A DNA stretch of 64,000 bases from Micractinium sp. NFX-FRZ (Eukaryota; Chlorophyta; Trebouxiophyceae; Chlorellales; Chlorellaceae): contig JAPTJF010000111.1 in assembly GCA_029339195.1 (NCBI GenBank), positions 1 through 64,000 on the forward strand, in the 5' to 3' direction. This document shows, piece by piece, positions 1-64,000 of the stretch. Position 1 is the stretch's first letter. Each line of letters starts with the position of its first letter. The translations under genes were made by a program, and so were the position numbers. Under the pieces are notes generated by a model that saw nothing but the letters and a program-made list of their open reading frames with translations, did no database searches and was not told the DNA's origin.

Positions 1-648
1 GGCCTTGGTTTCACTGAATCCAACCCCTCCTCCAAATCGTTTTCACAAATCCAACCCCCTGGGGGCCTTGGTTTCACAAATCCAACCCCATTTGGGCCTT
101 GGTTTCACTGAATCCAACCCCTCCCCCAAATCGTTTTCGCAAATCCAACCCCTTGGGGGCCTTGGTTTTGCAAATAAACCCCCTGGGGGCCTTGGTTTCA
201 CAAGTCCAACCCCATTGGGGCCTTGGTTTCACTGAATCCAACCCCTCCCCCTAATCGTTTTCACAAATCCAACCCCCTGGAGGCCTTGGTTTTACCGAAT
301 CGAACCCCATTGGGGCCTTGGTTTCACAAATCCAACCCCTCCCCCAAATGGTTTTCACAAATCCAACCCCATTGGGGCCTTGGTTTCACAAATCCAACCC
401 CCTGGGGGCCTTGATTTCACACAATCCAACCCCTCCCCTAAATCGTTTTTCACAAATTCACTCCCCTGGGGGCCTTGGTGTTACAAATCCAACCCCATTG
501 GGGCCTTGGTTTCACTGAATCCAACCCCTCCCCCAAATCGTTTTCACAAATCCACCCCCCTGGGGGCCTTGGTATCTCTGAATCCAACCACTCCCCCAAC
601 CCCCAGCACACCACTCCAACCCCCTGGGTGGCCTTGGTTTCACAAATC
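1..648. repeat. 31-bp minisatellite, higher-order three-unit array
   Basis: About 20 diverged copies of a 31-base unit built around CCTTGGTTTCAC, AATCCAACCCC and TTGGGG. Units of the CCTTGGTTTCACTGAATCC type alternate with units carrying AAATCGTTTTCACAAATCC, giving a higher-order period near 93-94 bases (for example equivalent positions at 3, 97 and 190). The array runs off the left edge, so its true length is unknown. The long open frames inside it follow from the 31-base period and are not genes. Confidence 0.9.
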
Positions 649-650
649 CT

Positions 651-811
651 CTGTAGCACTGCAGCAGGGTAGCGGTGCAGCCCCAGGGTGGGGAGCATTA
701 TGGCAGGTTGCGGCTGGCATCAGGCATGCTCTCCTGTAGCGCGCTACCATAGGGCAACAGTGCAGCCCCCTGCTGGGAAGCATGATGGCAGGCTGCGGCT
801 GGCAGCAGGCA
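651..811. repeat. Two-copy direct repeat of about 80 bases
   Basis: The segment at about 651-728 (CTGTAGCACTGCAG... GGCTGGCATCAGGCATG) is repeated, with changes, at about 734-811. Shared blocks include GTGCAGCCCC, GGAGCAT/GAAGCAT and ATGGCAGG(T/C)TGCGGCTGGCA. It borders the minisatellite and looks like further local tandem duplication. Confidence 0.7.
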
Positions 812-2319
812 TGGCCTTCCAGTAGTGGGCAAATCTAAGTTGAGTTGAATTCAAGCCGTCTTCAACTGGCACCTTGCTCGGCTGTGTGAACTCAAAGGGG
901 CTAATTTCTATTCTCCAGAATGGCAGAACCAGGTGCTTGCAGTGATTCCCTTCGACCCAGTTAGCCCCCGTGAGCATTTATCAAGCATGTTGGCACAAGA
1001 AAGCAGCTTCCCAGCACTTAGCACCCACTTCACTGGGGAGGGTGTGATAGGGTTCGTTCCCGTGCGCACCAAAACCACATGCTGCCTCGGACAGGGTCCG
1101 CACCTAGAAAGTTGGCGGTGCACCTGGTGGTTTTGCCTGACCTCGAAACACATTAAGCTGACCCCTCGGCCAAGCCGCCTGCCTCTGTTGAAAGCCATGA
1201 TGTGCATGCAACCCGGAGGGCGTGGCACCAAGTATTTGCACCTGCTCACCAAACCCTTACGCTTGCTCACGATGACTCGACCTCCGCACCGAAAGAATAG
1301 GCTTGCTCACGTGAATAGTGTTGAACCAGCAGGGCTGACCTCACACCCATTTGCGTGCTCACAGTGCGTGTAGGGGTGAACACATTGGAGGCAACCTGCC
1401 CATGATACACGCGCACCAGCGCACTCAAGAAGTCATCCGCCTCGTAATGTAAGGTTCATTCTAACCGTGCCTGGCAGTTGATGACCCGACTTCCCTCATG
1501 TGGCGCTGCTCTACTTGGTTTTGGCGCGCCCACTTTACTCCTTGCTAAACTGTCATGTGTGAGCAAGTAAGGAGGGCAGGTGGGTAGGGCATGGTCGCAT
1601 AGTGCATGGCGCAACAAGGGACCCGAGTTCCTGCATGTGCAGCCTCCTTCATTTGTTGGACCGCCCATTTTACTACTTGCATGAGAGTCTTGCGTGCACA
1701 AGTAAGAGAGCATAGTATGGCATGTTCGCACCAGGCCTGGAGCTGGCAGTCGGCTTGGCTGCCTGGACCCAACATCCCTCACGTGCATCCCTCTTTCTTT
1801 GTTGGCGTGCTTGCCTTACAACTTGCAGGATTGGCTTGGGCGCACCAACTAGGGGAGAGAAGGTGCCCCAACTTCCGCATCGATGTATTGCTCTCACGAG
1901 AACCTCTGTATGTGGGCTGCAATGTGTTGCAGATGCAGCACGCCACCATCGTCACTTAATACACGGGGCCAGAGTTGGACTTCCCGCCTCCGCCTGAGCG
2001 TTCGTTGTCCTTGACCTTAGCGCTTCCCGGGCGTGTCTCTTGCTGTTTTCTTGCCTTTCGTTCGCCCTTGTTGTTTCCCTTGCCCTTTCCTTGCTTGTCC
2101 CTTGCATTTGCTGTGCCGTAATCGGTTCCAGTGCCTTTCCCATGCCCTTCCATTGCGTTTCCGTTGCCTTTCCTTTGCCTCAATCGTTTCCCTTTCATTT
2201 CCCTTGCCCTGCATCTGCCTCTCCCTTGCCTTTCCCTTTCTTTGCGCCCAGACCTTGCAAGCATAGAGACAGCATTAAGCGAAGGTAACATGACATAGGG
2301 TGCAAAGCTAGTCTGCCCC
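812..2319. other. Intergenic, no gene recognised
   Basis: This stretch lies between the left repeats and the 3' end of the NO synthase gene. Apart from the three-copy repeat at 1495-1870 and a low-complexity tract at about 2030-2240 (runs of CCTTGC, CCCTTGCC and TTTCCTTTGCC), I see nothing. The open frames through the 2030-2240 tract come from its composition. The start of this region may include the 3' untranslated part of the minus-strand gene ending at 2320. Confidence 0.6.
1495..1870. repeat. Three diverged tandem copies of about 140 bases
   Basis: Copies begin near 1495, 1631 and 1776. Each starts with CCTCATGTG/CCTGCATGTG/CCTCACGTG-like sequence, continues through a pyrimidine-rich block ending TTGTTGG or TTGGTTTTGG, then has a GCCCA or TGCC block followed by ACTTGC or CCTTGC. 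Spacing is about 136 and 145 bases. No coding frame is conserved across the copies. Confidence 0.55.
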
Positions 2320-3847
2320 TCAGCTGGCCGCTGCGGCCCCCGTGGCCTCCACCCGGGCCGCCTCTGCCTGCGCCGCCTGCGCCGCGTCGCGGGCGGTGTA
2401 GCATTGCGTGGCAACGACTTTGATGACAGCCAACAGCCGCGTCCATGCCTGCTTTTCCGTGGTGGAGAACTTTGCCGGAAGCAGTGATTCGACAAACAGC
2501 GCGATGGCGCCCAGGACAATGTCGTCTGCATACAGTCGAAACAGGGGGAAGTGCATGATGGGAGCTGGATAGCTACGTAATGAAAGGCCGAACCAAGGCT
2601 GATGTGCATGCACACTTACCGTTCCCACTGGCTGTATGTTCCATGGTTTCGAAATACTCGGCCCGGAGCGACATCTGCTTCGGGACAAATGGCTCGATGC
2701 ACTGCCCAAACCCCTCGGTATTGACCACACTCACAATGCACCAGCTCGACCCCGTAGCGGTAGTGCCGCTCAATGACATCAGTGAGGTAGCTGCGAGGTA
2801 TGTGCGGGAGAAACGGAGGAGAGGTAGGGGTGACAAACCGTATTGGGTGGGGGAGAGGGAGGGAGGGGGCTGAGACATGCCATGGTGGCACATGCAAGAG
2901 GCGTGCAAAGACACATGTATCAAATAGTCAGCTTTGCAGTTGGGCTCTCCACACACAACCTCATGGCACACCACCAGGTACCCCTCTAACCACCAATACG
3001 GCACCCTCCTCCTGCCCATTGGCTTCTACTCCAATGTCGTGCCGCCCGCTGGTCACAAAATGTTCCCCGGCACACTTCTAACCCGCCAACGGCTCACCGC
3101 ACGAGCGTGTCTGTGTGCTGAAGCAGCGAGATGACCTCCCCAATGGACATGGCCACGGTTTTGCCGTGCTTGCGCAGCTCTGCGTCCACCGGCTTGCCAT
3201 CAGAACCCTTGAAAGGGAAGAAGTCGAGAGTGGCGGGGTAGCTGGAGACATGAAACAGGGGATATGAGGGCAGAGGAGCGGCGCACAAGGTAAGAGAGAT
3301 GCATGGCTGAAGCTGGGCAACAGCAGCAGCAACACGGCAAAATGTTAGGGTGAATTGCCGTGTGAGATCAATGCGGAACTATAGCTCCAAGTCAGCATGT
3401 GGGCCCGGCATGCATAGGAGCAGTAGCAACAACATCAAAGGCAACGGCATGAGCGCGGTCTCACAGGTCGAAGAGCGCCAGGAACAGGCTACGCCCAAAC
3501 TCCTCGACTGCCTCATCCGAGTTGGCGGGCTTGGACTCGCCTGCAGGGCACAAATGTGGGAGCACATAGTGGGGAGCTAGGTGGGTGGGATCCAAGGCTG
3601 CTTGACACCCAAGTATGTCAGACGCCAAAGGTTAGCGCCGCCGCCCGCAACCCAGAACCCATGCCGCGCCCTGCTTGCCTGCCACAAGCGCCCAGCTGGC
3701 CCGAACGAGCGCAAGGTCCTCGGGCGACACGCCCAGGCCCTGCAGCATATTGTTGCCGCTGGAGGGATCGGCGGAGCCTGGGGCCGCTGAGGAGACGGTG
3801 TGTGCGGGGCGGATGCCGCCACCTCGCCCGCGCAACAGGTTGGCGAC
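2320..3847 (-). other. C-terminal globin domain of the NOS fusion
   Basis: Six exons from 3847 to 2320. The A helix is in [18 protein letters not shown], the B helix in [14 protein letters not shown], then [20 protein letters not shown] with a distal-type His in the KHGKTV context. The proximal-type His is in [10 protein letters not shown], and the H helix is in [19 protein letters not shown]. Both haem-pocket histidines are present, so haem binding is likely. The tail after the H helix is Ala-rich. Globins can oxidise NO to nitrate or sense O2/NO; which applies here is inference. The donor after RYGVEL (2742) is the least certain junction. Confidence 0.85.
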
Positions 3848-6800
3848 CTGGAGGGCCAATGTGGAAACCGGGGGAGCAAAAGGAGGGTGAGATATTGGGC
3901 AGAAACCACAAAAGGTTTGGCTGACCAAAGCATCGCCACCCCGGGCACTTGCTGTTCCAAGCTACGTGAATGCATGCTCTTAGCGTACCGGAGCACTTCA
4001 TTAGTTTCAATGTTGACTTTTTCAATGGTTGCGCAACCCACTTGCCTGCGGCTTGCCCAACGCCACTGCGATCTGCACGGGCGTCATCCCCAGGGCATTC
4101 TGCAGGTTGGGGTTGGCACCGCCGTCTAGCAGCGCCTCTGCCAGTGCCTCATTGCCCAGCGCGACAGCCACGTGCAGAGGCGCAATCTGCGGGCGGGCGG
4201 GGGGAAGGGGGGGGGGTCAGGACGTGTGGACAGGCTCAACCCAGCTCTGGTGTCCATGGACCAAAACAGCAAGCAGTGAACCACCCCATCTTCTTTCAAG
4301 GACATTGCGGCAGCTATGTTGTGCCCCTTAATGCCGCACATCCAGTCCTCCACCCAACGCACAGCTCCTCCCCCTCCCAGTTCTCAAGGCCCCCAAACCT
4401 CCGTTCCTCGTTTGGGGGCAAAATAGCCGATCTCAAAACCTGAAAATGCAAGGCACAACCCTCACTTGAAAGTAGTCTTGCTGGTTGGCATCCGCGCTCT
4501 CAGCCAGCAGCCGGGTCGTCTCCACCACATCGTCCTCCATCACCGCCGCGTGCACCGGGTAGAAAGATGCGTGCAGCTTGCTGGCGCGCTGGGCGCCCGC
4601 TGCCGCCAGTGCAGCGGCCGCCGCCTCCTGCCCCGCCGCCGCCGCCTCGGCCAGCGGGGTCAGCCCAAACTTGTTGGTCGTGTTCAGGCCCGCCCTGCGC
4701 TCAACCAATGCTGCTACCAGGTCAACCCGGCCCCCGCGCGCCGCATGGTGCAGCAGCGTGGACGCCGTCTCGTCGGCTGCGGCGCACGGTGAACAACAGG
4801 GGGAGGGCTTGCATGGTGAGAGAAGTGCAACAGGCGCAGCAGGAGGGTGAGGAAGCTTTGTAGGTGGGGCAACAAGGAGAACAGGCAGGCAATTGGTAAC
4901 AGGAATGGGAGGCAGCAAGCTGAAGATTGGAGGTGGGCTGCAACAGGCGCCATGGCGTCTACCCAGCTAGCCTAAATCCATGCAGCCCACCTGTGTCTAC
5001 ATGCAGGCCGCCATCCAGGCGTGCCAACACTGCTGCCAGCTCAGCGGTGGCCAGCGTCTTGACCGCAACCTGGTCCTGCGCCGCCTTGGCGGCCGCCGCA
5101 TGGTTGTTGACTGTGATGCCAAAGACATCTTCGTGGTACCTACAGGAGGCAGGGCACAGGAAGAATGGAGGGCGCGTGGGCAGCGTGGGAGGGAAGACAG
5201 GCGCCAAAATGCAGAAGGCAGCCTGGGCGGTGGGGTAACCAGGGTAGGCCCACAGACGTGCCGGCAATGGCCAGGCTGCAGAGAGCAGCTGTCATCTTCA
5301 ATTGGTCCCTGTACAGTCCACCCCTGTCCTGGCGTGTACTGCCCGGGTTATACTGACCCGGCTGAAACTGTAACGCCATGCCCGTCGACGGGCCCCACCC
5401 ACCTGCCCTCCTGCGCCATTCGGTCGATCACACCTTTGCCCGCCACCTTGGACAGTGCAGCGTTGACCTGTGACAGGGGTGCGGGGCAGCAGGCGTGTGC
5501 ATGGGCGGGCACGGGTCATTGATGCCAAAAGCAGAAACTCACAGCTGCCGCCATACCATGCCCACTGCCGCCACCTGCCTACTGCCGCCCCAGCCCACCC
5601 TGCTCCATGTCCATCACATAAGGACAACTCTCCCGCTCACCTCCTGCGCCATGTTGCTGCTGCCGCATATGTACACGTGGCAGCGCGGGTGCTTCAACAT
5701 TGGCCCCAGGAGCTCGCCTGACCGGCCAACCACGTCCTTCAGGAGGCAGAGAAGCGGTAGGGGAGCAACTCGGGAGCGCTTATGCACCGTTGCCACTAAT
5801 GCAGCTGAAGCAGCTGCCTGCCAGCCTGCTTGCCCATGCTCACACCAGACGGCTGTGCTAGTGCTTTTGGAGCAAGTCAACATGCCTTCTAATGCAGACA
5901 TGATGACAGTCCAGCCGTCCAGCCAGCCAGCAGCCAGACAGACAGACACTCAATCAGACACACACCGCCAGCTTCCCATCACACCTGCACATACGCCTTC
6001 TTCACGCCCGGCTCCCGGCTCAGCGCCGTCAGCAGCTTGCTGAGGCTGCCCGTCTCCACCATTTGCTCCAGCGTGTCCCGGAAGATAAAGTCGCCAGCCT
6101 TGGAGCGGCACCCAAACACGAGCACCGCGGGGCCCAGCTTCTGGCCCTGCTGCAACCGCAGCGTGCGCTCCTCCCAGAAGCCCTGCGCAGAGGCGGAGGA
6201 GGGGGCGGGGCGGCGGGGTGGTGAGCGGGGGAAAGAGCCGCGCGGGACACCGCAGGCGCCGAGCGTGATGCAAGACGCTGCCCTGGGAACGGGGCGGCGC
6301 CTGCTGCAACAACTCACTCCTTGGTTTGCCCCGCACAATGCAATCAGGTCCTGCTGGCTTGAACGCCAGCGAGTGCAGTACAATCACAAGAAACTTGGTG
6401 CGTATACTAAATCTCACCCGGAAGGGCGCCAGGCCGGTGCCCGCCGCCACCATGACCACAGGCGCCTCCAAGTTGAGCGGCTGGCGGAAGGCCGGCTGGC
6501 TGGTGAGCTTGAAGCGCACACGGTCGCCCGCCTTGAGGCCGGTGATGAACTTGCTGCAGAACCCGTGGCGCTCCGCACCTGCACAAGCGGCAGCAAGGAG
6601 TGGAGAGGTCAGGAGGCAGTATGGGAGCAGCGATCTGGTGCCTGCTGGACTTCTCACAGCATTGCTCCCTCTCTGCTCCTCAGCAACATGCCCATGTGTC
6701 AGACCCCAGCACGGGTGAAGTAGCTTGCCAGAACGGAGCGATGGCAGAGCAGTCCCGGGTGAGCAGGCCACCCTTTGGGAAACAGCCACCTGAGAGAAGA

Positions 6801-9800
6801 CGGAAAGCAGCATTTCTGTATGTTGGCTGATGAGATCTTACCCGAAGGCAGCTTGTAGGTCAGCAGGCCGACAGTTACGGCCACCTCATCAGGAGTGACA
6901 GCACTAGAGGACGAGATACTGCAGATTGGGAGGGACAAATGGCATGGTGTGTTGCCTTGACAGAACAGTAATCAAAAACATGAGGACACTGCAGCGGGAG
7001 GGTGGGCACGCCGGCTGGACGCATGGTCGGTGAGCAGGGAGGAACGCCGCTGATAAGCAGGCGGGTGCGAAACAGAGAGGCAGGCGAAGGCATCAACATG
7101 CGTTTCCATCACCAGAGGCGGAGGCGACCACCGGCCGCTTTCAGAATTATCGGTTGGCAATGGCTGCTGGCACCCTAGGGGCAGGTTCACCGACGGGCCC
7201 TTACCTGTAGTAGCGAGGCTTGAGCACCGGCGCCAGTTGGAAGAACATGGACAGCGGCACGCGCAGCAGCAGCGAGGGGAACAAGCTGAACAACTCGCCC
7301 CAGCAGGGCTGCACGCAAGTGGGCGGCATGGCAGCTGATGTGGTTTGTAGGGGGTGGCAAGGCAGTTCAGACGGCATGGGAGGGCCCAGTCCGGACGCGG
7401 TGTTGGCCTGTGCCTTAGAGACAATGCATTGGAGATGGTGGCTACTGCCGGAGGCCTTGCCACCCCGTTTGCCCTCTTCCCCCTCGCTTCCCATTGAGCA
7501 TTCCAACTGCTGCCCCACCCACCATGACGGAGGCGGCCCAGGCCTGGTAGGCTGCATAGTCGCTGGCGATGCGTGCCAGCTCAGCGTCCTCTGGGGCGCA
7601 CCCCGACAGCGCGGCGATGGCCGCAAACGAGATGCCTTCACTCAGCCCCACGTGGCGTGCGAGCACGGTGCGGAAGGAGTTGGGCAGCGGGAAGCGGTCG
7701 CCCGCACCCAGCACCGCGTCCTCCTCACCGTCCTCATCCTGCAAAGGCGGGGGGTCGAGAGTCACAGAGTTAGGTGCGGGTGCTGACATGCAGCGGTGTG
7801 AGGCAGCGCCGCCGCCCTAAATGCTTACGGCCACACGCTGCCTTTGCCTGCCTCCCTAGCAGGCAACCATGCTGCCCCTCGGGAGTCGCACCTCCACGAT
7901 GCTCTGCAGCAAGAACATCTCATCCAGGTCGGCAATGCCCAGCTGCTGCGAGAAGCGCTCCACAAGATCTGCAGGGTTCTGCCCCCAGATGCAGATCTCG
8001 TCGCCGGCATAGTAGTTGCCGCATGAAACCTGCAGGGGCAACGGAGAAGATAGGGGTCAGCCCGCAACGGTTGCTGGAAACATAAGTGGCTGTGTTGCTG
8101 GTGGCGCATGCGCACGCAACCCTTGTGGGAGAGGGGCAGTGTCAGGAACGGAAGCGAGGGGTGGCCCCCCGGGCGAGCGGCGCGAGGGTCACACAGGATG
8201 GTGCGGCAGCGTGAGGCATTGGCAGAGGCAGGGCGGGTGCATAGACAGGTGCAACGCCTCGCAGTTCACAGCCCCCCTGCCCATGCCCTGCCCCCGCTCA
8301 CCGAGCTGATGTCAAGGCGCACAAACTTGGTGGAAGCGCCGTCCTTGGGCCCGGGCAGCACCTCTCGTGCCTCCAGCACCGTGCCCCAGTGGCACCGCTT
8401 CTCGCGTGCCGCCTTTAGGCCCTCCCCAGCAATGCGCACGAGGGTGTAGACGGGCACAAAGGGCGGCGGCTGCGGGGAGGAAGAGGGCAGGGGAGAGGGA
8501 GGTGGGGAGGGTACAAGGGAACCGCGAGCACCAGCAGGGAGGTGGGGAGGGGAGCAGAAGAACAGCAAGCACTCGCCATGCGCAGCGCGAACCGATTTGC
8601 CACGCACCATCCACCCACCATGCACACATCCTGCACACACCTTGCTCCCGTCGCTCATTGGCAGCTTGTTGACCAGCTCCCCCTGCTGGCCCTCATCCAT
8701 CCAGCCTGGAAAAGTGCGGCAGAATCGACATGTGAATGCAGCGGCGGCAGAATCGACAGGTGAAGGCAGCGGCGGCAGCATGCTGCAGACGCGGCCCCTG
8801 CCATGTCCCCTTCTGTGCCCCACCTTCACTCTTATCGCTGTCTCACTCACCTTTTGCCACGCAGACCTCGCCCAGGCGCTTCACCCACGACCACACCGTC
8901 ATCTCCTCGCCTGCCAGCGCATCAGCCTTGCCCACCGGCAGCAGCGACGTGCCGCCCACCGACAGCAGCAGGCTGTAGATGAGGTCGGCGGCCGCGCAGA
9001 AGCGGGGGTAGCAAGAGGAGCCGAAGCCCAGCACAGCCACTGGCTTGCCTGCAAGCGAGGGAAGCTCAGAGTGGGGGGGGGGGGGGGGGGTTGCAGGCCG
9101 GTGGGTCACAATGCGGGAAGTTGGAGGGGCACGCCTGTGCACGGCATCGCCGCACCCCGGCCGGCACGCCTGCACTGCACGCCGTATCTCCGCCGCTGCC
9201 CTGCACCCACCAGCAAAGCACTCTGTGACGTCCTCGCTGCCGCCCTGCAGCCAGGCCACGAACTTGGCGGCGGAGCCGGGGGGCGCGCCCGGGCCGTAGG
9301 TGGAGGTGAGCACGACCACCAGCGCAGAGTCGTCAATGGTTGCCGACCACGAGTCGGACTCAAACTCCTCGCAGTTCTGCACAGTGACAGCCAGCTGCCC
9401 CCGCAGCGCCGCAGCCACCGCATGCGCAAAAGCCTCTGCAGGGAGGGCAGGAAGAGCGGAGGCAGCAGGTGGAGGGCAGGGCTTGCCGGGTGGGGTGCCA
9501 GGCGGGGAGGCAGCGGGCACGCCAGCCACCTAGGCAGCGGTGTGCAGGCTGTGTCTCCCAAACACCCTGTCCAATCCCTAAGGCCGTACCACCCGGTCTT
9601 TCATCACCCCAAGCCACAGAAATACCTCGCCCCTTCTGACCTGTGTTGCCCGTCACGCTTGCATAAATCAGCACTGCCTTGGTCAGCGCGACAGGTGCAC
9701 CAAGCAGCCCAGCCGTGGCCTCCTCCCCGGAGCGGCGCGGCATGGCGGCCGAGCTGCTGTCGCCCGACAGGCGCGCCAGCTGCGAGGCAGCGCTGCAGCC

Positions 9801-12800
9801 CAGAGGCTCGTCAGGGTGGTCGCGCTCCCAGCGGTCCACAAAGGCCTTCCAGAAGGGGCCGTACCAGTAGCCCTGCGGTCCGGACGGGAAGGGCCCACGG
9901 ATGGCGTGGCTCTTTGGGCAGCTGCAGCAGCGGTGTTTGCGGTGCGCCGCCGTGCTGTTGCAGGTATTGACGGGAACACACATGCCCTGAACGCGCTTGG
10001 CACACCCTCACATAATTGGCATGTCTGCCGAAACCTCCTCTCTGGTTGACAGCCTCCACCCCACCCTGCCCTGCCAGGTCCTCACCGGCTTGATCGTGTA
10101 CTCAATCATCTTGTTCAGCTGCAGGTAGCACTTGGTGGCTGTGGGGGCCATCGGCTGCAGCGGGGCAAAGGGCGCATGGCCAGAAAGAGGCAAAGCAAGT
10201 CAAGCCACGCCGCCTCCCCAGCTGCAGCCCTGGCCTGCCTTGCATTCTCCCAGTGCTCAGCCCACGCCCCCGAATGGCCAGTCCTCTTCAGCCCTGTCTC
10301 TCCCGGTGCTGTCCCGCGCTCACAGTGATGATCCACTTCCAGCTGCGGCGGTTTGGCAAGGAGGCAGGAGGGCAAGGAGGCGGGGAGGTGGGTGAAAGGG
10401 CACAGTAGGTGTAGAGTGGGGCACAGGCAAGAAGGAAGGGGGGCAAGAAGCGCAGGCGGCAGGGGGTGAGAGAGCGAGGGAGGGAAGAGGTGGTGCAATG
10501 GCCATGGGCACTGCTGGCGAGTGGGCGCAGGCAGTTTGTTTGCGACAAGTACAGGCTGCTCATGAAGGGGTTGCTGTCGGCCCCCCGCCTCACCGCTGCC
10601 CAGCTGGACTGCCTGCTGGCCAATGAGCGCACCCTGCCCGCCCACGTCACCACCGATGTGAAGGGGTGGCTTGCCGCCTGGGAGAAGCAGGTGCTGGGCC
10701 TCCGTGAGCGCCTGGCGCACATGGGCAGCAGTGACCGCCCTCGCTCGGCTGCCAACCCGCAGTAGCTGTCATGCTGAGCACGGTACACCCTTCTCTGGCC
10801 CAGTCACTGCCCACGAAGCAGCTCTCACTCACTTTCCGGGGGAGTAGCCGCGCCGCAACAGCTCCCGGTTGTACCTGTAATGGGGTGGACACAAGGGCGG
10901 GGCAAAACTGTTGGCTGGCATTGACGCAGCCAGCCTGCGCAGCCTGCAAGCACGGGGTAAGCATGGGTAAACACCCCTGGGCCCCGCCACGCCCGCCAGC
11001 CCCAACACCGAGCCACTCACCATTTGTAAAACTGCTGCATGAGGCTGGTATGGTCCACCATGCCTGCGGGCGGGGGGGGGGGCAGTGCCGGGTGGGAGGC
11101 AGTTGGCAGCAACTGAGCCACTGCCGGCGGCGTTTTCCCTCTAGCCCGCCCTTCTGCATTGCTCGCTTGCATGCCCAGCGTGCACGCCATAACCCCTCCC
11201 CGCCTTCTCAGCCCCCGCCCACACGCACCCATGCCAGCCTCCCGGAAGCTGTGCAGCACGGCCATATCAACCTCCACAATTGCTCGGTCACGCCACAGGC
11301 TCGTCTCCGCCTTGGTGTCCAAACCCAGCGCACGCGCCACAGGCTTGATCATGTTCAGCCTGCAGCAGACGGCCGGAACAGTAATGGGAGCAAGGTGGGG
11401 ACGCGGCTGGTTCGCCGGCGGGAGGCGGGCAGGAGGGGAAGGCAGCGCAGCAGTGGGCAAGCGGGCGGGCGGGTGCCCAAGCGGGCAGGCAGGCAGGCGG
11501 GCGGGCAGGCAATGAGCGGGGCGGGCAGGCAGCTCCCTGCATCCCGCCCAGCCAGCTGGCCAGCCAGCCGCACCGGTGCTCCTCCGTGATGTTCCTGCAG
11601 GTCAGCGCCAAGAAGGATGGGCACCACCGTCAAGCTAGTGTGTGCCTGAGCCCTATTGCCACCCCTGCCCTGGCCCGACCCCGATCCGCATGCACTAGCA
11701 GGCTGCTGATCATCATCGCCTCTCACTCACACAACAAGATGCATCCTGCATTCACCAACCTAGTTATTCTCGCACCCACGACAAGGCTCCCAGCATTGGC
11801 TGAGAAGTGAAGGCAAGGGCATGTGCCGTGCCATCCACCTACCTGACGATCTCAGTGTCGGCGTACCACCCATTGAAGGGGCAGGCGGTGTAGGTGAGGC
11901 CGCCCACACTGAGCTCCAGGCAGGACACAGCGGGCACAGCGTACCTGCAGGCAGGGGCAGGAGGCGCCGGCGCGGGTGGGCGGGACGGGGCGGGGGCGCT
12001 GATATTGACCAACACATGAGCTGGCCTGCTGGCGTAGGCATGACGGGGATACTCTGGCGCTGAGCCAGTGGGCAGTGCCACGTGGTTCGACAAGCATTGC
12101 TGAGCTGCATGGCTGGAAGCCTGTGCCTGTGCCATCGCTACGCTGCCCTGCCATCCGCTGCTGCACGCTCAGCTGCAGCAAACCCCCAGCCAGCTCACCA
12201 CTGCAGGCCCAGAGCGGAGATGGCCTCGTTGTCGGGGTGGCGGATGGGCACGATGATGACGTACTGCTCTGGCAGCGTGAACATCTGTGGCAAAAGAAAA
12301 CAGGGCGGCGGAAAGATGGACAGGAGGCACTTGGAGCAGACGGGCACTGGGACAAGCGATGACAGCGACTGCAGCAGGGCCGCTGCTGTGTGCCCCCTGT
12401 ACTGCTCCCCCCGCGCCCTCACTCCACCCTGCCCCCATTTTTGCACCTCTGGCTGCTGATCGGGGTGCGCCTGCAGCAGCACGGGTAGCAGCGTGAAGCG
12501 CGGGTCGGCGCTGGCCGGGGGCGTCCAGCCAAAGCGCTGCGTGCACAGCTCCGTGAATTCGGCCTCTGCCGGGTCGCCCACCACGCTGCCGTCTGGCTGC
12601 TTGAAGCCGGCATAGCTGCACAGCAGAGTGGGTACAGCCAGGGAGGGCAGCGAGGCATGTGAGGTGGGCAGCCCGCAAGCAGGCCGCAAAACTGGTGGGC
12701 AAGCCATCGAGCGCCAACGCCTGCCTGCCCGCCTGCACACATGTGTGCATCCCTGCCTGCATGAACGCCTACCTGCATCCCGGCCAACCTGCCAGCATCC

Positions 12801-14032
12801 CGGCCCCAAGCCCACCCTCCAGACCACCATGCCTTGCCAGCCTGCACCCCGATGGCCCCTCTCCTGCTGTCCCCCTGCTCCTTCCGTCCCACCCAGCGCT
12901 CACGCCATGGGAGCACTTACCGGATGAGCTGGTTGTTCCACACGCGGGGGCCATCCTGGGTGCCGGGCGTCTGTGCACGGAAGACTGCGATGTTGGCGGT
13001 GGTGACGCAGCTGAGGGTGGCGCGCTCCAGCACCTCCAGGCAGCACTCAAACATCTCTGCAGGCGTGTTTGCTGCTCTCCCGTCCACAAGCTTGAGCTCC
13101 TCCCAGAACTTGCGGTTGCTGCACTTGGGCGCGTTCCTGCAAAAGGGGGTGGCACCGTGCGGGCACCGCGGCAGCAACAAGCTTCAGTGGCCAAGAGCGG
13201 GGGGCAGGGGCAGCTCTCATGCAGCAGAGGGCAGAGGCTGCAAGACACTGCAAACTTAGCCGCTGACCGCCCAGCTGCAGCGGCAGGGATTGCGCTGCCC
13301 CCGGCAGCAGCCCTCTCTCCAACCCACGCAACCAAGGCAGACAGCTAAACCTTACATCCCCACCTCCAGGCGCAGCGCCCGCCGTGCTCCAGCTCATCAT
13401 AGGTGTGGGTGTAGGTGCCGGTGGCCTCGATCTCCGCCAAGATCTCGGCCACACGCGCCTGGGCAGCAGTGGCAAGGGAGGAGCGGCGCGGTGCAGTGCG
13501 CTGGTGGGGGAAGGAGGTGGCAGGGATGAGGTCGAGCCAGGGGGTGTCCCACCCTGCGCCAAACCATGTCCTTCACCTCTCAACACCACAGTGCTGTGAG
13601 ACGCTGCACGCAGGCGCCTGCCTCTGCCCGCCCCCCGCCATGCATATGCCACGGCAGGCATGCGCAGTACCTCTTTGGCACCCGGCGGGGTGGCCTTGTC
13701 CATGTGGTACAAGTCCTGGTACTCCAGAGCCTCGCGGATGAGCGTCTGCCGCGGGGTCTCGCCCACATAGCCATACTTGCCCAGCGCAGGGTCCGGCCTG
13801 CAAGAGGCGGCATGAGAGGCGGTGTCCTTGCGGCGGCAGCGGCTGCGGGGGGCCCTGTATCGTGTCTGGGACGGGGCCCCGCTCCCGGAAGCGGTGGCCA
13901 AAGAGAGGCACATGGGGATGGCAGGCTGGCAGGCCCTTGTGAGGCCAAATCCCCCTGTGACCGCCTCACTTCCCACCTGCAGCCGTGCTTGCAGATCACG
14001 GGGTGTGCGCCATGGACGTAACCTGCGGCCAT
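2320..14032 (-). CDS. NOS: Nitric oxide synthase fused to ankyrin repeats and a globin (35 exons, about 1,513 aa)
   Basis: Makes NO and citrulline from arginine, O2 and NADPH. Order: haem oxygenase domain, FMN flavodoxin, FAD/NADPH reductase, about five ankyrin repeats, globin. The haem-thiolate motif is WRNAPKC and the arginine pocket is [11 protein letters not shown]. Start ATG at 14032 (context CAAATGGCC). All phases agree except where exon 13 needs the donor after 10012. Exons: 14032-13977, 13797-13671, 13458-13364, 13136-12921, 12615-12447, 12284-12199, 11944-11843, 11594-11574, 11359-11229, 11063-11021, 10874-10833, 10342-10324, 10154-10012, 9921-9641, 9435-9211, 9048-8851, 8705-8641, 8469-8302, 8029-7892, 7738-7523, 7308-7205, 6918-6842, 6578-6418, 6182-5985, 5736-5641, 5467-5403, 5139-4991, 4776-4466, 4186-4046, 3847-3679, 3540-3465, 3241-3098, 2790-2742, 2674-2620, 2525-2320. 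Two introns use GC donors. Cyanobacterial NOS with an N-terminal globin is known; the C-terminal placement here is what I see. Confidence 0.9.
4046..4776 (-). other. Ankyrin-repeat segment of the NOS fusion
   Basis: Two exons (4776-4466 and 4186-4046) encode about five ankyrin repeats. They carry [34 protein letters not shown], a more diverged [10 protein letters not shown] repeat, [19 protein letters not shown] with [11 protein letters not shown], and [15 protein letters not shown]. Both exons join their neighbours in phase (the first by a codon split G/CC, the second in phase 0). Ankyrin repeats mediate protein contacts; the partner is unknown. The second exon ends at a GC donor. Confidence 0.88.
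4991..9921 (-). other. NOS reductase half (FMN, FAD and NADPH domains), exons 14-27
   Basis: The flavodoxin starts at [17 protein letters not shown] and contains [10 protein letters not shown] and [12 protein letters not shown]. The FAD part has [23 protein letters not shown] and a C-S-x-F block ([18 protein letters not shown]). The NADPH part has [45 protein letters not shown] and [15 protein letters not shown]. This is the cytochrome P450 reductase/NOS arrangement. No 40-50 residue autoinhibitory insert is visible in the FMN domain, as in calcium-independent NOS forms. The usual short C-terminal tail is replaced by a linker leading into ankyrin repeats. Confidence 0.9.
9073..9090 (+). repeat. 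18-base poly-G tract in a NOS intron
   Basis: Uninterrupted run of 18 G on the plus strand (C-rich in the transcribed minus-strand RNA) inside the intron between the second and third flavodoxin exons. It is prone to length change and to sequencing error. Confidence 0.9.
10012..14032 (-). other. NOS oxygenase domain, exons 1-13
   Basis: Residues 1 to about 416. The N terminus has [14 protein letters not shown] with a C-x3-C pair. Then come an exon with [18 protein letters not shown], the haem Cys in [23 protein letters not shown], the GWTPP and LLPVLLQ block, [32 protein letters not shown], a 21-base exon, a [19 protein letters not shown] block, [11 protein letters not shown] and NWKWIIT. These match the conserved order of animal and bacterial NOS oxygenase domains, including the Glu that holds arginine and the Trp-x-Trp near the pterin site. 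The pterin-side loop is short. Its end, [19 protein letters not shown], is basic and lies where calmodulin binds in animal NOS; calmodulin binding is only inferred. Confidence 0.88.
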
Positions 14033-15282
14033 TTGGCGGTGCGGCTGGATGGGTGGGCGGCTGGCGGGGCGGCTGGCGGGGCGCAGGTGTCTACTGGGAT
14101 GAGTTTCGGCCAACACCCAGGGCCGCGCTCTGCTTCTCAAATGATCATCAGCTACCCCTCCCACAATTTAAACCACGCACCAGGGAAGGGGCCTGCGCCC
14201 ACGGAGCCATGGCCGAATGGGCAGCGAGATACACGCACAGTGGTGCCCAGATGCGTCTCCTCCACCAGGCCTGGCCCCAGATCGGCCACGTGGGAGCACC
14301 TATCGGCCGGCTGGCCTTCTGCGCCCGGTGAAGGGTCATGAGAGTGCGGGCAAGGACTGCTGGCGACCTTGCGGCTGGCCGCCTTCGACACCTTGGCGCC
14401 CATATGGAGCGACGATGCCTCGGGGAAGACAGCGGCCGCTGTAAGGCCGCACAACCGGCACACCGCTCTGCCGGAGCGGAACACACTGTCCTGACCGGTC
14501 GCGTCATGTTAACCACGCTGCCAGGCGAGATCAAAGCCCTCCACCTTGGCAAATCTGGACGTTTGTGGCCGATCGCAGCGCCATAGCGGCGACTCCTTGA
14601 CCTCAGAGGCCAGGGCGGCATCCTCACCGCCACACCCAACACTTTGCGGGTGCCGCCGCCAGGCCTGCTGCCGGGCCACACAGAGAGGCACCCAGCCCCC
14701 ATCAAACCTTGGCTGCCAATCGATCAAACATGGTCGGGTGTTCGGGGTGTCGTTGCCGGGCTTCACACAGGCACCAACCTTGTGGGGGTGGTCCACCCGG
14801 GTTGGCGGGGTTCGTGCGCTTGGGAGGGCCGGCGTTGACATGCAACCTTCCCATAAGAGCATAGCCGTGTGGTCCACCTTACTCCGTGTTTCAGCATTAG
14901 TGCTTGTTCTATAACGCGTCTGGACTACACGCGCATCCTTCCTCCCGCTGCCCGCCTGCTGCCTCACCCCGCATGCCGCCCGCCTGCCGGCGTGAGCAGA
15001 CAAAGTCCCCTACGAATTGTAACTCAAGTGGCGGGCAGGTAACAGCTTGCTGAACATTTCCCACATACATGCAATGTCCTTGACAATATGTCCATGGCCG
15101 GCCAGCACATGCGCGCGTTGCAGGATGCGGGCGGCGGCGCCTCTTTTTGGCCAGCACGCTCAGCAGGTCCGGTGTGCAGCAGTTGGCACCCGATGGCATT
15201 TCATTCCGGTGCGATCATCTTAAGCTAACTGAAAACTTTGTAAGGGGATGCCGCTGGCACCTTCACCTGCGCCACCCTGAAC
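14033..15282. other. Divergent intergenic region between NOS and RST1/FOCAD genes
   Basis: It holds the promoters of two divergently transcribed genes. I see no gene here: the open frames on both strands (for example 14509-15003 minus) match nothing I recognise and lack convincing splice partners. An AT-rich TTTAAA at about 14166-14171 could serve the NOS gene, and a TATAAC at about 14911 lies far upstream of the plus-strand gene; neither is convincing. The region just upstream of 15283 probably contains the plus-strand 5' untranslated sequence. Confidence 0.5.
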
Positions 15283-18200
15283 ATGTCCCAGCTCCAGCAG
15301 CATTTGGAGCGCCTGCGGGTCCCGCATTGCGCCCTGCAGCATGCTGCAGTGGCCGGTGTGTTCGATGCGCTCTCGAGAGCGCCAGGCACCACTGCCGCTA
15401 GTCGGGACGCAGCGATCGCAACGTGCCTGGGGTGCGAGCACCTGGTGAGGCAGCGGAGATCGAATGTGAATGAGATGGGCGAGACTGATTGGGGGCGCCT
15501 GCTTGGAGCGGCCTTCTGCCTTGCCGCCTGCCTGCCGCTGCAGACCCGCCTGTGCCAACTGGCTCTCCCCTTCACCCCTTCACCCTCATGCAGCCGGCGG
15601 TGGAGGCTGCAGTGCAGGGTCTGCTCAGTATGGACGCCATGCTTCTGGGCACCCCACCGCAGGACCTGCTGCTCACTGCACTGGCGGTGGCACGGCCTGC
15701 CACGGCGCCGCCGTTGGTTGATGGCCTCCTGCACGTGTTCCAGGATGCCAGCAGAGGCAGCCGCAGCAGCAGCACCCCGCCGACCGCAGCCTGGCGCAGC
15801 CACCCCCTCAGCAAGGCGCTGCTGGCCAACACTGCGGCCGCGCAGCCGCTGCTGCTGGGCGTCACGCGCATGCTCACGCGGGCAGCCAGCGGTGGTGACG
15901 GTGCTGCGCTCGACTCACTGCTGGCGGCGCTGCGCCCCTTCATCAGCCTGGTGCTGCTGGACCCTGAACTGCAGCAACAGCAGGCACAGCTGGCGCCGCA
16001 GATGCATGCCGCGCTGGCACGCGTGGCCTGCTGCTGCGACAGCCCCTCCACCCAGCTGGCGCTGCTGGCGCTGCTGGCGTCGCGGCTGCCGGCGCTGCGC
16101 CTGCAGGGTGCTGGCTGCCAGGCGGTGGTCAGCGCGGCAGTGAGCAACGTGATGGATGTGCTGGAGAGCTGCACCGACGAGCCAGGTGGGTGGGGAGCAG
16201 CCGGCCCTGCCCTCCCCCCTCCCGCCTCGCCGCCCCTTCCTGTGCCCGGGCGCTTGCCCACCGTCAGTGCGCTTGCCCGCCGTCAGCCTGCGCTCCATTT
16301 GCTTCTCCATCTTCCCACCTCTCTTCATGTCACCTGCACCTCCTTGCAGATGCCGCCACCGTGTCGGCCCTCTGTTGCAGCATCATCTGCCTGTGCCACG
16401 AGGCGGCGCACGAGCAGGCAGCGTCCCTGCTGCAGCAGCTGCTAGCAGCCCTCTCTCACCTGGCGGCGTACTGGCCGCACCTGCTGGCGCCACACGCTGC
16501 CGACCTGGGGCTGCTGCTGGTCCAGCCGCAGCAGCTGGGTGCCGCGCAGGCGCAGGCGGCGCTGGCGCTCCTGGTGCAAGTGCTGCAGCACACGGCCAGT
16601 GTCGACAGCTCAGCATCAGGAGACGGCGCTGGGCAGCAGGCAGAGCTGGCCGCCCTGCTCCTGCTGCCGCTGCTCCAGCACGTCGCCTTCAGCGCCAGCA
16701 AGGATGTGAAGCAGTGGGCGACGCACACGCTGGCCCTGCTGCAGCAGGTTGGCGGCAGCGGCAGCAGCAGCAGCAACAACACGAGCAGCGCCCAAGGCAG
16801 CAGCAGCAGCAGCAGCAGCAGTGGCAGAGGCAGGCTGCATGGAGCAGCCGCAGCGGTGCAGTCCGCCCAGCGGCTGTTACACGAGCTGTGGCAGCGCCCG
16901 CTGGAGGCCCGACACTGGCTGGCCTCACTGCAGCTCACGCTGGCCAGCTCGGCGGCAGGCAGCAGGGCTGCCCGTGACCAGATGCACCTGGACAGTGGCG
17001 CCCTGATGGTGCTGTGTGCCCTTCTGCAGCACCCCTCGGCAGCTGTGCAGCAGGCGGCGTTGCGCTCGGCTGTGGCAGCGGTGGAGGCCACCCCCCTGCT
17101 GGGCCTGACGCTGCTGCCGATGCTGGTGCAGCAGCTGCAGCGCCAGGTGGAGCTCTTCTTGTCTGGTGAGTGCGGGCTGACGGCTGCAGCTGCTGGTGCC
17201 GGCTTAGCTGAGGTTGGTTTCCCCTGGGGTAGGTTTGTGCCTGCATTGCTGCGCCCTGAAACCCGCCGTGTTCCCGCCCTTCGCCGCCCGCCTCCAGGCA
17301 AGCACAAGCGGCCTTCCCGGCTGCTTCTGAACCTGCTCCAGGCTCTGCCTGCCGCTGGCCGCCACCCCGCCGCACTGCCCTTTGTGGTGCGCACGCTGCA
17401 GCAGCTGCTGTCCCAAGGTGAGCCCGGTAGCACACATGGCAGGACCTTGCAGTTGCCAGAATGCTGGCCACAGCGCTTGGCCCGGCGATGCTGCGCTGCC
17501 ACTATGTGTGCGTCCATGCACCCCACATGCATGCACCCCACATTGCTGACTCTGCTGCCCACGTACCCACAGGTGCCCCCGAGGCACTGCAAGCGGTGGG
17601 CCTGCGCTTGCTGTGCCGCCTCTGGCGGAGCAGCGGTGGGCGCGCGTACCCGCAGCTCCGAGCAGCCGTCATAGGTGCGTGCCGCTGGCCTGCTCTATGC
17701 AGTGTAGCTCGGGCATGCTGCTTTGATTTTGTAACACCGACCCCATCCGCTGCCTGGTGCCTGCCCAGCCTGATGTATCAACGCTCCAAGCTCCCAGCCT
17801 GCCCTCACCCCTTTCCTGACTTCCTATCTGCGCTCCTTGCGATTCACCGCCCGCCTGCCCACCTGCTGACAGGGTTTGCCGCCCCAGGGCAGAAGCCGGG
17901 CGTGGCGCTGCGTGTGGCGCGTGCCAAGTGCCTGCGTGACGTGTGCACCTTTGACCCCGACAAAGCGGTGGAGCTGGTGGGGCTGCTGCAGGTGAGGCTG
18001 GGCAGCTCACGTGCTTGCACACGGCTGGGTTTTGTGGGGTGTGCCCGGCTTTGGTACGCTATACTTATAAGCTGGCTCAGGCACACCCATGCCCAGCAGA
18101 ACCTTAAACCTACTCTGGCCTGCCCACTCACCTGCCCCGCTGCCCGCCTCCTCCTTCACTGCATTTCCAGGAGTGTGTGGGCGACGAGGAGCCAGCGGTG

Positions 18201-21200
18201 CAGGCCATTGGCCTGGACTGCATTGCGCTGCTGTGCGAGGCCGATGTGCTGGAGTTTTATGCTGCCTGGCGGGTGGTGCACCGCCAGCTGCCACGCCTGC
18301 CCGACCACCCGGCAGCTGCGGCAGCCTGGGTGCGCCTGCTTGGCTCTGGCGGGCTGGACGCGGCAGTGCAGCCAGATGCTGCAGCCGCCATCGTGGACGC
18401 CCTGTGGCTGGCAGCCGCCCATGATGCCCCGAAGGTGAGCTGGCTGACTCTGGGCAGTGTAGTGGGGCCACATGGCAGCGCGCGCATTAAAGGATGGCAC
18501 CCCTGCTGTCCCCCCTCCCCTCGAGCACTTGTGGCAGCCGTCTTTTTTGGCGGCGCCATGGCCCACAGACTGTGCCAGCACCCTGTGGCAGTCTCCAACC
18601 TTCTCTCCCACCCTTGGCCTCGCAGGTGCGGTGCCAGGCGTACGCCTCGCTGGCGGCCTTCCAGCCGGAGACGCTGGAGGCCCTCGGTGCGCTGCGCCCG
18701 CTGTGGCACAGCGTGGCCCTCCTGCACAATGAGCTGCGGCAGCGCCAGCAGCCGCCCGCGGCGCCTGGCAGGCTGAGGCTGCAGCGCCACCAGCGGCAGG
18801 CGCTGGCAGAGTGCGAGGCTCTTGTGCAGGCGGCGCTCGCGTATGAGCACGCCACGCGCCGTCGGCAGGCAGCGCTGGGCCCTGCCCCTGGCAGTGCAAC
18901 CCGCGAGCGTGGCAGTACAGCAACTACAGCCAGCAGCGGCGGGCAGGGTGCACCAGCCCTGGCCCACCGCCTGCAGTCCGTGCTGCCCAAGCAGCTGTTG
19001 GGAGGCTCAGCAGCCTCGGTTTCTGAGCTGCTGCAGCGCCTGCCAGAGCTGCCAGCCGCGTCGGCAGCGGTGCTGTACTTCTATGCCCCGCCGCCTCCGC
19101 CGGTCAGCGCCAGCAAGGCGGCCGCAGCCGCAGCAGTCAGGCAGGCAGCTGCCGAGTACCAGGCGGTGTTTGAAGATGTGCTGCGGCAGCAACCGGCGGT
19201 TGCCACAGCTACAGAGGACGCAGGGGCGGCTGCAGAGATGCTTGACGCCTGGGCAGCCTTCATGCGCCGCTGGCTGGCAGCCATGCGGGCAGCAGCCAAG
19301 CAGCAGCAGGCAGACGCGCAGCAGGCTGCAACAGATGCAGCCATGCAGGTATGGCAGGCTGTGCATAAGCAGCTGGAGAGCAGCAGCAGCAGCACGCCGG
19401 CAGCCACAGCAGCTGCAGTATGGGCAGCGGCAGCGCTGTGCTGCACCACACCGCAGCCGCTGTTGCCCCTGGTCACAGCTGTGCACAGCACGCTGCACGG
19501 CATTGCAGCAGGGCAGCAGATGGCAGCGGCAGCTGTGCAGCGGGCATCTGTGGTGGCCCTTGGCGCCCTGGCAGAGGCTGTGCGGGTCACCCAGGGTGCC
19601 TCTGTGGCGCAGGCCCTGCTCCAGCTGCTGCAGCAGCAGCTGTCGGCTCTGCAGGGTGCAGATGCCGCAGCAGCTGCAACTGGCCTGGGCCTGGCATGCA
19701 AAGTTCTGAGCGGCTCCAGCACTGAGCTTCCCGAGGCCACGCAGCAGCTGGTCTGGAGCAGCCTGTCCAGCCTGCTGCAGGCACTGTGCGAGGCGTGGCC
19801 AGCAGGCGGCAGCGGTGTTGCAGCGGCAGCGGCAGCAGATGGGCTGGAGGTGCTGACGATCGGCACAGCCCAGACCGGCGATGGGCTACTGCCGGCTGCA
19901 GCAGCAGCGCTTGCAGCAGCCTTGCCGGCGGCTGCCTCGTCCCTGGCCCTGCCCAGCGTGCTGTGCTCTCTGCATCAGCAGCTGGTAGCTGAGCTCTCGC
20001 AGCAGCCAGCGCTGGGCAGTGCAGCCTCGGCTGCAGCCTTTTGCGCTCTGCTGCAGGCAGCCACAGCAGCAGGCTTTGCCTCTACCGCTCTCAGCAGTGC
20101 TGATGTCGGCTGCAGCGTGCGCCTCCTGCTGAGCCTGACGGTGCCTAGCCAGGCGGCAGATGGCCTGCTGGTCGGCGCCGCAGCCACCGGCGCTGCCTCG
20201 CTTCTAGCCGCCGCACTGCAGCAGGGCTTCAGCCCTGGGTCAGCAGAAGAGGGTGCTGAGGCAGTGCTCACGCAGCTGCTGGCAGTACCAGAGGCAGCGG
20301 CCAGGTTGCCACATGCAGCTGCGGCCAAGCGAGGAGCAGCGGCGGGCATTGCGGTGCTCCTGGCCAGCTCTGCTGTCGACCCGTCATCCTCTCAGCACTT
20401 CAAGGCAGCAGGTGGGCTCCTGTCAACTTGTGGCGCTGCTTTGTTTGGCTGCGCCGCATGCCTGCGCCATGTTAAGACGGCTGACAGTGTGCTAGCCACA
20501 AGCTGTAGGTGTCATGCTACCTCGCCTCCTCCCCACATGTGACCTGCAGTGAGCAAGCTGGAGGGCCTTGCTCTGACAGACACTGACCCCAGGGTCAGGA
20601 GGGCTTGCACCCTGCCCCTCGCCTCACTTTGCCACGCCGTGAAGCGCAGCGGCGGGCTCGGCGGCGGAGCCAGCGGCACTAGCGACAGCCGCGGCGGCAG
20701 CGCCAGCAGCAACCGGGGCCTGCAGCAGCTGCCGGCTGACGGCGCGCTGCGCCCGCTGCTGGAATCGCTTCTTGAGGGGCGATGGGTGCTGCCAGGTGGG
20801 TCTGCTTGCATCTGCTGTGAATGAGGGGAGTGGACGGGCAGATGCTGCCTGCCGCCAGCGTGTGTTGGGCCTGCTCGATGTACGTGTTGGGAGTGACTTG
20901 CCCCGTCTCATGACGCCCGGCCCCTGCTTGCCTGCCTGCCTGCCTGCTCTGCAGACGTGGACAGCAGTGAGGGCCCGCAGCAGGTTCTAGCGGCCGGGGA
21001 TGCTGCGGCCATCCTGCGGTGTGCGGCCGCCGCACCGCGCCTGCCAGCCATGGGCTTTGGCCTGCTGTGCACCCGCCTGCAGCGCACGTTCAGTGGCAGC
21101 ACAGACACCACAGAGATGGAGCAGGCACTGGCTTCCTTTGCGGCAGCGCACGGCAGCCAGCAGCAGTACCAGCTGGATCCATTTGCAGCTGAGCTGTGCA

Positions 21201-22453
21201 GCGGCCGCTCCCTCGCGGCAGCGGCACCAGCCTCCCAGCTGCACCTGCTGCGCCTCCTGCCGCAGCTGCTGGCAGCCATGCCAGAGGCAGAGGCGGCACG
21301 CCTGCTGCCGGCACTGCTGCAGCACATCACCTGCCACACCACAGCAGAGCAGGGCTCCAAGCACCAGCGGCTGCTGCTGCTGACGCTGCTGCGGTCCCTG
21401 GCGCAGCTGCTGGACAGCGGCAGCAGCATCGGCACCAGCTTGCAGGCAGCGGCAGCAGCGGCAGTGGACAGCCTGCTGCTGTCAGGTGCGATGCCGCCAC
21501 CAGGCGTGTACCCAGTGCTGCTGGCAGCAGGCGCCAACAGCGCCGCAGCCTCCAGTGCAGGCAGCGAGCCACCCCAGGCAGCACAGCAGGCAGAGTCGCT
21601 GGCGCAGCGCTGCTGGGGGGCGGCACTGCAGTGCCTGCACCTGCTGCCGACGCAGCGGCGTGACGCTCTGCTGCAGCATGCCTCCCTGCCCCCAGCACAC
21701 TCGGCGTTTGCGGCAGCCTCGCTGGTGGCAGCGGGACGGCTGGATCCACGCTCCCTGCAGCAGCCCCGAAATGTGGTGTTGCAGGGAGGCAGCTCCCTGC
21801 CTGCAGCACAGCAGGGCGCTGTGGCCCTGTTTGTCGGCAGGGCGGTTGCCACTCTGCCACCTGCTCAACAGCAGCAGCCACTGCTGGAGGTGCTTGATGC
21901 TATCAAGGTGAGGCAAGGGCCGGCCCCCGCCCCTTCCTGCCCCCTTCCTGCTTCAGGGCACTCTCATTGGCACGGTTAGTTGTGCTGAGCACCAAGGAAC
22001 AGCCGTGAGTTGGTTTTTGGACAGCTGCCTGACGTATCCGCCTACCCTCCTCTCCCTGCCTCACCGCACACGCTGTCTTCTGCCTGCCCGCAGGCCTGTG
22101 CCAACCCCCTGGGCGCTGTCCAGCTGGCGGCCTGCATCTGTGCCAGCTCAGCAGCGGCAGCCGCCAGTGAGGCCGGCCAGCTGGCATCCGACCACGCTGT
22201 GCTGCCTGGTGGAGCAGCAGCGGTCCAGGAGCTGCCCCTGAGCTTGCCGCGCCTGCTTGCCGCTCCAGCGTGGCAGCGCAGCAACGCGAGCACGGCACTG
22301 CTGCTCCATCGGCTGGCAGCGGCGCTGCAGCACCTGGCAGCCACGCAGGCAGCGGACGCAGTTCAATGGCAAGAGTTGTTGTGCCGGTGCCTGCTGTCCG
22401 TGCGGCACGCTATTCCCGCTGACTGCTGGCCGCTGCTGGCCGCCTTGTTGTGA
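15283..22453 (+). CDS. RST1: Focadhesin/RST1-like protein (11 exons, 1,839 aa)
   Basis: A giant helical-repeat protein. The plant homologue RST1 (about 1,840 residues) links the cytoplasmic exosome to the SKI complex; human focadhesin (about 1,800) stabilises SKI. Evidence: the N terminus MSQLQQHLERLRVPHCALQH resembles the RST1 start (ERIRVPQPSLQ). Later blocks match the family: SGKHKRPSRLLLNLLQALP, LQAVGLRLLCRLW, and VARAKCLRDVCTFDPDKA followed by ECVGDEEPAVQAIGLDCIAL. Total length also matches. Exons: 15283-15444, 15594-16185, 16350-17165, 17298-17417, 17573-17674, 17873-17991, 18171-18434, 18626-20411, 20550-20795, 20955-21907, 22094-22453, all in phase. The middle (exon 8, 595 codons) is Ala/Gln/Leu-rich with CAG/CTG-biased codons, including a Ser run near 16795. 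It could be another HEAT-repeat protein, but order and length argue for this family. Confidence 0.8.
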
Positions 22454-23299
22454 TGCCTTTGGTACAGTGTTGAGCAAGAATGTGTGCACCATGATGCAGA
22501 ACAGTGTGACCACATCTTGTTGGAAAGGCTTGCCGTTTTCAACACATCACAAACGGCTTATGGGCCCCGTGATTTGGCTTCCGGGCTAAGCCTGCCCGGC
22601 ACCCGTCCAGCGTCGAGCCAGGTGGTGCACCTGACTGCGGGGCACCAGATACTCCTTGTAGCCATTGAGCGGTGTGCCGGGGCTGGCAGGTTAAACCGCT
22701 CGCCATCTAACAAGTCGCTGTGAGCTGTAGGTCCCTGCTGGCAGCCAATGAGGTTGTCAACAAGCCTCCATGAAGCAAGCACTGGCCGTAGCTGCCGCTG
22801 TGGCAGGAGGTGACATGGCAAGGTGGGGTGTTTGTGACATGGCCCCCGCTGTTTGGGCCTCCAGGACACGACATTGTGACATCCGGTCGCATTCTGCGCC
22901 GTCTCCGGTGCACAGAGCAGACTCTGTCCTCCCGGTCGCGAGTGTGACCCAACCCGCGAGTGCTCGTACTTGCCAGCCGGCGCCGCGCCCAGAGTAACCA
23001 CCCGCAGGCGTGTAGCACTGTAGGAGGCCCTGGATTCTTTGTAGGCGAAGCCCTGCATAGCTGGGCCCGCGGAGGTGGGAGCACGTTGCAGCGCACACCG
23101 TCTTGCCCGGCTGCCCTGCAGTGAGAAGCGATGCATATGCCTGAGAGGGCCGGTCGCAGCCGTCGCAGGGTTTCGCGCAACGGCGCCTTTGCTGCCGCCG
23201 CCGCCGCTGCCACCGCAGTGCCGCCGCTCAGTTCACCGCTGCTGGCCGCCCAGCGGCAACCACGCCTGCACCACCACCTCCCCTGCAGGAGCACTTGCA
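22454..23299. other. Intergenic, no gene recognised
   Basis: It lies between the stop codon of the RST1-like gene and the start of the papain-ShKT gene, so it contains the 3' end of one and the promoter of the other. No TGTAA polyadenylation motif is found near the stop, and there is no clear TATA box. Open frames on both strands show no recognisable domain. Confidence 0.5.
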
Positions 23300-26200
23300 A
23301 TGCGGCATGCCACGCTTGCTTTTGTGCTCATCTGCGTCCTGGCTGCGCCCGCATTGGCGGCAGAGGCGGGCGCAAGCGGTGGCGCGGGCGCTGCCCCCAT
23401 GCTGCACAACGCAGCAGAGCGTGCAGCCCGCAGGCGCTCGCGGCAAGATGCGCTGAATGGTCCTTTGATCCTGCCTCCGGGTGTGCCTAGCGGGGCTGTT
23501 TTGAACGCTAAGTGGATGTCAGGGCAGCAGGAGAGCGGCCACTCCTCCTCCACACGCCCCTTCCGCCGGCTGAACGACGACGCGGCAATCACGCCGCCGC
23601 CAAAGGCCACGCCGCCGCCCCGCTTTGCCGACCTGTACGTCAGGTCGAAGAAGCGCCAGGTGGCTGCGCTGCTAAAGAGACTTGCCAAGGTGAGCGGGAA
23701 GGGTCGCGAGGCCCGAGGTGCTGGGTTTGATTGGAGTGGACGCAACCCAACCGGGGTGCAGGGCGGCAGCCGCGGTTGCGTCACGCCGCACTTCCACGCT
23801 GCCAGCTGGACCGCTACTGGCCAGTCTTCACCGTCCAGCCTGAGCATACCGCCTCCGCTGTGTACATGCAGGACCCTGGCGCAATGCGGATGCTGTTTGA
23901 GGACTTCAAGCTGAAGTTCAACAAGCGCTACGCCAGCCCTGCAGCAGTGAGCGGGGATAATGTCCGCGCATGGAGCACCGGTCTGTGCAGTGCCAGCCCA
24001 ATGCGCGGGGGGCAGGAGGCGTACAGAGAGGCAGCTCAAGGTAGGGCAGGCATGTGCAGCCCAGTCTCAGGGGCCCAAGACCACAGGCGATGCCCTGCTG
24101 CACCGATTCACTCGTACGTACGTGCCACCCTGTGCAGGACAAGGCCGCCTTCACAGCCTTCAACGCCAACATTCAGCTGCTGGCTGCCTCCAATGCGCGC
24201 AACCCTTACTTTGAAGCGCTCAGCCAGTACAGCGACCGCCCCTGGGCCGACATGAAGGCCAAGGTGCTGGGCAACAGCAAGCTGCTGAGCATGCTGGCGC
24301 CCCCCAAGTGAGTGCCAATGCAAGGCTGTGCAGGGGACAGCTTGTTGACTTGTATCTGCCTGCTCCGCACCTCCCTCTCCCCAGCTCCCGGCGAGGCCGT
24401 CGACCTGCTACTACACAGAGCTGCTGCACACATAAAGAGCATTGCGCGGCCAGCCTTCATGACGTGCACATCTGCCCTGCTGCAGGCCGGGCGTGCGCAC
24501 CAGTGCCAGCACCGCAGCCGTTATGCAGCCGCCAAAGGCTGTTGACTGGAGAGCACAAGGCAAAGTGACGCCACCGGGCAACCAGCTGGATGTGAGGCGG
24601 GCAGGGCAGGTCCTGCTGGCAGGGATGCAGGAGGTGTGAGGAAGCACGGCATTGATGCGGTTGCACCACTACTGCCTGACTGGGCCCGCCACCCTGAACT
24701 CCCCACCCTTTGCAGTGTGCCGCCTCCTGGGTCTGGGCGGGCATTGCTGCCTTGGAGTCCAGGATCCTTATTCAGTCAGGTACCACAGCGCTGAAGTTTC
24801 CAATCAACCTGGCTGAGCAGCACCTGGTGCGTGGGTAGCACAAGTTTGGCAGCAGCAGCGCCGCCTGCACAGATGCATGGTGAAAGGCCCGCCAGGCAGC
24901 CTGCCTCCCAAAAGTTAGCGTGCCTGACCGACCCTGTGTCTGCATGCCTGTGTGCCTCCCCGCCTTGCCACCTGCCTGCCTGAGTGCCCGTCCTCCTGCC
25001 TACCAGCCATGTCATCAGAGTGCCCATCATCCTGGCCCAGCCTCGCACCCAGCTCCCCTGGCGACCATCACCAGCACCCGCTCTTTGCCCAACTTGCACC
25101 CTCCCATCACCTCCCTCCTCCCGTGGCAGGTGGACTGCACTCGGAAGGGCGCCTGCACGGGTGGCACGCCAGACGAGGTGTTCTCCTTCGCCTCCAAAAC
25201 AGGCATTCTGCAAGAGAGGTCCTACCCGGTGAGTGCAGCTGAGCGCACCTCTTTGCTCTGCACAATTTTGCGGCTGTGCACCGCACAACACATGCGCAAG
25301 CACTGCCAGCCTGCCTTGAACAGCCAGTGTCGCCGAGCTGTGCACACCAACCAACCACGGACATCCCTGACCCCTCCCCCTGCCTGCAGTACACGGGCGT
25401 ACAGCAGAAGTGCCAGGTCGCAAAGATGCCGATCACTGGTTTCGTCAAGCTGCCTGCTGTTGGTTTCAAAACTGTGCCACGAAAGAATGCCACGCAGCTC
25501 ATGCTGGTGAGGCAGGGGCATCAGGGGGCCACTGATTTGGCCTGTTCGTTGGGAAGTGTGCGCTGTGCTGCCTTGGACCAGGGGCAATGCCCATTCAGGG
25601 GCGCTTTGGTGGTTGGTCCAGCGGAATGAGTGCAGCAGCAGGCAGGCAGATGCTGGCGGGCGAGGCGGTGCGATCCACCAGGCTGCTGCGGCTTCCTGCA
25701 GTGCTCACACCCACTTCACTGCACGCTCGCCCTGTTGGCTGCTCTGCAGGCTGTGGCTCAAGGGCCCGTCACCGTAGCATTCGCAGCTTCCGAGCAGTTT
25801 GTTCGCTATGCTGACACCCTCACCTACAACAGGACGTGTGAGCGGGGCGGCGTGAACCACGTGCTCACCCTGGTGGGATACAGGCAGGGCAGCGGCCCTG
25901 GCAAGTCCGACGCGTTTTGGATCGCCAAGAACAGCTGGGGCACCACGTGAGTACCCTGCCCTGCATTGCTGCCTGCTGAGCTGGCTATTGCTGGCTCACA
26001 ATGCGTGCCTGCCCTGCATGGAGTGAGAGCTCCTGCCAGGGCCAGCCTGGCGCCGCATGTGTGCCACATCCAGCACCGCTCCCCACCCCAACCCAACCCA
26101 CCCCCACCCCCCGCACCCCACCCCAACCACACACCCAGCACACTTTCCCTGCACACACACGCCCCCTGCCCCTCTGCCACCCTGCAGCTGGGGAGATGGC

Positions 26201-28877
26201 GGTTTTGTTAAGATCCCCATGACGGCAGATGGCACGAACGGCTTCTGCGGCATGTATATGCTTGGCGGGTGGTACCCTCTCAACCTGACCACCTTCCCCA
26301 GATTCCCTGCTGTCCCTGCCAAGCCTGCCACCCCTGCCCCGCCCCCCAAGGGCTGCGCCGACTACGCGGTGCAGTGCGCTACCTGGGCAAGGCAGGGGCA
26401 GTGCAGCAGCAAGTGAGTGTGGCTGCTGGCCTGCCTGCTTGCTTGCTTGCCTGCTTGCCTGCGTAGTTTTTCAGTCAGACTCGAAGGTGCAACCGCAAGA
26501 GCACAGCTTTCATCCAGGGTATCAACGCACTGCTTCAATCGGGTGATTGCTGATATAGCTGCATCCTCACGCCCTCCCTGCACTGCACTGTGCAGCCCCG
26601 ACTTCATGATCGGCACCCCCGCTGCCCCTGGGAACTGCCGCAAGAGCTGCGGCATCTGCAGCATCACCAGTACTGCCGGCACCACTAAGCAGGACTGCAA
26701 GGACACCAACCCCGGGTGCCGGTAAGTGCAATGCCCTTGGCTCCCGGGACGACCTCGGGTTTGCTGCTCTGCAGCCCCCAAGACCAGTGCCAGGGTCTTA
26801 GCAGCGAGTTGCTGGCAGCGGGCCTGCCTGCTGCTAACTATGTGCTTTCCTTCCCCAACCTCGCAGGTACTGGGCTTCCTTGGGCATGTGCCAGAGCGAG
26901 TGAGTGGGGTGCAGCATGAAGTGCATGGAACCTTGATGCTGTTTTGGTGCCGCCTGCCTGCCTGCCTGCATGCATGGGGCTGCATGGTCCTTCTCCCCCC
27001 CACAACCACGAACGCAGCATGTGTGTGCCCGCCCCCTGCAGCTCCACTTGGATGGTGGGCAACGCCACGACAGTTGGGGCGTGCTTGGACTCGTGTGGCC
27101 TTTGCGATGGGGAGGGCGAGGCCCAGGCAGCCTGCACCGACTGGAGCGACAGCTGCGCTTGGTGAGGGGGATTTGGGCTGAGGTCAGCCTGGGGAGCACC
27201 AGGGCACATTATGCAGCACGCTGCATCCAGCTGTCGATTCCTGGCCAGGATCAGGTAGTGCGCCAGCCGCTGCCATTCGCCAGCCGCTGACTGACGCCTG
27301 TCCTGGCCTTCTCTCTGCACTTCTCTGCTGTGCAGGTGGGCCGCAAACGGCGAATGCACTGCAAGGTGGGTGCCGGGCCGAGTCCAGTGCATGATGCTGC
27401 TGGCTCCCCTGCTGTGCAGCCGTGTCTCAGCGCCAGCCATCTGCTCCGCACGCACAGTCATGCCACGCAGCAACGCACCAGCTAAGGGCAGATGAGGGAC
27501 AGCATTGCTCACATCCATTCACCCACCTTCACCCCTCAACGTGCACTGCAGCCCAGAATACATGAGCATATACTGCCAGTTCAGCTGCCGCTCATGCAAC
27601 AAGACTGTGTTGGACACCGCCCCGGGGCGGTGCTACGACAAGGACAATCAGAACTGTGCCTACTGGGCTCGCAGCGGGTACTGCCCCAATTCGCGCTAGT
27701 GAGTGGCGGGTGCAGTGAGGCCAGGCAGGATTGCTGCGTGACATCTCACGGCAGCCTGGTGTGCGGCCCAGTGTCACATGGTGTGCGCGCGTATGCACCA
27801 CGTGGACGTGCATGAAGAGGGCGATATCAGCCCAGGCGCAGGAGGCGTCCCGACCCATGTGCTTGGTGCGTCCTCGTGACACACCCTCCTGCCAACCCTC
27901 CCCTTGCAGCGCGGTGGCCCAGACCTGCCCTGAGAGCTGCGGCCTATGCCAGCAGGGATGCGTCGACGCCAACCAGTACTGCGAGTTCTGGGCTGCCATG
28001 GGAGAGTGCACCAACAAGTGAGTTGTTGTGCAATCCTTGCTCCTCCGCATGGATCTTGCAATAAGGGCTTTCGTAGCAGGAGCGAGCATGGGTGGACGCT
28101 GGCACGGGGGCCATATTGGAGTTGCTGCCCACACAACGGCGGCTACAAAATGCCAAGCACAGTGTTCATGCCCCCCTGCCCCTTGGCGCCGCCATGTGAC
28201 CTCCCCTGTCTATGTTCTGGCACCCTCCTTGCAGCAAGGACTACATGTGGATGCACTGCCCCATCAGCTGCGCGATTTGTGCAGAGCCGCCAGTGGACCC
28301 CTCCGACCCCTCGGGCTGCGTGGACAAGAGTGACAACTGCAAGGGTTTTGCAGGCGTCGGCTTCTGCAACGATACCATCTGGTGAGGCCTTGGCTGCGGA
28401 AGTGCCGGTCCTGCAAGGGATGCCCCGGGGCTTCACCGCCACTACGGCTGCCACTGTGGTTATCCCGGGCGCTGTTTAGCCCGCTCCCCTCCATGCTGCC
28501 ACCGGCGCTGAGCATGACACCCTGCTCCTTGCAGGAAGGACTGGATGGCTGGCAACTGCGCCCAGAGCTGCAAGCTGTGCGGCGGGCTGGAATGCTCCGA
28601 CACATCACCCAGCTGCGCGTCCTTTGCGGAAGGCGGGCTGTGCACCAACCCTGGTTACGAGGAGTGGATGCGCTCCAGCTGCCCCATCAGCTGCAAGACC
28701 CCCTGCTTGGATCAAGGGGACCCCAACGACCCCAATGCATGCATGGACAGAGTGGCCGGCTGCACCACGTGGAAGGACCAAAATCGCTGCACAGACCCGC
28801 TGTGGCAGAGGTCCATGAATGAGACCTGCGCTGCCAGCTGCGGCCTGTGCACCCCAGAGCTGCCGCCAACCGAGTGA
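23300..28877 (+). CDS. Secreted papain-fold protein with Ser in place of the catalytic Cys, plus eight ShKT modules (17 exons, 847 aa)
   Basis: The N terminus MRHATLAFVLICVLAAPALA is a signal peptide. An I29-like propeptide follows (FEDFKLKFNKRYASPAA). The papain domain starts near KAVDWRAQGKVTPPGNQLD. The catalytic block reads QLDCAASWVWAG where papains have QGxCGSCWAF, so the nucleophile is Ser (codon 24725-24727). The oxyanion Gln, His (GGVNHVLTLVGY) and Asn (NSWGTTWGDGG) remain. After a Pro-rich linker come eight six-Cys ShKT modules, typically C-x-D...C...W...G.C...C..SC..C. Exons: 23300-23689, 23872-23946, 24138-24307, 24486-24591, 24716-24826, 25130-25228, 25390-25506, 25750-25946, 26188-26412, 26596-26721, 26867-26899, 27042-27161, 27336-27365, 27552-27698, 27910-28017, 28235-28381, 28535-28877. 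Function is unknown: a non-peptidase binder, or a Ser-type enzyme as in silicatein-like relatives. Confidence 0.88.
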
Positions 28878-29182
28878 CAGTTCTTACAATGGAGAGTGAG
28901 GGAATAAACAATTGAATTGTGAATATCATTTCATTTTTATGCACATGTTGGTATGGTACGTGAGAACAGCATTGAAGTAACTACCTACCACACGGTCAAT
29001 CATGATCAGCTAGCAATGCAGCAGTAAGGCGTGGGGTTGAATAACCCTAAGCGGTGGTGGTCAGTCAGTCTAGCAGTGTTGCAGTAGGGTCGAGGGCTTG
29101 CACCCGAATGGCGGAAGAGCCGTGAAGAGAATGTACACAGTGGACAAGGCACGGTTCAGCAGGCGGCGCCTGCGCACAAGGG
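28878..29182. other. Convergent intergenic spacer
   Basis: It holds the 3' ends of two convergent genes. A GAATAAAC stretch at about 28909-28916 could serve as polyadenylation signal for the plus-strand gene. A TTACA at 28886-28890 (TGTAA on the minus strand) could serve the minus-strand CAP gene. The stretch is notably AT-richer than its surroundings. Confidence 0.45.
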
Positions 29183-31173
29183 TCACAACGCCATTGGCTC
29201 GCACAGGCGCTTGGCATTCAGGCGCCAGCCCTTGCGGCAGCGCAGGCAGCTGGTGTCGGCTGCGCAGGCATCGCAGTTGGCGGAAGCCTGCTGGCCTGGT
29301 ATGCATGCGCTGGAGCACTGCAGGTCAGGGTGGGTGGGCGGAGCAGGGGAGGTGGAGTGGGCGGGGCACAGAGGTTGCTCGTGCAGTACCTGGCGGCCCG
29401 GCAGCAGCAGCACCCCAGCAGCAGCCCACATGCCTCCCGTCTCTACCCTGCCCGACCAGCACACCTTGCTCAGCTTTGTGTCCAGCCGGATGGCGTGCTG
29501 GCCCATGGCCTGCCCATGCGCAAGACGTGGGTAGCAGCCCGTGCACTTGGCGCCCGAGCAGCTGGAGCACCAGTCGTCTCCGGTGGCTGCCTGGCAGCGG
29601 GTGCGCTTCACTTGCTTGCTCCACAATGAGGTGGAGGCGGCACCCACCATCTCATTGCCGCCCGGGTTGTAGGCGCTGCAGCAACAGCAAGTCAAAGAGG
29701 GTAGCACTGCTGATCAGGGGAGGCAAGGAGACAGCACGACAGGACGGCAGCACAGCACGAGGCATGATGGCTTTGCAACCAGGGCAGTGGCAGTGGCTGA
29801 CTGCAGCGGCACCCCAGGCCCAGGGCAGGCTGCTCACCACACAACAAAGTCGGCCGCCATCGAGAGCCCTGTGTTGGCAAGGCCCTGGCTGCAGCGCTGC
29901 GCTTGGGCAGTGGCAGTGGCTGACTGCAGCGGCACCCCAGGCCCAGCGCAGGCTGCTCACCACACAACAAAGTCGGCCGGCATCGAGAGTCCTGTGTTGG
30001 CAAGGCCCTGGCTGCAGCGCGACCAAGCGCAGCCTAGTTTCTTGGTGCTGCCCCACACCACTGCATGGCAGGGTTGGTGTACCGCAGGGCGAGGGGGGCG
30101 GGGTGAGGCCCTTGCTGGGCATGCGTCCATCCACACCAGACGGGCTGGCAGCAGCCCACACAGCGACGGCTCAATATGCATAATGAGCAGAGAGGCTCAC
30201 TCTGCGTGAAGTGACCGATCTGCACGTCCTGCTCCTTGGAAACACCCGGGTTGCTGTAGTTGTAGCTCTGCAGGGGCAGGCAGGCAGGGCAGCACCAGTG
30301 CTCTTGGCCACAGCAGTGCCGCATGCAGCCTGGCGGCTCGCAGAGTTGCACTTGCATGCAGCCTGCCCACGCCCACCCACGGCAGCGGCTGCCCCGTGGC
30401 GGCCCAAGGCTGCCATGCGCGCACCCCATGCTCTCACCGTGACCTCCATGTACCATGAGTAGGCCGCTGAGGTGCAGGCATCCATGCCCTTGGTGGGGTA
30501 CACGACACCCCAGGATGCGTACTGCAGGCGGGGCAGCGGCAGCAGGGAGGAGGTCGGCGGGTGGCAAAGAGAGCATGCAGAGATTTGGCCTTGAGCCATG
30601 TATCAGGCTACCCCCCGTGCCGTAAGCTGTGCCTGGGCAGGCCAGCCCTCGGCAGGCGCCGCCTGCTTACCAGGTTCTCGCCGTCGCCTTGCCGCTCTGC
30701 AGACGGCGTGTGCGCAAACTCGCATGCATCTGCGTGCGCCTGCGCCTTGCTGGCCAGCTTAGCGTCCCAAAACAAAGGAGCAGCACTGCAGCGTGGTCAC
30801 GATGGGAGGCAAAGCATGGTCGCACCATGCGCAGCTCAAAGCAGGGAGGGAGAACAGAAGCCAGTGGTGCGGCGGTGGCCAGCCAGCTGCTGAGCATGCA
30901 GGGCTGCTCAAACCCCGCTTACCCATGCATTTTGCGATACTCGTTGTGCTTCTGAAGCACGCCCTTGCCAAAGTTTGGACATCCTTGACCTGCGCCGGCG
31001 GCAGTAGCGGTGGCAGCACCGACGCGGAGGCGGCATGAGCGGGGGCGGCGGCAGCGGCGGCAACATGGCACATGTGCGGGCGCTCGCGTCGCACGCGGCT
31101 CCTCACCCGCCACAATGGCGCACGAGCACGCCAGCACCATAAAGCAACCGAGGATTTTACAAATGCCGGCCAT
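29183..31173 (-). CDS. Secreted CAP/PR-1-like protein with Cys-rich tail (7 exons, 320 aa)
   Basis: The start MAGICKILGCFMVLACSCAI is a signal peptide (ATG at 31173). The CAP (SCP/TAPS) domain is recognised from VLQKHNEYRKMHG, APLFWDAKLASKAQAHADAC, the SWYMEVTSYNY stretch, the signature GHFTQMVWGSTKKLGCAWSRC, and FVVCAYNPGGNEMVG. The tail is rich in Cys (CRQA-type spacing replaced by CQAATGDDWCSSCSGAKC and CDACAADTSCLRCRKGW) and looks disulphide-bonded. Exons: 31173-30923, 30785-30671, 30521-30438, 30267-30201, 30060-29961, 29675-29465, 29317-29183, all phase-consistent. CAP proteins act outside the cell, often binding sterols or lipids; plant members include the PR-1 defence proteins. The role here is unknown. 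The intron after exon 5 holds a second copy of exon 5 sequence. Confidence 0.88.
29783..30035 (-). repeat. Tandem duplication of CAP exon 5 with its splice donor
   Basis: A 122-123 base unit occurs twice, at about 29783-29904 and 29905-30027 plus flank. Each copy contains, on the minus strand, the coding block for RCSQGLANTGLSM followed by the GTGAGC donor. The copies differ at only a few positions (for example GCCGCCATC against GCCGGCATC). The promoter-proximal copy (29961-30035) is part of annotated exon 5; the other lies wholly in the next intron. Confidence 0.85.
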
Positions 31174-31630
31174 GCCGGAAATCGCGGAGATCCCAAAGAG
31201 ATTGACAGTGGCGCGGACCCACGGAAGCCTGTGCTCCCTCTAGCGGCTCTTAGAGATGTGTGAACAACTACGATGCTAGCGGCCGACCACCGCGCGTTCA
31301 AGCCGGAGCCACGCTGGCAGCTGCTACCAAGTGACCCAATGTTGGGCCAAAATAAGCCAGGGCAGCGCCTGCAGACCCTGGCTCGGGACTCCCAGGTGCG
31401 CCAGCAAGAGTAATGCGCAGAATAAAGACTACATTCCTGGGTGTGGATGGCTGAAGCAGGCACGGCATGCCGCGGCAGGGTGCTGGTCAGAAAGCGCTGC
31501 CACCTACATGGGACTCACAGGTGGGGCCCACCACAGCTACCAGGCCTCCAGGCCAGCAGTCGCGTGTGTGTGCAAGCCTGTGTGGGTGGGTGCCAGGTTA
31601 TGAGCGGATGCTCGGGTCACGCCGCCCTCC

Positions 31631-31990
31631 AGTCGCAGGCGGCGCCGCTGTACCCGGTGGTGCACCGCGTGCTACACTCCTAAACCCAACTGTGCCGTGT
31701 TGTACTGCCTCACTGCTGCGGAACGTGCCGCTGTACCTGGCGGTGCACCGCACATGCCCTGCTCACAGCTGTACAAGTGCTTTATTGTACTGCACTGTAT
31801 CGTTTGCCTCCCGTGCAGAACGTGCCGCTCTGGCGGTGGCGCCTGGCGGTGCACCGCACATGCCCTCCGCTCCCAAATGAGGGCTGCAAGCCACAGCTCC
31901 ACCCATGCTCCCCTCACACACTCCCCACCTACCCCCTTCTCCCCCCCTTCGCAGAACGTGCCGCTGTACCTGTTGGTGCACCGGGGGTAA
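31631..31990 (+). repeat. Four-copy local repeat with a shared short frame
   Basis: Four related segments, near 31635, 31720, 31819 and 31953, share GTGCCGCTGTACCTG and GGTGCACCG. In one frame they read APLYPVVHR, VPLYLAVHR, a disrupted VPLWRW...LAVHR, and VPLYLLVHR. Three are preceded by GCAGAAC or GCGGAAC-like sequence, resembling duplicated exon starts. They lie just upstream of a fasciclin-type fragment and are probably debris of the same locus. Confidence 0.65.
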
Positions 31991-32001
31991 TCTCCCTGCA
32001 G

Positions 32002-32397
32002 GGGGTGGGCTCCTCCGCCACCGTCCTCATGCCAGACATCCCGCTGTGCGGGGTGAGGGCGGGGGGTGGTTGGGGGTGCAGATGTGCCTGCTGCTGCTGC
32101 TGCATTCACCACCCCCTGTGCGGATGCGGCCGGGTGCTGGTCGGGTCTGTGCACGCACGTTAGGCAGGGAGGCAGCACGCAGGCTGGTTGGCGGCCCTCA
32201 CTTCCCCAGTGGAGTTGGTGCATGCCTCTGCAGTATCTGCCTGCTGCTGCCCTGGATACAGTCAAGAATTGCCCGTCACCTTCCTGTCGCAGGGTGTGGG
32301 CCATGTGATAGACCAGGTGCTGCTGCCAGTTGTGCCTCCCCAGGACGGCACGCCCGGCACGCCCCCGCCAGCGCCGCCTGTCACTGCTTCTGGTTGA
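32002..32397 (+). pseudogene. C-terminal fragment of a fasciclin (FAS1) domain gene
   Basis: Two exons, 32002-32052 and 32293-32397, join in phase 0 (GGG/GTGAGG ... CGCAG/GGT). They encode GVGSSATVLMPDIPLCGG followed by VGHVIDQVLLPVV, the end of a FAS1 domain (usually ...ATV..PDI...NGVVHVID.VLLP). A Pro-rich tail and stop follow. I found no upstream exons for the rest of the domain or for a signal peptide; upstream are only repeats with disrupted frames. It is therefore called a remnant, but a real gene with unrecognised 5' exons cannot be excluded. Confidence 0.5.
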
Positions 32398-33216
32398 TGC
32401 CCACTGTGCGGCGGTGCTCCGCTGGACATTGCAACCGACACCTCAGACCATACCTTCCGTGTTTGCACTGCTCTTCGTACGCGGCAGCACAGCCGCTGCC
32501 ACGCCACCCGCCGACGCTTGGGCAGACTGCATGTGTGCGTTGGCTGATGTTTAGCACCCAACAAGTTGCGTACCTTGTGTGCCTGCCTTCCACGCCATGA
32601 AACTTCAAACTACACCTGTCGCAAACTTTCGTAGTGAACAACGCTTTTGCACTCCCGTACTGCCTGGTCGTGTGTAACACCCATCTTCCACTGGCCGGAC
32701 GCGACGCACTGCTGTCCAAAACGGTCAGGAGGACACTGCTTGACCATATGTACAGGGCGACTCGCTTGCTGGGTGCATGCGCACTTGCCACACACCTGAT
32801 CAAAGCGACAGGGGCATGCAGGCAGCACCAGTGTGTGTTACAGTCACCCCGCATAGTAGGCCCTTGTGGACCGGGACGGGGGGTGAAATGGCTCCACCGG
32901 GCCATCGTGGGAGAAGGAAAACAAGGGAGAGAGATGACAAACAATGCATACCACAACAACATAGCGAGGGAGTGAAATGAAACAAAACGCGACTGCTGGG
33001 AGCACTTTGCGCTAGGCAGGCTGGCGAGGAGGGCAGCGGATAGAAGGGCCAACGCCAAAAACAGCAGAGGCGAATGGCGGCCATGATGGACGTAGAGCAG
33101 TGGGAAGGGAAGGGAAGTGGGTAGCGCGGTGCCAGCACGCACAACTGTGCAGCACACACGCTGCCCATGCATGCGCTTGATCCTGCGGCGGGGCGGGAGC
33201 CTGCAAGCCGCCTGCC
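32398..33216. other. No clear gene; short EGF-like Cys motifs on the minus strand
   Basis: On the minus strand, one frame near 32730-32760 reads QCPPDRFGQQC and another ending at 32381 reads QCKHGRYGLRCRLQCP, both like EGF/laminin-type modules. Near 33000-33075 a frame contains a hydrophobic run (LLFLALALLSAALLASLPSA) resembling a signal peptide, but without an in-frame ATG next to it. I could not connect these into a phase-consistent gene, so none is called. Confidence 0.3.
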
Positions 33217-36200
33217 TCACGCACTGGTCAGCACGCTGGCGACGGCCTTGAGCGCGCCAAGCAGGTCCTTGGACAGGTCGAGCACGTGCGTGTTGCTGGC
33301 GTGCCACGCCTTGACGGCGTTGGGGCGCAGGCGGTACAGCGCGCGTACCGGCGCCAGCAGGGCGTCGTACACAGCGGGGATGTGCCTCTGGGGCAGCACA
33401 CCCTCAAGGAACCACTCGCTGTGGCAAGAGGCCACCATGCCGTCCACCACGATGCGTCCGTTCATGGTGAGTGGGTTGTACAGGCCGCGGCTGGTTTCCA
33501 GCACCACCGACCGCACCGCCGCCACGCGCACAGCGTGCTCGTTGTGGGAGGCCAGCTGGACGAGGTTTCCCACCGCCACGTCACCGGCACGCTTGGGGGC
33601 AAAGCTGTGGGGAGCTGCGGCCCCGGCCGGGCTGGTGGGGATGTAGTGGCCGGGGGTGAGGCGCAGCACGGTGCCGTCGGCGGTCTCTACCCGCACAAAG
33701 TCGGCCAGGGCGTCAGCGTCAGCATGGCCCTGTAGCACGGATAGCGTGCAGAGCGCGCACGTCAGTGGCGGCGAGCGTCGGTACGGGGGCAACGCAGAGC
33801 TGCCGAGGCAGCAGGGAAGCTTGCATGCTGGTCACAGTCGCAGGCACGGCAGAAGGGCTTGACTGGCCGCTGCCAGCTCATCTCTCAAAACAAAAAAAAC
33901 AGGATGGCTGTTCACCTGCAGGTACACCTCGCTGTACACGACGCGGCCATCGTGGGTGACGCTCATGACGCGATCGCCGATGGAGAGCTGGGAGATGGGC
34001 AGCACGCGCTGCAAGGAAGAGCGGCAGGTAAAGCAACGTTGGGTGGGTGAGCGGGCGGGCGGTACATGCGCCAGATTCGCCCCTGGATGGCCATACTGAC
34101 AGCTTTCAGCGCAGCAGGCAGCACGCCAGGTAGGCGAATGCACATTGGCCCATACATTGTGTTGTTGGCGGGCAGGGGACCTTTGCATTCACAAGCAACA
34201 CGGTGTTAGTAGGTGCTCATTGAAACACACCTGATCAGCGGTCCTGACGGTGGCATCAGCGGGGAAGCAGCCTCTGTCAGCGGCTGCAACACGACAAGGG
34301 GTGGGCGGTGTGGCCTTGGTGCACCCGGCTGGAGAGGCGGCTGCAGCGCCTCGGGGCACGTACAGCTTGCAAGCCAAAGTGCACAGGCGCATATGCTTGC
34401 GGCTCACGGCTGGGATGACCCACAGACCAGGCCAACCAACAAGCGCTCTCACCGACCGCGATGGCGTTGCCAGCAATGGGTGCCACTGTGACTGTGAAGA
34501 AAAAACTGGCGACAGCCCACCAAATCTTCAGCTGGCGCCCATGTGCAGGCACCACGCCAGTCGCAGCCAGAGCCTGCACGAGCCAGGAGCTTGCGAGGAT
34601 TTTGTTACACGCTGCCAATCGCATACGGCATTGGCAAGGTGCACGAGCCAGCAGATCCTGTCTGCTGCAAGCGCCGCATGTGCTGGCTGCCTGCAAACCG
34701 GCAGTGGCCAGCATGCCTGGAGATACCAATGGCCCTTTGAAGGCTGGGAAACGTGGTGGCAGGGTGCAGCTCACCTGCATGCGCCTGGCGAGCTGGGGGT
34801 CAGCCTTGGCCCGCAGGGCGCCTGCCTCAGCAGAGCTGACAGGGCGGCTCTTGACCTCAAAGGCCAGGCACACCGACAAGGCGCAGTCGACCTGCGAGGG
34901 CGGTGGCCATGATTCCGCTTGAGTTGCCGTGCAGGGTTGCACCAGCAAGAGGGAATGGCGCCAGAGCCGGCGGGACAGCACACTGAAGTGAGGCCCTGGT
35001 CACTCCCCCAACTGTGTGTTCAATGGAGGCCCGCTCACCTCAATCTTCCTGCTCTTGCTCTGCAGGACGGCGCTCACGTGGCTGGCATCCCCGGTCTGCA
35101 GGGCCCGCTTGCACCCGTTGACCTTGGCGACCTGCAGACAGAAGGACCCATCGGCCATGGCCTTGAGCGCATGCATGGTACCCATAGCTCGACGGAAACT
35201 CACGGACCTTGCAGGCTACAGCAGAGCATGCATTCCACGGACTGCCTGGGACTGTGAACCCAGTAACAAGCAACGCCTGCGCCTGCACTGGTGCACCACT
35301 CACGTTCATGGCCTTGGTGCCGTCCTGCAGCAGCACCTTCTTGCCGGCGGCCAGCTGTTGGCAGATCTGCAGGGCGGGAGTTGCAGCAGGGGATGAGCTC
35401 GAGGCCGCCACAGCCAGCACTGTAGTGGGGCGCAAAGTCAAGAACCGTGTGCAATGTCTGGTTGACCACCCACTGCTCGCTTGCGCACGCACGCAGGCCA
35501 CTGGCAGGAGGTGCCTGCAGAAGGGAGGGCCAGCACCCACCTGCATGGCCGTGTCGCCGGCCAGGGCGCCCTGGAAGGCAGCGGTGAACAGCTGGCTCCC
35601 AATGATGATCTGCACGTTGCCCTTCTTGTCCGCAGACAACCACCTCCGGGCCGTTTGCCGGGGCGGTAGCCACTGCGGCAGCCGCTGCACCGGCGGCAGG
35701 GGCCTGCTTGGCCCTCTTTGCGTAGTGGGCTTGATACGAACGCACAGCATCCTTGGCGTTGGGCAGCATCAAGCCGTCGATGTCGAGGGCGACTGGCCTG
35801 CAAGGCGGTGGGGTTGGTGGGGTTGATGGTGGATGCCAGTGTTTGCACTGGCAGGTTGGTGTGGCCAGCCCCCGGCCTCTTTGGCCAGCCCTCAGCGGCT
35901 GGGTACATGTAAAAGTGCTGTCCCTGCTGCAAAGCTCACCCATCGGCGGCGCCGGCGGCATGCAGGTGGCGGCGGCCAAACGCGGCGTTGGCTTGGGCGC
36001 CAGCTGCAGCAGGGAGCGCGGGGGAATCAAAGCCGTTTTGATCGAGGAGCTGTGGATCGCCATGAGTCACTCCAGGGCTGTGGGCGTCAAGCCCCAGGGT
36101 GGATCACACTGCACCCTGGGGGACTGGCGGCAAGTCAGCCAGCCAACGTCGGCTGCTATTTCTTGCAGGTCTGTTTGCTCGTTGTAGCCACATGCCACAT

Positions 36201-36281
36201 GCCACATGCCACCTGCCCACCTGCAGCCTGGCCCAGAACGAGGAGTGCCAGGTAGGCCAGGGCGAGCGAGTTGGAGCGCAT
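33217..36281 (-). CDS. Secreted protein with C-terminal hedgehog-type Hint domain
   Basis: Hint domains cleave themselves at an N-terminal Cys by an ester-forming rearrangement. Here Hint starts at GCFPADATV, continues with RVLPISQLSIGDRVMSV, VYSEVYLQ, TADGTVLRLTPGHYIPTS with its block-B His, and ends with NPLTMNGRIVVDGMVASCHS, as in hedgehog C-terminal domains. The probable start MRSNSLALAYLALLVLGQAA is a signal peptide, 60 bases below a TATA box. The segment between (GNVQIIIGSQLFTAAFQ, VAKVNGCKRALQTGD, VDCALSVCLAFEVK) matches nothing I know. Exons: 36281-36213, 36003-35940, 35792-35541, 35366-35304, 35131-35039, 34891-34775, 34491-34453, 34283-34231, 34008-33916, 33729-33217. Two joins are unresolved: exon 3 needs a one-base frame change near 35640, and a piece of length 3n+1 is missing before 34491. 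Confidence 0.75.
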
Positions 36282-36999
36282 CCTTGTGTGCGTTGCTGGT
36301 TGATGGTTGTAAATGTGACGATCGCATGTTTCGCGGTCACTTATAAATGCAGACAGCAGGCGCGTTGCCGCGTTGCGAAGGTGCCTAGAAGCGACAAGAG
36401 GACAGTGCGAAACCGCAAGGAGCTTTGCGTAACGGCACAGGATGGGGCCAAATCGACAGGAGGGCAGATGTGAGCGAGGGTCGCAGACCCACAGGCACAC
36501 TTGCACAGCGCTGTGCGCTACCGCTGCCGCCGCTCAGTCTGTCGGACATCACCCGATGATGAGGGAGGCTGACCCAGTGCATGTGCGAGCAAGTACGCCC
36601 TGAATTTGCCTTGCAGTTCTGCATGTTTCGTTTGACCAGCTGAGCAGGCCAAAATGAGCGCGGGTCCCTTGCAGTATATGTTGCATAGGGCTCCTGAAGA
36701 TCCACCAGACTTCTAGCTGATTTAGCGGTCAGGGTGACATGGGCAGCTGGCCACAGCCTGTGAAGTAGTTAGTACTTCCGTCGGCCATGGAACGGTGGTG
36801 CCAGCAAGACAGGCTGGCCGCCATGCAGAGCCTGGATAGGCTTGGGCTCACAAATGACTGTCGGACAACCACAGAATTGGATGTGTATATGAGCGCCAAT
36901 GTGAGTGGCTGAAGTCACTGTCGCAACGTGCAGGAGCTGGCAGTGCTGAGATGACAAGTACAATGCCAACAGACCGCTGGTGTGCATGGTTGCCGCAAG
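36282..36999. other. Promoter of the Hint gene and 3' flank of the phosphodiesterase gene
   Basis: Apart from the TATA box at 36341-36347 I see no features. The remainder should contain the 3' untranslated sequence of the minus-strand phosphodiesterase gene, though no TGTAA motif was found close to its stop. Confidence 0.5.
36341..36347 (-). promoter_or_regulatory. TATA box of the Hint-domain gene
   Basis: On the minus strand the sequence reads GCATTTATAAGTGACC. It lies about 60 bases upstream of the ATG at 36281, which begins a good signal peptide; spacing suits a TATA box with a short leader. Confidence 0.6.
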
Positions 37000-38499
37000 T
37001 CACTCGCCCAGTGGGAACTCTGCCAGCTGCTGCCAGCTGCCCAGGCTCTTGTCGCTCTCTTCCGTCTCCCACACTGCGAGCAGGGGCAGACGCGTGGTGC
37101 ATGCATCAAGTCAAAAGCCTGCTGTCCTGCCTGCCTGCCTGCTTGGCACCCCCGCTGCCAAGCCGGCAGGCCTGCACTTGTGTTGAGCAGAACGTGCAGT
37201 TCCCCCCATGTTGCCCATACACTGTTTCAACCGAGCACAGCACCCGCCCGCCTGCGCCTACCTGTCAGACTGCCAACATCAAACCCAAGCTCCGTGTCCC
37301 CCTCCAGCAGCGCTTCCCCCGGCCCAAACAGCCGCTGCTGCTCCTCTGCCACCACCCGCTCCCTGCACCACAAGGCGGGGTGAGCAAAATGGCCGCAGGG
37401 CAGGTGCATATAAACCTGCACAGGGAGCTGCAGCAGGTGCCAGTGATTGAGGGGCACCAGGGTGCGCACCCTGTCCTCATGCCCAAGGGACTTCTTGGCC
37501 CCGACTCAACATCCAACTCCGCCCTCCACACCTCCGCACCTCTCCTGCTGCTCAATGTCGGCGTACAGCAGCGACAGGTGCGGCATGTAGCGGCTACTGG
37601 GGTCCTGGCCGTATGCTGCCCTCGTGGCCGCCCCCGCCTGCGCACAAGGAGGGCAAGGCCAGGTACGCAGGTGAGGTGCGGGGTGGAGGGAGGGCAGCAG
37701 GATATGATGTAAGCCTGCCGACTCTGTGAACAGGCGGCACTCCCCTCTGGGATGCAGCTACCAGCACACCCGGCGTGTCCATCATAATCTGATGCCGCAG
37801 CAGGTGCACCGCCTGCTCCGGTGCCGCCACTGTACTCCTGCTAGCTCACCCGCGCAAACGCCCATGCACGGTCCACCTGCCCACCTGCCCAGGTGACCCA
37901 CCTGCATCGTCTGCTCCTCTGCCTTGCACAGCACATACACGCACTGGTGGAAGATGGAGCCGCAGGCCACGCGGTCAAAAGAGATGCGGTAGGGCTGCCG
38001 GGCAGGGGGGGGTGGGCACCGGGGAGAGAGAGGGCGCTATGCAGGGCAAGTTCAGGCAGGGCCTGTGACATGTGTGAGCGCAGACGCAGGATCATGCAGA
38101 AACAGGTGGAGCTAGGTGAAATAATAAGCCAGGAAGAGCAAGGCACGCCCCTGATGCAGCCTGCATCCACCGTGTCCCGCTCGCTCACCGTGAGCGATGC
38201 TGCTAGCTGGCGTGCACGCGCCAGCACGTCTGCCTCGGTTGTCTTGATGCCGCCAAGCAGGGTGACGTGTGGCAGGAAGGGGGGCGCGCCTGGAGTGCGA
38301 GCTGCCAGCCCGCGAATCTCGGCATGCAGCTTGTCGGCCAGCGCGCCTGCGACAGGGGGCGGCGGTGCCGAGTGCGTTTTGGCGGCGGCGCTGGCAGCTG
38401 GCCTGCCTCAAGCTGATCGCCGCGTCACGCGACTTTCGACTTACCTCTGGGCATCACCCAGAGCGAATACGACTTGATCTGGGGGCCAGCAGAGGCCAT
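37000..38499 (-). CDS. CPD1: Cyclic phosphodiesterase, 2H family (6 exons, 192 aa)
   Basis: Plant-type cyclic phosphodiesterases open ADP-ribose 1'',2''-cyclic phosphate, formed during tRNA splicing, and nucleoside 2',3'-cyclic phosphates. Two H-x-S/T catalytic motifs are present: FLPHVTLLGGI and YMPHLSLLYAD, about 80 residues apart. The start MASAGPQIKSYSLWVMPRG matches the family's opening beta strand, and the end SWQQLAEFPLGE matches the usual SWxxVxEFxL. Length fits the roughly 180-residue Arabidopsis enzyme. Exons: 38499-38445, 38346-38189, 37994-37902, 37637-37540, 37362-37262, 37073-37000, all phase-consistent. No targeting peptide is seen, so it is probably cytosolic or nuclear. The gene is on the same strand as its neighbours on both sides. 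Confidence 0.9.
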
Positions 38500-38763
38500 C
38501 CTTCGGCAACCCCTCTCTGGAGAGCAGCGCAGCGCAGCGGCGATTGGGGCGTCCGCTTCCTATGAGATCTGACTGCGTTTGCATGTGTTGCGTGCTACGG
38601 AACGATGGGCTAATGCTGGGCACTGCCGCCACCAGGGGCGCCCGCCTGGCGGTGCTCTGCAGGCACCACCGCGGTGTGCCGCCCTCCCTCATAGCCACCC
38701 TATTTGATACCTCAGATGTTCACAAATGACGAGGAGGCACAGTCGGAATTCACAGCAGCAGCG

Positions 38764-41700
38764 TCACACAGAAGGCTGAGGAGCTGCTGCCGGCGCTGCA
38801 GCCGGGCCGCCGCCGGGCTGCCGGCGCGGCACTCGCAGCACCACGCTGCCGCCTCGCCCGCCGGACCTGCCTGGCCCTCCTTCCGCCGAGGGGCCTGATC
38901 CTGGCCGTGCTGCTGCTGTCTCCGTCCCGGCGCCACGCCACTGCTGCCCCCGCCCCCGGCCGCCCCTGCGGTTCTGCGCCCTTGCCTCCCCATCTGGGCC
39001 TGCCTGCTGCCGCTCCATATGGAGAGCAGCAGCTTGCGGTGCTGCCGACGGCCCAGTGCCTGCTTGCTGTGAAGGTGCTGCTGCTGCCAGGCCAGGGGGC
39101 GTCATCCCCACTGCGTCCGCTGCTGAGCTGCCCGACCCCGCTGCAACAGCACGCCGCTCCTCCCGCCGCGCCTGTGCCGCCGCCTTCATGTTCTTTCCAT
39201 GCCGCCGCTCCTTGCCCCTGCCATCGCCACCGCCGCCGCTGCTGCTGCCACCAATGCTCCCTGGGCCGCCTGCTGCTGCCACTGCTGTCTCCGGTACTGC
39301 CGCCGCTGCCACTACTGATCCTGCTGTCCCAGCGCTTGCAATGGCCGCCTCAGTGGCGTACTCCGGGCTGCTATAGGCAGATGTCTCGCTGCCCACCCGA
39401 GGCAACCCCGCTGCCGGTGGCGCCGCGCTGCTGTTGGGCGCCTGCCCTGCTGCCACTGCTACCACCGCAGCACTGCCGCTGGCGGTGGCCGCCATCATGC
39501 CGGAGCGCCCCAGGTTGCTCAAGGCCACAGACACAGCTTCCAACGTGGCGCTCAGCGCAGGCGACCTCCTGCCGCTGCCGCTCCTGCTGCTGCTGCGCGA
39601 CCGGCTGCGGCTGCGCTCCGCACGTGCACGCCTCCGCTCCTCTACCTTTGACTTTTGAGCCGCCTTGGCTGCCGCCTTTTTAGCCGCCCTGCGCTCCTCA
39701 CGGGCAGCCGCCACCAGGGCAGCCGCCGCTGCTGCCTTGGCGTCCAGCTCAGCCAGGCGGGCTGCCTCCTCACGCACCTCTGGCTCCATTGCCTGTCGCA
39801 CCTGCTGCAGGCTGAACAGCGCGGCAGGCTGCTGCTGCTGCGGCTGCTGCTGCTGCGGCTGCAGGCTGCCGGGCACAGCCGCCAAGGGCGCCAGCCCGGC
39901 CACTGCTGCTGCAGGGCCCAGGCCTGGCGGCGGCGGCAGCCCGGCGCCCTGGAGCGGCAACGGGCCCAGAGAGAGCTGCCCCACCTGCTGCTGCAGACTG
40001 CCCAGCGCCCCATGGCCCGCAATGCCTGCACGTGCACGGAGCAAGGTGGTATAGCCATTTGTTGGCCCAGGCTTCCTGGAGTCGCTGTGCCTTGCTGTTG
40101 GCAGCACCGCCATGCACGCACACAGAGCCATGCGGCCTGAACTGTACGCACTGTGGCCCCACACCACTGCCTCTGGGCTGGACACGCTGCCATTGGGCCA
40201 ACGCCCCCCCAAGGCACCCTCCCGCCAGCCTCTGGCGTACCTCGCTCTTGCTGGTGGTTGACGAGCACGGCGCCGGGCAGGCTCTCCGTGTGCTTCTGGA
40301 TGCGGGGCGGGATGATGAGGTCGACGGGGGGGACCCACTGCAGCGCAGCAGCAGCAACAGCGGTGGGCGGGCATGCGGGTGGGGCAGGGTCAGGTTGGCA
40401 GGGCAGGGGCGAGAACCATGGGGGTGATGGGGGCGGGTGGGGCAAATGCCAGGGGGGTGGGTAGGAGAGGAGTGCCACGCGCAAGCCAGATGCTGCTGGC
40501 AGTCAGCAGTGGCCCGCGCACCCACGCCAGCCAGCAGATGTCCAGACCCCAGGCAGCGCGCAGGCAGCACCGATGCAGCAAGGCACGCCCAGCGGCATGG
40601 CAGCTGCGCACCTGCACTGCGGATGTCTGCCCATTGCTGGTCATGAGGTCGTGCAGGTGGCGGGGGTGCAGGGCGGTGGGGCCAAACAGCTGCTCAAGGG
40701 CACGCTCCGCTTGATCGGGCTGCAAAGAGGGGCAGATGGCAGCATATGGGGCAGGGTGGTGAGCTGGAGTAGAATGGTGGTGGGAGGCTGGCGCGGGTGT
40801 GCATGTCGCTGCCACCGAGTGCACCTGAACTACAGCTGAGGACTCTCAACCGCAGGCACAGCGAGCTGGATCAGCTGCTAGCTCGGCTGGGCAGCAAGCA
40901 AGGCACGCCACACCGAGGCCAACAGCCGTGCCACGCGTGGATGCAAGCACAGCACATCCCCTCACCCGCCCACCGCCCCCACCTGCTCCAGCTCCAGCAG
41001 CAGCTGGCGCCCCATGCCAACCGCCTCCGCAATGCCCCCCAGCTTCTCCTCCGTGCGCACAGTGCGCGCGCAGTTGTCGGTGCTGCAAGAGCGGGAGCGG
41101 GGGCAGGGGTGTGACGTGGGAATCGGCGGGCAGGCGGGTCGAGGATGCTTTGGCGGGCCGGGTTGTCCCGGCCCCTGGCAGCGACAGTGCACCTCAATAG
41201 GCGCCACGCAATTGACGGCCGGCCGGCCTGCCCCTGCCGCCCCACCCGACTGCCCCATTATGCCCTTCCCCCCGGCCCAAGGGTCCCTCAGTCGAAATAG
41301 AATGCCCCTTTGGGCGGCTGTACTGCCACCTGCGGCAATGATCCATTGGCAGCAGCGGTACCGCCCCTCATCTCACCTGTCATACGGGTCCTCCACCGAG
41401 CAGCAGTACCCCTCCTTGTCCCAGCGCTCGTACCGCAGCCGCCCACCCCACGTGTCCACCCGCACGCGCCGCAGCACCCTGCAGGGCCGGGGGCGCCGAT
41501 GATGGGAGGGTGAGCAGGTGCAGTGGGCAGGGCAGGGGCGGCATGCGAGCATGCACCGCTGCGCTGGCTTGGCCGCTCCCAGGAGGAGCACCGCCTGCGC
41601 TGCGGGCGGGGCGGGAGTTGCGAGACGGCAATACGCACTTGCCAGGTGCGCGCCCCAGCCTTCAACTTGCCGATTCCTACTCCCAGCCCCGCCTGGTTGC

Positions 41701-44700
41701 AAGCCCCCTCCTCCAGTGTGCCCGGCTCACCCACGCAGCGCGCCGGCATCGGCACCCTTGGGCGCCGCCCACCCCCCGCTCATCAGCCCCTCGTAGAGCG
41801 CAAAGAATGAGGCCAGCAGCTCCAGCAGCGTCTCGCTGTTGCCACCGGCGGGGGTGGGGCCGCCCTGGCGGCTCATGTGCGACAGGCGGTCGCAGGCCAG
41901 CTGCGGGCAGGGGGGGTGGGCGGGGCGAAGGGCGTGATGTCAACAGCATGCAGGCACCAGGTGCGTGACATGTGCGGGAATAGAGAGTGGGAGGGGCAGT
42001 GCAGCACAGGCAGCCTGGGGGGCATTGCAGGGGCGGGCCCGGCCAGGCCGCGCAGCAGCCTGTCCTGCCGTGAAATGCCAGCTGTGTGCCTGGCAGTGGG
42101 CCAACCCTGCCCTGCACCCCACAGGCCCTGGCGCTGCCCCGCTCACCGACAGCAGGCGCCAGTCGGGAGCCTGCCCCTCCTGCATGGGCCGTGCCGAGCT
42201 GGGCCCCTGACCAAATAGCTGGCACAGCGGCGGCAGCACCGCGGGGCTGCGCGTCTGCAGGTGGAACACAACCTGCGCCCGGGGAGGGGTGGGGGCGATG
42301 GCAGGGGAGGGGAGGTGGAGGGGGTGGGCGAGGGCAGGAGGAAGTGTGCAGGGGTTCTGGACCGGGCGTGCATGGCAGGCAAGCTGGGGCGCAGAAGCCT
42401 GTAAGCACCCACAGCGCAGCGCATGCCACCGGGTGCTGCGGGCAGCCGGCATTGCTGGCAGCAGGCACACAGCGACATATGCCCCCAAGGCCCCCCCGCC
42501 TACCAGCAGTGTGAGTGCAAATGAGTTGAAGGTGCCGTTTGTGGAGTCGTTGACGTCGTAGTGCCGCGACCACAGCTTGACCAGGCGCACCAGCGCGCCG
42601 AAACGCCAGTCGTACTGCAGGAGAAGGAGCGAGGTGGCACGGTGGCGGGGGGGCGGTCTGTGCGGCACGAGTAATGATGACACGGCAGGGTCCAGGCGCG
42701 TGCCAAGCCAGGGTGCATATGTGCACGAAGCGGGGAGGGTGCCCTGCTGCGCCGCCCTTCGCTGTATTGCCGCGCACCAGGCCACAACTCAACCTCATGT
42801 ACACCAAATATCACATACATCCCCCACGCTCTTGCTGCCCATTGTCGCACCCAAACCCCACGTCACCACCGGGGCCCACCTTGGCCAGCAGGCCTGACAT
42901 TCCCCCCACCAGGCCGAGTATCGTCATAGCTCACCCTCTAGCCTACCCTCACTCCACCCCCACCCCACCTATGCCAGCGCTCCCACTACTGCTCCACATG
43001 CACATGCCCATCCCCCCCATTGCGCACACCTCCCCTGCCCGCCACATCGTCGCAAGCTCAGCCACCCGCCCACCTGCGCCAGCAGCCCCATGACTGTCGA
43101 CTTGAACAGCGCCTGGCTGCCGCCGATGCCCACGTCAAAGTCCAGGCCTGCGGGGGGCGGGAAGGAGGGCCAGGGAGGGCGGAACACAAAGGCAGCGCGA
43201 ATTGCGGGTCGGCTGTTGAAAGAGACTTGCTGGAGTGGGTCCGCAAAAGGCGCAGGCAGGGCGGTGGGCAGACGCCAGCCGGGGTGGCGGAATCGGCATG
43301 GCAAAGGGTGGGGGCGGCGAGGCTCTGGACCCGCCTGAAGCACTTGCTGGCTGCCAGTGCGCTGCTGGGATGCCACAGTCACCCTATGCATCCTCCGCAG
43401 GCCCGACCAGTCCACACTGTGTGCACAGCCATCCTGTGCACAAACCCGCGCCAAGCCCAGCATCCGGCACCCATCAGAACGTGGCCCGCCCCTCCAGTGT
43501 CTGAGGTGCAGCGCGCGTGTATGTGCCTGGCATTCATTATTTCGCCTGGCATTCCATTCTCACAATCCCGCCCCCGCACCCACCCACCTGAAATGTCCCG
43601 GAATTTCAGGATGGGCACGCGTGCATGCAGTATGCGGTCCACCTGCCCCGAGCAGATGCGCTTGGCCTGGATGCGGGAGGCCAGCGCCTGACCCACAGGG
43701 CGGGAGGCGGGGCGGAGTTGGGGGACAGGAGGGTGGGATTGCGTAGATGCTGGGCATGCGCACGGTCAGGTGGGGGCAGGGGCGCCAGTGAGCAGCAGCG
43801 CAGGCAACCTCCCTTGTGGGAGCCCACCCTGGCAGCCAGCCCAGCTTCAGCAGCCCCGCCATGTTCTCCCCCCGCGCCGCCAGCCCCCCAGCGCCTGGCC
43901 CCCACGTGGTCGACCACAAGCCTCGCCCACCCACAGACTGGCAGCAACTTCCCTTCCGCCTCGCCCTTATCAGCTTGACCACCCCCCCTGCAATCATCCA
44001 CCCTCCAAACCCGGCCCACCACCTGGGTTCACACGCTCTGTGGCCCTTTGCCCCACTGTACTTGCTCGTCAATAGTCCGGTGTTCGCGCACTCACCCCTT
44101 CACCCTTCACCCCTTCACCCCCTCACCCCGGCACACTCCCAGTCAACCCACTTCCGATCTCGCCAACAACAGCACCAACAACGCTAAGCGCCCCCCCTCC
44201 CCCCGCCTCACCCTCAGGAACTTGACCTTCATCTCCCGCTCCATGCTGTCCACAGTCACCCGCTGCACCCGCCCCGACTCGTCCTGCCTGCACGCCCGCG
44301 CAGCAGGGTCGGCAGGCACAGTGGTGAGGGAGGGTTGCTGGCGCAGCGCGTGCCACAGGTGCGCAAGTCAGAGGCGGTCGATAAAAGGAGGCAGCAGCCA
44401 GCCAGGCAACGTGCCCTGTAGAGGTGCGGCAGCCACACAAGCAGCCCCGCCGCTCTGTGATCTGCCTGCCCGCCCGTCCTGTCTGCTTTACATGGCTTCC
44501 TCGCCCTGCCTGCCCTGCCTGATCGCCCTGCAAAATGTGCCCGCCCGCCCGGCCCACCCCACCCACCAAGTGGCATCCCCCTCAATGCTCAAGTCCAGGT
44601 CCCCGGTGGGGGTGTAGAGCCCGCTCACAAAGGAGCCTGCACGCAAGCACAGGGCCCGGGGTGGCCAAAGGAAAGGGAGGGGCTAGGGCAGGATTTCAGG

Positions 44701-45800
44701 CACAGGCTGCCAGCAACGTGATCGAGGCAACCGTGAGCACTGGCGACTGGTAGGAGTGGGGAAGCCCACAGGAGCATGCTGCCCAGCCTGCCGGCTGCCC
44801 AGCTGCAGCACAGCAGCCCCTCCTCAACTTTGCCCCACGTGGTGGCAATTGCAAACCGCTCAAGGAGGTGACTTTGCCCTCGCAGTGCCCCACATTTTTG
44901 CCCCTTAGATGCGTCCCCACCCATGACCCGCCTCCCCATCCACCCACCCACCGTATGGCTCCAGGTCTAGTCCCCGGCAGAAGTGGATGCCCGACTGAGC
45001 CAGGTCTTTCAGGCGCGCCATGGCCTGCCAGGGACGCAGAGGAGCAGGGCGAGGCAGGGAGCGCGCTCGAGGGATGCAGTGTCCGGCTGGCTGCTCAAAC
45101 GGCAGCTTCTACGGGTTAATGTCTGGGGCACTGTGCGGGGTAGGCAGCCTGCGCCAAGCGTGCAGATGTGCTGCAGGTGCCAAGCGGCAGCCAAATGCCC
45201 AGCATGCAGCTCTCGACAATCACCCTGCCCAGCTAATGCCAGCTGCTGCTGCGGCACTGGCAGCCCACCCGCTGCCTTGCTGCACCCTCCTGGGCCCACC
45301 TGCAGCCGAATGTGCAGCTCCCTGCTTGAGGGAGTGCACTGCTGCGCCATGGTGCGCAGTGCTGCAGCCAGGGGCGGGCAGAGCGCGGCAGTTGCATCTC
45401 AGTGAGCAGCGGGCACTGGACACAGCACGTTGCCCACAGCGGCAGCAGCGCCTGTCGGGCTGCACAGCACACAACAGCGCCTCCCACGCACTAACAGTCG
45501 CTGAGCCTCCCCCTCCTTCATTCGTCCACTTCCGTGGACTGTGCAGCACGTGCTGCTCTTCAGCCCACCTGTCTCCACCGCTGCCGCCACTGCCGGGTCC
45601 CATGAGTGGGACTGCCGGAAATCCGCCATGCCCTCGTGGCACAGCAGCGCCAGGTAGGCGGCCCCCGGGGCGGGAGCAGGCCCATGAGCTGGCGCCAGCG
45701 TGGCAGATGCCACGGCGCCCTCAAAGCCGGGCAGGCCCTCTGCAGGACGAGCAGCAGGGTCAGCAGGGTCGGCAGGTGGCGGGGGATGATGCTCAAACAT
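38764..45800 (-). CDS. Non-canonical poly(A)/terminal nucleotidyltransferase with Arg-Ser C terminus (15 exons, 920 aa)
   Basis: A Pol beta-type nucleotidyltransferase of the Cid1/TRF4 group, adding A or U tails to RNA 3' ends. The catalytic motif is YGSFVSGLYTPTGDLDLSIE (G-S and D-x-D); the third Asp is in LDFDVGIGG after ARVPILKFRD. The central region has VRLVKLWSRHYDVNDSTNG and FNSFALTLLV. The PAP-associated part has LLELLASFFALYEG and CCSVEDPYDSTDNCARTV. The last exon (421 codons) is low-complexity: Ala/Gln-rich, a charged helix, then RSRSRSSSRSGSGRR and an Arg/Gly tail, suggesting RNA contacts or nuclear location. Exons: 45800-45569, 45361-45300, 45024-44952, 44636-44563, 44283-44212, 43687-43588, 43147-43074, 42614-42504, 42272-42147, 41900-41731, 41478-41377, 41082-40983, 40719-40612, 40337-40241, 40025-38764. 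All phases agree. An in-frame ATG at 45920 is disfavoured because the TATA box lies between it and 45800. Confidence 0.88.
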
Positions 45801-45889
45801 CAGCACCGCACCGCACAGCGCAGTGGCGATGGCCGCAGAGCTTGCAACCCGGAGTGGCCACAGCAACGGCAGGAGAGGCTGTTGATGAT

Positions 45890-45896
45890 TTTTATA
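45890..45896 (-). promoter_or_regulatory. TATA box of the nucleotidyltransferase gene
   Basis: Minus-strand sequence CTCATATAAAAATC, about 90 bases upstream of the ATG at 45800. It lies downstream of another in-frame ATG at 45920, which favours 45800 as the real start. Confidence 0.55.
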
Positions 45897-46605
45897 TGAG
45901 CACCGCACCGCACGGCTCATTGTGCGATGGGGTGTGACGGGGAAGCGTGCAGCTCGGAGTGGGCGCAGCAGTGGCATCGCAGCAAGCAGGCACTGCTGCT
46001 AAAGCAAGTTATGCCAAGGACACGCACGTGCGTAGGCAAGGCCATAGATCTCCGGGCTGTGGTACGGCTCGCTGCTGCTGCCGGGCCTGCTGCCGTTGGC
46101 TCGCCAGTCCCTGCCGCCGCTGCCGCCGCTGCCGCCGTCGGGCCCTCTGTGCAGCGTGGGGGAGGAGCGGTAGGCTTCGACTCCGGCGGTACCCCGCCCC
46201 CAGTGGCTTCTGTAGGCCATTGGCAGTGAGTGGGGGCGAGGGTGCGCTCGAGTTCCAATATCTTTTGTTGTCGGAACGCTCTGCCCGCTCAGACCGATCA
46301 TCCACGCCCGCCACCCCCTCAAGCTCGAGAGGGTAACATCCCGAGCGGCAAGGGGCGCGCTGCCAAGATGGAAAAGACGGTCTTTCCACCGCTGCTGCCG
46401 GCATCTTGGAACGGCCGCCACCGCGCCCGGTTGAGCCCTCCTGTGGCGTATTCCAGCCCAGTGATTATTGCCCACGTTTGCTAACAATTCAACCTGCTTC
46501 CGCAAGCGCCATCGCATCCGCAGAACCCCAGTGTGCCCTATCCCTCCTCCTGCTTCCTAGAACGCACGCCCGGCTCACTTTTGTCGGAGCACCGATCGAC
46601 ACCGG

Positions 46606-46615
46606 TATATAATAG
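46606..46615 (+). promoter_or_regulatory. TATA box of the first GH16 gene
   Basis: TATATAATAG, 37-46 bases upstream of the ATG at 46652, implying a very short leader. It supports the tiny first exon (MSLLH plus one base) at 46652-46667. Confidence 0.6.
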
Positions 46616-46651
46616 CGCACATTCAAACTAACGCGGAAAAGCACGCGGGCC

Positions 46652-49600
46652 ATGTCGCTGCTGCATGGTGAGAGCCGCAGCCGCAATGCGGGGGCAGATG
46701 CATGAGTGCGTGCGCCGCAATGGGTTGCGAGCGCCACGCATAATCAGGTTGTTTGCTGCCAACCGCCGCCGCTGCCGTGTGTCGCCGCCTCTCCTGTCGC
46801 CGGCTCTTGTGCCGCCGTCTCTTGTGTGTCGCCGCTGCCGCCGGCTCTCACCGAAGCCAGCAAACATGCACTCTGTGCAGGCCGTGCAATGCTGGTGGCG
46901 GTGTTGGCAATGCTCGCCGCCTTGGCAGCTTTGCCCACAAGAGCGCAGCCCACCAGCTGCTCCGGCTCGCTGCTGGCCGCCAACGCCGCCGCCGACGCGT
47001 CGGGCATCGACAGCGCCACGCCGCTGGACGCCTGCCAGCTGACCATCTGCACCGACGATGATGCTGCCACATGCGACTCGGCTGCCCCGCCCACCAGCAC
47101 CCTGCAGGTAAGCCTTGCATGGCGGGGTAAGCAGGGGTCGGGCAGGGCGCTTGCAGGGCAGGATGCCATCAGGAGTGAGCCATTGGGGCTCCCCTCCCGC
47201 TCAACCCACCTTTGTCTTGCGCCCTCCCCACGCAGCTGGTGCTGAGCGACGAATTCGACACGGCCAACCAGTCGTTTGCCGCCGGCGACGGCAACCCCAA
47301 GTGGACGGCGGGCAACATGTGGTACAGCGGCACCGGGGACTGGGAGGTCTACCTGCCCGAGCAGGTGGGGGGCATTGAGAGGGGTTCCAGCCGCTGCCGC
47401 AGCAGCCGGTGGGGTAGGACGTATTGCTCAACAGACTAGCTGCTTCAAGAGAGCACTGTTGTGTACTTGTTGCTGTCCGCCCAGGGCATGATGCATGCCT
47501 GCACTGCCTGGTGAGACTTTGTGGCAACGACAGGCCGCCACGCTGCCTGCAGTGCACCAAGCCACTCTCTCACTCAGCGCTCAAACCACTGCCGCCACCC
47601 TGTGCCAGGTCACCACCAGCGACGGCGCTATGCTGCTCACAATCGAGGAGCTGTTGGAAAACAATGCAACGGCGCTGAGCCAGCAGGGCGATGGGGTGGT
47701 GTGGAACGTGAGCAAGGAGTTCAAGAGCGGCTGGATGGACAGCTGGAACAAGATGTGGTGAGTGGTGCGGACAGCCTGCTGGGTGCCATGCGGGGCAGCG
47801 GTGGCGTGGGTGCCGTGCCTCACAGCGCGCGTGCTCTGACAGAGCCTGCATCACTGCAGGCATGGGTCTGAGTGCGCTGCCACCAGCTCACAGCATGCGT
47901 AGTTGTCGTGCCAGGGTCTGTGTGCAACCGCTCATTTGCTTCCTGCTGCTTCTCTCTATGCCCCGCCTGCCCACCACCTCCTGCGCTGCAGCTTCACTGG
48001 CGGCTACATTGAGACGCGGGTGCAGCTGCCGGGCGACCCCGACATTGCCGGCTTCTGGTGAGGCGGGGGGGCCTGGCTGCCGTGTGCTGCTGCGCCGGCA
48101 TGCTTGCTCTATTTGTGGCACCTGCACCCCGCACGCTGAAACCCCGACGGCTTGATAGGCCGAACACCCTCGAAAATCTCACTGCCCCGCCCCTCTCTTC
48201 CAGGCCCGCCTTTTGGCTGATGGGCAACATGGGGCGCGCCGGCTACCTCAAGTCAACCGACGGCATGTGGCCCTACACGTACAACAAGTGAGGCGGGGCG
48301 GGGTGGGTGGGTACTGCGACGCACCAGCGGTAGCAAGCGCAGCTGCAGCACAGCGGGATGCACATGCTGCTGCCGTGCGTTCCGTGCCTGTCGCTGCCGC
48401 CGCCACCCACCCTGCCCACCCGCGCCCTCCCCCCGCTCGTGCAGGTGTGGCGGCGACGCCGTGGGTCGTGAGTTTGGTGACAAGGGCCCCAAGCCCCAGA
48501 AGTTCTCGGCCTGCCCCGACCCCCCCGGGTTCAACCGCACCCAGTGGGGGCTGCAGCCGGGCGTGGGGCGGGGGGCCCCCGAGATCGACATCATAGAGGT
48601 CAAGTGAGGCGGGCGGGGCGGGGAGGGGGGCAGGGCGCGAGTGGGTGACGGATGGATGCACCCCTGCCATGGCTACTGAGGCGTCTGAGATGTCTGAGGC
48701 TACTGAGGCGTCTGCCATGGCTACTGTGGCTGTACCTCACCCCTCACCACAGCTGGCCCAGGATGTTGGCTCCTTGCCGGTCCATGTCGCAGGTCGGGCA
48801 AGCGTGTGGACAACCCAGCCAAGCCCCGGACGCCCTTCACGCTCCTCCCCTTCCATGTGAGGCACCCACCCGCCAGCAATAATGCTACTGGCACGCGTCC
48901 CGACTGTGCCAGCGGGCACCATGCACATCATGGAGCCCGCAAGCAGCTTCTAACAGAGATCAGTGCCCACCATCCTCCCCATGAACACACGAACACACTC
49001 TTGCGCAGGTTGCCCCCCTGATGCCAGAGGGCACCTCGTGGACAATCACCAACGACAGCGGCACCTTCCCGGGCCCAGGTGAGGCAGGCATGCTGCCCCA
49101 AGCTCGGCTGGGCCTCCTCCAGCAACATGGCTGTGCTGCCAACGGTGTGCTCACAAACGGTGTGCCGCATGCATCGGTGTGAGTGCCGCCCAACACCTGG
49201 CCTGCTTCCCTCCTGCCCCGCGTGCTGCTGCAGGCCAGTACTTCCCCAAGGCATCCCCGCCAGGTGTGCGGGTGGGATAGGGTGCGCCGGTTCCCTGCTC
49301 CCGCTTCCGTCCACCACCTCCACTGCCAGGCCAGTGTGCCCTCGTGATGCCAGCTTGATCTTTACGGCATGATGTCACATTCCAGGCTGGGGTGCTCTGG
49401 CACTCATGCAGTTGCCTTTTCCCTGTGTCTCTGCTTCCTTGGCAGAGGACCCTTGGGTGGACCTGGAGTTCTGGAAGGGCCCCTATGCAATGGGCCAGCA
49501 GGACAGGTGGGCATGGCCAGCTGTACCTCGGACAGGCCGTTGCATGTGCCTCCTCTATGGCAGCACTGCCAGATCACGACTCTCCCCTGACGCATGCAAG

Positions 49601-51798
49601 CCGTGCGAGTGCTGACATTCATCTCCACCCACGCGCTGGTGTGCAGGCCGGGCGACGCGCTGCGCGACGTGATGGGTGCCTACGCCCAGCTGCCCGCCGA
49701 CTTCTGGACCTCCTACCACACATTTGGGCTGGTGGGTGGGCCTGGCAGGGGCGGGCCTGGCGGCGGGCGGAAGGGAGGGGCCGATGGGCCCAGTACCTGT
49801 CTTTGAGGGCAAACGTGGCTGCCGCTTGCCTGCCGTGCCCTCGCCCTGCACCTCGCCCCTTCAGTGCCTGCTCACTGCACTGCCTACCCTGCAACCCGCC
49901 TTCGCCGCAGCACTGGGTGCCTGGCGAGTACATCCGTTGGTACATCGACGGCCGGTTTGTGTACGAACTGAACAAGGAGGCGCTGAGGGAGACGAGCAAC
50001 GGCAGTGAGTTGGGTGCGGGGCGGGGGGCAGCAGGGGCTGGCGGCTGTCCTGCCTATCGGCTCGACTCCATCCTGCCTGCCGGCTCCATGCCTGCCAGAC
50101 AGCACGCCCACATGCCCACTGTCCCCATGCCGCCCCGCCCTCCCCCCGCCCCTCTTCCCCGTCTGCGCAGCCTACACTGTGTTCGAGCGCCTCATCCCCG
50201 TGGAGCCCATGTACGTCATCTTCAACCTGGCACTGTCCGGTGAGCTGCCGGCTGGGTGGGCAGCAGTTGTACCCATTAAGGCACCAGTGGTGTGCGTGGC
50301 ACGAGCAGGGTGCGCTGTGCTGGCAGCAGCGTCCCACCAGCCTCTCCGCTGACATGTGCATGGCTATGTGCTCCCGTCCCGCCCCGCCCTGCCCCGCCCC
50401 TGTGCAGACACGTTTGGTGCTGTGAAGCGCGATGAGCTGCCCTTCCCCTCCCAGTTCAAGGTGGGGCTGCGGGTGGGCTGACCCTATCGAGAGTTGGCCA
50501 CAGCATTGTGTGTGTGTGTGTGTGGGTGGTGGTGGTGGGGTGGTGGTGGGGCGGGGGGGGGGGGGGGGGGGGGGGAAGTAGCCAGGCGGGAGCACTAACC
50601 CCAGGCCACTGCTGCCCTCCCCTTGCAGGTGGACTACGTGCGCGTGTACCAGAACGCCTCCGCCATCAACATCGGCTGCAGCCCGTCGGAGTACCCCACA
50701 GAGCAGTACATCGCGTGGTGAGGTGGCGCAGCGGCGGCGGGGGGTGCAGCCAGCGTGTTGAATCACTGGACTTGTGCTGGGTTCTGGGCCCCAGCATGCT
50801 GCCGAGCGTCTCACTGCATTGCATCCCCTGCTGCGCCCCACCCACCCCACCCGCCCCCGCCCTGCAGCAACCGCGACGCCTTCCTCATCACGGAGGAGGA
50901 GCAGGCGCTGGTGAGCGCCACCTGCACCGGGGCCGCGTCATGCCGGCAGGAGGCGCACATGGACTACCTGGTGAGCTGGGGTGGTGTTAACAAGGGCCCA
51001 GGATGGGTCTCGGCACTGCACACAAAGGGGCGCACTTGACACTAGAGGGAGCAGGCAGGGCACTACAATGGCGCATGAGGCGCAACGCTTTTCCGCAAGC
51101 CACTGCCCTTGCATTGCATTCATCGCTCAGCCCGTCATCACGTGCCTCTTTTGCCACAGGGTGGCGACCTGTTAAACGCGGATGGGCTTGCCGTGCGGTA
51201 CAGCCTCCCGACCGTGCGTGGCTGCTGCGAGGCCTGCCAGGCAGAGGCCCAGTGTGGGGCCTACACCTACTCCGGGGGCTACTGCTACCTGAAGGTGAGC
51301 TGGGCGGGGAACCAGGGCGGGGCAAAGCATGAGGAGCAAAGCTGGAGGGCAGGGCGAGAGGGGGGGCAACGGGAGGGCAAGTGCTGCAGACTTTGAGAGC
51401 AACTTGTGACCACACATTGTGCATTCGGCGGCGTGCCCGTTTCTTGGGCTGTGTCAAGGGGAACAGCAGCTGCCTTTCATGGCTGGATGCCACTGGCTGG
51501 AGCTCACCGATGTGCTTGGTGCCCTGGCACTCTGCCCTGCTTGCTGCAGAAGTCGTCTGGCTGGCTGCGACGGCCGGCCTTGGCAACAGGGTCCATCTCG
51601 GGTGTTGTGTACGATGCTGGCTCCGCCCTGCCGCGCGACACCAGTGTCGTGGGGCCCACCGGCGGGGGCGGCGGGGGAAGCGGGGGCGGCGGGGGCGTCC
51701 CGGTCAGCGGCGCTCTCATGGCATCAAGTTTAGTGCACACCGGTGCCGCGGTCTTAGCAGCCGTTGCAGTCGGCACAGTGGGCGCATTCTGGCGGTAG
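46652..51798 (+). CDS. GH16 beta-glucan enzyme, KRE6/SKN1-like, copy 1 (19 exons, 643 aa)
   Basis: Glycoside hydrolase family 16 acts on beta-1,3/1,6-glucans; fungal KRE6/SKN1 are needed for beta-1,6-glucan synthesis. The catalytic motif is APEIDIIEVK. Also seen: LVLSDEFDTANQSF, GGYIETRVQLPG, GFWPAFWLMGNMG, SYHTFGLHWVPGEYIRWYID and VDYVRVYQ. The start MSLLHGRAMLVAVLAMLAAL gives a signal peptide or anchor. A PAN/apple-like Cys cluster follows (CCEACQAEAQCGAYTY), then a Gly-rich spacer and a hydrophobic C terminus (LVHTGAAVLAAVAVGTVGAF) typical of a GPI signal or membrane anchor. Exons: 46652-46667, 46881-47107, 47236-47364, 47609-47757, 47992-48057, 48204-48287, 48445-48603, 48793-48856, 49009-49078, 49234-49263, 49446-49506, 49647-49731, 49911-50004, 50171-50239, 50408-50460, 50629-50717, 50868-50970, 51160-51294, 51550-51798. 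All phases agree. Confidence 0.92.
48666..48730 (+). repeat. Short imperfect repeat in a GH16 intron
   Basis: Repeats of GCTACTGAGGCGTCTG and TGAGATGTCTGAGG-like units, with CCATGGCTACTG at both ends, inside intron 7 of GH16 copy 1. The equivalent intron of copy 2 lacks it, so it arose after the duplication. Confidence 0.7.
50507..50575 (+). repeat. (TG)n and 23-base poly-G tract in a GH16 intron
   Basis: A TG dinucleotide run (about 50507-50523), then GGTGGTGGTGGGG units, then 23 consecutive G at 50553-50575. All lie in intron 15 of GH16 copy 1, about 50 bases before the acceptor. Copy 2 has no such tract at the matching site. Confidence 0.9.
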
Positions 51799-51944
51799 CC
51801 ATACGAACTTACAGAGTGAAAGCTCATAGCTGTAGTGCTCACTCAGCGCCACTCCTTGTTGCATGACCTGAAACTGAAGAACTGAACTTTTCCCCAGCAT
51901 CACCGGTCCCGTCACCAACCCCTGCTTCACACGCCCAGCATTGC

Positions 51945-51949
51945 TGTAA
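51945..51949 (+). terminator. TGTAA polyadenylation signal of GH16 copy 1
   Basis: TGTAA, the usual chlorophyte polyadenylation motif, 147 bases after the stop codon. Position is plausible, but the motif is short and can occur by chance. Confidence 0.5.
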
Positions 51950-52484
51950 TGCCACAACGTTACACAATCTGCATATGTGCCAGCATTACGCAAGCAAGCT
52001 TGAATTCTAAGCTACTGGGGCCTGAGAAGCCAACAGGCGGCGGGCGGGCCACCGGCAGTTAGATGTAGGCGGCAACTGACAGCCGTTATTGGCAGCGATG
52101 ACTAGAGAATATGCAGCCACATGTGTGGACCGTGGACACGCATCTTTGGATGCCAATTAAAGCAGGTCATTTCAGCTGAGCTGGCATGACGTAGCAGTGA
52201 CCTCCATCCTGGCGCAGTGGCCAAATTGACACCATCCTGTTTCAGAGGACAGGCAAGGACCGATAGCAGGCGAAAGAAGCGAGGTGCGCCACGGTTCCCT
52301 GCCAAGGGGGCTAAACGGGCGTTTCCCCACCTCTCAATCTCCCTCCATCATTTAATCCAACGCGTTCGACGGAATTGTGCAAGCTGCGCCGGGGCCTGTG
52401 CTGTCGGGAACCTGCCAAGCAGCCACCAAAGCGCGTCTTGCAAGTGCCAACCAAAGAAGTGCTAGAGGCCTGAATTCTAGGTCC

Positions 52485-52491
52485 TATTTAT
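52485..52491 (+). promoter_or_regulatory. TATA-like box of the second GH16 gene
   Basis: TATTTAT, about 60 bases upstream of the ATG at 52553. It is weaker than the TATATAATAG of copy 1. Confidence 0.4.
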
Positions 52492-52552
52492 CAGATCACC
52501 CCCCTGACATCTCAGTTTTCGCAGAGGGGCTGCGCGCCACCACTGAACACAC

Positions 52553-55500
52553 ATGGCACCGCGAGCGCTCGCTGCAGCGCGGCCGTGTAAGTAACGGCGC
52601 AGCTGGGCTGTGGGGAGCGGACAATCACCGCGGCAAGGCGCCAGCGTGGGTGCAGCGTGCAGGTGGCTCTTCTGTCCCCTCCGCCCGCCGTGCCGCCGCC
52701 GCCGCTGGTGTATCGCCTTTCTCCGACCATGCAGTCAGACAACCTGCACGCACTGTGCGGCTGTCCTTGCCTTCAGGCTGGGCCTGCCTGCTAGCACTGC
52801 TTCTGATGGCGGCCTCAAGCACTGCCCCAGCTGCTGCACTGCTCCCCGCGCCCACCACCTGCTCCGGCTACCTGCTGATGGCCAACGCCGCCGCCGACGC
52901 GTCGGGCATCGACACTGCCACGCCGCTGGACGCCTGCCAGCTGGCCATCTGCACCGACGATGACGCCGCCACATGCGACTCGGCTGCCCCGCCCACCAGC
53001 ACCCTGCAGGTGGGCCTCGAGCATTGCCGGCGGCACATAGCCAGGGTGTCAGGAGGAGGGGGTGGCCGTGCCGCCAGCTGCGGTACAGTCGGCCGCAGCA
53101 GAGCACCCCAGTCTGCTGCCGCCCCGCCCAGCCACAGCTCATGCCTCATCTCACTGCCCGCTCCTGCCCCCGATGCACCTCCCTCCTGCAGCTGGTGCTG
53201 AGCGACGAATTCGACACTGCCAACCAGTCGTTTGCCGCCGGCGACGGCAACCCCAAGTGGACGGCGGGCAACATGTGGTACAGCGGCACCGGGGACTGGG
53301 AGGTCTACCTGCCTGAGCAGGTGGGGGGCATTGAGGGGGGAAGAGGAGGGACTCGGGCGGGCAAGGCAGGTGTCGCGGCAGGTGAGGTGGCGGGGTGGGG
53401 TTGAGTGGGCTGCCAAGCAGATGCTGGCATAGAGGTGGCAAAAGGGGGGTGTGCTTGCCCGGGGCCTGCCATCCTGCGTCCCCATCCCCTACCCCTGCCG
53501 CCACTGTCTGGCCACAGGTCACCACCAGCAATGGATCCGTGGTGCTGACAATTGAGGATCTGAAGGGAGTGAACAGGACGGCGCTGAGCCAGCAGGGCGA
53601 CGGGGTGGTGTGGAACGTGAGCAAGGAGTTCAAGAGCGGTTACATGGACTCGTGGAACAAGATGTGGTGGGTGGGAGGGGAGCACAGTTGGGGCGTGGGG
53701 CAATGGCAGGGGCAGCGATTGGAGGGGCGCCATGCCTCCCAGGAGAACAGCAGCATGGAGGCCCTGCCGGAGCGCTGCCAGGCCTCTGCAGGCACGCCTG
53801 CTGCTGGCACCAGCACCGCCCAGCACACACACGACCTGGCAGTGCCTTGCAGCATGCACAGAAGCTGGCTGCCGCCACTGCCTCATGCCCGGCACACCAT
53901 TCCCTCCCCGTGCCGCAGCTTCACGGGCGGCTACATTGAGACGCGGGTGCAGCTGCCGGGCGACCCCGACATTGCCGGCTTCTGGTGAGGCGGGGGGGCC
54001 TGGCTGCCATGTGCTGCTGCGCCGGCATGCTTGCTCTATTTGTGGCACCTGCCCCCGGCACGCTGAAACCCCGACGGGCTTGATAGCCCGAACACCCTCG
54101 AAACTCTCACTGCCCCGCCCCCCTCTTCCAGGCCCGCCTTTTGGCTGATGGGCAACATGGGGCGCGCCGGCTACCTCAAGTCAACCGACGGCATGTGGCC
54201 CTACACGTACAACACGTGAGGCGGGGCAGGATGGGTGAGAGAGAGAGTGTGGCAGCACTCGCAGCAGCAGTAGCGGCAGCAGCAGCACCTGCACCGCCAG
54301 CAGCAACATTGTTTTTGCAGCCCAGTGGTCATTTCCTGCTCCCCACCGCCGCTGCCCACCCTTCTCATCTGCGCTTTCCCGATTGCGTGCAGGTGTGGCG
54401 GCGACGCCGTGGGTCGCGAGTTTGGCGACAAGGGCCCCAAGCCCCAGAAGTTCTCGGCCTGCCCCGACCCGCCCGGGTTCAACCGCACCCAGTGGGGGCT
54501 GCAGCCGGGCGTGGGGCGGGGGGCCCCCGAGATCGACATCATAGAGGTCAAGTGAGTGAGCAGCTGGGGGTGGGGGGCCAGGGCGAGGGTGAAATGGGGT
54601 GTGCCAAACTGCCAATTGGGGGCTCACAGCATGGGCTGGTGGCGGCATTGCTTCCAGGGGGAGATCCGAGGCCCCAGCTGGCAGCGATCCTCCAGCGTGC
54701 GATCCTCCCACCTCCCTGCCTGCCCGCCCAGGTCTGGCAAGCGCAAGGAAGAGGCTGGCAAGGCCCGGACGCCCTTCACCCTCCTCCCCTTCCATGTGAG
54801 GCACCCTTCATGCTGCCCGCACATTGACTGCGTGCCTGCTGCATGGCCGCCCTGGGTTGTTGCGAGAGCAGCAGGATGGAACTACACGCATGTCTGTGCC
54901 CAAGCACGTCACCTCACGAGGAGTCCCCCCTATCCGCTGCCCACCTCTTGCGCTGCAGGTTGCCCCGCTGATGCCCGAGGGAACCACATGGACGTCCACC
55001 GACGCAGAGGGCAACACCGCCCCGGGGCCAGGTGAGGTGGTTGGGTGCGGGGCGGTTGGCGATTGGTGAAGCTGGCTGCTGTGCCTCGGTGTGCCGCACT
55101 CAAACTCTGCTCATCTTTCAGCCATTGAGGCTCATCTGCTGATAGTCCAAGCCCCTCTCCCCCACCTTTCTGTGTGCTTCCATTGCAGGCCAGTACTTCC
55201 CCGAGACAACTGTGCCAGGTGCGTGGAGCTGGAGAGAATTTCTCAGGGCAGTGCTGCCGCCGCGCCCTGTGTGCCCACCACCTCCACAGACTTGCCAGCC
55301 GCCTGCCAGCCTGCCTGCCTGCCTGCCTGCCTGCCCACTTACCAGCGCTTCTACTGAGGCCGCCAGTGGCGCTATGCCTGATGTTGCCGCTGCTTGCCCG
55401 CCCTCTTTCAGATGATCTGTGGGTGGACCTGGAGTTCTGGAAGGGCCCCTATGCTGAGGGCGAGCAGGACAGGTGGGGCTTGCCTGCTGCCTGCTGCAGT

Positions 55501-57706
55501 GCAGCTGCGCTGCTACAACAGCATCACCGACAGTGCTCGGTTGCTGCCCCCCTGAGCCAGCCATGAGGGCTGTGCCTGCTGAGCCGCACCTCCATCCACT
55601 GTTCGCCTGCGCAGGCCGGGCGATGCGCTGCGCGACGTGATGGGAGCCTACGCCCAGCTGCCCGCCGACTTCTGGACCTCCTACCACACATTTGGGCTGG
55701 TGGGTGGGCCTGGCAGGGGCGGTCCTGGCGGCGGGGGGAGTGAGGGATTTGGGCGGGGACAAGGCGGGCAAAGGGGGGATCAGCCAGGTGCCCCATCTTT
55801 GGTGCCAGTCAGCACTCCTCAGCAACACCCCTGTCTTGCCCCCGTTGCTGCAGCACTGGGTGCCTGGCGAGTACATCCGTTGGTACATCGACGGCCGGTT
55901 TGTGTACGAACTGAACAAGGAGGCGCTGAGGGAGACGAGCAACGGGAGTGAGTGGGCTGCGGGGGCGGGGGGGAGGGGGCAGGACGGGGGGCTGCGGGGG
56001 CAGCCAGGGTTGGCTGCTCTCCTGCCTGTCAGCTTTACTCCATCCTGCTTGCCAGCATTACGCCTGCCCAGCTGCCTGCCTGCCTGCTTGCCCACATTCC
56101 CACACTCCCCGCCCTCCCCCCGCCCCTCGCCCGCCTGCGCAGCCTACACTGTGTACGAGCGCCTCATCCCCGTGGAGCCCATGTACGTCATCTTCAACCT
56201 GGCGCTGTCTGGTGAGCTGCCAGCTGGGTGGGCAGGAGGGGCACAGCCGGGCGCGCCTGGCTTGCAAAGGGCGTGGCAGCGCCAGTACTGGTGGGAGCCC
56301 ACGGCAGCTCCTCACCCTCACACGACGTGGTCCCTCATCCCCCCGCCCTGCTGCAGACACCTTTGGCATGGTGAAGCGCGACGACCTGCCCTTCCCCTCC
56401 CAGTTCAAGGTGCGGCCTCAGTTCAAGTGGTCTTGATTTCTTGTCAGTTGCTGGTCAGATGGGTGGGCGGTTGGCTGGCAGGCTGGCCAGCTGACAGATG
56501 GGCGGGTGGGCGGGCAGGGAGACGGGGTTTTAGGCAAGCACACACACATGCTGGGGCCAGTGCAAGCTGGCCCCTGCTCGACTGCAGGATAGGCATGCCG
56601 ACTGGCCCGCCCCGTGCACCCCTGCAACAACCCCTGCCCGCAGCTGGACTACGTGCGCGTGTACCAAAACGCCTCCGCCATTAACATCGGCTGCAGCCCG
56701 CCGGAGTACCCCACAGAGCAGTACATCGCATGGTGAGGGGGGGAACAGCGGCAGCGGGGGCCGCAGTGGGTGCCACGCCCAGGCATTCTGCTCCCTACCT
56801 CTGTTCATGCTGTGCCCGCCTGTACTGCACCAACCGCGTTCCAGCCCCTGCTCAACCTCCCCGCTGCGCCCACCCTACCCCACCCCACCCACCACCCCAC
56901 CCACCCCGCCCTGCAGCAACCGCGACGCGTTTTTGATCACGGAGGAGGAGCAGGCGCTGGTCAACGCCACCTGCACCGGGGCCGCGTCATGCCGGCAGGA
57001 GGCGCACATGGACTACCTGGTGAGCTGCCAGCTGAGCAGTCAATTATTATGTGCAGCTCACCCACCCCTCACTGACACTCTGCATGCACGAGGGGCAAGG
57101 CTTCGTTTCAAGCCCCATGCACTGTTACCTGGCAAGCCAAGCTGTGGTGACGCACAGGGACAGGGCTTCGTTTCCACCCCAGCCCGAACGCTTTGCACCT
57201 TTCCACCTCCCCACCTACCATGTGCCCTGCAGGGCGGCGATCTGAAGAACGCGCGCAACGAGAGCCTGCGGGTGAACGTCACCAGCGCACGCGCGTGCTG
57301 CGAGGCCTGCCAAGCGAAGCCAGACTGCGGGGCATACACGTTTGCGGAGGGCTGGTGCTACTTCAAGGTACGTGTAAGGGGCACGGTCGAGGCACAGGTA
57401 ACCTGTGCGCATGCCTGTGCACTTATTCCGCCCCTCAGCCGGCCTTGTAAGCTCAAGAAAAGGTTCCATCCAGCATGGCATTCAGCATGGCATGCCTGCG
57501 CGTCTTGCTGCCTGCAGGCTGCAACCGGGTGGACCAAGGTGGCCAACTCTGAGACGGGGCCCATCTCAGGTGTTGTGTACGATGCGGGGGCCAGCACGCC
57601 ACGTGGCAGCACCCCCGCGGCGCCCGCCGCCGCGTCCACCGCCCTCCCTGTTGGGCGGCGCAAGCTGCGGGACGTGCCTGCTGGCGGGCGGAGGCGCCTT
57701 CAGTGA
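52553..57706 (+). CDS. GH16 beta-glucan enzyme, KRE6/SKN1-like, copy 2 (19 exons, 632 aa)
   Basis: Tandem duplicate of the gene just upstream, with all 18 introns at the same positions and phases. The catalytic EIDIIE, the LSDEFDTANQSF block and the PAN-like cluster (CCEACQAKPDCGAYTF) are conserved. The start MAPRALAAARPCWACLLALL is a diverged signal peptide formed across the first intron. The last exon differs: it ends Ala/Pro-rich and then basic (GRRKLRDVPAGGRRRLQ), with no hydrophobic tail, so this form should be released rather than anchored. Exons: 52553-52586, 52777-53009, 53192-53320, 53518-53666, 53919-53984, 54132-54215, 54393-54551, 54732-54795, 54959-55031, 55189-55218, 55412-55472, 55615-55699, 55854-55947, 56143-56211, 56357-56409, 56644-56732, 56917-57019, 57233-57367, 57518-57706. 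Confidence 0.92.
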
Positions 57707-58180
57707 CAGTGCCGCAGTGTGCAGTCCACGGTGCGGCCGACTTCAACCGCCTGTTGAGCGCCACTTGGGCGGCTGCGCCACCGGCTGCGGCTTAAACGTC
57801 TGCTTTCTGATATTCAGGTTCCTGCTTCAGATTGTTTTGAAAAGATGGGGGCAAGTGCATTTGCTGGCCAGACTGCTGTGTGCCTGTAAATACAGCACTG
57901 GGACACCTGCCTGCACCTCCACCCGGGGGGTCGATTCCCTGATACTCTTTTGCACCACTCCATACGTTGACTCTGATCCCATCCGTGTACTTTATACCGT
58001 GTTTTCCACCTCCCACTATACACTCGCCCTGTGAAGATGTGGCATGCCACCTGGCCATGCCACCCGATGTAAGGCTGCGAATTCTGCCTTTGATGCATAG
58101 CAGAGCAAATGTGCGTCTAGATACTTCACATAGGGTTTTCTGACAGCGAAAGCTGACTGGTGGGGGGCACGCAGCTTTGT
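57707..58180. other. Convergent intergenic spacer
   Basis: Contains the 3' untranslated sequences of GH16 copy 2 (plus) and ELP1 (minus). Apart from the TGTAA motif I see no features; it is AT-richer than the flanking genes. Confidence 0.55.
57885..57889 (+). terminator. TGTAA polyadenylation signal of GH16 copy 2
   Basis: TGTAA within GCCTGTAAATACAG, about 180 bases after the stop codon, as expected for a chlorophyte 3' end. Confidence 0.5.
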
Positions 58181-61100
58181 TCATGGGCCTGCCATTGCCG
58201 CACCCGCTGCTGCTGCTGCCGCTGCCTGCCCGGGTGCATCACCCGAAGCGGGCAGGGCGGGCGCCTCCCTCAGTATATCCCACTTCCAGTGCGCCTCCCG
58301 CACCGCCGCCTGCGCCGCCGCCACCCGCTGCTGCAGCTCCGCGCCTGGCAGGGATGCCAGGCTGGCTGCTGCCGCCGCCGCTGCCGCCGGCCCCGCCGCC
58401 GCTTGCAGCGCCTGCAGGTGTGGCCGCGGCAGGGCCAGCGCCAGCGCCGGGGGCGGGTGCACCATGATGTCGCCCGCTGCCGCCCCCTGCTCCTGCACCA
58501 GCGCCGCCAGCCGCTGCTGCAGCAGGGCCGCGTCGGGCTGGTGGCCCAGCAGCACCAGCAGCTCGGCCAGCTGGCCCACCTGTGGGGGAGGATGTGGGAG
58601 GGGTCAGGCAGGCAGGGGCAGCGCTGTTGGTGGCTTGGCGTGCAAAGGGCAACCGAGGGGTGGCCAAGGACAGCACTTTACGACAGATGACAGGGCAGAT
58701 GCAGGCAGATCTCACAAGACCAGCTCGATCCAGGCGGCAACGGCGCAAGGGCAGGCACCCAGCCAACGCTGGGCGCGTGCGGCCTCACACCTCTGCGCAG
58801 GCGGCCGCCGAGGGCGCCAGCCCCAGCACGTGCTGCGCCAGCTGCTCCTCCTCCTGGGGGCTGCCCGCCCGGATGCGGCTGCTCTTGCTCTTGCTCTTGG
58901 TCTGCGGTACAGGCGGCACGTCAGGGGCAGGTGCATTTGCTTGCTTGCAGCGGTAGGCGGCTCATGAGGGGCGGGTTCGGCAAGTTGCTTAACAGAGGTT
59001 ACCTGGCGCTCCCATGCAGGGGGTGGCCGGGGTGGCAAGCCTGTTTGCCACCCCCCTGTCCAAGAAGGCTCTGCGCTGCAGCCCCTGCCCAGCCCCTGCC
59101 ACAGCCTGCCCAGCCCCACCTTGGCCTTGACCTTCTTCTTGCCCCCCACAGTGGAGGCCACCGTGCTGCTGGCAACCGTGGTGGCGCCTGCAGCATGAAG
59201 GTACAGGGGGTGCCGGGCCCAAAGAGGTCAGCGGCCGAGGTGCGACAGTGCTGGCACAGCAGGCAGCTCTGGCACGAGATGCAGCAGGGGGCATAGGCAG
59301 CCGCTGGCAGCAGCCACCCTCAAGCATCCCTAGGCCTCCCAGGTGGGTTCGACAGAGCAAAAAAGCAGGCACAGCGAGCTGCCAAGGGCGGGGGCGCACC
59401 TGTGTGCGTGTGGTCCGTGTAGATGCTCAGCCCGCTCAGCAGGCTGTCCGCCACGGAGGCTGCAGGGCAGGTGGGTAATGGGCGGGGGGGCAAGGGGCCC
59501 AGCTGGGCTGGAGAGTACGGCCCAGTCAACGCGAGCCCCCCGTGCAGGGCAGGGGGCCCCGGGGCAAGGGCCCAGCACATGGGAAGCGGTACAACAGCGT
59601 GCGGTTTCCCAGCAGCAAGGGGCCTTCCTCGCTGCGGCCTCGGCCCAGGTCCCAGTGCCCCCTCCCCCCTGCCTCACCCGCGTCATCCAGCCCATCCGCC
59701 TCCTGCTGCTGCCGGCTGGGCAGCCCCGACTCCTCGTCAGCCGCCGCCAGCGCTGCCTCCCAGGCGTCCCGCCGCTGGCGCAGCTGGCGCAGGCGGGCCC
59801 AATACTTGGCCACCCGCTCAATGTTTTCGTTGATGTCTGAGGGGGGAGGGGCCAGGCAAGATGCAAACAGGTAAGAAGGGATCGCTGAGGGGAGGGCAAG
59901 GAAAGGACTTGGGGGGTTTGGGGTCACGACAAGAGGAGGGCGGGGCAGGGCAGGCGGGCTGCACGCAAGCAAGCAAGCAGAGCGCACGTGGACGGAGGGC
60001 ACCAGCAGCCCTGCCGGCGACGTGCAGCCCGCACTGCTGCTGCCTGTGCATTCAACGCCGCTCCCCGCCCCGTGCCCGCTCACCTTCCAGGGCTGCTGCT
60101 GCTGCATGCGCCGCCTGCGGCGCCACCACTGTATCCACCAGGTCGGACCTGCAACCGGTGACGGTGTGCATGCACAGAGCAGTTGTGAGGCATGCGGTAT
60201 CAAATAGCTGAGCGGGATGCTCAAGTCGGATGGATTGGGCAACCGAGCAGCACACCGCCTCATCGCACCGGCTGTTTTCGTACGCCACGCGCAGCGCCTC
60301 CCGCCACTCCTTGCCGTGCGCCAGCAGCAGCACTGAAGGGGAGGGGTGGAGCAGGGGTGGGGCGGAGACGTCAGAGGGACAGAAGTGTGGCTGGGGTGGA
60401 CAGCGGAATGCCAAGTTGACCGACGCAGCGCCAACGTTGCAGACTGGCGACGTTTCCACAACCACAAGGCGCGCCTGGCCGTGCCCTGCCCTGCCCTGCC
60501 CAGCACCGGCAGGCACAGCTTCTGGAGTGTGGCAGGCGCACCCGCTGCGGTTGCATGACGTGTTAGAAGGGTGCAAGCGCGCTGAGCGTCACACCCGCAC
60601 CCACCCTTTCCAGCCCAGCCCACCCCGCTCCACCCCACCCACCAGCCGAGTCAACGTTCTTCAGGTACTGCAGGGTCAGCGCTGCAGCGTCTGCCGCCCG
60701 GCCCGTTGACGACAGCTCATCCGCCAGCCCCGCCGCCAGCTTGCGCCGCCGGTTGTCCTCCCAGCCAGCCTTGGCAGCCAGGGCGAAGCACATGCGCCAC
60801 TGGCCGGCGGAGCGGTAGGCTGAGGGCATGGAGGCAGAGGAGAAGGGACGGAGACGGCAGCCGTCAGGTGCCTTCAGGTGGGACAGGCGGCTTGCTGTGG
60901 GCATCGGCCGCAGCAGCCCCTGGTGCACTAACCACACAGGGACAGTAGCATGCACCCGTAAGCGCTCTCACCCCGTATTGCGTCGTCCAGCCGCCCGGCC
61001 GCGATGTAGGCCAGCCCTGCAAGGCGCCAGGTGGGGGAGGGGCAGTTGCCAGTTTCGGGGGCGTTGCTGACCATGCGGGGCCAGGATGCACCCAGTCCGC

Positions 61101-64000
61101 CCCACCCCGGAGAGTGCAAGCTGTGACAGCCAGCCCGCCTGCGCCCCATCCCTGCGCCCTTCCCTCGGATGGTCTCACACCCTCGTACTCACATGCACCC
61201 CAGCACGCATCCCAGCACGCACACCCGCACACCGCACCCCGAATCCCGCACCCCGGCCCACCACACAACTCACCCACCCACACACCCACCCACCGGCATC
61301 CTCTGGCAGGTTTTTCCCCTCCAGCGCCTCGCCATACGCGGTGTGCACCTGCAGCACGCGCTCCGCGTTGCCTGCACAGCCAAGGGCGGGAGAGCAATGG
61401 CAAAGGATGCTGACGCGGGACGCAGCATGCTTGGGAGCAGGAACATGGAAATTAGCAAAGCGGGACAGGCCCTGAGGCTGCCGCATTCACAGGCAGCGGC
61501 ATGCGCCTCGCGGCAGGCCGACCAACAGGCAGGCTGACCAGCAGGCAGGCGAGCGGGCAGGCAGGTGTGCCCGCCCACCTTCCACCAGCTTCAGCAGCAG
61601 GCGCAGCAGGCCCTTGTCCCGAGCCAGGCCCAGCGCCTCCTCAAAGTGCCCATCCCCAGCTGCCACCAAGTCCACCAGCGCGCGCTCCCACCGCCTGCAG
61701 CGCAGCAGGAGAGGCAGTCAGGTGGGTACCCACGTGCGGCATTGGTGGTGGGTGGCCTGCTCGGATGGCAAGACGCCCGGGTGCCTGGTCAGCCCACCTC
61801 CCACCCCCACCCCGCCCTGCCCCATGCCTGCCCAGGCCCCGCCCTGTCCACCCCTCCCCTCCTCAGGCGTTGCTCACCGCAGGTGCATGTCGATGGCGTG
61901 CCTCCTCAGGTGTGCGTCCTGTATGGAGGCAAACCGCTGCAGCTCCAGCAGGTACTCCCCAGGGTCCTTCTGCTGTGGGGGATGGGGGGGGCAGCACACA
62001 TGGGCAAACAGCTGGTGACAGGCCTGTACAGGGGCATCCCCAGCAGCGCGTCCTTGGTGGTCAAATGTGAAGCTAAGAAGGAGAGCAGCAGCAGTGCAGC
62101 TCGGACGTTATAGAACGAGGAAGTGCCAGGGAGCCAGTCAGTGGGGAGAGGCACGCCGGCTAGTGCACCTGATGCGAGCACGACTCCTTACACCAGCCCC
62201 CCCCCACCTGGCTGTGCGCCACCACCATGTATGCCAGCTCCAGCTCATACATGCCCAGTGCCGTGGAGTAGCTGCAGATGGGTGGGGGGGGCGTCAGCGT
62301 GTGATGGCAGTGTCACGGTAGTGTCACAGCAGGAACGGGATGGCAAGCGGGATGGAGTTGAGGCAGCGCCCCGCCAGCCGGGGTGCGCCCACACGTCTGC
62401 CGATACCCAAAGCGCCACTCCGAGCACCCTTCCGCCCCAGGGCACCGCCGCCCCGCCCCCCACCGCCACCCCCACCCCACCCCACCCCACCCAGCGCTCA
62501 CAGCGTGTCGTCCAGTATGAAGAGCTGCAGGTGGCGCAGGCCCTCCTCCGCAGAGGGCACCCCCTCTTGCCGCCGCCCCTGCAGGCACACCTCGGGAGAG
62601 TTTGCAGCAGACACGGGTGAGTGCCAGTTGTCGGTGCAGCTCCAGGCAGTCGCTGCCTATGCCACACAAGTCCTGCCAGCTGCCCACCTGTCCCAACATG
62701 CATACCACCCCCCCTGGCTGCCCACCTGCAGCGCCTCCTCCTTGGCCCGCTTGACTGTCGCCAGCGCTGCCTCCAGGTCCCCGCACTTGGCGTGGCTGGT
62801 CAGGATGGCGCGCAAGTGGCGGGCCTGCGTGGGGGGGCCAGAGGGCGAGGAGCGGGGCAGTGACGGGCAGAAAGGGGCGACGGAGGGGCCGGGGGAGGGG
62901 TGGAGATTCAGGAAGGCAGGCAGCCGGACTGCATGCAGGAAGGGTGGGCTTCACAGCGTCACAACACATAAAGAGGCCGGGGATGCCAGCTGCCGCACAG
63001 CAGGCAGCGTCATGTGTGCACGGCAGCGGCACCCCTGCAGGCAGCACTCCCTCCTGCCAGGAGACTCACCGGGTCCCGCTGCACCAGCGCATCGCGCACA
63101 GCAGCGCACACCCCCCGCACTTTGCCGCCCTCGGCGGCCGGCGCAGCGCCCCGCTGGCTGCCCGCCGCCTGAGCTGCCGCCCCCTGCTGCGCCCCCGGCT
63201 GCTGCTCCTCCTGCTGCTGCTGCTGTGCGCCAGGCTCGGCTGCCGCGGCTGGCAGTGCTGCTGCGTACATGCCCCCTGGGGCAGCGATGCTGCCCTCCTC
63301 CAGTGCTGACAGCAGATCGGCGATGTCCTGGTCCCCTGGCACCTGCGGGCAGGGGCGAATGAGGGAGGGCAGGTCACAAGGGCAGGAATCCAGCACGCGG
63401 AGGGGATCAGAAGCATGGCTTGTCAGGGCAACAAGGATTAAAAGAGCAGGAGACAAGGGCAGACACCTTGGTCTGACGCCACCACGCTCCACGCACACAC
63501 ACACACACCAGGCTGTGCCTGTCATGCCTTGCCTGCCATGCTGCACTGTGCTGCCCCACCCCCCACCCCCTACCTGCTCCACAAAAGCCGCTGCCTGCCC
63601 CAGGAAGCGGGGCCAGCGGTAGTCGGGCAGGACGTTGAGGTCCAGCCGGTTCACAGTGGCCAGCTCCCAGGCAGCTGCACACAGAGCGGGTCAGGAGGAG
63701 GAGGGGAGAGGAGAGGGTGGCACGGGTGGACTCGATTGCAAGTGCTGCCAGGAGGCTTTAAACGTGTGTCCCTTGCGTTCAGCGAGTTTGGGAGTGTCAA
63801 CTTGAGGGCATCCTTGCGACAGCACAGCACAGTGGCACGCGCCAAGCGATGCCCACGCTGCCCACTCGTGCAGTAGACGCCCGCATACAGCGCTGCCGCC
63901 ACCACCAGCGCAACCTGCCAACATTCAGCTGGGGCGGGGCCAGCCGAGCGCCCCCACAACCATGTGCCCACATTGTGGGCTTGTGTGTAGGCTCAAAGCA
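58181..64000 (-). CDS. ELP1: Elongator complex protein 1 (ELP1/IKAP), C-terminal half, cut by the window edge
   Basis: Scaffold subunit of Elongator, which modifies wobble uridines in tRNA. The 5' half lies beyond 64000. Visible family blocks: WELATVNRLDLNVLPDYRW, ILTSHAKCGDLEAAL, LYSTALGMYELELAYMVVAH, SQQKDPGEYLLELQRF, HFEEALGLARDKGL, AYRSAGQWRMCFALAAKAGW, ADELSSTGRAADAAALTLQY, LLLAHGKEWREALRVAYENS and ALEDINENIERVAKYWARLR. Exons seen: 63674-63574, 63342-63070, 62824-62726, 62578-62502, 62271-62208, 61972-61878, 61694-61579, 61371-61294, 61016-60972, 60819-60643, 60332-60269, 60148-60084, 59836-59678, 59459-59400, 59187-59120, 58901-58791, 58579-58181, about 683 codons, all in phase. A basic KKKVKAK and TKSKSKSSR stretch near the end resembles the ELP1 tRNA-binding motif. 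A Gln/Ala-rich insert lies in the 63342 exon. Upstream of 63674 an ALVVAAALYA frame may be the previous exon. Confidence 0.9.

Follow-up and report, generated by a model that had tools for sequence, protein, structure and literature searches.

The window, i.e. the whole 64 kb stretch of DNA that was analysed, belongs to a host genome of 66 Mb in 838 contigs. On its minus strand lies a predicted gene for a NO synthase (NOS) with a C-terminal tail made of ankyrin repeats and a globin. The final predicted model has 35 exons, running from 14403 to 2320 on the minus strand, and encodes 1527 aa, the sole stop being at the end. Its 34 introns are GT-AG in 32 cases and GC-AG in 2. Coordinates are as follows.

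2320..14403, minus strand: whole gene model (splice-graph search, corrections by eye, relatives)
14181..14403, minus strand: exon 1, within the open frame 14152-14508
Exons 1-7, minus strand: 14403-14181, 14022-13977, 13797-13671, 13458-13364, 13136-12921, 12615-12447, 12284-12199
Exons 8-14, minus strand: 11944-11843, 11594-11574, 11359-11229, 11063-11021, 10874-10833, 10342-10324, 10154-10086
Exons 15-21, minus strand: 9872-9641, 9435-9211, 9048-8851, 8705-8641, 8469-8302, 8029-7892, 7738-7523
Exons 22-28, minus strand: 7308-7205, 6918-6842, 6578-6418, 6182-5985, 5736-5641, 5467-5403, 5139-4991
Exons 29-35, minus strand: 4776-4466, 4186-4046, 3847-3679, 3540-3465, 3241-3098, 2790-2735, 2525-2320

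Exons were chained by a splice-graph search independent of relatives, seeded at the ATG at 14032 (the start given by an earlier, sequence-only reading of this DNA), with codon usage trained on exons pre-selected by eye as NOS-like, and with three intron penalties. The chains obtained were phase-consistent. The two stricter penalties yielded 36 and 35 exons, both chains ending at 2320, and the loosest yielded 44 exons, extending to 698. In corrections by eye, guided by NOS motifs, 10342-10324 took the place of one micro-exon and two others were taken out; the micro-exons discarded were 5574-5557, 5275-5258 and 10612-10594. As the last two had been retained by the search at the strictest penalty, the final model does not come from the search alone. 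Relatives supplied exon 1 (14403-14181), the starts of exon 2 (14022) and exon 4 (13458), the end of exon 30 (4046), and exon 31 (3847-3679). A 55-base candidate exon at 2674-2620, present in the loosest run, was rejected because the splice from 2735 to 2525 yields ELVHYDIVL, which matches the relatives.

The phase-consistent 35-exon fusion model described by the sequence-only reading is confirmed as real. The proposed start was rejected: exon 2 begins at 14022, which places the ATG at 14032 inside intron 1, and exon 1 had been missed. Exon 1 starts with MGAKVSK and ends with SRCPFGHGSVGAGPFPG; its Met, the sole one of that open frame, is the predicted translation start, and an additional exon may lie upstream. 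The CP-x-GHGSVGAGPFPG part of this exon matches Micractinium, and its end, CPFGHGSVGAGPFPG, runs into YVHGAHP, likewise in Micractinium.

The predicted N terminus MGAKVSKAASRK (14368-14403, minus strand) fits the N-myristoylation pattern, with Gly2, Ser6 and Lys7. Such a modification would place the enzyme at membranes, as for endothelial NOS. Similar N termini are seen in the protein P0009 (MGCTYSRP) and in a Bryopsis NOS (MGLTESKF); among the 15 further N termini compared, the majority are unlike MGAKVSK, several belonging to truncated models. The two GC-AG introns, 4045-3848 and 3678-3541, stand on both sides of exon 31, which crosses the ankyrin-globin boundary. Outside the gene, a degenerate tandem repeat array (periods roughly 31, 63 and 94 bases) occupies 1-600, about 1.7 kb past the 3′ end, and long open frames on the plus strand (15244-18438) start upstream of the NOS gene.

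The NOS part of the protein comprises the following features; every domain named here or below was above its Pfam cut-off on the final protein.

9861..13748, minus strand: NOS oxygenase domain, residues 107-467, exons 3-15 (PF02898 NO_synthase, E 3.6e-115)
13121..13123, minus strand: Cys169 codon (NAPKCSNR), aligned to NOS1 chain 8t1j
11851..11853, minus strand: Glu352 codon (GWYADTE), aligned to NOS1 chain 8t1j
8903..9671, minus strand: FMN (flavodoxin) domain, residues 531-664, exons 15-17 (PF00258 Flavodoxin_1, E 8.9e-24)
5465..8379, minus strand: FAD and NADPH domains, residues 734-948 and 980-1090, exons 19-27 (PF00667 FAD_binding_1, E 3.1e-30; PF00175 NAD_binding_1, E 1.9e-14)

The full oxygenase domain and complete reductase proposed from the letters alone are thus both present. 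Cys169 occupies the haem-ligand position, and Glu352, identical across 15 aligned sequences, the arginine-binding position. The predicted identity of the enzyme as a eukaryotic-type NOS with conserved catalytic positions is supported. In the host genome, PF02898 matched five exons, all of them from this NOS gene. Cys85 and Cys89, candidates for the N-terminal zinc-site cysteines, are spaced C-x3-C, the atypical spacing reported in PMC8728061. The linker between oxygenase and FMN domains (residues 464-532) has a net charge of −1, and by eye no obvious basic amphipathic helix was seen in it. Since this is where animal NOS bind calmodulin, control of this predicted enzyme by calmodulin appears doubtful.

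The tail is joined to the reductase within one exon, and its features are given below.

4991..5139, minus strand: exon 28, the junction, with YHEDVFG and the first tail residues
3830..5000, minus strand: ankyrin repeats, residues 1158-1317, exons 28-31 (Ank_2, E 2.8e-16)
2383..3751, minus strand: globin, residues 1344-1507 (profile limits), exons 31-35
3482..3484, minus strand: codon of Phe1387, position B10 of the globin
3166..3168, minus strand: codon of His1418, the distal E7 histidine
2763..2765, minus strand: codon of His1450, the proximal F8 histidine

That a plain NOS gene and an adjacent gene for an ankyrin-globin protein had been joined in error had to be considered, as the domains of the tail form a set of their own and Edaphochlamys has an adjacent NOS annotated without a tail (P0006). 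Exon 28, however, encodes the last NOS motif, YHEDVFG, together with the first 42 tail residues and is stop-free, and the intron that follows is only 214 bases long. The tail is moreover on the same chain in all 11 other tail-bearing proteins among the matches listed. For one of them, P0003, the whole fusion of 1485 aa is encoded on a contig of 4687 bases, 4455 of them coding; this leaves no room for so many introns, and the contig therefore resembles an assembled transcript. On these grounds (exon 28, the short next intron and the relatives) the two-gene reading was rejected as highly improbable, and the locus is almost certainly a single fused gene, as first proposed. Exon 28 and P0003 also argue against a NOS message that stops near 4991. 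A scan of 4700-5200 for bacterial-type promoters and terminators, a type of scan that is little informative for an alga, returned nothing.

The sequence-only reading had suggested searching other algae for NOS with ankyrin and globin. At least 11 such proteins were found among the matches listed: those of Micractinium tetrahymenae, Chlorella vulgaris, P0003, Edaphochlamys, Chlamydomonas incerta, Chlamydomonas schloesseri, Gonium, Chlorokybus (two), Mesostigma and Apatococcus, the last with a cut globin. A first search gave 34 matches, of which 19 (P0016-P0034) were P450-type or sulphite reductases and were excluded; in a wider one the best 120 of 155 matches were considered. The closest named relatives among the matches listed are from Chlorella and Micractinium, which agrees with the green-algal kinship supposed at the outset. 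The proteins of M. tetrahymenae (ABPG75_003248) and Chlorella vulgaris (D9Q98_001771), named just hypothetical proteins, have an identical domain order and 68% identity to the predicted protein over 96% and 95% of the length, respectively, which excludes a chance match; in the Chlorella vulgaris model the N terminus is incomplete. The seven proteins from Edaphochlamys, the two Chlamydomonas species, Gonium, Chlorokybus and Mesostigma have ankyrin-globin tails too, their identity to the window's protein being 42-53% for the core but 31-38% for the tail; their tails score 173-241 bits on a tail-globin profile that four of the seven helped to build. Without a tail, among the matches listed, are the Klebsormidium NOS, those of Bryopsis and Ostreobium, and the adjacent Edaphochlamys copy.

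The C-terminal place of the globin had been presented as a contrast to an N-terminal globin already known from NOS. This contrast is not supported, since C-terminal cases are already in PMC8728061, which counts seven species with C-terminal NOS globins, Gonium being credited there to Santolini 2019. According to that paper, KnNOS2 of Klebsormidium nitens (GAQ90485.1) is extended at its C terminus by about 380 residues, in which an ankyrin motif and a globin bearing distal and proximal His are found, the same layout as in the window. KnNOS2 differs in being of the streptophyte lineage, and the likeness rests on the published description and not on an alignment of the tails. The architecture is therefore not new, and the window's gene is a further case of a known kind. 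Among the open-licence papers listed by the searches, none, judged by title and start of abstract, concerns NOS with ankyrin-globin in Chlorella-like algae, which is weak evidence of absence. The enzyme of the other known kind, syNOS of Synechococcus PCC 7335, and its bacterial relatives also combine NOS, diflavin reductase and globin on one chain. In these, however, the globin is N-terminal and there are no ankyrin repeats, whereas the window's globin occupies residues 1344-1507 of 1527. Two points are added here: the tail probably arose once, and its globin differs at position B10 from the bacterial-type globin-NOS.

The Pfam globin match spans residues 1386-1494 (E 2.3e-15), the CD1 residue is Phe1401, and both haem histidines noticed earlier are in place, as are, by eye, about five ankyrin repeats. 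A tail-globin profile was built from 8 of the 11 uncut tails. All 11 score 173-246 bits on it (the three not used for building: 230, 188 and 173), while the scores of 20 N-terminal globins of syNOS-kind NOS, a set which does not include syNOS itself, are 2-23 bits. At B10, among the matches listed, all 12 tail globins have Phe and all 20 N-terminal NOS globins have Tyr. Twelve of these 20 are those matched by the tail-globin profile; the other eight (P0121, P0123, P0128, P0131, P0137, P0142, P0143 and P0144) were unmatched under default filters, score 2-11 bits unfiltered, and had their B10 Tyr read from the motif FY. The E7 and F8 histidines are present in all 11 tails spanning both positions among the matches listed; the short tail of the Apatococcus protein, P0040, was excluded from this count, its apparent F8 His being a misaligned stub. 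A search with the globin profile for free-standing relatives gave four proteins, each of at most 126 aa and matched partially. The PF00042 globin search of the host genome had 0 matches and missed even the window's own intron-split globin, so that neither this absence nor the 0 matches of PF07700 (HNOB, NO-sensing cyclases) in the same genome counts. As a separate observation, six of the N-terminal globin NOS (P0123, P0128, P0131, P0137, P0142 and P0143) show another globin-like match, a partial one, on the upstream side of their N-terminal globin, as if there had formerly been two globins.

NO-dioxygenating flavohaemoglobins typically have Tyr at B10. This residue is absent from the tail globin, which has Phe1387 instead, so that the tail globin may not oxidise NO in the flavohaemoglobin style. 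Phe B10 with His E7 is typical of neuroglobin. The solved chains that the tail profile matches include neuroglobins (best E 1.1e-13). Together with the Phe at B10 and the histidines at E7 and F8 of the tails, and with a contact module sitting between reductase and globin, this raises the possibility that the tail globin is a sensor, with a bis-histidine haem like that of neuroglobin, in which the ankyrin part would shift when O2 or NO binds, switching either the reductase or a partner protein. We consider it a serious minority option. The best solved match is nevertheless not a neuroglobin: it is 3s1i (E 3e-18), named in PMC6104048 as a globin of Methylacidiphilum infernorum. Furthermore, the attached globin of syNOS is reported in PMC12922734 to oxidise NO to nitrate, and reduction of the globin within the full-length enzyme was measured there; the idea that syNOS follows a flavohaemoglobin-like path is found in PMC6104048 too. 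With this precedent, NO oxidation, as put forward by the sequence-only reading, is a reasonable role for the tail globin. By analogy, there is a slightly less than even chance that it is its main job, which makes it the best single guess. The tail globin probably acts on NO, perhaps not by the cyanobacterial route.

A passenger role for the globin was also weighed: the ankyrin module would be the key part, docking the NOS to a membrane or a partner, and the globin would ride along or aid folding. Conservation is lower in the tail than in the core (57% versus 76% identity with Micractinium, 62% versus 73% with Chlorella vulgaris), and some green NOS among the matches listed do without a tail, as this would predict. 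But a passenger would need no haem histidines, and E7 and F8 His are retained in 11 of 11 tails spanning them, from Chlorella-like algae to Mesostigma, which makes this reading unlikely.

The account we prefer, and hold to be somewhat better than an even bet as a whole, is that of one diflavin NOS gene with an ankyrin-globin tail acquired once, limiting its own output by turning NO into nitrate. The green lineage would have gained the tail once, before the chlorophyte/streptophyte split. The enzyme would form NO from arginine. Most likely, the ankyrin repeats serve to position the globin, or else to bind a partner protein. In this account they would keep the globin close, and the NADPH-FAD-FMN chain of the same enzyme would reduce it. 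The tail globin would then bind O2 and convert part of the NO to nitrate, so that the enzyme would limit its own NO output and return nitrogen to assimilation.

PMC8728061 suggests that the NOS-globin organisation could have arisen independently. KnNOS2, which is key to this published argument, is outside the set compared here (absent among the matches listed). Among the tail-bearing green algae in the comparison, the tails are homologous in sequence. By BLASTP, the ankyrin part of the window's protein is by itself enough to match every one of the 11 other tails among the matches listed, with E 7e-32 for Mesostigma and, for the weakest, Apatococcus, 1.01e-13. Topology tests were carried out on 11 proteins, P0040 with its cut globin being excluded from them and from the tail tree. 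The topology of the NOS core was not rejected by the tail alignment (p-AU 0.435), while 8 of 8 random topologies were. The reverse test, of the tail topology on the core alignment, gave a weak rejection (p-AU 0.029); the two differ in the order of the window, Micractinium and Chlorella vulgaris, where support is poor in both trees (70 and 51).

In the core tree (40 hand-chosen proteins plus the window), the 12 tail-bearing NOS are inside a 20-row group (SH-aLRT 90) together with 8 tail-less ones, and at least 5 changes of tail state are needed. Monophyly of the 12 was rejected (p 7.5e-5), for a group defined by the trait under study and with some tail-less NOS that may be truncated models. Given the tail-less relatives and the rejected monophyly, losses or exchanges must be assumed, and gene transfer may be part of the distribution. 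Taken together, the sequence comparisons favour one early fusion followed by several losses over independent origins, and a single old fusion in the green lineage is probable.

This bears on how green cells produced and contained NO, land plants being reported without NOS in PMC8728061. A tail common to Chlorella-like and volvocine algae, Chlorokybus and Mesostigma suggests that a haem-equipped NO source is old and was later lost. A more far-reaching version, which we put forward as a conjecture and think rather unlikely, is that the common ancestor of chlorophytes and streptophytes had the tail, gained once and apart from the bacterial globin-NOS, that its Phe-B10, bis-histidine-capable haem gates or senses instead of just oxidising NO, and that land plants lost this self-regulating enzyme altogether. 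The Phe/Tyr contrast at B10 offers a handle on whether both kinds of globin-NOS treat NO alike.

Two further placements were noted in the core tree. The two NOS copies of Edaphochlamys debaryana, P0004 and P0006, have consecutive locus tags (006385, 006386) and are sisters, the tail being present in one and absent from the other. The NOS core of Apatococcus lobatus (P0040) groups with Chlorokybus and Klebsormidium and not with the Chlorella-like sequences, which may reflect old paralogues or gene transfer.
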